Shown here one piece after another: positions 1 to 64,000 of a stretch of 64,000 nt of DNA. Source of the DNA: Dromaius novaehollandiae. Taxonomy: Eukaryota > Chordata > Aves > Casuariiformes > Dromaiidae. Each line of letters starts with the position of its first letter. The stretch's first letter is position 1. The stretch is taken from positions 107,924,387 to 107,988,386 of the forward strand of contig NC_088100.1 in NCBI RefSeq assembly GCF_036370855.1. The letters are read 5' to 3'. Position numbers and translations under genes: made by a program. Below the pieces are notes generated by a model, which saw only the letters and a list, made by a program, of their open reading frames with translations, was not told the DNA's origin and searched no databases.

Positions 1-223
1 AATCATGTTTGTCAAAGTGTTTATTATACTTAAGCCGTCAGTACCTATACACCGTTTGCATGTCATCTCTCCAAATATAGTATAAAAAAACAAATATTTA
101 AATAAAATAACATATAGCACTTCCTGTTTTGTGGAAAGCAACATGTTCACATAATAAAATAAGATGTAAAAAGAAAAAAAGAAAAATTCTAAACCTAATA
201 TAAGTTGTCCTGAATAATTTCAG

Positions 224-400
224 GTGAAAAAGAACTATGAAGCCCTCAAGCAAAGACAGGAAGAGGAAAGGATGGTTCAGAATTCTCCTCCAAGAAGTGG
301 AGAAGAAAATCAGTCTGTCAATAAATGGGAGAAAGAAAATCAGGAAACTACTAGAGAATTATTGAAAGTTAAAGATAGATTAATCGAAGTAGAAAGGAAT
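224..400 (+). CDS. CCDC88A: CCDC88A coding exon, coiled coil
   Basis: Acceptor AG at 222-223 and donor GTAAGA at 401. It encodes 59 residues beginning [16 protein letters not shown] and ending LIEVERN, in phase 0 at both ends. Charged coiled-coil sequence; the next exon continues with NATLQAEK exactly as in girdin. Confidence 0.95.
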
Positions 401-3400
401 GTAAGATGTGTTTTTTAATATTGCTCTGATTTTAACTGTTTGCTGTTAGCTGTTCTAGAACGACTTATGAGAATATTGCTAAGAAAGTATGGAATCTATC
501 ACCTAGTTTATGGACTGAGCAGAACCTGAATTAAATACAATTTATGAAAGAGCTGGGTTCTGCAGCAACAGAAGCCATAGAATTCTTAACCAGCATTTAA
601 AAAAAAAAAAGGGGGGGGCGGGGGAGAGCTTCAATTTTTCCCTCTCGCATAATCCTTATTTATGCAAGTTTTGGAGATTGCTCTACTGTTTCTCCCTAGG
701 CACAGTATTAGTTACCTAGTTAGCCTGTAATGATAATATCACTGTTTTGCTTTATTTAAGGTGATTTACAGATTTGTTCCACTCTGTATGTTTCTGTGAA
801 TCTATTTTAAATCCTTTTCTCTGTACTGAGGCTGAAGTACAAAGAATCGTATTAGTTTGTCATGCTGCTTTGTTTGTTTTGGAGAAATGTTTGTTTTCTT
901 GAAGTTTTTCTTGAAGTTCATTAAATGACTGGAAACTTAAATTTTCTTTATGCTCAAAGAATGCTACACTGCAGGCAGAGAAACAAGCACTGAAAACGCA
1001 GTTAAAGCAACTTGAGACACAGAACAGTAATCTGCAGGCTCAGATTCTTGCACTTCAGAGACAGACTGTTTCTCTACAGGAACAAAATACAACTCTACAA
1101 ACTCAAAATGCCAAGCTTCAGGTAATTTTTTATTATTTTGCTTTTGAAAAAAAATGCTGAATTAATATTATTTTGAAGTGAAAGGTTTAAAGCTAATGGT
1201 AATAATCTATCGTAAATCAAATTTCAGTTGTGGTAGAGACATGGAAATGAAAGCAGCTTGTGATAATCTGTACTAAGAGCAGTCAAACAATATTTTATGA
1301 TTACTGATCAATAACAACATTTCTAAAAGTTGGTTTTAACCCTTCATAGCTCTCCTGTTTAAACCTTTGAATTTATACTTGGAAGCAGAGTAGATTCTCT
1401 TATCCAGCCTCCTGCAAGATCAAAATTTTTTTGAATTTTTACTTCTAAATTAAGGTCAGGGTAGTAGTGAGTGTGTCCAAAGAGACTGCAATATATTTCA
1501 TATTTTTTCTATTTTTATAGTTAGGATCAAAACCAAGTAAAAACCATATCTAAGAGGAAAACTAAGATGTTATTTAAGTACAGAAAATTTTCAAAAACCA
1601 AAACCTTTGGAAACTACTTAAAAATGATTATGCAGAGATTTAATTCAGATAATTCAGAGGCAAAAAGGGTGATGTGTGAGCATGGAAATTATAAAAATAG
1701 TAATTCACACAGAGTCTCATATGGGTTTTTCTCTGATAAATACCATATTCTTGCTATTGGAGCTTATGCTTTTTGGAGTTCTTAGAATGGTAACTACCTA
1801 AGGAGGGAGTATAAAGTCCACAGTTCACCAGAAATAGTACACAAAATGTTAGAAATGATGAAAAGTGAATAGAACTCACAGTGAGGGAGTCTTTGAGTGA
1901 GTGAACAAATAACAAATTTCCTGAATGCTTCAAGTTATCATTCTGTCTCTTGCTGAAAAGCAGAGCAGAGTTATACCACGAGTGCACTTTAGATCTTCCA
2001 CACTGAAATCTAATTAGTGTACAGTAGTCCCCTTTATGGCTGGCAAGTCTGTGAACAACACAGAACATTTGTGTACATACCGTGTCTCATCTTGTCCAAT
2101 AGTTAAAAGTTACTGGATGTAGGCATGGAAATATACTCAATTGTTTTAAACAGGTAGGGATATATTTCTGGGATTTAGAACTCTGAGAATTTTGTAGTCC
2201 CATTTGCTAAAAAAGCAGAAATACCTATGCAGTTTCTTTTGCCTCATGAATTGCACAACAGCACAGGCCTCTTCTGTCAGATATGCCTGGAGAATAAATC
2301 AACTGTAGAGATTTGAAATTGAGGCAGTGAGTTGGGATCAGTTTAACGAGAGAGGATTCCTTGTTTGTTTGTTTGTTTGTTTATTTATTTGTGCTGAACC
2401 TCATCAAGCAATATGATTTTAGTTGCCGGGGGTGGCAATCAGGATGTTGTTACACCCAGCAGTCTTAGCAAGGGAGTGCCTCTCCGTCCTTAAGAATTCA
2501 GCTGTTTTGCTCGTAACTTCAGGCAAGTTGCAAGACAACTCTATAGCAAAACATAAACAAATCCCCATTATTGGCTTTTAATTGTCATTTCCACACAGCA
2601 TTATGCTGTAGGACTTTGGAGAATAGCAAGATGATTCTTTCATTTTTGTGGTGATGTTTGTTGCTAAATAACTGCAGAGGTTGAAGGCTAAATGAGATAA
2701 AACCAAGAAATACTGTCTCATTTTCCTCAGAGGAGTCCGTTTAAACAAAGCCAGAAAGTACAAAAGTATTTTGGACTTTCAGTATAAAGAGTAAACCGAG
2801 TGTTAGTTGGTGTTACAATGGAAGTTTCAAGTTGATGCTTCTGTTTAGGAACTCCATCTTTGAAAGGAAACATGTTGGAATAAGGAATATAGGCACACTG
2901 CTAAAATCTGCATTAAGTTCCTGCTAACTACAGAGCTTTGTCATTGGTTTGTATGTTCCATTTTTTTCAGAAAGAGTTCAGTAGCGGACTGTTGGATACC
3001 TATCCTGTTACTAATTACCATCACAGTGGAATTACGCTGTTCTGTATATAGGGTTTTCTCAAATCGGTTATTCTGCTAACGTGGGTCCCAGGTATTCTTG
3101 ATTGACATGTATAGCTGGAGACTTGTGCTCAGTAAGGCTTTTGGCCAACAGCAGGCTCGAAGAGATTTGGAGCATTAGAGCTGCATTAGTTCTGTAACTA
3201 CTGCAGTCACTGAACCGTTCTCCTTCATGAAGAATGTATCACTAACAGGAGTAGAATTGGAACTTGAATGGGAGTGTAAGGACAGGACATTATTGCTCTG
3301 TTTCCATAGGACCTGGGGGAGAAAAAAGATGCAAACACAGATGTAGGGTCACTTCAGCCATTTTCTTTTTTGTGGTACTTGCACATAGTCCTTGTGAATT

Positions 3401-6400
3401 CAGCAAATGAAAGAAAGCAAAATTGAATGTGAAATCTGTTCATGAAAATAAGAATGGTTAAATATAACTGAATCCAAAACACAGACTAAGCTGGTCTACA
3501 TAGGCTATGTTAGACTGTTCTTAGGCAACTGCAGTTTTAGTATTCTTCTTGATACCCACCAGAACTGTACAGAGAAAGGATGTCTTAAATGGTAGCTGCA
3601 AATTTTAATCTATATCAAACTGGAAATTCAGTCTGAGAAGTTTCACAGCATATAGTCAACATCAGACATTACATCCTAGCTAGTGAAAGGTTCAGCTTTA
3701 TCATCCGTAACGTAGAATGCTGCAGTTCCAACAGAAAGGGATTCGTTCCTTAGTAACAGCATGTACTGGAGTGATAGTTTTCTGTTTTGTTTTGTTTTTT
3801 CTTTTCCTTAATGGAAAATACCATTCTAATACCCCCAGAGGGTATTAGAAGCCTCGGTAGTTTGTGTTCTTCATTTCTTGAATAGGAAAGAGGGAGAGAC
3901 TAGCCTAATACAGGTCATATGACAAGCACCTTAAGTATCCTAAACTGTTTAGGAAATCCAAGGTTTGGATTAGCTTATTCTTTTTAGAGGCACGCAAAGT
4001 AAAGCTTTTTGTATATCTGTCAAATATTCAGAGTTTTAATGTGTTAATGGACATTAATACTGTACTGACATAATTGTTGGAAAAAATGTACTCTTCCACG
4101 AGAAGAGTATTTTCAATCAGGTCTCACAACACATACATAAAGCCATCAGCTGACATTGTTGTTGGTGGAAGAGAGCTGTGAATGGCAGTTCCTCAGTGCA
4201 GAGAAAAAGTGTAGTTCCTTTCAGGTGCTGTTACCATATTTCCTTTTCTGTCTGTTAAATGCATTCTACTGTTTGAAGTCTTACTGCGATGGATCTTTGG
4301 GTACGATAAGGGTTTTATGGTGACAATAGAGATTCTATACAAAAAAGACTTTCCAAAAGAATCTATGTCAATATGGAAGTTCCTTTTATTTTAGTCATAT
4401 CGCAGATTTGGCTCATGTGATTAGAGGATCACTGGTGATCCATTTCTCCAAGATATTTTGATCATAGAGCTGTCAGGAGAAAAATGCACCTCTCATCTGG
4501 ATAGCACTTAAACAGATATTTGAAAGTAAATAATCATTTTATATTTTTTTCCTGTGTTGATTTAAGCATATACTCAAGTGCTTTCTTGAAATACTGCCAT
4601 AAAAATATTCTTAAGGGTGTATAAATTGAAATTAAAATGTCTGTTTAGGTATAAGAGAAAAGTTTTGATATTGGAGTTTGAGTGATTAAATAATTAGAAA
4701 GATGCTGAGATGCGAAGAATTAAACACTCATGGAATCTTTCAGTAGAAAGAGATCGACTTGATGACCCTGTCTATGATATTAATTTACAACTCTTGTCAA
4801 CTCTTTGACTGCAGGTTGAAAATTCCACCCTTAACTCTCAGAGTACATCTCTTATGAATCAGAATGCACAACTGTTGATCCAGCAGTCGGCTTTAGAAAA
4901 TGAAAATGAATCTCTACTCAAGGAGCGTGAGGATCTGAAATCATTGTATGATTCACTTCTCAAAGATCATGAAAAACTGGAACACCTGCATGAACGCCAA
5001 GCATCTGAGTATGAATCTCTGATTGCTAAACACGGAAACCTTAAATCCGCACACAAAAATCTGGAGGTGGAGCATAAGGACTTAGAAGATAGGTAAGAAT
5101 TAATATGTATTAAAATTAAAAGTCCATGATAGCTCAGGGAAAAAAAAAATAGTGTATAACTAGTATGAATAAAATTAGTGTTAAGTATGACATTAAGATC
5201 TTAAAATTTTGAAAAATCATCTTTTCCAAAACTCTCCATATTTTCTTGTAGTTCTCACCCACCCCCACTCCCTGCAAAAAAAAAACCTTAAATGAGATAT
5301 TTGTTGACAGGTACAATCAGTTGCTGAAACGGAAAGTACAATTAGAAGAATTGGAGAAAGTACTCAAGACAGAACAGGAGAAGATGCTGCAACAGAATGA
5401 AAAACATGAAACTGTAGCAGCAGAGTATAAAAGACTTCGTGATGAAAATGATAGGTAAAGCAAAAGTCTGATATGTATATTAGTAGAGTCCTGAGCACTC
5501 TCTTAGAGTGAGTCAGGTAGACTCCTCTGAGGTAATGGGTAGGTGTAGTTCTGGAAACAGATCATTACTGGGGTCATTCTGTAAAGGGAGTATGGATGAG
5601 AGTATGCAAGGTTTGGCTTCCTCCACCTTCAGAAACCTATAGCATTATCCAAACAGGCATTGCATCCTCTCACATTTCTAAATGCCCGGTGCTGCACCTT
5701 AGGACATGTAAGATGTATGCCGTGTAGAAACTCTGCTCTGTTTGTCTATGATACAGAAAAAGCAACTAAACACAAACAATAATTATTGTATCCTAAATTA
5801 AATGCTGAATTCCACATGACATCCAAAGGAATCCCAGGCCATGGGCTCTAGAGGGAGCAAACTACTCCGTGAATTGCCTAAGGGGCAGGGTCACTGTCTT
5901 AGGCTAATGCTGGTAGGAATAGAAATGCAATGTTGGGGGTGAAGGCCTGCTTAACCCCTGCAATTGAGGTATAGCTCACTTTTTAATTAGTCGGGTTGAA
6001 ATTAATGGGATTAATTATGTAGCATGGTACTTTCAGCTTATCTACCTCCCTCCCTCCTCCCAGAAGAGGCATAAGAGTTGCTCTTAAGCCAGAGAGGCTC
6101 AAAATTAAATACCTCTTACCTGTGCTATTGTGTGAGGAGTATTAGTTGGAACTGGAGATTGTTGCTAGAGAGGATGGTGGTGGCTCCCTGAAGGGAAAAT
6201 GGAGCCTGAGAGTCTGTATCCAACCTCCAGAGTTGGCGAAGTTTGGACCATTCCTGTTTACTTCTTATTCTGTGTTGGCAAGATATCTTAGCTGTTTTTA
6301 AGATTCTTTTTTTGAAAAACATCGTCTTAAAATTAGTAGCTATGTCCACAGCTAGAAATCTGCTTGATTTTTAAAATGCTGAGAACCCAGGATGTTTAAT

Positions 6401-9400
6401 TTACTTAAAAGCAAAATGCACACCTAGGAAAACTAAATTTAAGAGACAGTTCTTAGTATCACATGCTGTAAGTAAATGTTCTTATATGCTCTATGGAGAA
6501 TGTAGTCCAGCACTGTAGTAGCCTAAAACTGTGCAATTCTCATCTTTCAGAGGGAATGTGGGTCATGAATACATTTCCTTTTATCTGCATGTGTTTTTTT
6601 GTGGCATCTTTTCATTCCAGGCTTACTCATACATATAGTCAGCTCTTGAGAGAGAATGAAGTTCTTCAAACTGATCATAAGAATTTGAAAACATTATTGA
6701 ACAATTCCAAATTAGAACAAACACGGTTAGAAGCTGAGTTTTCTAAACTCAAAGAACAATACCAACAACTTGATATTACATTTACAAAACTGAATAATCA
6801 ATGTGAGGTATGTAAGAATTATGCTATTTTTGACTGGTGTTATTGAAATATTTATTATATTTACATAACTGTATTTTTTTTTAGATTTATAAAATCTTAT
6901 GCTACCAACAGGGGCTAAGAAGGTTCAACTCTTCTGAATATAAGATTTTGTTCAGTTGGTTGTAGCTTTTATCTAATAGTTTTGTGATAAGAGCTTTACA
7001 AAAGTCATAGTTATGAATGAGTATAATCTAATATTCTCAATCCAATACAAATATTTTAAACTCATCTAAAAAATGAAATGAAACTTCTTCCCCCCCATTA
7101 TTATATGATGCACAGTGATGCAAGAAGCTTGAACTGAAGTATATTTCCTGACTTCTGTATTTTAAAATTGGAGCTAATGTGTTAGGTAAAGTGTATTAAG
7201 CTAGTTAAAGTGTCAAAGAGGTTTTTATCAGTTAAGTCATAACTTAGTTAAGTTTTTTTTATCTGAGCTGACTATCTAAATCCTTTACAGACCTGCTTAA
7301 GTAAGTTCTCTTAATCTCATTATCTGTGTGTCAGATGTTCTTACATATATATGCATGCACTGTTTCATATGTTCTAACAGTTGCTTAGCCAGCTTAAGGG
7401 AAATCTGGAGGAGGAAAACAGGCATTTACTAGATCAAATTCAGACATTAATGCTACAGAATAGAACATTACTTGAGCAAAATATGGAAAGCAAGGATCTC
7501 TTCCATGTAGAACAAAGACAGTACATGTGAGTATTAAAAAATAATTAAATTACTGTGATGGGTGCAGTTACACTAATACCTGTATGTAAAAGCAGTTTTT
7601 GTTTTGTATAGGAATGATGAACGTGCTACTTACGAAAAGTTTCTTCTTTTAAAATAAAGTTTAAACTGTATGTGAAAATCAAATAATTAAAACTAAGAAC
7701 ATCATATTTTTAGTTATAAAGAATCAGTACAACTGGTTTCATTGTTGATGATATAAATGTCTAATGAAAGATGTTATTGCGTCTTCATTCTATTACAAAC
7801 AAAGATCCTAGTTTTTTTTGAAAACTAACTTTTTTTTTAATGAATTTGAGGGAAAAGAGAATGTGTTCATTTAAATGATTGTTATTGCCTTTTTTAATAG
7901 TAAGGCACATATATAGGCTATCTATTGTATAATAACAGCCAATGAAAATTTTTACAAGTATGTGTCACTGTTAATTGTAAGACTGTTTTCTGTATCTCTC
8001 TCTTTCTTGATTTTCAGTAAGATAAAAAAGTATTATATAAAAATTCCTCATGAAAAATGTCAACTTTCAGATATCCAGAGGAACATGCTTCGCACACATT
8101 ATGTGTAAATTTTTGAAGTATACATTATCATTAATTTCTGTTTACAGTGATAAGCTAAATGAATTGAGGCGACAGAAGGAGAAATTGGAGGAGAAGATAA
8201 TGGATCAGTATAAATTTTATGAGCCATCACCCCCAAGAAGGTACTACTGAATGTTATAAAAATAAACACAAATCTAAAACATGAAATACCCATTCTGTTC
8301 CAGCTGAAAGTGAAGATTTCCTTTAACTTCAGGGGAGCAGAATCATGTCTGTGTTCTTGCATACAAGTTAAGAAAAAATTAAGACAAAAGTAATGTATTA
8401 TAAATGCAGTTAAGGTATTGCACTGTATTATTGCTAACAGAAGAGGCAACTGGATTACTCTGAAAATGAGGAAGCTGATAAAGTCTAAGAAAGATGTTAA
8501 CCGTGAACGTTTGAAGTCTCTGACCCTCACGCCTACCCGTTCAGAATCCAGTGAAGGATTTCTTCAGCTGCCCCACCAGGACAGTCAGGATAGTTCCTCA
8601 GTGGGCTCAAACTCTCTTGAAGATGGTCAGACGCTGGGGACCAAAAAGAGTAGTAGTGAGTACTGCAAAACATTTTTTTTTCCTTTAAGTACTCTTTGAT
8701 TAAATGTCTTTCCAATTGTGATTAAAAAGCAAGGGGTGCTTACAAAAGCCTACATGGTTTGGAATTTTTTTAATTTGAAAGTCTTTAGGAACTGAGCTGG
8801 AATTCATTTATTCCTTTATTAACAAAATTTATACTGACTTCATGCAGACTTCTCAAGTGTTTAGGCAGATACTAGTTTTTAGCATTTCTGTAGCTTTAAA
8901 TAAAAATGTTAAGATATATTTGCAATATTTAGGGAAGATGAACTTGTCAGTGTTACTGGGACAGAAAAACAGAATTTTGGATAGAATGTCAGATGCCACC
9001 ACTTGTGTCCCTTTTGCTTCTTCTTCTTGTCCCAATATGAATCCTTCCCTTGTCTTTTGAAAGTGCCTGTCCAAGCTGTGGCTGTACTAACATCCTTTAG
9101 CTGTTAAAAAGATCTTTTGTCTGAAGATATTCTTCTAGTGTCTCTCAAAATCAGTGGTGAAGATTTTTGGCAACATTTTAGAATGCAATAGGAAAGCTTA
9201 TGTAGAGACATAAGCTGTTAAAAAGATCTGAATTGTTACTGATCCTAAGGAGAGAATTAGAGACTAAGACGGAGAGACTGAGGAGCGGTACTGAGGTGAG
9301 GTCTGGGTGTTCGAAACGCAATTCACTGAAATGGAAGGAGCCTGACAGCTGTCCTGTTAGGATGGTCACAGTATGACAGGCCAGATTCTGTGAAGCATGT

Positions 9401-12400
9401 ACATGTGTGTCTGTTTCTTTTGTTATCCACTATTAGTAGGAATCATGAAAAATTCAATTTCTAGTGATTTGAGAGATAGTGTTACAGTCAAGTTATCAAG
9501 TTGTAATGATTCCGTTTATTAATGATGCACCAAGAAAGTTAGTTGTGTGTGTAAAAGCATCAGTATACATGTGTGTTAACAGTCACATAAAAACTTTAAA
9601 ATACCATTTTAAAATTTAATGTCTTGAGTTTCAAAACACATCAGATCGGTATTCCATTTTTTTTCTCTCAACTATAAGTTTGCTGTATTAGAAATGATTA
9701 AAGCCATTGTGATGTATTTTTTCTTCTGAGCCTATGCGATAAGCTTAGTCAAAATTAAAAGCATCTAAAAGCACTATTTCAGGTAAACTTAAAATCAGAT
9801 TTGTGAGTGTTTTTTGAATAACTGAAGGAAATAGTTTGAGAATACTTACTGATAAATTACCAATGAAAGCAATAATATGGGAAGCTTAGCATTCTTCATT
9901 ATAAATTGATCGAAAGATCAACTATAGCCTTTACATTTAAACTGGTTTTGAAGTTTTGGTGAGTTGGGGAGTGACTGAAGCGACAGAGGAGGCGTTCAGA
10001 GGTGCATTCACTTGATTCAGTAATGTGCATGCTCTGGTTCAAACTGAGTGTGGATATACAGCAGATCATGCCAAATGAAATGTCCATCCTTTCTTCCTTT
10101 GCTGGGGTACCAGTGGACAATTGAGATTACCCAGTGACTGATAATGTAGATGCACCTATTATAGAGCAGTGTTTAAAGGGCATGGATTCTTTTTGGACAA
10201 ACCTAACCTAATAGGTTTTCAGGAGTGCACCTAATGCTTTTCAGGCGCGTGTAGTCTATGAGACCTGACTAGGAATGATCCAAAGTAAAGCAAAAAACCT
10301 CCAACCTCCAATCAAAAACAAACAAGACCCCAACACGCACACACTTAAAAAAACCCCAAACTGAAATAGCCCACAAACCTTAAAATACGTGTAGTGTGGA
10401 TACCATGTCCACAGCACTGTTCTGCTCAACAAATCATCCGTTGTCTGCACTAATTTTCTGACATAGCCAGAGGTTGTAACTCAGTCAAACTAGTAAGCAG
10501 CCAGACCAATCCTGAATTGCTGTTTTCTGTTTCCTTGGTCTTATTACTGCAAAAAGTATTTATTTATTTATTTATTTTTTTATCAATTGACATTTAGCAC
10601 TTTTTCAGTGATACTGCCTCAGCTAATGGATAGGATTCTAGGACATAACCCACCCATCTTGCTGGGAGAAAAAAGGAAGCTGAATGAGAGAAATTGAATG
10701 CAGTTGTTTTAAGCAAAGCTGTTAATCCATCTATGGACAATTATATGTATGCATATATATTTTAAAATCAGTTAAATGTAATCCTGTGAAACCATTCAAC
10801 AAACTCAGAAGCCTTTGCTCCACACCTGTCCGGCAGCATCATAGTGACTGAGGTGCTTGGACACATCAGTAGCAGTTACGTCATTTTTCTGTGGAGCTCT
10901 ATGAAGGTAGTTCAGTAGGAGCTGTTAGTGTCCTTCATCATTCCCACTGTGTTTGGAGAAGAGACTCTTGGGAAGTTTCAGTCATTTCTGATGGTGAGGT
11001 TCATAAAGATCAGGGTGCTGAAAGACTGTTAACTTTCTCATGGTAGAGTTAAAAATATGCTCTGTTGGATGACTCTAGTAATGAACTTGTATTTTTATTT
11101 AGTACCTTCTATTTCATTTCCTTGTGCTATGTGTTAGAGATGTATAAAGCAGTCTTAACTCGTGTAATCAAAGCAGTGGTTTTGGTTGCGCTTCACCCTG
11201 TCTAACTTCAAGTGTTTCCCCAAAGTCTCATTTAAAAGCTCAGTCAGTATAGATTCCCCCACTACTCATCAGATGGAGATAGGCATCTGAGCCATCTCCG
11301 ATGGTTCAGATTTTGGTTAGGCTAATTCACATTGTGCAGATTCAAATATCCTTGCAAGGAAGCTAAGACAACTGTACTACTACACAGCTAGCTGCATACA
11401 TCAGCTTCTAATTACTGGAGTAAGTCTAGGCTTATGTTTTCATTTATCTGACTTTTCCTTTTTAGTATTAGTAAGTAGATACTTTGCCCAGTCACTCTTG
11501 CTAAATGTATCTGAGATCCTTCTGAAGAAACCATGTTACAAGGAATGATACAGTATTCTTCCTTGTTATGGTGGGGGATCCTCAGAAGAGATTTGAAGTT
11601 ACTCAGATCTCATTAATTTTTTAGTCCAAGGGCCTTGTTCATGTTCCCTTTAATCCCAGTGTGTTTATCCACAAGCTGGAAGGGCTGATCTGATTCTGGA
11701 TTCCAACCTTCCATTACATGTCACCATGGAAACCACAGTTTTGGATAGAATTTGGATAGATTAGGTGAAAATTCAATGGTGACAATCTTACTGAGGCAAT
11801 TTGCCTCTTACAAAATTAAGAGGAGAATGTCTCAGTGCAAGAAGCACCAGTAGTGGTGCACATTTTGCAGTCTCTTTCTCTGAATGCTAAATATTGAGAT
11901 ACTATGACTCCTTTCTTTTCTCCAGAAAGTGGCTTGGTGATAGTGGCTTCCACTGAAAGAAATTACAAGGAAAAAATGTGCAAGTTGCCTCCTAGCTATG
12001 CAGATGTTCAAGTATTGTGGCTTTTCCTGCTGGCTGAAGGGAATTTTCTGTAAGGGAAGAGATAGGTTCTGTGCCACGCTAGTCCGTTAACTTTGTATGT
12101 CTGTGAATGGAGGTAGTTACAGAGGGAATGTTCAGGTGAGAGGTCATCCTGTATGTCCTTCAGAAAGCAAGAGAAGGCACAGTTTCATTCCTTAGATTGC
12201 AGTCACTGGCACAATTCAGTAATATTCTTAAAAGCTACAGGACAGAGTATCTGATACAAGTCATCTTTGAGACACACAGGTTTCCTCCCCTTATTTACCT
12301 GTCAGAGAAGGGGAAAGATAATGATTCCAAAATGAATTTATTCTGCTACCACTACTGATAAATGGATTCACTGTGTGAAATCTGTAGATTTTCTTCTGAA

Positions 12401-15400
12401 GATGGTGAAGACAGAGAATGCCTCTTTTCTTAATGCAGGATACTTTTGCATGCAATAAAAGGGACCTGTACTCTTAGAAGGACAGATGATCTTGGCACAA
12501 AAATCAGGTACACCGTTCTGAGAAAAAAACAGCATTTGAATCTTTCTGACAGAACAGCTTTCTCAGTGCACAGGTAGATAGGGGATAGATCCCTCTGGCA
12601 CTGGCCCCATTGCTGTGTCCGTGGAGTGCTTGGAGGCCTTGTTTGGTCCCAGAAATCCTCTTGAAAGGAAGGGCCATTTGTATGGCTGGGAATGTGTACA
12701 GCACAAAACTGAAATCCTGCAGGCAGTGTGGATACTGTATGTGCCTCTGATTGCGAAGTTTCACCTTTGCTTTTTCACATCTGTATTCAGTGGTCAGATC
12801 AGGTGAGTACCATAGATCTGACATCTGATTTGTGCAGAGTTGGATTTTTTATATTGGGGATGGGATACAGTTCTGAGCTTTTGCATAGAAAACACAAGGT
12901 AGGCAAACAGAATTTTTTTTTGTTGTTGTTGTTGTGGAGAAAAACAGACTACTTTTGCTAGCTTCCACTTGATACATTTCAGATCATCAGCAACGTTCCA
13001 AGGTATTAAGCCTATCATCTTTAAGCAGTACGGTGAGTATCATGGTACCAGCAGCAGATGCGTCGCATCAGTGGAAGTAAGAGAGGTAGACTAGGGGTCC
13101 ATTGTTTACCATCAAAACATTTAGAAGATGTCTTCCTTCCTAGTATTTTTTTGTGTTCATGAATGGAATGATTTAGGGATTTTGCTATATCCATACAGAA
13201 TTCCCCAGATTTGTTTCTGGCAAATGGTTTACAGAATGGGATTTCTTGATCAGTGGAAGGAATGTGCAATACTTATGATCCATTCTCAACTCAGAAAGCA
13301 AGAACATAGTCTCAGAATACTAAAAAGCTACTGATTACGAGTGAAGTTCTTTGAGTAGATGATTGCTTGAGGTCAGTGTCAGCCTCCTGCCATCTCTGCT
13401 TTCTAGTCTGTTGGAATTAAAATGTAAAGAACTATGGCTGATTAGGCTGAATTTCATGTTTCTGTTTTTTTTCAGTTTGTTTCTTCTGTAGCTCTGCCAT
13501 TACAGTTTTTTTTTCGGGATGTTTTTAGCCATATCCAATGCAGAAATTGCTATGCAGTCTCTCAAAAAGGGTGCATTATGCTGAAGGACAGATTTTAATG
13601 CGACCTTGTATGATGTCCTAGGACATCAGCAGCTGCAGCAAAGTGTTGCATTAGGCGCAGTTGCTGAGGACCATAAATCAGTCCTTTCGGTGGTTATCTT
13701 TGTTAATGAACAAGAATTGGAGAGGACTCAAATGATTCTTGGCCATCCTCTGGTTACTTTTAAACAAAATTAGATAGATAGACAAAATGCATTCTTCCTT
13801 TATGGGAGGGTTAGCAGCCTCTCCACTTTTAGCCAGTTATCATCAATTTTTGTCTTATTTTCAGCTAATTTTCTCAGGATCTACGAGAGGAGCAGTGCTT
13901 ATTGATTTGGAAGAAAACATACCAAAAAGCTGATTATTTTTAAGTGCCTATAAGTACTTATCTAGATAAAGAAATATTGTTAATTATGTAGTGAATAATT
14001 CAAAGATTAAAGTGCACTGACTATACATCTATCAGATACCATTCTCCCTGTTCCTCTCCACCCCATGTCGTAAGGAACTGACATACCAGTATACTTAGAG
14101 TTGCTCTCTGATCTAGATACAATTGTGTTCTAGAACTTTGAAAACTTTTACATTTGTTCATGGCACTTGGATTGTACTACTCATGCACTGGAAGTTGTAA
14201 AATGTGTTGCTTTTGTTTTTCCTATAATGTTCTCAGTGACATTTTATAGCCATATTGCGTTGGAGAAGCTCTTCCTCCACTCCTCTCCTGAGTGGAGAGC
14301 GCTGAAGCAGATCTAGCTAACTCATATATACCCACTCAAGATTTTGTAGGTAATGGAGAAAAAGGTATTCTGTATGTGATAAGTTCCATCACACTTCACA
14401 GAATTGCTGTTAACTGGCAGGCATGAGCTGTGAAGCAGAGTAGTTGAAGCCAGTTCCAGAATAACAAGTGGGCAGCAAAAATTTATTTTAAAAGAACGCT
14501 ACTGAAAATGCTGATTGTGGGAGACAGCGAGTAGATCAAAGTAATGTAGAACGTTCTGTAAAAAGAATTACAAATCTGCCTTAACAGTACTGTGTCCCTT
14601 GTAGCCGCTCATTATACATTTCCTGTTTTTTCTTTATATTAGAAACAGTCTTTTTGCCCTGTAGGTGTATAACACCCAGTGTAGTAGAGCTCTGGTTTAT
14701 GACTTGGGCTACTGGACACTCTTTGAAGACTACAGTGAACTACTTTTTGTGCAAACATAGAATGATGATGGAGAGGAATATTTTTTTGTGTCAGGGTAGT
14801 TCACGTGCACTCGTGAAAGTGTGTGTGTATATACATATATACACATACACACATGCACTGCTGTAGAAAGTATCAACTGCTGTATAATAAGCCACTGGTT
14901 GAACAGAAAACCAAGGCAAATGACAAAGCACCTGTCCCAGAAATCATTTTGAAGAGGTAAAATAGGCATACCTTTGGCTGATAGGCTGGATTACACTGCT
15001 TTCACATCTGCATAAATAAGAACTTTTTAATATTTCATAATCATTTCTTTCTGAATCTTGTATCCCTTTTTTTTGCATGTAGCTCCTGTGTGCTTGGCAG
15101 TCAGCTGACACGTTTATCTGATGCTTCATCAAGATGAAGGTGTCTGCCAGTAATCAGTTACTAATGCAGAATAGTTGAATCTAAGGAGAAGATTAATTTG
15201 TGATTCTTTTCCCCCCCCTTCCCCTTTTAATAACATTTGTAATTTTAACTGTCTATTTCCTGATATTATGCATGTTATTTTCTCTGATTCCATCCAAAAT
15301 GTTACAGCAACACTCTCATTTGGATTTTCTTTTGGTGTTTTTCTTTTTTTCTTTTAATCTTTGGTTTTTTTAAGTTGTTAAATTTGGAGTATACTATTCC

Positions 15401-18400
15401 AACTAGTAAATATTTTTATTACAGATATGAAGCGGATTATTACAGTTAATATTAAAATCTCTGCATTCATAAACACAGTTGCTTGAACATAAGATTTGTA
15501 TAATTTTTATATAAAACAGTGGGTGATATAAATTGTTAATGATGATAATGAGTAAATAATATAAATTAATATTCATAAAAGATCAATTTTCGTATTACAG
15601 ACTCAGGGGAAAAAACTACAAAAGTCACTGACCTAATCTCAAAAAAAAATGATATGAACATATTTTAAAGTAGATATTTTACTTAACTCACAGATACTTT
15701 GATTTTAAGCTTTTGCTTCATGTTCTTTACATTGAAGAAATGTGTTTTTCAAATAGTAAAAACTGATCAATTTATGTAAGCATCTGCAAAGAAGTTTCGT
15801 TTATTTTTTTCAAGAACTTGGCAGTTAGAATTTTCAAACTGTATTACATGCTTCACCGTTGTTTTTGATGCGTTTCTGAGTATATTAAAGTTTTCATATT
15901 GTAGTTTTCATATTTCATTATCACGCAGAAGCATGAGAATGATAGTATTTAGCATAGCATACATAGCTTAAACTCAGACATTCATTTCTGTCCTTAGTTT
16001 CAACATTTAACTTCCATCTGTTCTTCTCCCTTTTTTCTTTCATTTCCCTGTTTCCGTTTTTCCTCATGCTATGACATAAAAGTGGTTGCACTGAAAAGAC
16101 TGCCCTTTTTGAGGAACAGACCGAAGGAAAAAGACAAAATGAAGGCCTTCTACCGTCGCTCCATGTGTAAGACTTTATGACAGTTCAGCTTCTTTTAAAT
16201 GGCTACACTGGCTTCCATTACTAATTTTTCACTAACCTCTCCCTGGACTGCGCTGGTTTTTTTTCCACCTATTTTGCAATGTGCCAGTCCTGCTACAATA
16301 CAAGGAGCTGGAGGTTTTTCTTTTTCTTTTTTTTCTTTTTTTTTTTTTTTCCTCTCCCCCCCCTTTTTTTTTTAACTGTGGCACTGAATACTCTATGTAT
16401 GTGCACATGTGCACATGCACACATTTACATGCACAGACATGCATATACATACATATATTTAGTGCATTTGATTACATATATTTGTGTGCATATTTTCTAT
16501 ACACATGTGCCTATGTGTATATAAATTTACAGTGCACTCCAATACAAATAGTTTTAAATTACACATTTCATAAGCCATTTGTTAAGCAATTACTACAATT
16601 TTTTGTTTAAAGAAAGTGTAGAAAAAGTAGTGCAAGGCTATAAGGTGGTCTGTCACTCTTCAAGTATTCATCAGTTCTCGTGAAAATGTTGTATTTTTTT
16701 GGTTTTTTATGAGGGGTGGTAGTTTCGTGAAGTAAAGGTGAATATCATCAGATGTCATATTTTTCAGATCCTTTTATTATTGTGCAAAATACAGTATCCC
16801 TGCAGTAACCTGCACTGTACAAGGATCCTTATCATTGTTGACCTTATATTGGATTAGCACTTCTGCCCATTTTGTCCTTACTCATTCCATTTTATCATTG
16901 CAAAACAGTATATCAAAGCTTCTAACATATATATTACATATCATTGCAGCTCAAGCATGGCAGTTACACCTAATAAAATCAATTCTAAGAACCATAGTGA
17001 ACTGAAAGAAGTCTCTGACTTACAACACTTTCATTCATTGAGCTGATTGCATGTCGTAACATGGATGATCTTGTGTTTGTATCTTACAGTATTCAATACG
17101 CTTTAATGCTTAGAAAACTGTCAAACGTTTTACAATACAAAATAAGAACAAAAGCAAATACGTTGACCATGCTGATCATTTGCTTTCATTTGCATCCCAG
17201 CCATGAATGACCTGGTGCAATCCATGGTCCTAGCAGGAGGACAATGGACAGGTAGTTCTGAGCATCTGGAGGGTCCTGATGATATATCTACGGGTAAAAG
17301 GAGAAAGGAATTGGGAGCTATGGCCTTCTCTACTACAGCTATCAACTTTGCAACTGTCAACTCTTCTACAGGCTTCAGATCCAAGCAGTTGCTAAATAAT
17401 AAAGGTAGAGGTAGAAGCTTTTTGCACCGTGGTGTGATTATGTGTAACAGCAATTTCATATAAATTCTCTGGGCTTTTTTATGTATATGATTTTAAGTTT
17501 TTCAGCAAGAAGCAATGTGAATAAGTAAATTGCAGTTCTGAGATACTGAATAGGTTTAATAAGTGTGGCTGTAAAATGTTTCAGGATTTTCCCTACAGAA
17601 ATGTTACATAAGTGAAGATAGATTGGATTGAAAATTATTTTTATTAGATTTTACAGATGATAAATATTTCAATAATATTTTTGTAGTAATCTTTTTTTGC
17701 ATCTTCTTTTATGTCATTGTGTATAGATACTACATCCTTTGAAGATGTAAGTCCACAAGGTATTAGTGACGATTCTAGTACAGGATCAAGAGTTCATGGT
17801 AAGATGTGAACTTTAATTAAATGAATTAAGGATACATTATGTGAATGTTAATGAAGTTTGCCAAAAAAACAGTGAATGGCATTGTTACAAGTGAGCATGT
17901 TTTCCATGATTTGCCTATCACTTGAATGTACGGTATCATTTTTTCAGATTACTCTTTTCTTCTTTCTTCTTAGACTATTTCAGTTAGATGTTAAATCTCT
18001 CCTAGAAAGCATCTATGAAGTGCATCTGAACAGGATCAAAATATTTTGCCTTTTAAACTGTATTTGGAGTTAATAGTAAAATAAAAGAAGTTATAATTTC
18101 AATACTGAAAAATAAATCAAAATCTGGCCTGATTTTTGAGTATGTTGTTCAGTGAAATCTAAATGTCATGTACTGTGTATTATAAAATAATTATGTGTTT
18201 CTTCAAGCAAAGCTATGAAGTGAATGCTATAATAGGTTACTTAAAAGTGAAGTTTTAACTCTTTTCTAAAAATATTTAAAATCAGTATAAGCCATAAACA
18301 TTTTGGAAATAACAGTGCAATTATTTCCCTTGTATTGGATAGGAGTACAGGACATTTACTGTGCAGATGCTCTTGCTCCTCCTGTTCGTGGCATTTCAAC

Positions 18401-21400
18401 AATATGCAGGGTTCCTTGTCAGATCTGTTGTAAGTGACCTAATCACGAGCAGCTTTCTGCATGCCGATCTTTCCATCTGTAAAATCCTGGTTTCCCACTA
18501 ACAAATCACTTTCAATTCTAAATATGCACTCTATTTTTCTCTTCCTTTCCCTTGTACCTTACTATTCCTGTAGTGCCCTTTTCTAAAGTGTCCTCTTGGA
18601 CTGCCTGGAAATCCCTTCGCTTTCTGATCTGTAAGAAACACCACTTTGTTGACAATGGGCATGCTCAGCCTGTGAAATAGTGCATGATTCCTGCCTCAGA
18701 TCATTCTGTGATCAGAATGTAAAGGTACCGTGTCACTTGCTAAACTTTTGTTCATCATGGTGTCTCCTGATTTTCCATTTAGCTTCCAGACCAGCCAGCC
18801 TTGATAGTGGCAGAACATCCACTAGCAATAGCAATAACAATGCTTCACTCCATGAAGTCAAAGGTATGCTGTAGGTAAATTTACATACATGCTTCACTTC
18901 CATTAGTTTCTCTGTAAGATTATCTGTATGGTTTAAAACACCACAGCGTGTTTTCTCTTTAGATGTTTTATAACCTTTGTTCCCCAAATTAGAAAAGAGT
19001 ACAGATACTAAAGATCTTGTTACGTTTTTAATAAAAAGGGTGATGTTAGTATATAAGTTTAAAACTATTTTAAGCCAAATCTAACCCAAGTAACAGTGTC
19101 ACAGAACATGAATTCCCCCCAATTTAATTTAAAATCACTTATCTTTAAGCAGAGAAATAACTCCATTTTTTGTAGCACGTATACTGCTACTGTAAAACTA
19201 TATGTGCAATACAAAGTAGACAAAACGGCATATGTAATACTATCCTATAGACTTTTGTATTCTGCTTTTGAAAAATTAATAATGTTCGAGGATTTAGCAG
19301 TATTCCTAAATTTCTTATATTATGAGACTTGACATATTTTTATGTTGCTCGTGATAGCCATTCAATAAATTTTTAAAATTGGTATTAGCTGGAGACACAT
19401 AAGAGTAAAATGCTACCGGTTCAACACATCATTTAATATTCTTAGCTTACACTTACTAAATAGTATTCGTCAATATGCAATGCAAACTTAAGATATTTGT
19501 TTAGTTATTTTCTCTTTCCATTTGATTACTGTCTTCTATAAAAGATTCTTTGAGGTACGTCTTACCCCAGTTTGTATACAGAGTATCAGAAACTTCTGCT
19601 GTAAGCCACTCACCTTTCTTCAAATTTATTGTCATTGCTTAAAAACACATCTCTCTCCTAGAAAGTAGGAAACACAAAGTAGGAAATATTTGATTATTCA
19701 TATTTTTACTGCATTCACATTTACTGAAAATCAAGGAGAATTTCTGTTGTAGGATTTATTTTGTATTTAATGCCATATGCTTCTTCAGATCACAGTTGTA
19801 ATAAATTAGAAGTTGCAGCACAAACTGTTGGAGAAGTATCATTTCAGACTAGCTCTTGTTGAAGAACTATGTCGAAAACATTTTCTTTCCATTCTGTCTT
19901 TTGTATTTTATTTAATGTAAGACTCAAAAACAGTACACTAGAGTGTACACTTCACAGCGAGCAGGAACAATCATATGTTCAGCCTCTTGGAATATAGTAT
20001 TGTGTTGATAAAAGTCCAGGTTATAAGTGAAAGGTACTCTGTGTTCAAAGGCTATCATGTTATGTTTAAAAAGCCGGGGGGTGAAACTGTGTTCATAATA
20101 TATTTGGTTTGAGTCATACAGGACAACTGGATTCTTCAGTATTTTAACTAGAATTATTGTTAAGTGAATGTGATAACATTCCAGATTTGGGTAAGATTAT
20201 ACTGTTTAGCAGTTTTCATGTATTTTTGTTACAAAATACTTAACACTGTTTATCCCTAAGCAGGTGCAGTTAACAATCAAAGCAGGCCACAAAGTCACAG
20301 CAGCGGAGAATTTAGTCTGCTACATGAACATGAGGCTTGGTCTAGCAGCAGCAGCAGTCCTATTCAGTACTTGAAAGGTTATACCAGGTCTAGTCCTGTG
20401 CTCCAGCAAAGAATGCCTGAAACCCTGGATAGTCGTGGAAAACAGATCAAAACTGGTTCTCCTGGAAGTGAAGTTGTTACCCTACAACAGTTTTTAGAAG
20501 AAAGCAACAAGAGTACCTCAAGTGAGGTAAGTTTAAAAATATTTAACTTGCCTTTACTACATATTACCCATACACATGCACAGAATTAATAGAATATTTA
20601 TAGTGAGTAGAGTTGCTTTAAAACTTTGTGGAGATACTTATGTCTACATTAAGTAGTAGCGTGGACCAATAGTAGTAGACTTGTAGATTGAAACAGTTGA
20701 GGCAGAGGTCCTGATATCTGCACTATATGTGCTTTGGGGGCTTTAACTAGAACTAGTTCTAGTCTGGACCCGTAAAGCAGTGTCCATTAAGGAGATAGGA
20801 TCACATCTTCCCATTTAGTTTCATCCAAAAGCAATTCCATTTGTATACTCTGATACTGCTTTGCCATGTGAACCAATGTGGTAAGTGAGGACAGCTGGGA
20901 GCGCACTCCTGACCTGAACTTGAAAACTGCTGTAAGCAAACCCACTGCCAACTCAGTTTTTTGTTTTGAAAATACTTTTCTCAAATAATGAATGAAAATA
21001 AAAAAGACACAAAATACAGTCTGAGGTACCAAGCTGAGTAGGAACTGTGTTACTCTGGGATGAAGTGGCTCAGTGTACAGGAACAAAAGCCATTATTGCC
21101 TGCCTCAGCAATTAGTGCAGGTGTTCTAGTAGGAGGTGGTTAATTTATTCAGACTTTATCCTGATAAACTCTACTGGTTCTATGACACAAATCATTTTGG
21201 AATTTCACAGCTTGCCCCTTTCTGGGTTACTGAGTTAGGTGAAAAATGTCAGTGTCTGCTGCACAGAATTGTCCAATGTGTTGATGCTTGGCATGCTGAT
21301 CAGAGATTAGATGGAAGGCCATAAACTCAGAGTAGGTTTACTTACCTTCTCCCAGTTTAGCACCTGTCTTCAGTAAGAGCTGTTGTCAGATCTATCTTAT

Positions 21401-23648
21401 ATCAACAAGAATGAAGCGGTCAGTTAGGCCTCAGAGGTGCTTTGCTTTATCTGCTGAGGAGAGGCACTTGTCTGCTTCAGTTTTATTTAACTTTAGTGGG
21501 CAAAATACATGACTTTTGAACTCATTGAAATCTTGGAGGAATAATAGAGAATGCTTCTGTTAATCAGTGAGAGTTAGAAGCCCAGAATCACTATTTTCTC
21601 TGTTAGAATTCTAATTTCTTCATTGACGGTTCTCAAGTAGATTTGTTCTAAGCCTAAAGGTGCTTTAGGCTATAATAAGCCAGTTCCTGTGGCTAAGGTC
21701 TTTCAAGAATAAGGACCAAACTCCATCTATTTTTAATTCCACAACTGAAATTAGAAGATAGACATTCACAGCTGATGTGATTGAGGTAAACTGTGACTTG
21801 AATCTGGATTAAGCCCCTGTTTTTTTGTCAGATACTTAAAATGCTCTAGTCTGCTGCTGTTCAGGCAATCATACAATCCCTTTCATAGAATCACAGAATA
21901 ATTTGGGATGGAAGGGTCCTCAGGAGGTCTCTTGTCCAATCTTCTGCTCAAAGCAGGGTCAGCTGTGAGACTAGACTGGCTTGCTGCCTGCCAAGACCTC
22001 TAGGTCCTTTTCAACAGAGTTGCTCTTCAACTGGCTGGTCCCCAGCTTGTATCATTGCCAGGGCTTGCTTCTTCCCAGGTGCAGAACTCTCCATTTGTCC
22101 TTGTGGAATTTCATAAGGTTTCTGTCAGGCTGTTCCAGTCTGTCTAGGTCCCTCTGATTAGCAGCCCTGTCCTCAAGTGTATCAGCTCTTCCCACCCAGT
22201 TCTGGTGTCATCTGCAAACTTGGTGAGAGTGCACTCCATTGCTTCTTCCAGGTCATGGATCAAGATTTCAAACAGGCCAGGTCCCAGGATAGACCTCTAT
22301 GGTACTCCGCTTGTTACTGCCTCCAGGCAGAGTACAGTCAATGAACCACTGCCACCCTCTGAGCCTGTCCATCCAAGTAGCTAGCTTTCCACCTGGTTGT
22401 TCATCTATTCAGATTGTAATGGCCCCATCTGGATACAAGGATGTAGTGAGAGACAGTGTTGAAATCCATGCTAAAGTCAAGGTAGATGTTGCCTACTGCT
22501 CTCTCCTGATGCACAAATCAAGTCATTTTATCCTAGAAGGCACTCAGTTTATCAGGCATGATTTCCCCTTTGTAAATACATGCTGACAGATATGAAAAAG
22601 AGGAATTTCCCATTTTTGAAGAAGGTTAAATAGTTTAAAAGAATTCCTTTGGAGTTTCTTTGATACCTTGGGCAAAGCTATGAGATTTCCAGATGACATT
22701 TTCTGCTTAGGAATTGTGATATTTCAAGTCAAAGAGGCAGCTATGGTCCTGCTTTTGGATTTCACACACAAGTCATACCATCCGTCTCAGTTCACCAGAG
22801 AATTTAAGCATATAATGTCCAAGTTCGTCTGTTTCAAGGTTATCTGCGTAAACTTAAATGCTCTTCTGAAAAAGGATGGGATTTTGCACGTTAAGCCTAC
22901 ACATACATGCTTTGCAAAAAGAAGAAAAAATCCAAAAGTCCACTTTCAGGCCTAGCCAATTTACCCAATCTTGTGAAAAAAATTCCTTTCTGAGAACAGC
23001 TCTTACAGAAGTGTTCTTGTAAAGCTGCTTGCCAGAGGAGACAAATTTTTTCTTTGTGTTGGTAGAGCCAGCTTTTTGATAGGACTGTACTAAAAAGACA
23101 CATTCGAGAACACTTCAGAAGTTACTGAACTACTCTTGGATATCCAGATCGTTGTGCTTCTCCGTCCACTCTCCTATACGGACTTTTGTCCCCTAATTTC
23201 AAGAGTAGCAAGCTGTTGTTTCAACTATGGTGGATCCAGCATTCAGTGAACCAGAGCCTCTCCTGTAGCTTACAGTTATTTCCAAACTGTTCTTTAAGCT
23301 TTTGAAAGTCTTTCTCCATTGAGTCTGTGAACTCACTTAAGCTATCTTCTCTAGTTCCTAAATCTTCTCCAAAAAGAAAAATTTGACTTTAGGCATCAAG
23401 GTTTTGTGCTTTGTATTACTTTGAGATTCCTGTCTTTATCATTTGAATATATAGAGAACTTGAGATTTTTTTAGCCCTAGATTATCAGTATAGGTTAGAA
23501 TAATAGTCCATATGAAATTGCTTAGTGAAGTTAGTGATGGGGGAGGGCAAGTGTGTGAGAAGATGGACTTGAAGTTCTGATGATCTGATTTGTTGAGTCA
23601 TTTAATAGGAGATGAACTGAATTCCAGATAGTTGTGCGCACGTTCGCG

Positions 23649-23719
<71 letters not shown>

Positions 23720-26700
23720 ACCTAGTTGCAAAGAGAAAATTGCTTGCTTGTAAGTAACTGTACAGAAATAGTTCTGAGGTGTGTGTGGGTTTTTTGTTTT
23801 TTTGTTTTTGTTTTTTTTAAGTAAAACACAGAGTTCTGTAGAATTGTTTTTCATTTGCCTCCACAAAGATTGCTCAAGAAAAAGTAAAAACTACAAGCTA
23901 AAAATTTATAAGTTGTTTCATATTTTTGACAGATAAAATCTGCAAGTGAAGAGAATCTTTTAGAGGAAGTAATGAAAAGCTTATCTGAATCTGCTGATTT
24001 GACAGGCAAGGAAAAACTAAGAAAACAGCCATCAGCCAGTTGTGGTATTGTGAGGTCATTAAGTGTAAAAAATACAGTTGATTTCTCAGATGGACGATCT
24101 ATTAAACCAGAACAACTTGTAAGGCCCAGCCTTCGTAAAACTGAAGATAACTATTTTACTAGCTCTCCAATAAAATTTACATCAGGTACTCAAGGGAAGG
24201 TCAAACCAGTTAAGGAAAAGATACAAGCAACAGTATCACAGCGGCAATCAAAAGATTGCAATCCTTATGCTACCTTACCTCGTGCAAGCAGCGTGATTTC
24301 TACAGCAGAAGGAACTACTCGAAGGACCAGCATTCATGATTTTTTGTCCAAGGACAATAGGCAACCTGTGTCAGTTGATCCAGCACCATCTACTGCTGAC
24401 AGAAGTGTTTCATCAACATCTAGTGAGTACTCTGCACAGCAGCTATCCTCTAATTTTTTTCACTGTGTGGCTTACAGAGTAGATTGTGTTCCACGAAATG
24501 ATCCAGTTAATATAGTTAAACCAGGTAATTTAGGTTGTAAATCTAACATGCCTAAGACTTCAGGGTTGGAAAGGTCTTTTCTTGAGAAAACTTTAAGCAC
24601 AGATATGTTTAATGATAAAGTTGGTATATCCGGTAATGATAGCAAAGGCTCATTTACTGTGGCCCAAGTGGCTCAGCCATTTTTATCCTTCAACACGGAA
24701 TTAGTTAGTAATATAAGTGGATTGCCTCAGAGATCTACATCAAAAACAACTGATCAGGCAATCCCGTCAACTTTTAGATCTGTCCCAAAAAATCAGGAAC
24801 AGCCTTCTGCTAATCAGAAATCTGATCACAGTGACCTACAGTCATCTCTAACTAGAGAATTTGTTTCTACCAGCTGTGTAAATGCTAGAGAGGCTGAATC
24901 CCCACTACTGGTTTCTGAAGATAAAAAAACTGTATGGTATGAATATGGTTGTGTATAAGGAAATTGTATTACTAAGTACATATAGTCGTATATGACATAT
25001 AAGTGTTCTTCTCAATGTTCACTGGGTTTAGAGAAGGTTTCCCTAAAATGAAGATGTAATTTCTTGTTAGATCTGTGGTTTGTTGCTTTCTACGTTTAGT
25101 GACATAGAGCTCAGTTGTGTACTGTAGCATGTGTTTGAATGTAAAATTGTAACTTCACCAAAGTTTGCATGAGATATTAATTGCACTGTATATATTTTGC
25201 ATGCCTTTAAAAGTCTTTATAATACAAGCTATATTTTTATTTGTCTCTCATTACAAATATTTTTTCTGTACATTATTGAATGAATGCATGTTAAGCCAAT
25301 CGCATGCTGCATTGCCAAAATTGGCACAATGAATTACATAATTTTAAGTATCAAGACAGTACTTTTCAGTTGTGCTCTTGTGTTCAGACGCATCAGTAAC
25401 ACATTGATTATGTATTTGGAGTAAAAATAGATTTATTTTCCTTCTTTTAAAATGTGATACTAATGAAAAGAAGCATTTAGAGAAATTTCAGTATCGTAGC
25501 CTTTTCATTTATGCCATCCTTCATGTGTTACTCTGCACAAGGAATGAGTTGTAGCCCAAATAATCCAGTGCCTCTAGCTTGCGCAATATGAATTACTGTT
25601 CGTATTTATTAAAACATTTGAATATTGTTCATAATCCTAAACATAAACAGTAATTCTTCTGAAGAGGTAATAAGTAGTCAAACTGTGTGCAGTACTCGCA
25701 GTGAAAAAGCAACCCTATCCACCTTTTCCCTTTCATATGCTTTGTCTTCCCACGTCTGGTGTACAAATGTGGTCAAGTATGCTGTTTTATTAGGAGTTAA
25801 GTAGCGTGATAGCTTTGAGACTCCTTACACTGTATGATAATAAAAACCTTTATTAATTATGGTGGAAATTCATTTTTTCTTTGTAACAGAAGTAATACTA
25901 ATGTAATAGAAAGAAGATGTGTAACAAAGTAACAGTAAAAATGTATTAAATATTAGTGCAACAGAAGCCAAGTAATTAAATTTTGCTTTCAAAATTATGT
26001 CAGTATAATAATGTTTAAGTAAGTAAATCATTAAATCCTAGATGACCACCTAAACAGAAGTGTTGAAAAGTAATTACCTAATATGCCACCATCTCTGCAA
26101 TTGCTTGGAACTCCTCAACAGAAGTTTAAAAGTTAAAATATTTAAGCTATAACTACATGTGGTTTTAGACATCAGCACTTTTTTAGCACCAGGAAATAGT
26201 TACTTATAATTATCTTATGCCAAAAGTGTATAGCTATAAAAATCCTGAATGAAAATATCTAAAGGAAAAATATTTAATTGAAAATAATGAATGTCATACT
26301 CTCATTTTTACAATTTAATTTATTTGGCCAACAGTTTTGTGGCAATCTTGCTGCTGCTGTGTGAGTTGAACTTTAATTCATTAGTGCTTGACTAGGGAGG
26401 GGTAGAAGTGTTGCAAAAATACAGTTCCTTAACAGAAATGTAGCAGACATATGTTAGCCTATAAAGTTTCATAGAAGAATTTCATAGGAGAATTGTTAAT
26501 AAAATGTGGAGAAAGTTGGATGTTTTAGAGGGATTCTGCGGAGGGTAAAATTACTGTTTCAAAATGTAAAACCACCTTCCTTTGCTGTGTTTGAAGACAT
26601 CCCTTTTTATTGGGCTGATAAATTTCTCCCTTCTCTTTAATGTTGATTACAGTGTGCTGTTTGTCATTGCTGTATTCTCTCTAAAATTATGTCTCGCCAT

Positions 26701-28649
26701 TTAAAAAAAGAAAAAGCCCAAAACCTTGAAGTATAATCCATCTCTTAATTTCCACATGCATTTGCTCTTACACATTAAGTGTTCTGGTCTTAGGTCACTT
26801 CATTCAGCTTCATTTCTATTAATCCATAGATGTGTTTAAATTAGTTTTGAGATGTATGGTGCTACTATCTGAGGAGTTGTAGACAAAATCTTATTAGCTT
26901 TAGCAATACTTACTATAAACTCATGCTGTGCTACTGGTATTTGTATTTTTTTTAATTGATTGCAAGCCTGTGTCCTCTAGTAAGACTCCTTTTTATGATC
27001 AGAACAGGGTTTGTAGCTAGAGGTAATATCTTTTATTTAAATCAGCTGGTATTGTTGGAGATACTAGATAAGCTTTCAGGTATGCTGTTATTTCTTGTTT
27101 GCAAGCTTTGTGTTGCTTATGTCCTTAGACTGTCACAGCTACAAAAAATACCAGTATTGTCTCCAGTTACTTTTGTTGAGAACCATCGAGCACTACCACT
27201 GAACCCCTGTTTGTAACTGTGAGCATGGCCAAGGTCTAAAGAGAAGTTTTAAAGATTACCCCTGTAGAGTGAAGTTAAAGCTTATTATCAAAGCAACAAA
27301 AGAAGTTTTTCCAGCCACTGTCTCTAGGGCACTTCAATTTATGTTATTTTATTTCTTTTCATACCACTAAGTTTTCTCATACAAAAACAAATTTGACAGA
27401 GGATATTTACATCTGATATTTAATAGCTTTTTAGCCTTGCCATGTTTTATTTACACCATTCCATTACGTTGGGGGCCACATTAAAACAATTTATTTCACA
27501 AATACAAAGGGCTTTGGAATAACTGAGGGTTAGTGTCTTTGAACATCATATGCTCTCATTGGATTCTAGACTAATCTTGTCCAGCTCAAACTACTGTTTT
27601 GCATTGTTTTCCAAATTTGTAATAAATTAATTACATTTCAGTTATGAGGGTAGTAACTGTTAAATGTTTGCGCTCCTGTTCTTGCTCCATTGAATTCAGC
27701 TGGAGCAGAGGAAGCATGTTGCTAGAGATTTTTTAATGTCTTTGAAAAAGAAATTGGCAACTTTTGTTTATTATATGAAAGAAAACAAATCTTCGTATAT
27801 ACAGAAGAATAGTTTTTCCACTGCTTTTGGGTCTTTATACTTCAACAATACATAGAGCATGGATGTCTCTTTTGGTTTGTACTGCTGCTCCTAGGCCATT
27901 CAAATGGCTAAATACAAAACACACAGGGCACTTGCTCCTTCCTTGGTCACTGCTGCCTTTAGAAATGAGAAGTTACGATTTTGCATGGTAATTACAAAAC
28001 ACTAAACAAGTGGCCACCAGCTGAAAACGGTTCTATTGTGAATAGATTCAATTTGCTTGCAGTGAAAGGTTTGCTTGATGCTTTGCTTTAAGTGAACAGT
28101 AAATTAAGATGCTGCATTTTGCATGTTCAATCTGTTGCATGCAAAGATAACTTTATGCTTTGCAGGATTGAATGTGAGCACTTCTGTAAATGTGTAGGAG
28201 GTTAAAAGGCGAAGGAAGATGGCTTAAGTTCCCTCCTTGGTTCATCAGACCTTGATTATGTCTGATATGTTTTTCCTTCTCACATGGGCAGAAATTTAGA
28301 CCTAGTATATATAAAAGTTGAGTATATCTGCTTGTGGCTTTGAAAATAATATCTGATTATTTTAAATGCGAAGATGAATTTTAATGAGTATAGGTGAGTA
28401 GGTACTTCCAGTGATCTTTGTTCCATCCCTCTTCACTGTCTTTTCCTCTTAAGAAAAAAAAAAAAAAGAAAAAGTGTTTGTATATCTTTTTGCTCTACTA
28501 ATAGGTAGAATGTATGTTAATACGTGAGGGTTTTTTTATGTCCTGATAAATACAATGAATAACATGAAATGCTTTTCTCTGCAGATGTGGAAGCTATACC
28601 AGAAAGCAGAAATGCAAAAAGCAGGTCTAGGGAGCAACAAAGCTCCTAA
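224..28649 (+). CDS. CCDC88A: CCDC88A (girdin/GIV), C-terminal half of gene, 5' part outside window
   Basis: Girdin is an actin- and microtubule-linked coiled-coil scaffold that binds and activates G-alpha-i and works downstream of growth-factor receptors. The window holds its last 14 constitutive coding exons: 224-400, 960-1121, 4815-5092, 5311-5454, 6621-6807, 7381-7526, 8148-8240, 8441-8655, 17201-17404, 17727-17798, 18783-18863, 20261-20526, 23933-24422 and 28585-28649. All joins keep phase and total 2580 bases (859 residues plus stop). The first seven encode Leu/Glu/Gln-rich heptads. The rest is the Ser-rich tail, with the conserved tyrosine contexts KTEDNYF and NPYATLP, which match the SH2-binding tyrosines of human girdin, and the ending [10 protein letters not shown] phase-compatible cassette exon lies at 16083-16166. 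Retaining the last intron gives a different C-terminus. The gene identity is certain from residue-by-residue resemblance to remembered human girdin; the two alternative tails are an inference about usage. Confidence 0.97.
960..1121 (+). CDS. CCDC88A: CCDC88A coding exon, coiled coil
   Basis: Acceptor CAAAG before 960 and donor GTAATT at 1122. It encodes 54 residues of Gln/Leu-rich heptads, from [14 protein letters not shown] to TQNAKLQ, in phase 0 at both ends. The sequence is nearly identical to remembered human girdin. Confidence 0.95.
1122..4814. other. CCDC88A intron, 3.7 kb
   Basis: AT-rich intron. Its only notable content is a short TTTG/TTTA tract near 2361-2390. The short open frames in it look like chance, and I see no recognisable repeat family or RNA gene. 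Confidence 0.7.
4815..5092 (+). CDS. CCDC88A: CCDC88A coding exon, coiled coil
   Basis: Acceptor TGCAG before 4815 and donor GTAAGA at 5093. It encodes [16 protein letters not shown] through EHKDLED and the first two bases of an Arg codon. Long heptad array, closely matching girdin. Confidence 0.96.
5311..5454 (+). CDS. CCDC88A: CCDC88A coding exon, coiled coil
   Basis: Acceptor GACAG before 5311, donor GTAAAG at 5455. It completes the split Arg and encodes [19 protein letters not shown] through RLRDENDR. Phase 2 in and phase 2 out. Confidence 0.95.
5455..6620. other. CCDC88A intron, 1.2 kb
   Basis: No gene, RNA or named repeat seen. Ends in a normal polypyrimidine tract and TTCCAG. Confidence 0.65.
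6621..6807 (+). CDS. CCDC88A: CCDC88A coding exon, coiled coil
   Basis: Acceptor TTCCAG before 6621, donor GTATGT at 6808. It encodes [16 protein letters not shown] through [10 protein letters not shown], matching girdin with only scattered substitutions. Confidence 0.96.
6808..7380. other. CCDC88A intron, 0.57 kb
   Basis: AT-rich intron ending in CTAACAG. Nothing else recognised. Confidence 0.65.
7381..7526 (+). CDS. CCDC88A: CCDC88A coding exon, end of coiled coil
   Basis: Acceptor CTAACAG before 7381, donor GTGAGT at 7527. It encodes [19 protein letters not shown] through FHVEQRQY plus the first two bases of Ile. Confidence 0.96.
7527..8147. other. CCDC88A intron, 0.62 kb
   Basis: AT-rich intron ending in TTTACAG. 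No other feature supported. Confidence 0.65.
8148..8240 (+). CDS. CCDC88A: CCDC88A coding exon, coiled-coil exit
   Basis: Acceptor TTTACAG before 8148, donor GTACTA at 8241. It encodes [16 protein letters not shown] followed by [14 protein letters not shown], the junction between the coiled coil and the basic, disordered tail. Confidence 0.95.
8441..8655 (+). CDS. CCDC88A: CCDC88A coding exon, basic membrane-binding region and Ser-rich tail
   Basis: Acceptor GCTAACAG before 8441 and donor GTGAGT at 8656. It encodes [18 protein letters not shown], the basic stretch that in girdin contacts phosphoinositides, then [20 protein letters not shown] through LGTKKSS. It leaves one base (A), which can join either to the cassette exon at 16083 (ATG) or directly to 17201 (ACC). 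Confidence 0.96.
10557..10580. repeat. (TTTA)n microsatellite
   Basis: About five TTTA units running into poly-T inside the large CCDC88A intron, read directly. Confidence 0.85.
14819..14852. repeat. Alternating purine-pyrimidine inverted repeat
   Basis: GTGTGTGTATATAC is followed at once by ATATATACACATACACAC, so the two halves are near reverse complements. It is an imperfect GT/TA/CA dinucleotide tract, probably a degenerate microsatellite. Confidence 0.7.
16083..16166 (+). CDS. CCDC88A: CCDC88A cassette exon, 28 codons, basic insert
   Basis: Acceptor ATAAAAG before 16083 and donor GTAAGA at 16167; 84 bases, in frame. With the A left by the previous exon it reads [14 protein letters not shown] then [14 protein letters not shown], and the final T joins CC of the next exon to give Ser before MNDLVQ. 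The same basic insert is present in some human girdin isoforms, so this is a conserved alternative exon, not a new one. Confidence 0.88.
16167..17200. other. CCDC88A intron, 1.0 kb
   Basis: Contains the polypyrimidine tract and a CA/TG-rich stretch near 16395-16515. No gene seen. Confidence 0.6.
16317..16374. repeat. Polypyrimidine tract
   Basis: Nearly uninterrupted T/C run, mostly T with a short C8 block, just after the cassette exon. Such tracts can bind PTB-type splicing repressors; that role is inference only. Confidence 0.75.
17201..17404 (+). CDS. CCDC88A: CCDC88A coding exon, Ser/Thr-rich tail
   Basis: Acceptor CATCCCAG before 17201 and donor GTAGAG at 17405. It encodes [20 protein letters not shown], then [20 protein letters not shown] and SKQLLNNK, plus one base of Asp. 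Very close to human girdin. Confidence 0.96.
17727..17798 (+). CDS. CCDC88A: CCDC88A coding exon, short
   Basis: Acceptor GTATAG before 17727, donor GTAAGA at 17799. It encodes [20 protein letters not shown] and SRVH plus one base of Ala. Phase 1 in and out. Confidence 0.95.
18343..18429 (+). other. CCDC88A: Candidate CCDC88A cassette exon A (29 codons)
   Basis: AG at 18341-18342 and a consensus GTAAGT donor at 18430 bracket 87 bases. In the phase imposed by the flanking exons it has no stop, reading [18 protein letters not shown] then [11 protein letters not shown]. It is not in the girdin isoforms I remember. It could be a pseudoexon; only transcript data would decide. Confidence 0.4.
18574..18630 (+). 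other. CCDC88A: Candidate CCDC88A cassette exon B (19 codons)
   Basis: A long pyrimidine tract ending CTGTAG before 18574 and donor GTAAGA at 18631 bracket 57 bases. In the host phase this reads [19 protein letters not shown] with no stop, and it can join 17798 or candidate exon A upstream and 18783 downstream. Not remembered from any girdin isoform. Confidence 0.42.
18783..18863 (+). CDS. CCDC88A: CCDC88A coding exon, Ser/Asn-rich
   Basis: Acceptor TTTAG before 18783, donor GTATGC at 18864. It encodes [20 protein letters not shown] then ASLHEVK plus one base, as in human girdin. Confidence 0.96.
18864..20260. other. CCDC88A intron, 1.4 kb
   Basis: AT-rich intron; no gene, RNA or repeat family recognised. 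It ends in a tandem acceptor (CCTAAGCAG). Confidence 0.65.
20261..20526 (+). CDS. CCDC88A: CCDC88A coding exon with tandem (NAGNAG) acceptor
   Basis: The acceptor reads AAG-CAG. Using the first AG (exon from 20261) gives VKAGAVNNQ as in human girdin. Using the second (exon from 20264) drops one codon and gives VKGAVNNQ. Donor GTAAGT at 20527. The exon encodes [20 protein letters not shown], then [14 protein letters not shown]-like sequence (here [18 protein letters not shown]), ending STSSE in phase 0. Confidence 0.95.
21882..22590 (-). mobile_element. CR1 LINE 3' fragment, inverted
   Basis: Starts at TCATAGAATCACAGAATAAT, the reverse complement of the typical CR1 3' tail, followed by GGGATGGAAGGGTCCT. 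Further on, phrases such as TGTCATCTGCAAACTTGGTG and AAGTCAAGGTAGATGTTGCC match remembered bird CR1 3' sequence read in reverse. It is 5'-truncated, with many substitutions and small gaps, so it is an old copy. The inner edge is approximate. Confidence 0.88.
23652..23716. repeat. (TC)n microsatellite, about 32 units
   Basis: An unbroken TC dinucleotide run, preceded by the alternating purine-pyrimidine stretch TGTGCGCACGTTCGCGCA. Confidence 0.97.
23933..24422 (+). CDS. CCDC88A: CCDC88A penultimate coding exon: G-protein-activating motif and tyrosine sites
   Basis: Acceptor TTGACAG before 23933 and donor GTGAGT at 24423. It begins [18 protein letters not shown], then [10 protein letters not shown], which aligns with the G-alpha-binding and -activating motif of human girdin (SSDFLGKD). 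The Phe known as F1685 is replaced by Leu (TTG, 23999-24001). Downstream KTEDNYF and NPYATLP keep the two tyrosines that bind SH2 domains in human girdin, and RTSIHDFL is conserved. The spliced form joins TCT-A to AT of the last exon. Confidence 0.95.
24423..24958 (+). CDS. CCDC88A: CCDC88A alternative C-terminus by reading through the last intron donor; ends YEYGCV
   Basis: If the donor at 24423 is not used, the frame stays open for 178 further codons to TAA at 24956-24958. The tail is Ser/Asn-rich, contains [15 protein letters not shown] and [14 protein letters not shown], and ends VWYEYGCV. The last six residues equal the PDZ ligand of the paralogue Daple (CCDC88C), including its two regulatory tyrosines. 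An AATAAA follows at 25839-25844. The long open frame and the preserved end argue for a real alternative last exon, but its use is inferred. Confidence 0.78.
24959..28584. other. 3' UTR of long isoform and/or intron before last CCDC88A exon
   Basis: For the standard isoform this is intron; for the read-through form its first part is 3' UTR. No gene or repeat family seen. A poly(A) run lies near 28453-28467. Confidence 0.65.
25839..25844 (+). terminator. Candidate poly(A) signal for the long CCDC88A tail isoform
   Basis: AATAAA about 0.9 kb after the read-through stop codon, followed by T-rich sequence. Candidate only; AT-rich DNA yields such hexamers by chance. Confidence 0.35.
28585..28649 (+). 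CDS. CCDC88A: CCDC88A terminal coding exon (standard girdin C-terminus)
   Basis: Acceptor CTCTGCAG before 28585. With the A from the upstream exon it reads [18 protein letters not shown] and QSS, then TAA at 28647-28649. Human girdin ends SRSREQQSS, so this exon is certain. Confidence 0.96.
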
Positions 28650-28951
28650 TTCTATTACCCACTACATGAGATGTGGGCCAAGTGGTGAGTTTCCTGCCCA
28701 AAATGTAAATGAGATTAATTTCATTTACAGCAAACTAACAGCATTACATATAAGAACAAGTGCACATTGCATTAACCAGATGTAAATACTGCTTGCTTGA
28801 CTGGTTTCTATCTTGCTTTTTATTTAAGCCAGGACAGGTTGTTTTAGTTCAGTTATTTTGCCTATTCAGGCAGGGAAACATCATCCCATTTCCCATTTTG
28901 CCTGTAATAATGGCACTTTGTTTTTCAAATTTCTCTTTAAGAGGAAAGTTC

Positions 28952-28957
28952 AATAAA
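28952..28957 (+). terminator. Proximal candidate poly(A) signal of CCDC88A
   Basis: AATAAA about 300 bases after the standard stop codon. One of several in an AT-rich region, so the true site is uncertain. Confidence 0.3.
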
Positions 28958-31900
28958 ATCAGATTATGAAGTAATATTGAAGCAGATCTTAGAAAGTGAC
29001 AGATAAATCTAAAAGAACAATTTAACAAAACAGTTTAGTTTTATAAACTATTCTATGCTATAGAGAAAGTGCCTTTATATAAAGCTTGTCTTTGGTATTC
29101 TGTCCTTCTCTTGACCTCATTAAAACATCTTTGGTGTATGCTGCAAGTGCTGTTAGTTCTGTTAGTTACTTAACTCTGTATTTTAAACTTCTGCACTTTA
29201 AGCTTTTCTTATGTTCTCTCTTCTTTTTCTACCTTTCAACTGAACACAGAGAGAAAAGTGTCCTTCAGTATCTCAATATGAAGCCTTTATTTCTGAAGTA
29301 ACAAGACAGCGACTGTAGGAATCATTAATAAAAATTAAGGGAATTTTTTACAATTCTTCGTGACTAGAGCAGGCAAGAAATAAAAACCAACCTACCTTCC
29401 TTCCTTCCTTGAATCAAGGAGCTCTACTGGAGTCTACTGCCGAAAATTGTTAGATGGTCTTAGGAATTTATTGCACATTGCACTGTTAAGATCTACTGAA
29501 TAAAGGACAGTTCTCATCTCCCTAAGGACCATGAATTTTAAGGTCTCAAGAATTGCTCCAGGAAAAAAAATACTTCTTTCTCCTTCTGTTTATGAAATTA
29601 GCCACTGATTTGCTTAAGCTTCTGCTAATAATTAGCCAAAAAACCCATAACTAGCAGTTTATATTTAGTTCTGTAAATCTGAAATAAATGCTGTAGTATT
29701 TTGTTGAAATTGACTGTATATACAGATACAAAAACCTCACAGCTTACTGGCACTTCACTGCCTTATTTGGTTAGCATAATCCGCATGAAATTGCTCTTAA
29801 AAAAAAAAAAAAAAAAAGTTTATGCTGTTTTGTTTCTTTGCATACCGCAAGAGAAAAACCTGTTTACATATGTGAAAAAATTCAATAACTAACAAAAATG
29901 GGAGTTATGGAATATCACATTATATAGAAATTAATGTTTGTCACTTGTGTTCTTCACATTCCCAAGTTATTCTGCGTATATATGTTCAGATGTTTTTGAG
30001 AGGAAATGGTCAGGTATGATTTTTCTATAACTTTTTTTAATATAAGGTTGCTTTCAACAAATGGCATTTCCAGGGTAAAAATTGTCTTATGATGTTTGTG
30101 TGCTAACTAATCTCTTTTTTTATTGTTTGTCTTTCGACATGAGCTGATTGTGGCTTAGGAGATTTCTTGACGGCAAAAAGAAATGTGAATAATATCGTAT
30201 GCATTTTACAATCAGTTCCCTTAAGGTTATCTTTTATTAGTAAGATCTGTTTGTTAATGATTTACATTAAAGTCAACAAATGTTATTGGTACTTTTAATG
30301 CTTGTATACATTTGTTGTCTTGAAAACATTTGCAGAGAGCTCAAAGGAAGCATACATGAACTTAAAAAAGCAGATCCAAAATCTCATTAACTATCACAAT
30401 TTTATTTTATTACAAATCAATAAGCACATATAGCTATTTTTATTTTAAAGGTTTAAGTTAATGGTGTAACCTCCTAGTGTCCAGTCTTCCAAACAGGCAC
30501 ATACATAACTTTAACCTACAACCATCTCCATTCGCCTAAGTGAAGGTAAGCATGACAATAAATATTTGTAGAACTAGGGTTACAGACTACTTGTCAATTT
30601 AATCACAGTACTGCTTTGACAGTGTGATAGAGCTGCTACAATTTCTTTAACTTAATATTAACTTGGGTTTTGAGGCTTTCGGTTTTTAAGATGTATAAAG
30701 TCTCAAGCTGTCAGGGAATAATTGGAACAGAATCATCTTTCACTAGAGAATGCAGTTCAACAGATATAAAAGCATCCTGGCAACTCATTTTGATTGAACT
30801 GAAATTTTGTCGGGGGGGGGGGGAGAGGAAAGTTCAGTCAGCTTTAGAAGGGGAAATTCTTTTTATTTCATTTTTTCTTAAGGTGACTTCATTATGAACC
30901 TTTTTTTTTTTCCTGATAGAAAATGTCACAAGTTCTAAATCAAAACAATATTTTAACACTATAAACGTTTGTTCAGCCTGCGGCTTTTTCATGGAGAATG
31001 TAAACTTTTTTTTCCTTAAGTGAAAACAAGACAAATTTTGCAGCTCTCTACCATATAGAATTTCCATTCTTTGTACATCTCTGAAGACATTTCTGGTATT
31101 TTATTAAATCCATGGGTTCATTTTGATTGCCAGCTCATACAGGTATCTAGTTCTGCTCCCCTTATTCTCAGTGTCAGATTCTCACTGATTTCAGTGGAAG
31201 CATCCTGAGCTTTGCAGGGAGGGTATCAACACTTGGAGGGTATCAGCCCTTAGCCAAGCAATCCTGTGAGTGGTCAGAAGCCCAGAGCACTCCTGAAATT
31301 GAGCACTCTTCAGCCATGATATTTTTATAAGCAGCTTGATATCAGTTGCATATGAATTAATTCCCTATGTGGTAACTGATATCATGACCTTTCTGAGAAG
31401 GATTCAGGGCATTCCAGCCTGTTGAGTGACAGCTACAGGATGTCTTCAGAAGGGCAGGTGAGATGCATGGCAGTGGCTAGAGCAGGTATATACTACAGGT
31501 AATCCAGGTGTTCCTGAATGTATTTAAAGCTCAGGGCATAGGTGAGTTTTTCCCACAATACCAAATGAGCTAGACATAGGCCTGACATGCTCTAGGAGAA
31601 AAGTATTATAAGCAATAAGAATTTTGTGTTAAGCCTGATTTCTGTGCCATTCCTGTACTGCAATGAAAGCATAGCCATAAAGACTGAAGGAAAAGCTGCC
31701 TTTATGTAATTTAGTGGACATATGAAATCTGTAATGACATTAGCCCTTATTAAAAAGATAACTGTTATGAAAGCGAATTCAAATACCCTGAATATTAGGA
31801 AAACATTTCTGATTCTAAATTTTCATACTTCCAGACTTATTTCAGGGTCTAATTGTTCCTGGATGCTTTTAGCTCTCCTTGAAAACATTGAGGAGTGATA

Positions 31901-32809
31901 CATTTCAAACTATTAAACCCTAACTTACTAATAGTGTCACTGTCTTTAGAAGAGCATACATGTCCTGAATGAACAGATTTAAACTTGTGCCAAATGCTGT
32001 TTGTATTCATGGAATCTGTGAAGTTGTGTGTGCTTAGATGTATCAGATAGTTAAAGAGCCTGGGAAAGTATGTGAGAATGGCATCTGGCTGTGACTGTTG
32101 CATGGCACTTGGTGTCATGATTTTCTGTGAGAAACACTGTTGGGTGCACTTAAGCTTCTGTGCTCACCATATGTGGCTCTGTCATTTTTCTCAACATGGG
32201 CATCTCCTGGCTTTTCATTTATTTAACTCTTTTCTGTATTCATTAAGTTGCTCAGGATTGCCTGTCACAATTTCCTACATTTGTTTTTGCATATTATTAC
32301 ACCTTCTTAAAACATCTGTGCAATCACTGCCAGGGTTTAGATACAAATGATATTGTTACTTTTAAGCTGATAATGTGTATTAGAAGTGAAATCCTCTCAT
32401 TAAAAAATATGTTTCCCCATATGAAAGACAGAGAGAGAGGCAGTGGAATTCATCCTTAAACCTCTTGTTAGGTCAGAGTTCAGCACAGGTCAGATGTGTG
32501 TGCTGGAGTCTTGACTATTGTCTCTCTGTGCCACTGTAAGCAGGTTTCGAGCCACTTTATCCACATCAGTATGGAGGACAGAGCTGGTTTTTGATTTGTA
32601 TTCAGTAAGTTAGCCAAAGGCAGCACAAGGACACACTTGCATTTAGGAGATGGAAATCTACTTCTCCCAGCACTGTCTTCTGCAAAGCAGTTCCAGAGCA
32701 GAGGAGCAGTCAGGAGGTTCTCCATGGTCTGATGGGTTTTTTTTTTCCTTTTTTGAACTGTACAAAACGTATGTAAAGCATTTAATCTTTTCAGTCTATG
32801 CTCTTCCAA

Positions 32810-32834
32810 AAAATAAATAAATAAATAAATAAAT
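32810..32834. repeat. (AAAT)n microsatellite
   Basis: About six AAAT units, read directly. Confidence 0.85.
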
Positions 32835-35766
32835 TTAATTTGGAAGACGCTTCACCTTTTCTGAAACAAACTCCCAGGGGAGTAACACAGCAGCTCTTGG
32901 GCAGCTTACAGTAAAACTGCACAGCAGTTTACAGCAAGAATTGCCAGATCTGTCACTGTTAGTTCAACATAATGAGATGTTGTGATACCAGACAGTATAT
33001 AATTTTCATTTACTTTTCTGATAGAGCTTAGTCTGCTGGGGATTCGGTAGCATTCCTGGCATGTATTATTTTTAGCTTTTTTCAAGACATGATGCAGCCT
33101 CAACAAAGGAGCTCATGTATGATTCTTAGAGGTAAATGATAATGCATATGTAAATAATACTTTGATATTAATAAAACTGCCTTAAAGGAATGTACCTAGG
33201 TGTGAAACAGAACTTTAAAAGCTCTTATTTAAAACTGTAATTTCCTTTAAGTATTGATTGAGGAATTTTTTAATGTTTACCATTGTATACATTTATTAAT
33301 ATGTTATTAAAATGCCAAACCAAATAATTATTCTTTTTTTATGTGTGTACATTTATACACACTTTTTCTGGAAACTGATGTTACTGGAAGGATGTTGGTG
33401 TTGAGTAATGGCTTTGTGGTCAGTTGGTAATGTGTTCAGTATTTCTTCTGGAAGGAAGCCTATAAAACTGTAGCAGAATTCTTTTGGACAGTGTGTGGTT
33501 TGTTTCGTGGTGGTGTTTATTTGTGAAGACCAGTAGCTTTGAACTATACATTGTTATAGTATTATTTTAAAAAGACCTAAGTAAATACAAAAAGAAATAA
33601 TTACAAATTTCCCAAGTGCAGTATTTGAAGCTTTGATTTTGTGTGGCCATTATTTTGGCTGAGACAAGCCTCAGAATCACTTTCCAAGGAGGAACATAAT
33701 TAAATTTTAGGTTATAGAGACTTTAAGATTTGTGAAGCATAATAAACTGTACTATTATACCTATGTCTTTAAAACTCACTGTCTTTCACATTTAAAGCTT
33801 TCTGGATTTAAAAAACAAAATTGACAAATCATATTTACTCTGTAATTTTTTTTCGAAGTGATAAAGGATTTGGGGTGCCTCAAAGAAGAAACCTTAAAGG
33901 GAAGGGAGGGTGAGTGTCAGGCAGAGGGTAAGAAAATTTTAACTTTTACAGATGCTTAAGCCTGTATCTTAACATCTCACTATTCTAGTAATGCATTTAT
34001 CAATCCAGAGTTCTATAGGCAGTTCATTAATCAACTTGCTTCCCAAATATTAGATGTTCCTTTCAGTTTTCTGTTTAACAAAAAAATGTAAAATCACATG
34101 TATCTGGACAGCTTTCTAGTAACTTCCTATAGGTTTCTATTTGTTGAACATTTTTGGGTCACATTATTTCCATTTTATAAAACTGCCAGTATAGATGGGA
34201 TTGGTTTGTATCTCTCTAGACAGGAGAATTTGAACTGCTGTATCATGGAGTGTTTTCTAGATTAGTTCACATCTCTGAAAACAGGTGCCAAAATCTTCTA
34301 AATGAAGGAAACTGTGTTGTTTGTCAAGTAACTTGCCTTGCCCTAGAAAATGCTTTTTCTTTACCTTGTTAATGGTACTTGTTCATTCTATAGAATTTAA
34401 TATCTCATTTTCTTAGTAGAAAAGAACATAACTGTTGCTGTTCTCAGCTCATAAAACAGTCCCGGCCGTATATAATGAAACAGAGTCACCTTGGCTGGTT
34501 TTTGCGTTGTGTTTATTTGAAATGTTTCCTTTTATCATTAGTAGCAAACAGTAATCCAAGATTGCAAATCTTTTTATGTCGTCTTTTGTTCCATTTTCTG
34601 TATTACATTTATTTTTATTTTCTGTCTCAACCTGTGTTCTTGCTACTGCTTGCCTTCTAGGCATATTTCTTACATGAAGTAGATGTTTTCATTAGGCTGT
34701 TTTCAACAGCCCTTTTTGCAGTCACCTTCAAATTTTGTCCCTCACTTTCAGAACTCCCTTATCCTTGGGTTTTATATGGGTACTCGTTGGCACAGTATAT
34801 TTACTGGACTTTGTGGAGTTTCTGCTTCTCCATCTTTGATACGAAGAAAATCTATTTGAAAGGGGGTTTATTCATTTGGGCAGGAGAGGAGAAGGAATTA
34901 GATTAAAAATTTAATGTTGAGAATGTGTTGGTCTTGTTCTTGTGAGAGTAGATGCTTTTCTATACTAAATATATATCATCTATTTAATGCCAAATCAGCC
35001 TCTCCCCACAACCTCTTAAAAGACATGGATGTTTCTACATGCAGTCCCCTTCTCCTGTGCAGAAGGGAGTATCTCTGGCATATCTGCTGTTTCTATAGGT
35101 GTTTCCTGTATGCTGGCTTAGGCTACAGTAACAGCAGAGAACATGCATGTTCTCCACTGGTACATGAATCAGTAGAAATTGTACACAAAAGTTAATACAG
35201 TTCCTGCTTGTATTAACTTTCTTTTCAGTTATCACCAGTAAATACTATACCCAGCCAGGAACCTGCAACACAATTATTCCTTAGAGCTGTTCTGCCAGAA
35301 GAGAGGCTAGTACCAGTGATTGACGCCCCTGTATAATCTGCTTTTAGATTACTCCCTCACATTCTGCCATTTTTGGAGAGGCTCTAAAAATGAATGAGGC
35401 ACACTGTCTTAATGGGACATTTAGTGGCCGTGCCATCTGGAATTAATGGAAGAATACTCTTAAAGTTTTCCAAGCGCAGGATACTGTGAAAGTGAAAATG
35501 CAGCTACAAGTATAGACAATCAAGTATGTGTTGGGTAGCATAAGGAAGGTTTGGGGTTTTTTTTTTCCTCTAGGTAAAAATAATAAAAGGAAAGCAATAT
35601 AGTAGAGGATAGATGGGCGCAGGTACACAATCTAGACATCTCTGTTCTAAGCGTATTGCAGAATATTTTAGAACTTTAACTTAATTCAGTATTTCTTGAT
35701 GATGTTTTCTTAAGTTTCAGCATTTCAAGCCCAGTACAACATATTGAAAGTTCCGGTTTTATCAGT

Positions 35767-35772
35767 TTTATT
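35767..35772 (-). terminator. Candidate poly(A) signal of PRORSD1
   Basis: TTTATT on +, so AATAAA on the minus strand, 270 bases beyond the PRORSD1 stop codon. Confidence 0.45.
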
Positions 35773-36041
35773 ATTAAACACTATAACATTATTTAAATAA
35801 AACCTTTTTCTACCCACTGGTTACTTAGTGGCAGAATGCAAGCATCTTTTCTCATAAAGAATATTCTGTTGAACTTTTAATAATCTGAAGACAGTATTTT
35901 TTTCACCAGATTATAGAAGACAGATTTAGGTAATTGAAAAAAAGAGAAGCATGCCTATTTTTTCAAATTGTATTTGTAATGAAAATTCCACTAGTTTTGT
36001 TCTATAAAATCTATGCCTAACAATAAAAATGTGAAATTTAT

Positions 36042-36479
36042 CTACTTAATATTTTCATCAAAATGTATGATTATTGGATCGTGTCCTGTTGATTTCACAA
36101 ACTTCAGAAAGTCTTCAGGGCTTAATCCCATGGTTGCAGAATTTGTCATTGGATGAAAATATACCCTTTCATGGCCATCTTCCAGAAAGCCAGCATCCAG
36201 TACAAACTTCACATCTCCTTGGTCACAGAAGAGGGCTAGTGGTGTTGCACATCCTTGGCCCACTTTTAATTTTTCCAACATGGCATTTTCATTAGCAAAT
36301 CTTAGATTTCCACTCCCAACCCTCAGTTTTTTAGCAAGAGCGTTCAAATCAATCTGCCTGTTGTGTAGAACAGTTACCAACCAGAACCCTTTCTTCTTTT
36401 TGTCTTTAAGAAAAAGATTTTTACTGTGACCTCCTTTCATGTGTTGGACATAGGGCATCATTTCTTCAACAGTGAATAC
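36042..36479 (-). CDS. PRORSD1: PRORSD1 exon 2 (editing domain)
   Basis: Minus-strand acceptor TTTTCCAG lies just above 36479 and the stop TAG at 36042-36044. It has 145 intact codons. Family marks include KGGHSKNLFLKDKKK, LRVGSGNLRFA and KVGQGCATPLALF, plus HPMTNSATMGL near the end. Confidence 0.95.
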   Translation of the reverse strand, partial: VFTVEEMMPYVQHMKGGHSKNLFLKDKKKKGFWLVTVLHNRQIDLNALAKKLRVGSGNLRFANENAMLEKLKVGQGCATPLALFCDQGDVKFVLDAGFLEDGHERVYFHPMTNSATMGLSPEDFLKFVKSTGHDPIIIHFDENIK

Positions 36480-37603
36480 CTGGAAAATAAAATTAGTATA
36501 GTGTGAGACTCTATATCCCATTAGATTTTTAGTTGCTTATTGACAGGTATCTTTTGTTAAGTATTTAGAAAATCCTGAATGTTATACTCAGCCTAAAAAC
36601 TGTACCCTTTTATGAAGAAATTTTAAAAGAACACAAATAAAATGTGACATACTGGTCTTACAGACTTTCTCAATCATTTCTCTCTGATGTATACAGCAAG
36701 CGTATCACACTTCAAAAGGGGAAAAAGGCAGCTCTGACAGCACTGTCTTGTGCAGATCCACCATACATGGATCGTTATGATATGTATTTTATGATATGAT
36801 ATGTATTTTGAATTGGGAGTGAGGAAGAAATTTGGAAAGGATTGTGCAGCTATTGCATTTTCTAGACTGGGGTTTTGCACTGGAGTGCACCAGTCCACCC
36901 TTGACTGGTGGACTTACATGCTGAGAAATTCACTATCAAGTAGTCCATCAGCATGCTGTAGCTCTTGAAACAGGGGAATTAGAGGGGAAAAGGGAGTTTT
37001 GCCAGCTGGGGTGTGAGCCACAAAGTCCTAAGGGGAATGACCTAGCGCATATTCTTGAAACAGTTACAAAACTTTTCTGCTAGGCTTGGGATTCGTAAGT
37101 ACACTTTAAGGGAAACACAAATTTTGATAACTTCAAGATTGATACTTAGTTATGTTTAAAAAAAAAAAAAAAAAGTCTAATCTGTCCTGTAATCTATTTT
37201 GTCCTGTCATAAGTAGAACTTAATTTCTGCACTGAAAAAAAAAAAAAAATCCTAAGGATGTAAGGAAAAAGCATTGCTAAAACTACTCTTGGAATGTTTA
37301 AATTGCAAAGGTACCTGGAAAGGATTTTAAGCAGAGTAACTCGTTAATGCACACAGCTGTGCAAGTCCCTAACGTGCTTTTAAAAGTGACAGGCTTCAGG
37401 GGCGGATTTCTCCCTCCCCCTCCGGACGGCCCTGCTCCTAGCCACGCGGGCACTGCCGGGCTGGCCGGGCTGCCCCCCACCCGTGGCCCCGGCCCACGCC
37501 CGGGCCTACCTGGGGGTGCTCCGCCGTGACGGTGGTGATGCCCAAGCCCCGCAGGTGCTGCTCCAGCACCTCCCGCAGCCTGTGGCGGCCTCGGCGCAGC
37601 CAT
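36042..37603 (-). CDS. PRORSD1: PRORSD1 (PrdX/ProXp-ala-type tRNA-editing domain protein)
   Basis: Free-standing homologue of the prolyl-tRNA synthetase editing (YbaK-like) domain. Relatives hydrolyse mischarged Ala-tRNA(Pro), and activity here is inferred from family. Two exons are visible: 37510 and above (end REVLEQHLRGLGITTVTAEHPQ in one frame) and 36479-36042 (VFTVEEMMPYVQHMKGGHSK through HDPIIIHFDENIK, 145 residues and stop). The joined reading matches remembered mouse Prorsd1. The problem is the start: the well-placed ATG at 37603-37601 (GCCATGG context) is one base out of frame with the conserved reading. The only in-frame ATG is at 37929, which would add a long low-complexity leader. 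The human gene is a pseudogene (PRORSD1P), so damage here is plausible, but exon 2 looks intact. Confidence 0.8.
36480..37509. other. PRORSD1 intron, 1.0 kb
   Basis: Contains two poly-A runs (about 37158-37174 and 37236-37250). No gene seen. Confidence 0.7.
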
Positions 37604-37930
37604 GGCAGCCCGCTGCCCCCGCCGCGCCGCCCACCCGCCACGCCACCCACCCGCCACGCCACCCACACGTCACCACGCGTTAGCTTTGACGTTACGGAGG
37701 AGATGCTAAGGCACAACCTTTCCTGAGCGTTTTCACAGTACAGTGTTCTTCCTCTGCCTTTCACACGAGAAACTAGAGCGTCTCTTTGCTGCAGTCGCGT
37801 CTCTGTGAAGTAGCAGAGGCTGGACGCGACTGAGGAGAGCTGCTGTGGAGCGAGCAGATCCCCCAAGGCCAGGGCAGCAGCGGCCTCAGCTGCCGAGGAA
37901 GACCCCTTTCTCTGCCAGCGTAAATGCAAC
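37400..37930. promoter_or_regulatory. CpG-rich island at PRORSD1 5' end
   Basis: Abrupt rise in G+C and CpG within AT-rich surroundings, covering PRORSD1 exon 1 and the sequence upstream on the minus strand. Typical of a housekeeping promoter; the exact start site is not visible. Confidence 0.65.
37510..37603 (-). CDS. PRORSD1: PRORSD1 exon 1, start codon unresolved
   Basis: Minus-strand donor GTAGGC begins at 37509, and GAG CAC CCC CAG joins in phase to exon 2. The conserved helix LREVLEQHLRGLGITTVTAE is readable, but ATG at 37603 reads MAAPRPPQAAGG in another frame. The 94 bases from ATG to donor are 3n+1. Confidence 0.6.
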
Positions 37931-39840
37931 GTCTTGAGTTTTGTGTCTCCTGTGCTAGGGAGACTTGTGCAGAGCCTGTGAGATTTACCTTTCCCATTTC
38001 AGAGTGATTTGCCAGCCTCGATTAAGAATTCAGAAGCTATTCTGGAAGTTGATACGTTCTGATGAAGAATACAGGGCTGGATTTGCCAGCAAATAAGACC
38101 TGTGAACAGTTTTTAAGCAAGAAGCTAGCTGTAAATTGAATGCATTTGCATTAACTTTGGATAAGAAAAAAGCCCTAAGCTTCAGACTTAAATATAATGA
38201 CTGTGTTAATGCAATAATCTTGTAATAGTTCTAAGTTAGGATTTTTTTTTAAGTTAGATCTAAAGTGCGTGAACACGGTGCGCTTCAAATAATTAGCAGT
38301 CTTGGTCATCTGGTCAAACTCAAAGCAAGGCCAACTGAGATCGGGTTGCTGAGGTCCTTATCATAAAATCATAAAATAAGATTTTGAATAGTATCTAAGA
38401 TGTCTGTTTCATGCTCTGCAGATAGATGAATAGAAGTAATTTGCAGGGACAATTAGTTGTATAAACCTATCTTCTAGCTATGAGTATGACAAGAAGGGTT
38501 AAATCTATTCAAGAATGTGCTCAGAAATGCAAGCTGCTTTACCAGGGAAGTGGATGTTATAAGCCATATTATATGTCATCTTTGGGTCTTTCCTACAACC
38601 TTTGACATTTAAGTACTGTAGTGTTTTTACCATGGTTTAGTTTTCAGAATATTTTTCCCTTTTTATATTTGGAGAAACTGAGGTGTTAGCAATTACAAGC
38701 TGCAGCCAACTCAAATTTTGGGAGTCTATGCACAGCTGTGATGATGCACACCTTGTGCAGATCAGCCTTATGTTAATTTCCTTTCAGGAGAGATTTTAAT
38801 TCACAGACACAGCTGAAGAACTACACAATCTATCCTTAAGAAAAAGGCAGGGGGAGACCACCTTGTGCAGTAGTGGCACAATGTACATTCACAAACAACA
38901 GAAAGCAGGCTTAAGTTTAAATGGTTATTAGTTTTATTTTTTCCCATTTTCTTAGTTTGCTTATACATGCAAGAATATTTTTTTCTTTTTTGCTGTTTTT
39001 TTTTTTGGTTATAGTTGTGAAAACTTCCTCAAGTCTTCTAGACTAAGGGTAGAGAAACTCTCCCTAAATGACCCTGTGCATTTTAATTTTTCAGATTGTA
39101 CCTAGGAAATTCATTGGCAGATTGTGCCTTCAAAAATGCAGGATGTGCTTTTTGTCAGTACTCAGTATCACGAAGGACCAAACAGGCAAATATGAAGAGT
39201 AGCAAGATACCGAGGGCAGCCAAAGCTGTAGCTACTGCCTATTTTAAGCGTAGAAAAGTGGTTGTGTGAACTACTGCAAGCTCTGTGCTACATGCAGTAC
39301 ATGTAAAATGCACAGTCTGAACCTACGGGGAAGATATTATAGTTATTACTCATAACACAATTTGCAATAGCCAGATGTATATATAGATCACTATAAAAAC
39401 AGTACTGTCCCAAGAGCACCCTAAGATTAAAGGATGTCTTATGATGTAACTGGGATTATCTCTGGGTTGTACAAATGGTATTAAAAAGGGAACATTAAGG
39501 ATTTTTCAAAAACTATTTACAAACCTCCCTCTTAGGATTTTTTCTAGTCTATTAAACTGATGTTATTTTACAGATGCCAAATTAGAACTCCTATTAAAAA
39601 AAATAACTTCAGCCATTTTAAAAACTTTAGATTGGGGGTGGGTGGAAATAGATTGCAAAGAAAAGCAATTTTTTTTCCTGGTATGCAAGAGAACCTGAAA
39701 TTCAAGCATATACAATTATGACTACTCAGAAATGAAGCAGCCTGAATTTTCTCGCAAACACCTTGACGCTTGTGCACAATTTTATGCAGAAAGCCCTTGG
39801 CAAGCGTTAAATGATTTGTTTTTGTTAAGTCTGTGCCAGG
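37931..39840. other. Intergenic spacer PRORSD1-MTIF2 (divergent)
   Basis: About 1.9 kb of AT-rich sequence between two divergent promoters. No gene or repeat family recognised. Confidence 0.65.
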
Positions 39841-39849
39841 TCACCATCT

Positions 39850-40560
39850 GCTTCCGGCGCGCGCTGCGCTGCGCATCGAGGCGGCCGGACGTGACCAGCC
39901 GAAGACCCGCTGCCTCACGGCGGCGCCCGGCGGGCTCCCGAGGCCTCCGCATCGCCCCGCCCCCACAGCCCGCCCAGCCGTTAAGCGCGCGCGCCGCCAG
40001 GCGCCACTGCGCCTGCGCAGCGCGGGGCTGTCGCCCTCCGGCAGCGGCTGCCTTTCTGCGGCGCGCATGCGCGCCCCAGCGGCGCACCGCCCCCGGGCGC
40101 CACGTGCTGCCGCGACATCCGGTGTCCGCGCCGAGGGCGCTTCCGGCAGGTGGAAGGAGCGGGAAGCGGAGGGGGGGAGCGCCGAGGCGGCCGTTGGTGG
40201 CGCGCGGGGATCGTTGGGTTGCCCCCCTCCCCCCAGCCGCGGCGCGGAGGACGAGGGACCGCCCGGGCCCGTCGGCGGCCTGATGGCGGAGAACCCAGGG
40301 AGGCGCTGTGCGCGGCCCCAGCTGCGGAGAGGCGAGGCCTGCCCGCGGCCGGGGTGGTCCCGGAGCCTCACCCGGATATCCGCTGCCCGCGGCGGGGGGA
40401 GGGGCCTGCCGGTGATAGGCCGCGGGTGCTGCGCTGCCCCCTGGGCTGCCAGCTTCAGGGGGCACCGTGGTTCGCGTGGTTGCGGCGTAGTCCCGTTAAC
40501 GGCAGGGTGCGGCTGCTTCTCGGGCAGGTGTGCTTGTGCCTGGGGTGAAAGCTTGCGGCC
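39850..40560 (+). promoter_or_regulatory. MTIF2: CpG-island promoter of MTIF2
   Basis: Very GC-rich block. It contains NRF1-like sites TGCGCCTGCGCA (40008-40019) and the palindrome GCGCGCATGCGCGC (40061-40074), an E-box CACGTG (40101-40106), and ETS cores CTTCCGG near 39850 and at 40140-40146. NRF1 and ETS sites are usual in promoters of mitochondrial translation genes. The non-coding first exon must lie here; its donor is not determined. Confidence 0.75.
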
Positions 40561-41673
40561 TGGGTGCGGTTCCAGCCAAAACGAAGAGCCCAAGCACAGT
40601 GTGAGATCGAGGGACGCTTCCCTGATGGCCATTTGTGACTCAAGGGCTCGGAGAGCCGGGAGTGGTTTCTTAGCAGCTTGTAACCTCGAGTGGATTTTTT
40701 CTCTGTGAACTTGTCCAGTCTTGCCGTAACCTTTTAAGTCAGCTTTTAGTGTAAACGGTGTCTTGTGACAGTTCCACAGCTTTACTACTTCCATCCCTGT
40801 CAGGTTCTTTTTAGGGAGAAGCAAATAGGTTGCTGGTTGATTACTTTGCCTTCTGCTTACTTCTTGTAGGTTTCTTGATACAGCAGTGTTTTTAAGGGAA
40901 CAGCAGGCATTCTGAGAATAGCATTTCAAAGTGTTTGGAGCTCCTTGGAAGATGGTACAAAAGCATCTCTGAGAGAGGATATAGAAGGTATTGAGAAAGG
41001 GGTCACTGAGTAAGGAAAACAGAAGTATAACAGTGGAGAAGTAGATGGGAGCTATGAAACAGCCAATTTTGAGCAAGAAGAGAAGTTTGTATAGGATATT
41101 GTACAGAATAGTTAAAAGAGTAACAAAACAAAATTGAGGTAGTTAAAACAAGATGTAAGATGATGTGAGAGAAGCATCTCGTAAAGATTATTTTCGAAGC
41201 CATGTCTTAACCTGGAAGAACATCTCCATCCATGTAACAAAACAGATTTTATTACAATGCCACAGTCTTCTAGTATTGTTGTATGCTCATGTAAACAGGG
41301 TTTTGCAGATTTGCTTTACTGGCTTAGAGAGGTAGGTTACCTCAGTATAGCCAGAAAAGTGGAAATCTCAAAGTGTTGCAGAACTCAAAGTGGAGATTTC
41401 AGTAATTTATACTAAAGATGATCAGCAAAAAAACAGGAATGATTTGTAAGCTGTGACATGATTAATAAACATAGTGAAAGTGGGGGAAGGTGGAGCCTTT
41501 AGGGAAACTGAATAACTGGGACAGTTACTAAGTATTTCAACTTTTACAGTATTAGAAAATGCCTGTTTTGAAACATTATAATGTTTGAGCTTCTCGACCT
41601 TATCAGTATTATCATAGGAAATAGCACATTTCAGCTTTGAGGCTGTATTTCAACATGTCCTTTTTGTTTTCAG

Positions 41674-44600
41674 TGAAGAAATGAATTGGGGGTTGATACT
41701 GAAGTTTGAAAATCTGTTCCAGTTACGCTGTGCTTGCAGGCAGCTGCATGCTCTGTCCCACAGAAAAGTTTACAGAACACAATGGAAGCCTGTACAGTCA
41801 TCTGTGTATCCCATATGGTCCGTTCATCTGTACCCACAGCTCTGGCAAACAGACAAATTAATCAGTGTTGCCTTACCACATTACAGACATCTAGCTACAA
41901 AGGAGGTAATTAATGGAATTCAGTAATCTCTGTTTCTGTGTGAAATTTCAAAGCACAAGAAATCACTTTGAACATTTTCATTACAAAAATGGAACCTTTA
42001 TATGTAGTAAGCTTCTTGTGAACAGGATTCATGTAATTATGAGTATCGAGAAGTATTATAATTTTGTAAGATAAAATGTACTAATGTATGTAGGAGTGTA
42101 TTGTGACTCCGTCTCAAATGTTCGCTTGCAGTATTTGTACCTGCAGTATCATGACTCTTGCAGGGGCAGGAGAAAATGATCATAAACAAAAATGAAAATT
42201 TTGTTAAATTTTCCTTGCTGTGAAAAATGAAGAAAAAAATACATGATATTTTAAACATTCAGTGTGATGTTTTAAATGATTCATTTATTGTAATTCATTT
42301 GTAATGTAGATAAAAAGATGTGTTTACAACATATCATGTAAGGTCATTGTCTCTTTAATGTTGTTTTTATTATTTCTTAGTTTATGCCAGCTATGTGTTC
42401 CTATATACCTGTCTAATTCCATGTAGGAGAAGAAAAAGAACAGAAAGAAATTGCCATTGACAAAAGGTGAAGTTGAGATAAGGCAGAAAATGACTGTTGA
42501 AGAACTTGCAAGAGCTATGGGTAAAGATGTAGGTGAGAGCCTGTTCTGTTGTTTGAGATGCATTACAACTATTACGGTTCAATCAATCATGATGTTTTCA
42601 TGACCAGTAAGGGCAAAGATGTGCTAAGATGGTATTGGTAAGCGATTACTAGTCCCTTTTTTAGCAAGGTAGATTGTACCTGTACCGAAATGCCTGTCCT
42701 GTCTGGCTGTGTGTTTCTGAGATAGACTTGTAAAATATGTCCTGTGTTTCTGCTACCAAAGAAGGTGGAATATGAAGAGACTTAGCAAATTTCTTTCCTT
42801 CCTGAATCATTTGTTAGCTATTTGGTTCAGGTCAGTTTCAGTCGTTTTCTTCTTAGGAATTAATGGGAAATAAGCTATGAAAATCTGAGTGAAAAATAAT
42901 ATCTTAGCATTTAATGAGGCAATCATTTTCACTAAACCTTTCCGAATCAGATTGTTGTGAGTATGTAGTGCAACAGGAACCTTTACATAAATGTAACTGA
43001 AGCAAAAATGCTTTGTGAATTAAATTTATTTGCAAGGTATCAATTACTAATGAAGAAAGTCTGAGTGATATTAAAGGGTATTTCTGTTGCACGTATTTTT
43101 TGATGGATGAAGAATTGTTAATTGTATTCATCTTTTCTTTAGATCATATATATGAAGCCCTACTATACACAGATATTGACTTTGATTCACTAGAACCAGA
43201 TTCTATCTTATATGAAGACTACATCAAGTTAATTGTTAAAAAATCGGGAATGAAGTATAAATCAGCAAAACTGAAAGAAGAAAAAGAAAAAGAAAATACG
43301 GATGCTGTAAAAAGGTAAAATGTGAACTGGTTTTTTTGACTGTTTTTAACTCTTTGTTTCTGCAAGTGTTTTTCATATACTATGCTTTCTTTCTTGAATA
43401 GTATGTTAATGATACCTGGTATGGTCATGATCTAATAATATTTAAAAGGTACAGTTTACTGTTTTGATTTCTTTTCCCGTAAATCTGATGCTCTGATTTG
43501 ATTTAAGTGGTTTTGTGGTTTTTTTTTTTTTTTTTTTTTAGGAAAGCTGGTTCTTTAATTTACTGAATTGCTGTAGTAATTGATGTGGAAGTAAGACTGA
43601 GTGCTAAGAGGGCAGACTGCATGATGTAGCTAGGATCTGTGATTATGTTTTTGTATGGGGGGAAGCAAGGCTGACCTGCTCATCACTACGTTCTGGTAAA
43701 TGACTGTTCATGGAATGTGACTTAGTAAACATTTTTGGTATTTACAAAACATGGTTTTGTTCTAATTGTAGGCCTCCTGCAGACCCAGCGGTATTAACCC
43801 CCCGGCCTGCAGTTGTTACTATACTGGGCCATGTTGATCATGGGAAAACAACTTTACTTGACAGTCTGCGAAAAACTCAGGTGGCATCAATGGAAGCAGG
43901 AGGCATTACACAACACATTGGTGCTTTTCTGGGTATGATTTAAGTGTGCATGTGTGTGTAAAAATAGCTTGCTGTCCATCATGTGTGATCGGCTGATTTT
44001 CTGACAGTTTATTGGGGGGGGGGGGGGAGGGGGGAGGGGGGAGGGAAATGTGTTGATGTACACAGTTAATATATAGAAATTGAAAAGAGAAATCATAAAC
44101 AATGATGTGTGGATGGAACTGTGAAGTGTATTGTCTGTACAATAGAAATAATATTTAGATTATTTTGGATTATGAAAGATCCCAGCATACTTTTTTTTTT
44201 TTTTTTTCTCCTCCTCCCTATGAGGTACAAACACCCTTGATCTCCATGCCAACTGTTATCTGTCTGCCTAAACTCTCTCTTTATTTTTAAAAAAGGTTCT
44301 TAAAGGTGTGATGTTTGACTTGGGATAGGTCAAAGCAAGCTATGTGAAATACTGCTTTTAAAATGTACCATGTATGTGTGTGTTCACAGTGCATTTGCCT
44401 TCTGGGGAAAAGATAACTTTTCTTGATACTCCTGGACATGCAGCTTTTTCAGCTATGCGAGCGAGAGGTACCAATGTTACCGATATTGTCATACTAGTTG
44501 TAGCAGCAGAAGATGGAGTAATGGAACAAACTATAGAATCCATCCAACATGCTAAAAATGCTGGAGGTACAGTGTTTGTCTTGTTAGTATTTCATTTTTA

Positions 44601-47600
44601 AGTGAGTGGCAAGCCCAGTACACAAAGCTAATATACAAGATGTGTGCGATTCACATAATGAATATGTTGTAAACAAATGTCTATTCATCTCTTGGAAGAA
44701 ACTCCTTGAATTAGCATCCATAGAGTTTGGGAACCAACTGTCCTAGTCCTGTCTCCTCCCCTGGGAAAGTGTCCAAAAATATACTGAACATTACAGTAAT
44801 ACATTAAGATAACAAAACATTTATGTGTCTGCAGACTTAGTGACTTGCAGATTTGCCAGAAAGGCAGTTGCCATTCTTTAAAGGGAATATTAAATACACA
44901 CTCAGTGCTTTGCAGTTTGTATGTGCAGTTGTCAAGAGTATCGCATTGCCCTTTCATGACTTCATTAAGTTCTTAGTGGCAGAATGTATGGGTCATGTTT
45001 TAAAGAGCATAGTTCTCTAGAATCCTAAAGATGCTAACCTTGTTCATCAAACAGGGAAGTGAAATTTAATTTGATTAAGTGGCTTTATAATAAGGTATCT
45101 CTGTTTTCATAGCTGTTGTCTCCACGACATACTGCGATCTAGAATCGTTTCTAAGTTGCTCTGAAGTTATCAATTTAGAAACCTTAGGTTTTTTTGCACA
45201 GGACTGTGGTTGGTGATACTCATTATTGTCTATATTATTTTTCTATATTTTATCTTGATTTCTGTAGATTTTAATAATGTTACTGTGGTATTGTCATCTA
45301 GATAACAACAGATTCACTATATTGGGATGCTACTCTAAATAGTGTTGCAAATTATCACAAAGGGAAAATTGACTCTTTTTCCCGATAAACAAGGAAATTA
45401 CCTATTCATATGAATGTAAGTGGTGAGAGGAGTAAACTTTGTGTACACAGAATGGTAAAATTCCATGATTTTGAAGGGAAATGAGAGAAGAATAATCTTT
45501 AGTGGTATCCGGAGTTGAAAGAATCCATAGACCAGATCTGCCTCAGTGGATCGCAGAGAAAACCTTAGTAGTAAATACAAGCTGTTTCCAAGAGAAACTC
45601 TGTAAGATCCTTCAGAAAAAAAATCTGAAATCTTACAGTACCAGAAACATCTTGTAAAATTACGGTTTCTTCCATTTTTTTCCGGTTGCATCTAGAACAA
45701 AAGTGTTTATTAAAAGACCCTTTTTCAAGTGAAAAACTTCTATAAGGACCTTTAACGTATTGTAACAAGCTCTCTTTCATTGAATTTGCTACAGTTTGCC
45801 AATTTGCTATATTTTTCATTTTGCATGTGTCCAGTCAGTTTGATTACTTTGTGATCTAAGGTTTGATTACTTGAACTTTAAAAAGGAAGAAAAATATGAA
45901 GTTATTTTGGTGGAAATGTGAAACAACTTAATTTCCAGTTAAACTGAAAACGATGTGAGAAGTTAGAGCTGCTCTGGCCTTTTTCACTTGTTGTTATTCT
46001 TATGATCAGTTTTCTTGGCTGTGTGTAAGTGATGTAGGTACTGAGAACTGCCGCTACTGCCAGCTTGGCTATATGGATCATTGTAGAGTGCTGTGAAGAA
46101 TTTTGTCATATCTGACAGCTTTTTGTGTGATTGTTTGAAGTATGTTTGAATGTCTAAAATGCCACTGAATGTCAATGTTTAGGCAACTGAATTACACTGT
46201 TGCATGGGTACTGTGATCTTCCAGTCTGTTCTGCTGCATAATGTTAGCAAACTCCAATGGCAGTAATATTTGGCCTCCATTTTTTTTCTGCTAGGATAAT
46301 TCATCCAGCCTACTTCTCGTAGCCCAGTTTTCAAGGGCTTCCTAAGGTTGCTCAGGGAATAGGCATCAAGTAAACTTTTTTTGGTCTCGTAACCTGCTGT
46401 AACCTATTACTGCAGCTGTTCTAGTGGCAGGATTCTTTGAGCAAGTCTGAGGCCTGTGTCATGCAGCATTCCCTGGCCTTGAACTTCTTGCTTTACAGAT
46501 GGGAATGAGGAAAAGTTGCTTTCCCATCTCCACTTGCACAGCGTGTGTAGGTTGGGCAAATGCTGCCTTGGGACTGCGGTAAGTGCTTGTTATGTTGGTA
46601 ATGTGTTTGTATGTTCTTTCTTTGTAGTTCCTCTTATCCTCGCTATTAACAAATGTGACAAACCTGAAGCTGATCCTGAAAGAGTGAAGAAGGAATTGCT
46701 GGCTCACGATGTGGTTTGTGAAGAGTTTGGAGGTGATGTTCAAGCTGTAAATATTTCTGCACTCAAGGTAAAGGTTTGGTGGAACAAATGGTCACCACGT
46801 TCATAGATATCCAGTATGTGCATACAGCCACATTTTTACTTGGCAGTTGGAAAATGAATGCTTAGCTTCCTGGTGTTTGATTGGACACCTTACATTAGCT
46901 AAAGCGCTGCTGGCTGTCACCAGAATCCTTGGAACATATTGCTGTCATGTTTTGAGGCTCAGACCTTTAGTGACCAATAATATCTCATTTTTCTTCTGGA
47001 AATTTTAGTGGATATTTTTCAGATTAATCCCAGTTATTATAGATATTTGTTTTCTGTGTAAGGTTAGTCCAAAATGGTGATAATGCTGTGCATGAAGATA
47101 AACATTCGAATGGGGATATAAATATCTTCCTAACACACTTGGAGACAGAGTTTTCTTGTAGACTTGCAGACAACCGATAGCTAAAAACTAAACTGAAATC
47201 TGAACTTTAATACTTGCCTTTAGTTTTGTAGTGGCCAAAGCAGCCTTGTTGAAACTGATGCAGCAGTATCTTAGGCTTATTGCTGTCTTCCTGTGCACCC
47301 CAAGCATATTCTAAAATTTCAGATAAATTCAAGACCATCTGAAGTTGTGGCCTTACGCTTCTTTAAATAAATGTATATGTAAAAATCTCTGTTCACCTCT
47401 GTAGCAAGCTTGTTGCCCTAATTCCCACAAAGCTGGGTCTTCTGACTGACAGCTTCTCTCTCTTATTCTGAGAACAAAATGTGATTAGAACAAAGAAGGA
47501 AAAAGAAAACAGATCAACACGAACACCTCAATGTAATTTTATATCTTTGCTGTCCTGGAGTCTTGAATTGGTTGTAGATATCATCAGGTTTCAGGTTGGC

Positions 47601-50600
47601 TGTTCTTTTCAAGAATTGCTTGTCATCCCTAGTATGCCTGTAGCAGAAAATTGAAAGGTCTCTTTCTGCATCTTTTCTTTAATTAAAGAGAGAATATGTG
47701 AAAGTTCTGAAGGGCTGCAGACAGCTATTTTGTTGTGAGAATGAGGTTTCCAACTCTGATTTTTGAAATGGGGAAAAAAAGTATATGCTAACTCCCAAAC
47801 CAGCCTTCTGCCTTTTTTTCAGTTAGTGTTAATGATTCCATTAAACTAAAAAATATTTTCCAGAAACGTAATTCATTCATGTAAAGATTTAAACTTTATT
47901 GTGCCTTTTATTAATCCTGATACTATGGACAGAGAGGAGGGGAGCTGTGCTTTCTAATGTTTGTTTCTTGTGTTTGGGACTGACAACACAGCAGTCTTAA
48001 TAGTTTGTTATTTTAGTGCTGTGCTGCCTTAATGGCAAAGGGACCTATGCTGTTGGACCGTATCGCATGATTAGAAGTTCTGAATTAAATGGGGGAAGTT
48101 GGCACTAAGATTACAACTTCTGATCTTATTTTAACAAGGCACTTCCTTTACTACTTATGATTCTGTACAGGGTGAAAATCTGATGGTTTTAGCAGAGGCA
48201 ACAGTTGCTTTAGCAGAGATGTTAGAACTGAAGGCGGATTCCACAGGTCTGGTAGAGGGGACTGTAATTGAGTCTCGGAAAGACAAAGGAAAAGGGTAGG
48301 TCATCTGTTGTCTTCGCAACTTTAATGGAGCAGTTTGTAAGAATGCAGAGATAGTGTTCAGCTGGTTAATACCTCAATATTGAGGTTTAACATTGTATTT
48401 TAAAAAAAAGTTGGACAAAACTTTAACAGTCTTTTTTGCAGTGTTTGTAACTAAATTGTTGAAATGTAGTTTTACAGCATGAGAGCCAGAAAATGAAGTT
48501 ACAAACTGATGAAGCAAATTTCATCATACCACAGAAATGAAATATTGTCTGCACAGGAAACATTTTAAAATGCAGATGTATTTTTAAAAGTCATTATCAG
48601 GAGGGGTGATCAAATGAATAATCATAAAATAATAGTTATGTTATAAACAACTTATCAAAAATTATATGACATTTTACTCTTTAAAATATTTTGAGCCTTT
48701 TTGCAGGTTCTCTATAAACAAGATTTGTTCCACTTCTTAAACATAAACTGAATATTGGAAAACTGTTAACAAATATATATCTCTGTGTGTGTATGTGTAT
48801 ATACACACACACATATATGTATTTATTTATTTATTTATTTTCACCTGTATAAATATGAGCTTAAGTGAGTCATGTGCTTTCTGGCCCAGAGAAAAAGACT
48901 GAGATTTCACTTAGCATGTGAAATCAGTCTGTATTTGAAAGTTGAATATGCGAAATTCTTTATTAATCTACAAAAATGGAAAGAGTACAATATGCTTCTG
49001 GGTTTTTTTGCGCTTCACTTCTAACACTCTCGTAGCATGATAGTAGATTGTGTCATAAGAATATTTTGCCTGTAATCACAAGTACACTGTTTTGTCTTTG
49101 CTTACCTACCATAGCTATGAAAATGAGATGTTATTTTTGTACATTATTTTTTCCTTCTCTCTTTCTGCTCTTCACTAGTCCAGTTACCACAGCCATCATC
49201 CAAAGAGGAACTCTGAGAAAAGGCTGCGTTTTAGTTGCAGGGAAGACCTGGGCAAAAGTGCGTTTCATGTTTGACGAGAATGGCAAAGCCGTAGATGCAG
49301 CCTCTCCAGGCATCCCAGTGGAAATCATGGGCTGGAAGGAAGTCCCTTCAGCAGGAGATGAAATCATTGAAGTAGAATCTGAGGTACAGTAAGAACTGTT
49401 TAATGGAAGATTCATATTGTGGTAAAGTGGATAGGCGGCAGGAGCTGAGTGAGGAATAAGTGGTAGCTTTCACTCTGAAAAAACAAGATAATGTGACAAA
49501 AGATGAAGGCCAGGCATGGGTATTAAATGTAGCCTGAGCTAGGCATTTTGTATGAGGAATAAAGATTTGCACATTGTCCCTTTCTTTCTCCCTTTACCAC
49601 CCACCACCTCTGGTGTGCCAGACCCTTATGTCCTCCCCTCCTCTCCATGCATCCAGGTAAACCTACTTTATAAATCACACAATGAAAGTGGACTGTTGCT
49701 TCAGCAGAAGATAAGTCACCTTTGGTTCATTCCTTGTGCTTCTCATGGTCATCCTGCCTTCCTCTTATGCCTTGTTTGCAATGACTGCAGTACTAAACAG
49801 CTTCTTTTTGGATTATCTGGGATATGTTCTAATGTGTTCCCTTTCCAAAGGCACAGAAGACTGTTTTTCTCTTTTACTTGACCTCGTTATAACCTTACCT
49901 AGAAAACAATCTAGTACTTAATGGTGTTAGTGTTTTTAATTCTGGAATGAGAGATAATTAGATTCTGACAAAAGAATGTGCATGTCGTTTACTTGGAATA
50001 GGTGTTTAGAGAGCTGGACAGATACTATTTGAAAGAATGAATGGTATCAGAGATATCTTAAAAATAAGACTTGAATCATGTTGCTGTAGCTAGTGCTAGT
50101 TTTCTGCATCTTTGTGGCAAAATTTATTGTTAAATGTGAAAGAAAATTAATAAATCTGTAGAGAAAACATGAAAGATTGAAAAATCATTAATGTGGAGTT
50201 TTCCAGTGCCGTGTTTTAAAAGAGAATTTCTGTCTCTCTTTGCCCAGCAAAAGGCACACCAAGTTGTGGCTTGGAGAAACTATGTTGAACAACAGGAGAA
50301 GATGAAAAGGGATTCGGAAGTTATCGAAGCAAAGCAAAAGGAACACAGGACGGAGTATGAGAAGAAGCAACAGAAGCTAGCCCATCTGACCTGGAGACAG
50401 AGAAAGGCAGTGCTGTACAAGGCTAACAAACATCTCATGTGTTCAAAGCCAAAAGAGAGAACAGAGATTGACAAAAATGTGCTATCAGTAATTGTTAAAG
50501 GTACTGTCATATTCTGTTCCATTCTTTTCGTGCTTCTCTGATCTGAAGCATAGTTCTAAAACATTAACAGAATTTCTATTATCAGAAGTGGGGTTAAAAT

Positions 50601-53600
50601 GCCACTTGAGCAGAATAATATAATAACATTAAACATAATATTGAATCTTTCTCAGTAAGGGGAGGGGCATCAGAAAACATCCAGCAGTCAGGAATAGTGT
50701 GCTTCCAGCAAGGGCAGAGCAACAGGAAAATTTCTGAGCCTAACCCCCTTATCTAGGAACTCCTAAGTAAAAGCCACATGAATGCCAGCATGATACGCCA
50801 CAATAATGTGTGAAGGACAAAGGGGATAGACAGACTTGGAGCATAAGTGCATTGGGTTTGGCCAGAACTTGTGCAAAATGGAAGAGACACAGCGTGAACA
50901 TGTAACCATGAGATCGGGAAGCCAGAGAAGGAGGATATGAGTTTTGGGTAGTAGATGCTGTGTAGTTCAAATTTCAAACAATATTTGGAATTTTAAGTTG
51001 ATTTTCTTAATTTGATTCAGTTGCAATTGCAACTAAACCTTATCAGGCTTAATTTAAAATCTTAAGACAACTGATGGTCTTCAAATTCTGCTGCCTGCAC
51101 AGATTCCCCTGTTTTGGTACATCTAGTAAGATCACATTTTCTTGAACAGCAGAACATGAGTTGTACCTGCACTGTGGTCCCTCAGTCCCTGAGGCTGAGT
51201 GTGGGTAATCAGGGACCAGCTTTGCTTTGTTTTTCATGGCTGCAGGCTGGAACTTTGCAGAGTACAATTTAAAGCAATTTGGTTGAATCTCTTTTATAGT
51301 TTAGAACATTGTTGTTGGTTATCTTAGTTAAGCATTCTGTCTGGTCTAACAAAGTTAAGAAATAATTCAGGTTTTTTTTTTTTTTTAATTTATTTCCTTC
51401 CTTTCCTTGTGTACAGCATCATGTATCTCCTTCCTCAAACCCAGACAAAATCTTAAAATGTCTGATTCCAAGTTTCTGGGGCTTTGTATTTGACCTATCC
51501 GTGATAGTGCTGATGGATGTAGTTTTGGGTGGTTCTTGCAGTCTTTCAAGTACAGCTCCGCTTGCCCGTCCTCAGCCAAATAACTGCTTATTAGTCCTCA
51601 GCAGAAGCAGTATTATCAAAGACGAAAGAATGGTTCCTTACTCAACAGTCAGTCTTCAAGTTATGTTATGGGTACTACAGCCTTTGTTCTCTCTCTCCCA
51701 ACTCACCTGTGTCCTCTTCCTTAGAAGCTGTCATTGATGGAGAGTTGTTGGTCTTCAGTTCTTCCTTATGCTTCGCTACAGAAATCAAGAGGGGCAGTGC
51801 CAAAGATACTATTGCTGCTAGGTGTGCTGAAAATAGATCTGTATGGTCAGCACTTCTTGAAGATATTCTAATAAATAGGACACATGATAATTCTATTCTT
51901 GTGCCAAACAGCAATCAGTTTAATTGAGGAACAGCTTTCTGGTTTAAAAAAAAAGATATCCTTCATGTAGAATGGGGAGATAATGTAAGCAAATTTACTG
52001 GCCATAGTAAAGCTCCTTTGAAAAATTAAAATGAAAATATGGTATGTTTAATTGGCAGGCTTCCTGTTAGAACTTTAGTTTCATGTCTTCTCTTTGGTGG
52101 CTTTGATTCTATTTTACAATCTAGAGTTATTGTGTCATTTTTCATTTTACTTCAGCATTACTTGCTTTGGTTTATAGGAAGTTAATAATAGTGCTGTTTA
52201 TATGTTCAGGTGATGTAGATGCATCTGTTGGGTAACTACCATCAGGGCTGTGGAAACAGGTGTTGAGATTCTGCTCTAGCTCATGCTTCATCAGCCCACT
52301 AAAGTGATCCTGTAAAACTGAAGTGCACGAGTAACTCCTACACATAAAAGGAATCTCAGTAGATTCAGTGGCTTATGTGTGTAAGGTTACTTCCATGCAT
52401 AAATACTTACAAAGTCAAGGTTTAAGTTTCAGTAATAGGGCTGTGGACACGCAGGTGTGTAGTTTGCTAGGATGTCCTCATTTATGTGTGTGTGTGTATA
52501 TATATGTGAATATGTATATGTGTATGTATAGCTATATAAACACAAGCTATGCAAGCAGCAGTATTGCATTGACAGAATGGAGTACAAAACAACTATATAT
52601 TAGATAAAATGGGGCAGGAGGAACTTAGTTTTGCCTCACGTTCTGTACTCTACACGTAGCGAATAATAGTAGCTGAAAACTATGCAAGCTTGACCTGAAA
52701 ATGACAGCAGATACAGAGCCTCTGCTGCTCTTGTATTTATTTACTTTTTAGAATGAACACCCTTGTTTTTATATATATGTATGTTTTAGCCTACTGTTGA
52801 AAATATTGTGAGAATGCTAGATATAAAAAGATTATGATTATATCGTATAGCCTGCAGTTGTCTGTCTTTATTCTACTTCAGTATTAATTTGAGTTATATA
52901 AAAGTCAATAGTAGTATTGTTTATATATACAGGTGATGTAGATGGATCTGTCGAAGCTATTCTAAACATTCTGGACAGCTATGATGCTGACAGTGAATGT
53001 AAACTGGATATCATTCATTTTGGAATGGGAGATATCAGTGAAACTGATGTAAGTCTTGCTGAAGCTTTTAATGGTGAGTGCATGTTTAAATATCAATTTA
53101 CAATTAGTACAAAATCTTTTCCTCTCTAATGAAATGGTATTTATTCATTCTGATTTTGTTTTCTTTGTAATAATTAGCATTATCTTTAATGTAAAATTAC
53201 ATGAAACTTAAAAATGTGTTCTTCAACACTGAAGACCAGTGCAGGTAGGGAAGGCTAGAACTCTAATGAAAAGGAAAAAATCTGACTTAATTGTTTAATA
53301 ATGACATACAATGCTTGAAAACTCTGACTCCTCACTCTAGTTGCTTTATTCTGCTCTAGCAGAGCAAAGAAGCCAGAAAAGTAGTGTACCAGTATACTAG
53401 ATATAGTATAAAAAAAGGAGAACTTCCTTTTGCTCAGGAAGGTCATTGGAAAGGTTGTACTAGTTTAGTACCCATTCCTACCCCCTGCTCCTCACATGCA
53501 GTAAAGGGTAGAGGGTTGTTGATTTGTTGTCGTTGGATCTGGCCTCACCTATAAGTGGTGAGAATGAATTAGGGTTCACTTCAGACTTAGGCTAAACAAT

Positions 53601-55100
53601 CAAACTTTTTCTAGGCAAAAGGTGAGGAGTCCTTTTCCTTTAAGTAGTGCCATATGCTCTGATGAGCTGTGCATAAGAATTTTCGCTTTGATACTTTCAG
53701 TTCTGTCATGACAGAACTTCTTATGAGGGCTTTTTCTTTGAGCATAATTGTTTTGGTACAAGGTTAAAAGTAGTGGATGTGCTGAATGCAACAAGCAAGG
53801 GAGACAAATGCTCCCCCCTTTAAAAGGGAAGCATATATAAAATGGTGTTTCTTGTATTGGTGACTGCTAATTTTAGGCTGTGCTGCAAGTTTAACATTAC
53901 AGAATAAATGCAGCAGAATTTCACCTACTGTTTGAAAAGCAATGATCTCTTGTAGTCATCAGCTGCTAATTATTTTTCAGGTGTTGTATATGGATTCAGT
54001 GTGAAAGCCAATGAAACTATTAAAAAGCTGGCTGCTAAGAAGGGAATAAAAATTAAAATTCACAATATCATCTATCATCTTATTGAAGATGTAAAACATG
54101 AGCTAAATAGCAGATTACCACCATCTATGGTGGAAAATACAATAGGTGAGTTTTCACTGAGTTGTAAATACATCTTTGCTTCATGATATGCCCTTATTTT
54201 CCAATTAAGTGTTCCTACTATATTGAATACTTAGTATTCTTTTGTATCTGCTTTTCTTTTTTCTTATAAAGCTTAATAAGTGGAAGAGTGTAGCTTGGTT
54301 CTAATTAATAGTAGCTTGTACTTCACTCTCTTGTATTTCATACACTCTATTTTTTTTTCTTTCAGGGGAAGCTTCTGTACTTGACACCTTCTCTGTAACA
54401 GTAGGAAAAAGTAAAGTTCCAGTAGCTGGGTGCAGAGTACACAAGGGGCAGCTAGACAAAAAGATGAAATTTAAGTTAATCCGTAAGGGAGATGTTATTT
54501 GGAAAGGTAAGTTTAATTGCTACAAAAGCAATGTTTGTTCATATTTGGTATTAGATATGGGTATTTCCCTGGGAAGTCAGTGCAAAATGTGTGCATGCAT
54601 CTCATCATGCAATCCCATGTACTATTTAGGATGGTTTTGCCCCAACTAGAGAAAAGCTGCAACCTCACTGTACTCTGTTATCCAGACCTTTTTCTCACTA
54701 CCAACTCTTGATAGGAAAGCAGTAGCAACACACAGTTTACCTACTGAAAGGGATGGATATCTGACTTCCAGACTTTAATCAACTGCAAGTGGTTATTGTC
54801 CCTAGTTTTCCTTGCTTACAGTTTCACCATGTAGCCACAGAAGGAAACTGTTTGAGAGGAAACCAAAACACTTATGTACTGCGATGTCAGTGGGGTCTCT
54901 ATTTTTCTTTGACATTTTTTCTCTTTGTAGGATCCTTATCATCACTGAAGCATCATAAAGCTGATGTCCAGATAATAAAAACTGGTATGGATTGTGGCTT
55001 AAGTTTAGACAAGGATATAGATTTCAATGTTGGAGATGAAATTATCTGTTATGAAGAAAAAGAAGTTGGACAGACAACTTCCTGGGATCCGGGATTTTAA
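41674..55100 (+). CDS. MTIF2: MTIF2, mitochondrial translation initiation factor IF-2
   Basis: GTPase that places fMet-tRNA on the mitochondrial small ribosomal subunit. Complete coding sequence in 13 exons totalling 2181 bases (726 residues; human is 727): 41681-41905, 42427-42532, 43143-43314, 43772-43932, 44390-44566, 46628-46767, 48171-48295, 49179-49383, 50248-50500, 52933-53073, 53981-54145, 54366-54506 and 54931-55100. All phases agree. Order: mitochondrial targeting leader ([16 protein letters not shown], basic, no acid before Glu10), IF2-N-like segment ([10 protein letters not shown]), G1 GHVDHGKT, G2 region [11 protein letters not shown]3 DTPGH, G4 NKCD, then domain II, the charged linker, IF2 domain 3 and the C-terminal tRNA-binding domain, ending TSWDPGF. 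The family's catalytic His in HVDH/DTPGH contexts is present. A decoy copy of one exon boundary lies upstream of exon 10. Confidence 0.98.
41681..41905 (+). CDS. MTIF2: MTIF2 coding exon 1, start codon and targeting leader
   Basis: Acceptor TTTTCAG before 41674; ATG at 41681 in GAAGAAATGA. 75 codons, [20 protein letters not shown] to HYRHLATKE, in phase 0. Aligns with the human leader MNQKLLKLENLLRF, which supports this start. Confidence 0.95.
42427..42532 (+). CDS. MTIF2: MTIF2 coding exon 2, IF2-N region
   Basis: Acceptor ATGTAG before 42427, donor GTGAGA at 42533. [18 protein letters not shown] then [17 protein letters not shown]; basic stretch and small helical N-domain. Confidence 0.94.
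43143..43314 (+). CDS. MTIF2: MTIF2 coding exon 3
   Basis: Acceptor TTTAG before 43143, donor GTAAAA at 43315. [18 protein letters not shown], then [18 protein letters not shown], closely following human MTIF2. Confidence 0.94.
43772..43932 (+). CDS. MTIF2: MTIF2 coding exon 4, G1 and G2 motifs
   Basis: Acceptor TTGTAG before 43772, donor GTATGA at 43933. Contains [19 protein letters not shown] (P-loop) and [13 protein letters not shown] (switch I). Confidence 0.96.
43933..44389. other. MTIF2 intron with G-run
   Basis: Carries a G-rich block at 44014-44044 and poly-T near 44190-44207. No gene. Confidence 0.75.
44014..44044 (+). repeat. Poly-G / G4-type tract
   Basis: G14 followed by A-separated runs of six Gs, read directly. 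Can form a G-quadruplex on the transcribed RNA in principle. Confidence 0.9.
44390..44566 (+). CDS. MTIF2: MTIF2 coding exon 5, G3 motif
   Basis: Acceptor TTCACAG before 44390, donor GTACAG at 44567. [20 protein letters not shown] then [22 protein letters not shown] is switch II. Confidence 0.96.
44567..46627. other. MTIF2 intron, 2.1 kb
   Basis: AT-rich; no gene, RNA or named repeat seen. Confidence 0.65.
46628..46767 (+). CDS. MTIF2: MTIF2 coding exon 6, G4 motif
   Basis: Acceptor TTGTAG before 46628, donor GTAAAG at 46768. [20 protein letters not shown] then [17 protein letters not shown] is the guanine-specificity motif, and SAL of G5 lies at the exon end. Confidence 0.96.
46768..48170. 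other. MTIF2 intron, 1.4 kb
   Basis: No gene or repeat family recognised. Confidence 0.65.
48171..48295 (+). CDS. MTIF2: MTIF2 coding exon 7
   Basis: Acceptor GTACAG before 48171, donor GTAGGT at 48296. [18 protein letters not shown] then [16 protein letters not shown]; start of domain II. Confidence 0.95.
48296..49178. other. MTIF2 intron, 0.9 kb
   Basis: Contains a TG/TA/CA stretch running into (TTTA)n near 48786-48840. No gene. Confidence 0.7.
48786..48840. repeat. GT/CA inverted tract and (TTTA)n
   Basis: GTGTGTGTATGTGTATATAC followed by ACACACACATATATG, partly self-complementary, then about five ATTT units. Confidence 0.75.
49179..49383 (+). CDS. MTIF2: MTIF2 coding exon 8, domain II
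   Basis: Acceptor TCACTAG before 49179, donor GTACAG at 49384. [20 protein letters not shown] through DEIIEVESE, the beta-barrel domain II. Confidence 0.95.
49384..50247. other. MTIF2 intron, 0.86 kb
   Basis: No feature beyond splice signals recognised. Confidence 0.65.
50248..50500 (+). CDS. MTIF2: MTIF2 coding exon 9, charged linker helix
   Basis: Acceptor TGCCCAG before 50248, donor GTACTG at 50501. [18 protein letters not shown] through [11 protein letters not shown]. The Lys/Glu-rich middle matches the mitochondrial IF-2 insertion, which stands in for bacterial IF1. Confidence 0.94.
50501..52932. other. MTIF2 intron, 2.4 kb, with duplicated exon edge
   Basis: No separate gene. Near its end lies a diverged copy (about 52150-52231) of the following intron/exon boundary, described on its own. 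TG/TA tracts lie near 52484-52536. Confidence 0.7.
52150..52231 (+). repeat. Diverged duplicate of the MTIF2 exon 10 acceptor region (decoy)
   Basis: From ACTTCAGCATTA to GGTGATGTAGATGCATCTGT this aligns with 52874-52953, including the AG and the first 20 or so exon bases. Read in phase it gives GDVDASVG and then TAA, against [11 protein letters not shown] in the true exon. It looks like a local tandem copy that lost coding value. Confidence 0.72.
52933..53073 (+). CDS. MTIF2: MTIF2 coding exon 10, domain 3
   Basis: Acceptor ATACAG before 52933, donor GTGAGT at 53074. [20 protein letters not shown] through [10 protein letters not shown], matching IF2 domain 3. Confidence 0.95.
53074..53980. 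other. MTIF2 intron, 0.9 kb
   Basis: No other feature recognised. Confidence 0.65.
53981..54145 (+). CDS. MTIF2: MTIF2 coding exon 11
   Basis: Acceptor TTTTCAG before 53981, donor GTGAGT at 54146. [20 protein letters not shown] through PPSMVENTI. Confidence 0.95.
54366..54506 (+). CDS. MTIF2: MTIF2 coding exon 12, domain 4 (tRNA-binding barrel)
   Basis: Acceptor CTTTCAG before 54366, donor GTAAGT at 54507. [20 protein letters not shown] then [20 protein letters not shown]. Confidence 0.95.
54931..55100 (+). CDS. MTIF2: MTIF2 coding exon 13 and stop
   Basis: Acceptor TTTGTAG before 54931; stop TAA at 55098-55100. [20 protein letters not shown] then [17 protein letters not shown], ending TSWDPGF exactly as in human. 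Confidence 0.97.
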
Positions 55101-56110
55101 AATACATTTGAATACACCAAACTAAAGGACATGCGTTGTTCCTGGACCAATGGCTTATAAACTCTTCACTTTAAGTGAATTTATGAAGCAGCTCATATGA
55201 ATCCTTAGACCTGATATTTATATAGCATTGTTCTACTTCTAAATCTTGTCAAGCAGTTACCACTTGGAGTATAGGATAAACTAGAAGCATTAATTGCAAG
55301 CACTTCAGATGCATACAACAGTCAAGGTATAAATATCTTTCTAGTGACTGTAAGAAATTATATAAATGCAATGGTTCCACCATAGCTGAGCTGCTCCCTT
55401 ATAATGGTGCTGTACCCATTACCTTCAGTAAAGAAGGAAACAGGTTTTTCAGTGTGTTGTCTGCATTTTGTTGGCAGGGTTGGAATTACGTCAGCAAAGG
55501 GTTAAACGCTAGAGAAAAGGATATAGGAGTCCTACCTTCTTGATCTTTTACTTGTTTGCTAATTAGAGCTATAGCTCTATCTACTCCCCTCATGCAGAAC
55601 ACGCCCCTTTTACCATTGTTAGCTGAAATGTTTTTTTTGCTCTGCTATTGCTCCCCACTATCTCCTTAGAAAGGAGTGTGTTTGCAACCACCTATTTTGT
55701 TGATGCTCTGAAAAGGACAAGATCAGACTTCAGCTGACACTGGTATTACAGCAATTTTCATGTTTGACAGGAAAGGGAGAAAAATATATTTGAAAGTAAG
55801 CTTAGGGAGATTGCTTCTATTATGTCTATGGTACTTCCTATTAGATAAACCGTACATGTAGAGATGGGCAGAGCTATAGCCCTGGCCATCTCTGCCTGGG
55901 CATTTTGTTACCCTGGTCACAAGTTTAAGAAAGCAAACCCACTCTGAAAAAGTAAAAGTCTAGAGCAAAAATTTAAAGTAGTATTCTGCTCTTGAAGAGC
56001 TAAAATTTTCCAACTGCGATGAATATAGTCAATATAATAGGTAGTGTAGCTCAACTATCTAAGCATGGGCTGAAAACAGCAGCAAATCTCATTTGACAAA
56101 CTAGTATCTT

Positions 56111-56116
56111 AATAAA
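56111..56116 (+). terminator. Candidate poly(A) signal of MTIF2
   Basis: AATAAA about 1.0 kb after the stop codon; another lies at 56275-56280. Confidence 0.4.
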
Positions 56117-56462
56117 TAGCCTAAAATAAAAGGAGTAGAACTAGGCCTTCACTGCTAGCTAACATTTCTAAATCAGTTAGCAACCTTGAAGAAAAATTCT
56201 TCAGCAGGAACATAAGTCTCTTTAGCTGAATCCTCTGCCATTTTAGTATATTGCTGCATTATAGAGCTAAGAAAAATAAAGTCTCTTACCTAAAGCAGCT
56301 GTTTAGAAAACTGAACTTCTTGCTTCAGTTTTAGAGTCAAAGTACAGAAAACCCTAGTTGGCAATCAACATTCAAAGTTTTGCAGATTCCTCTCGCTTAT
56401 CAATGAAGAGGAAATACGGTAAAAGGAGAAATAAATCCTTAAACCATAAAGAACTTCAGATT

Positions 56463-56468
56463 TTTATT
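56463..56468 (-). terminator. Poly(A) signal of RPS27A
   Basis: TTTATT on +, AATAAA on the minus strand, only 12 bases past the RPS27A stop codon. A very short 3' UTR is normal for ribosomal protein genes. Confidence 0.75.
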
Positions 56469-56479
56469 GTCTAGTACAT

Positions 56480-58618
<2,139 letters not shown>

Positions 58619-58790
58619 GGCGAGGCGGTGAGGGGCGGCGGGCCCAGGCACCACGCGCCGCGGCGGAACGAGGCCTCACCAGCGACCTGCTCGCGGAATG
58701 GCGGCTCCCCGAAAGAGCGCCGCGCCGGCCCGCACGGGGTTTCCACCCTCGGCAGAGGAGGGGTGGCACGCTGCGCCGCGTCGCGCCGCG

Positions 58791-58808
58791 ACTACAGCTC
58801 CCGACGCA
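58791..58808 (+). promoter_or_regulatory. ZNF143/THAP11-like motif 1
   Basis: ACTACAGCTCCCGACGCA, resembling the core ACTACAATTCCCAGAATGC of the ZNF143 site. Confidence 0.5.
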
Positions 58809-58832
58809 CACCGCCACCCCGAGCCGCGCTGA

Positions 58833-58852
58833 GTACTGCTGGGAGGTGCAGT
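58833..58852 (-). promoter_or_regulatory. ZNF143/THAP11-like motif 2
   Basis: Minus strand reads ACTGCACCTCCCAGCAGTAC, a weaker match to the same consensus. Confidence 0.4.
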
Positions 58853-58874
58853 TTCTGCCCTCCGCCCGAGGGGC

Positions 58875-58893
58875 CTCATGGGAATCGTAGGCG
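58875..58893 (-). promoter_or_regulatory. ZNF143/THAP11-like motif 3
   Basis: Minus strand reads CCTACGATTCCCATGAGG, with the CTACNATTCCCA core intact. Confidence 0.55.
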
Positions 58894-58918
58894 GAAGCCG
58901 GGCGTAGGCAGGAGGGGA

Positions 58919-58938
58919 ACTACATTTCCCACAATGCA
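58919..58938 (+). promoter_or_regulatory. ZNF143/THAP11 motif 4 (best match)
   Basis: ACTACATTTCCCACAATGCA, differing from the consensus at only a few positions. Confidence 0.7.
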
Positions 58939-59649
58939 CCGGGCCCGGCTCTTCCGCGCAGCGCCTCGCGCGCCGGTTGCCACCAACGGCCGCGGCGGCG
59001 GTTGGAGGGTGAGGAGTTCGGGGCGGTAGTGTAGGTGTGAGGCAGCGCTGTGAGCGCCGCGGTGTGGGTCTTCGTTCTGCCCCGTGTCCTCCTGTATCTA
59101 TCTATATACGTATATGCGTACGTGCACGTAGGTGTATGGGCCAGGGTTGTCTCTGTAGAGGTGCTGTCTGCCCTTCACGGTGGCTTTTCGCCCCCCTCCC
59201 CCCCCCCGTCTTGTTTTTCCGGGAGGCGGTGGGAAATCGCACGGATCTGCATGTTCACCTAGGCTCAGACCTGTGGAGGCAGGTTAAAACTGCCTGTTCC
59301 CACAGCCACGTGCCAACTGTAGGTTCCCCAAGGTCAAGGCCAAGTATATCTGGGTTTTAAGAGTAAATATTTTTAGAACTGGGAGGGTCATAGGTAAGTT
59401 AGGAACAGAACAGCATTGAGGTTTATGTTTATTTGGAAATGGTTTATTAGGAGATACTTTCTTGCTTGTGAGTTGAATATTTTAGAGAAAGGGCTAAAGC
59501 AGAATGGATGAAGACTGTTGCTTGAATACATGAGTACTAGCTGATGCTATGGTAACAATTTCAATTTTTATTCTAGGTTTTGGTTTGAGGCACCTGTTGA
59601 ACAAAGGAGGCAAGGGGCATATGCTTTCTGTAAGCGAAGAAGGTCCTAG

Positions 59650-60885
<1,236 letters not shown>

Positions 60886-61073
60886 ATAATTGAGTATGTT
60901 ACTGCATACAAGAACATCCTGATTTCAATCAAGCAGGAATATGAGGCATTTATTGCCACAATCAAGAATGGCCAAAAGAATGCATTTTTTCTTCATGGGA
61001 GATGAAAAGTTCTGGCATCCGAGCCCACAACTCTGTTATACTACAGGAAAAGAGCAATGGAGATTGAAGACAA
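60886..61073 (+). pseudogene. CLHC1: CLHC1 coding exon 2 with in-frame TGA
   Basis: Acceptor TTACAG before 60886, donor GTAAGT at 61074. It reads IIEYVTAYKNILISIKQEYE and NAFFLHGR, then TGA (61003-61005), then KVLASEPTTLLYYRKRAMEI. The sequence after the stop is conserved and in the same frame. Confidence 0.82.
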
Positions 61074-61710
61074 GTAAGTTATCTCTAATAATGTTTAGAG
61101 GAAAATGTATTGTTTTACTTAGGGCATAAAATAATTTAGTCATTGCTGGTTTCTCACACATACATTTTTCTAAATGGTTCTATTCTTATTTTCTTGTATG
61201 GAAGCTTCCAGTGATTGTGTAAACCATTGCTAAAGTCTGGTTTTTAGACTTCTGCTCATCAGATCCCAGTACTAATTCTTGTGCGGTCAGACTTCAGTTA
61301 AAGTTAGTGGAGGCTTTGCTTGTGAGTTAAATGTGCAAATTCTCTCCACTTGTAGAAAGAGTATAGCCTTGAAGTGAACATTTGTTGCTAAAATGCATTG
61401 TATTAGGTTGAGAAATAGAGAACAGAGAATGGATTACTTTCTTTTCCTCAGTTTAGTCTTATATTTAGGAAGTATTGTTATCTAGCTCTATTTATGTGAT
61501 AGGCTTCTCAAAAGAGACAGTTACCTTGCCATATGCAGTTTCAAATAGAATAATGTAGCAAAGTAGAGGACAGGCTTTACTGAGAACAGCAGAACAGTAT
61601 GATGGCAAGCCCAGTTCAACAGTTTTTGGTCCTGATGTTCTTGCAGTCTGATGTGTAAAAAGGGAGGAGAAAAAAAACCCCAAAACTCCAGGAACTGTTT
61701 CCTTTTTCAG

Positions 61711-61835
61711 GATAAAGGCTATTGAGAAGAATTCTGCAAAAATTCAAAATCTGATACTGAGAAACATAAGAAAGGTATCCTCTAAAAACTTTGACACCCC
61801 AGGGAAAACAGTTAATTCTGCTAAGCCCATCCCAG
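61711..61835 (+). CDS. CLHC1: CLHC1 coding exon 3
   Basis: Acceptor TTTTCAG before 61711, donor GTAAAT at 61836. KIKAIEKNSAKIQNLILRNI through NSAKPIP plus one base of Gly. Open, but less conserved than its neighbours and about three codons shorter than human. Confidence 0.78.
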
Positions 61836-62450
61836 GTAAATCTAATATTCTGCTAGTCTTAAATGAGGACCGGAAGATGGCAAATATGATGCCCATTTGA
61901 AATGAGGACTCCAGGAGAGATTCAGAGAATCACAGATGTGGAAGACTAAGATCCAAACAGGGCAAACTAAGAAAATTGAGAAGAAATACAGAATAAATAG
62001 ATGCCCAGATAAACACGGTTTGTTTGCAAAGAGTGAATACGGCCTTTGTTAAGGGAAGTCCTACTTTGCACATCTGTTAGAGTTCTTTCAAAGGATAGGA
62101 TTATGTAAGTGATATGATGTTCTTGAATTTTCAGAAGGCTTCAGGAAAGTCTTTGAAGGAAATTAGGCAGCCATAGGATAAGAGGGAGAGTCTTTGCCTA
62201 GATAAATAAATATTTAAAAGGTACGAAATGGAGAGTATGAGTAAGAGGTCAGTTTTCATAATGGAGGCGGGGGATCTATACTGTTTAGCATGCCAATAAA
62301 TGATCTAGAAAAGTATGTCATCTTTGCTGATGGTACTGAGGTATTCAGGATGGCAAGAATGAGAGCCGAATGTGAAGAAATGCAGGAGAACCCTATGAGA
62401 CTGAATGTCAGCTCAGCACTTGACAGCAGTCAGAAAAGCAAATCAGTTAT
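61836..62450 (+). mobile_element. Ancient CR1/L3-like LINE, reverse transcriptase remnant
   Basis: Sense-strand phrases follow the consensus of old amniote CR1 elements in order: GACCGGAAGATGGCAAATAT, GATGTTCTTGAATTTTCAGA (from the motif LDFQKAFDKV), GGTCAGTTTTCATAATGGAG, AATAAATGATCTAGAAAAG and CTTTGCTGATGGTACTGA (from FADDT). Heavily mutated, no open frame. It occupies most of the CLHC1 intron between 61835 and 62648; edges are approximate. Confidence 0.8.
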
Positions 62451-62647
62451 AAGGAGTTGTTAGGGAAGAAACAGAGGACAAAATACAGAGGTCTGATGAT
62501 ATTCTCTTTCTCTTGCCTCTTGCGACTTGAGGTGGCCCAAAAGGGGCCTGTGTCCCTATAGTAGGGCTGTGTCCCAAAAGAAGGACCTGGAAGAGACTCA
62601 CAACAGAGCAGGCAGGAGCTCGTGAAACGCATTTTCTTCTCCCACAG

Positions 62648-62848
62648 GTCTCAGTATAGAAGAATCGCTCAACTTGGATTCTCTTTCTAAAACCTTGCTC
62701 AGCTAGACAGAAAGATGCTAGAATTGAAAAAAGAAAGGGAAATAAAATACATCCCTTGGAATAAAAAGATCGAGTTAGAACAAGAACTGTTGCACTTAAT
62801 GACCTTACGAGATACAGCTGAAGCAAAAAGAGAAGAGCTGAAGCTCAG
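62648..62848 (+). pseudogene. CLHC1: CLHC1 coding exon 4 with one-base frame loss
   Basis: Acceptor CCCACAG before 62648, donor GTACAA at 62849. It opens LSIEESLNLDSLSKT in the incoming frame, which then meets TAG at 62704. The conserved LAQLDRKMLELKKEREIKYI continues in the next frame from 62694. The exon length is one base short of what the flanking phases need. Confidence 0.8.
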
Positions 62849-63052
62849 GTACAAGTGCATATCTGCAGTATATTCTCATTTTTACTTTGGATGTATTCCC
62901 AATGTCACATATCCTTTTTTTTTTGTCTTGTGCATTAAGTTGAGTACATGAATCAATTTTTAATACAGATATTCTTGATACTGTTATGTGAATATTTCTT
63001 GGTTGATGTAACTGTACTGAGTTCCTCTGTTTTCCTCTTTAATTATCCATAG

Positions 63053-63168
63053 ATGTACTAGAATTTTGTTAGTTGCAAATGTTATTTCTGCCTGTGCAAA
63101 ATCAGCCAAAACTATCACCCTGCAAGATCTCCTCTCTCAGACTGTGGAAAATAAAAATGATGAAAGAG
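63053..63168 (+). CDS. CLHC1: CLHC1 coding exon 5
   Basis: Acceptor CCATAG before 63053, donor GTAAAA at 63169. CTRILLVANVISACAKSAKT through ENKNDER, open in the conserved frame. Confidence 0.8.
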
Positions 63169-63441
63169 GTAAAATCATTAAAAATTGAATGACAGTATTA
63201 TCAAGAATGAAAATATGAGTCTAGATAATCAGCTGTAGTGGACAAAAAGTTTGGTCTTTAGGATGGTGTCTTTTATTTCTGTCTCTGGCAATTTTGATTG
63301 AGGGCACTGGTGTTAAAACTGTCTTAAATTTTAACTGATGCAGTGAAAGGTGTGTCCTAAACAAACATCCTGTTAGTGAGATTGATTGTTTTTTAAAAAT
63401 ACAAGAAAATATCCTCAGTATAAATTATGTCTTAACTATAT

Positions 63442-63456
63442 GGGGGGGGGGGGGGG
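63442..63456 (+). repeat. Poly-G run (about 15 G)
   Basis: Uninterrupted G run in a CLHC1 intron. Confidence 0.9.
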
Positions 63457-63528
63457 TGTTAGCAATTTTAACTCTCATTAGCTCATTGGGGTAATAATGT
63501 GGTTATCCTACCATGGTTTATATTTCAG

Positions 63529-63580
63529 CTCTTGATGTCCATAGTAAAGTGGCTGAAGATTTGCTTGAATACTTTGAAAG
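63529..63580 (+). CDS. CLHC1: CLHC1 coding exon 6
   Basis: Acceptor ATTTCAG before 63529, donor GTAAAA at 63581. ALDVHSKVAEDLLEYFE plus two bases of Arg. Phases agree with exon 5; the following exon lies beyond the window. Confidence 0.75.
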
Positions 63581-64000
63581 GTAAAAAGAATATGGTTGTA
63601 TAGCTCTGTATTAGCAGTTTACAACATTGCAGTTAATATAGCATATTGAATTCAGTCATTCCTGGACACATCAGGCTTTTCTGCTTTTCCTGACCCTTTT
63701 GGTGTTTGCTGGAGTTGCAGCCTTGCACATTGTCAGTTGTTTATCTGCTTAAAAGGTGAAGCAAATCATCAGTCGTCATTGATTTCAGCACACTGTTCTA
63801 CTTTGTACCTTGATCCAAACTCAGAGGCTCTTCTTTGGCCCTTTTTCTGTGACCAAAGTTGAAAAGACCAGCTGTTGAGATGCTTCTGATTTGTTTGCTT
63901 CCTTGTGGTGTAAATGCTGACAAGGTAATTTTAAATATATTTCTGTACCTACAGATGAAAACATTTAACTTAAAAGATTTTCAAAACTGTACAGATACAT

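Follow-up and report, generated by a model that had tools for sequence, protein, structure and literature searches.

We found that, in a window of 64,000 nucleotides of genomic DNA from Dromaius novaehollandiae (the emu), the reading frame of the girdin gene CCDC88A continues past a splice donor into a long open extension, positions 24423 to 24958, which is very probably (about 0.94) this genome's copy of the girdin long isoform GIV-L described by Ear et al. 2021 (PMC8042451). The long girdin end is already known and is not special to birds; the additions made here are small, namely a comparison with the last exon of the paralogue Daple (CCDC88C) in the same genome and the observation that the two genes differ only silently in the codons of the ligand. 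The sequences for both ends of girdin are intact in this genome, and the features involved are the following, with positions counted from the first letter of the window, meaning the whole stretch analysed.

20260..20526, + strand, CCDC88A exon further upstream that encodes the G-alpha binding motif, donor GAG/GTAAGT at 20527; the open frame begins at 20260, which is not a placed acceptor
23933..24422, + strand, CCDC88A exon common to both forms, acceptor TTTTTGACAG/ATA in phase 0, donor CTA/GTGAGT at 24423
24423..24958, + strand, read-through extension of the long form, the rest of a 178-codon tail, ending TVWYEYGCV and then TAA
25839..25844, + strand, AATAAA, the canonical poly(A) signal that comes first downstream of the long-form stop, where the long transcript may end
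28585..28649, + strand, the other last exon, coding sequence and stop, which gives the standard short form, acceptor TCTCTGCAG/AT

The gene is taken as CCDC88A from the residues of the G-alpha motif frame and of the SREQQSS exon, both of which lie on the same strand as the extension; the residues of the 20260-20526 frame are presumably girdin's G-alpha binding motif. On the + strand, the CCDC88A frame is free of stops from 23930 up to the TAA at 24956-24958, crosses the donor at 24422/24423 without a break and, counted from the donor-spanning codon that starts at 24422, comprises 178 sense codons up to 24955. A sequence-only reading of this DNA had claimed an unspliced frame without a stop for 178 codons, with the end VWYEYGCV followed by TAA, and reading of the frame bears this out. 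Joining 24422 to 28585 across the intron (24423-28584, 4162 bases), with the codon begun at 24422 being completed by the first two bases of the downstream exon, yields the standard girdin end, SREQQSS. The long end has 178 residues and the short end 21, a gain of 157. The donor CTA/GTGAGT matches the consensus at 7 of 9 positions, a score equalled or bettered by 160 of the 3843 GT sites that were scored across the window. Within the extension, a donor-like CAG/GTAATT at 24525 matches at 8 of 9 positions and exceeds the standard donor by simple consensus. Positions 23652-23716, about 220 bases upstream of the acceptor of the shared exon, hold 32.5 perfect tandem copies of TC.

With splicing from the donor at 24423, the exon would be joined to 28585 and girdin would end in SREQQSS as the short, ligand-free form. 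When this donor is left unused, the exon would run on to the TAA at 24956-24958, and the long transcript would probably end at a poly(A) site after the AATAAA at 25839, that is, by polyadenylation inside the intron. The product would exceed the short form by 157 residues, would carry the PDZ ligand EYGCV at its C terminus and would represent the junctional form. A variant poly(A) signal, ATTAAA, is present at 25608. The intron past the long-form stop also contains four ACTAAT sites (25459, 25897, 27570 and 28497), a sequence that we take to be a Quaking-type core. Ccdc88a is among the mouse genes with Qki-regulated splicing, the event being left unspecified in the relevant passages of PMC6429586.

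A search of the genome with the whole frame, at E values up to 10, found only the window itself, and the Daple locus was therefore located through two upstream CCDC88A exons. These matched contig C5 at about 19.53-19.55 Mb with 65% identity (E 2.2e-27, one TAG being flagged in the matching open frame) and 48% identity (E 2.5e-6), and two extra weak matches in the same searches (E 2.6 and 2.8) were taken as chance. In addition, the 20260-20526 frame matched a frame at this locus containing SPGSEMVTLEEFLEESN (E 2e-7). Judging from the upstream exon matches, its own G-alpha motif frame and its end, the C5 locus is Daple. Two further features belong to the comparison.

C5:19551090-19552103, last exon of Daple, phase 0 acceptor, unbroken to its stop, 1014 coding bases, ending TVWYEYGCV
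24929..24955 of the window, + strand, nine girdin codons for TVWYEYGCV, the same residues as the Daple end, predicted C-terminal PDZ ligand

The girdin shared exon and extension together make up 1026 coding bases and start in phase 0, compared with 1014 coding bases, likewise in phase 0, for the Daple last exon. The last nine codons of the two genes differ at five bases, all of them third positions and all silent, and in a simulation over these codons five out of five random changes came out silent with a probability of 8e-5; divergence of this kind points to selection acting on the peptide after the genes separated. The first parts of the two last exons also align, with 26% identity over 134 columns (E 2.6e-4). 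We scored pieces of the girdin frame against Daple and against shuffled Daple, with 300 shuffles per piece. Scores were 96 for the girdin frame in full (shuffled mean 44), 78 for the frame minus its last ten residues (shuffled mean 44) and 78 for the part before the donor (shuffled mean 39), none of these scores being reached in 300 shuffles; the extension scored 66 (shuffled mean 39; reached in 1 of 300). Without its last ten residues, the extension had no detectable similarity to Daple (score 31; shuffled mean 39; reached in 294 of 300), and the support for coding that comes from the paralogue is thus confined to the part before the donor and to the extreme end.

Other searches gave no relative of the tail. 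A Pfam scan of the 342-residue frame returned nothing at the curated cut-off, and a Codanin-1 match (E 0.27) was taken as chance. Among solved structures, no convincing relative of the whole frame was found (best E 0.85), and none of the last 30 residues at E values up to 10. In viral contigs, patterns of the tail matched at 9 sites, without any being confirmed as a relative, and a DNA search of the emu genome (1.47 billion bases in 271 contigs) returned a single match, the window itself. Elsewhere in the window, open frames were seen at 36042-36536 (- strand), 49036-49392, 50173-50541, 54305-54649 and 54765-55100 (+ strand) and 58298-58675 (- strand). Among these frames there are presumably exons of mitochondrial initiation factor 2, a frame resembling a prolyl-tRNA synthetase-associated domain protein and one with a ubiquitin-type start.

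We take the exon at 23933..24422 as the counterpart of human exon 31 of PMC8042451. According to passages of that paper, skipping of the splice after exon 31 adds about 150 residues and a PDZ-binding motif to human girdin; the occurrence of EYGCV in worm and fly was the starting point of the study, and a high degree of conservation of the girdin motif is described for the vertebrates and invertebrates that were analysed. The same passages report that the zebrafish girdin C terminus binds the PDZ domains of ParD3 and Dishevelled, that human GIV-L requires the ligand to pull down Dishevelled and to localise at cell junctions, and that binding of GIV-L to G-alpha-i3 is enhanced by Dishevelled. 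The extension in the emu gene carries at its C-terminus this EYGCV motif of GIV-L, here a putative ligand, and we infer by analogy with the published human and zebrafish work that in this species, too, the transcript would be used and the protein would bind its partners and act at junctions. By RT-PCR, as reported in PMC8042451, the long transcript was present in some human cell lines and missing in two of the five named (DLD1 R-type and HCT116), indicating that use of the long form is not universal. The long girdin isoform is described again in a 2025 paper (PMC12278729), and, for the terms searched, PMC10943482 cites the long-isoform paper in its reference list only. The words "chicken" and "avian" do not occur in the main text of PMC8042451, and our literature search found no report of a chicken girdin/GIV isoform.

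The core of the sequence-only reading, an unspliced alternative end of girdin with a Daple-type PDZ ligand, agrees both with the TVWYEYGCV end of Daple in the same genome and with the isoform described in PMC8042451. The contrast that it draws with mammals, whose standard girdin it describes as having no such ligand, is wrong, since the same source reports that skipping of this splice produces the isoform in human as well and that the motif is conserved in the vertebrates and invertebrates examined there. That contrast with mammals repeats an older view, as found in a passage of a 2015 paper in which the motif is said to occur exclusively in Daple (PMC4484057); motif-less constructs were used in earlier mammalian girdin studies, as stated in PMC8042451. 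As to the proposal that birds keep an ancestral alternative last exon, its ancestral look is supported by the uncut last exon of Daple, and the bird-specific retention is contradicted by the distribution given in PMC8042451.

Could the frame simply be open by chance past a normal donor? Geometric estimates under first-order Markov models of three local sequences gave probabilities of 1.3e-6, 2.7e-6 and 1.3e-5 for 177 open codons, a length attained in 1, 0 and 0 of 50,000 simulated trials for these sequences, and the probability that the last six residues would be YEYGCV is about 9e-9 from base composition. Read-through past the donor closed within 0-20 codons in all nine other presumed CCDC88A exon frames, these being stop-to-stop frames taken as CCDC88A exons with donors picked by eye among the three best-scoring GT sites, some lower-ranked sites leaving longer read-through. 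Nothing was found in favour of a chance frame. With the end of the extension matching both the Daple end and the published GIV-L, we consider a chance frame to be of negligible probability, in keeping with the earlier statement that a chance origin was very unlikely.

Two other alternatives draw on the same observation, namely that the extension has no detectable Daple similarity before its last ten residues. It might be a relic, an ancestral last-exon tail that is unexpressed in this lineage and still unbroken; however, it holds 178 codons without a stop at 38% GC, its divergence from Daple at the ligand is silent only, and some human cell lines do express the isoform according to PMC8042451, all of which make a relic unlikely. 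Alternatively, girdin might have acquired the PDZ ligand by gene conversion or copying from Daple and not by common descent, which would fit nine identical final residues beside an otherwise dissimilar extension. Five third-position differences within nine codons, however, argue against recent copying, and passages of PMC8042451 report EYGCV in invertebrate girdin, where its authors know of no Daple; we regard such a transfer as highly improbable, more so than a relic. The reading as the emu copy of GIV-L is preferred over all three.

The long exon is read as probably ancestral because Daple keeps its last exon uncut, and by this comparison the long end would have come first, the short girdin end being a later addition through a donor within the ancestral exon. 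In evolutionary terms, the long end of girdin and the end of Daple look like the same exon, with the short end representing splicing inside it. According to PMC6702192, Dishevelled is released from Daple when tyrosine kinases phosphorylate the motif, and, among the terms searched in PMC8042451, motif phosphorylation appears for Daple only. A broader and rather doubtful proposal may be advanced, in which the long end would be the ancestral last exon of girdin and Daple, the short end a later splice invention removing the PDZ ligand, and the tyrosine-kinase switch common to both proteins. If this were true, one kinase signal would free the girdin long form and Daple from Dishevelled together, through their identical two-tyrosine end.

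The published design of GIV-L thus holds in the emu genome, and the description of girdin as a protein without a PDZ ligand is incomplete for this genome too. Compared with human GIV-L, the emu sequence belongs to the same gene and has the same EYGCV end, and its long form would arise by skipping the same splice, the one that leads to the standard last exon, with a gain of 157 residues against about 150. Compared with girdin, the Daple last exon is alike in its start phase, its nearly equal coding length and its TVWYEYGCV end; it differs in that the Daple end is a single unbroken last exon whereas that of girdin has a donor inside, and the part of Daple corresponding to the girdin extension is detectably alike only at its end. 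Finally, the motifs of GIV-L and Daple are called similar, not identical, in the text of PMC8042451, whereas in the emu the last nine residues of girdin and Daple are identical.
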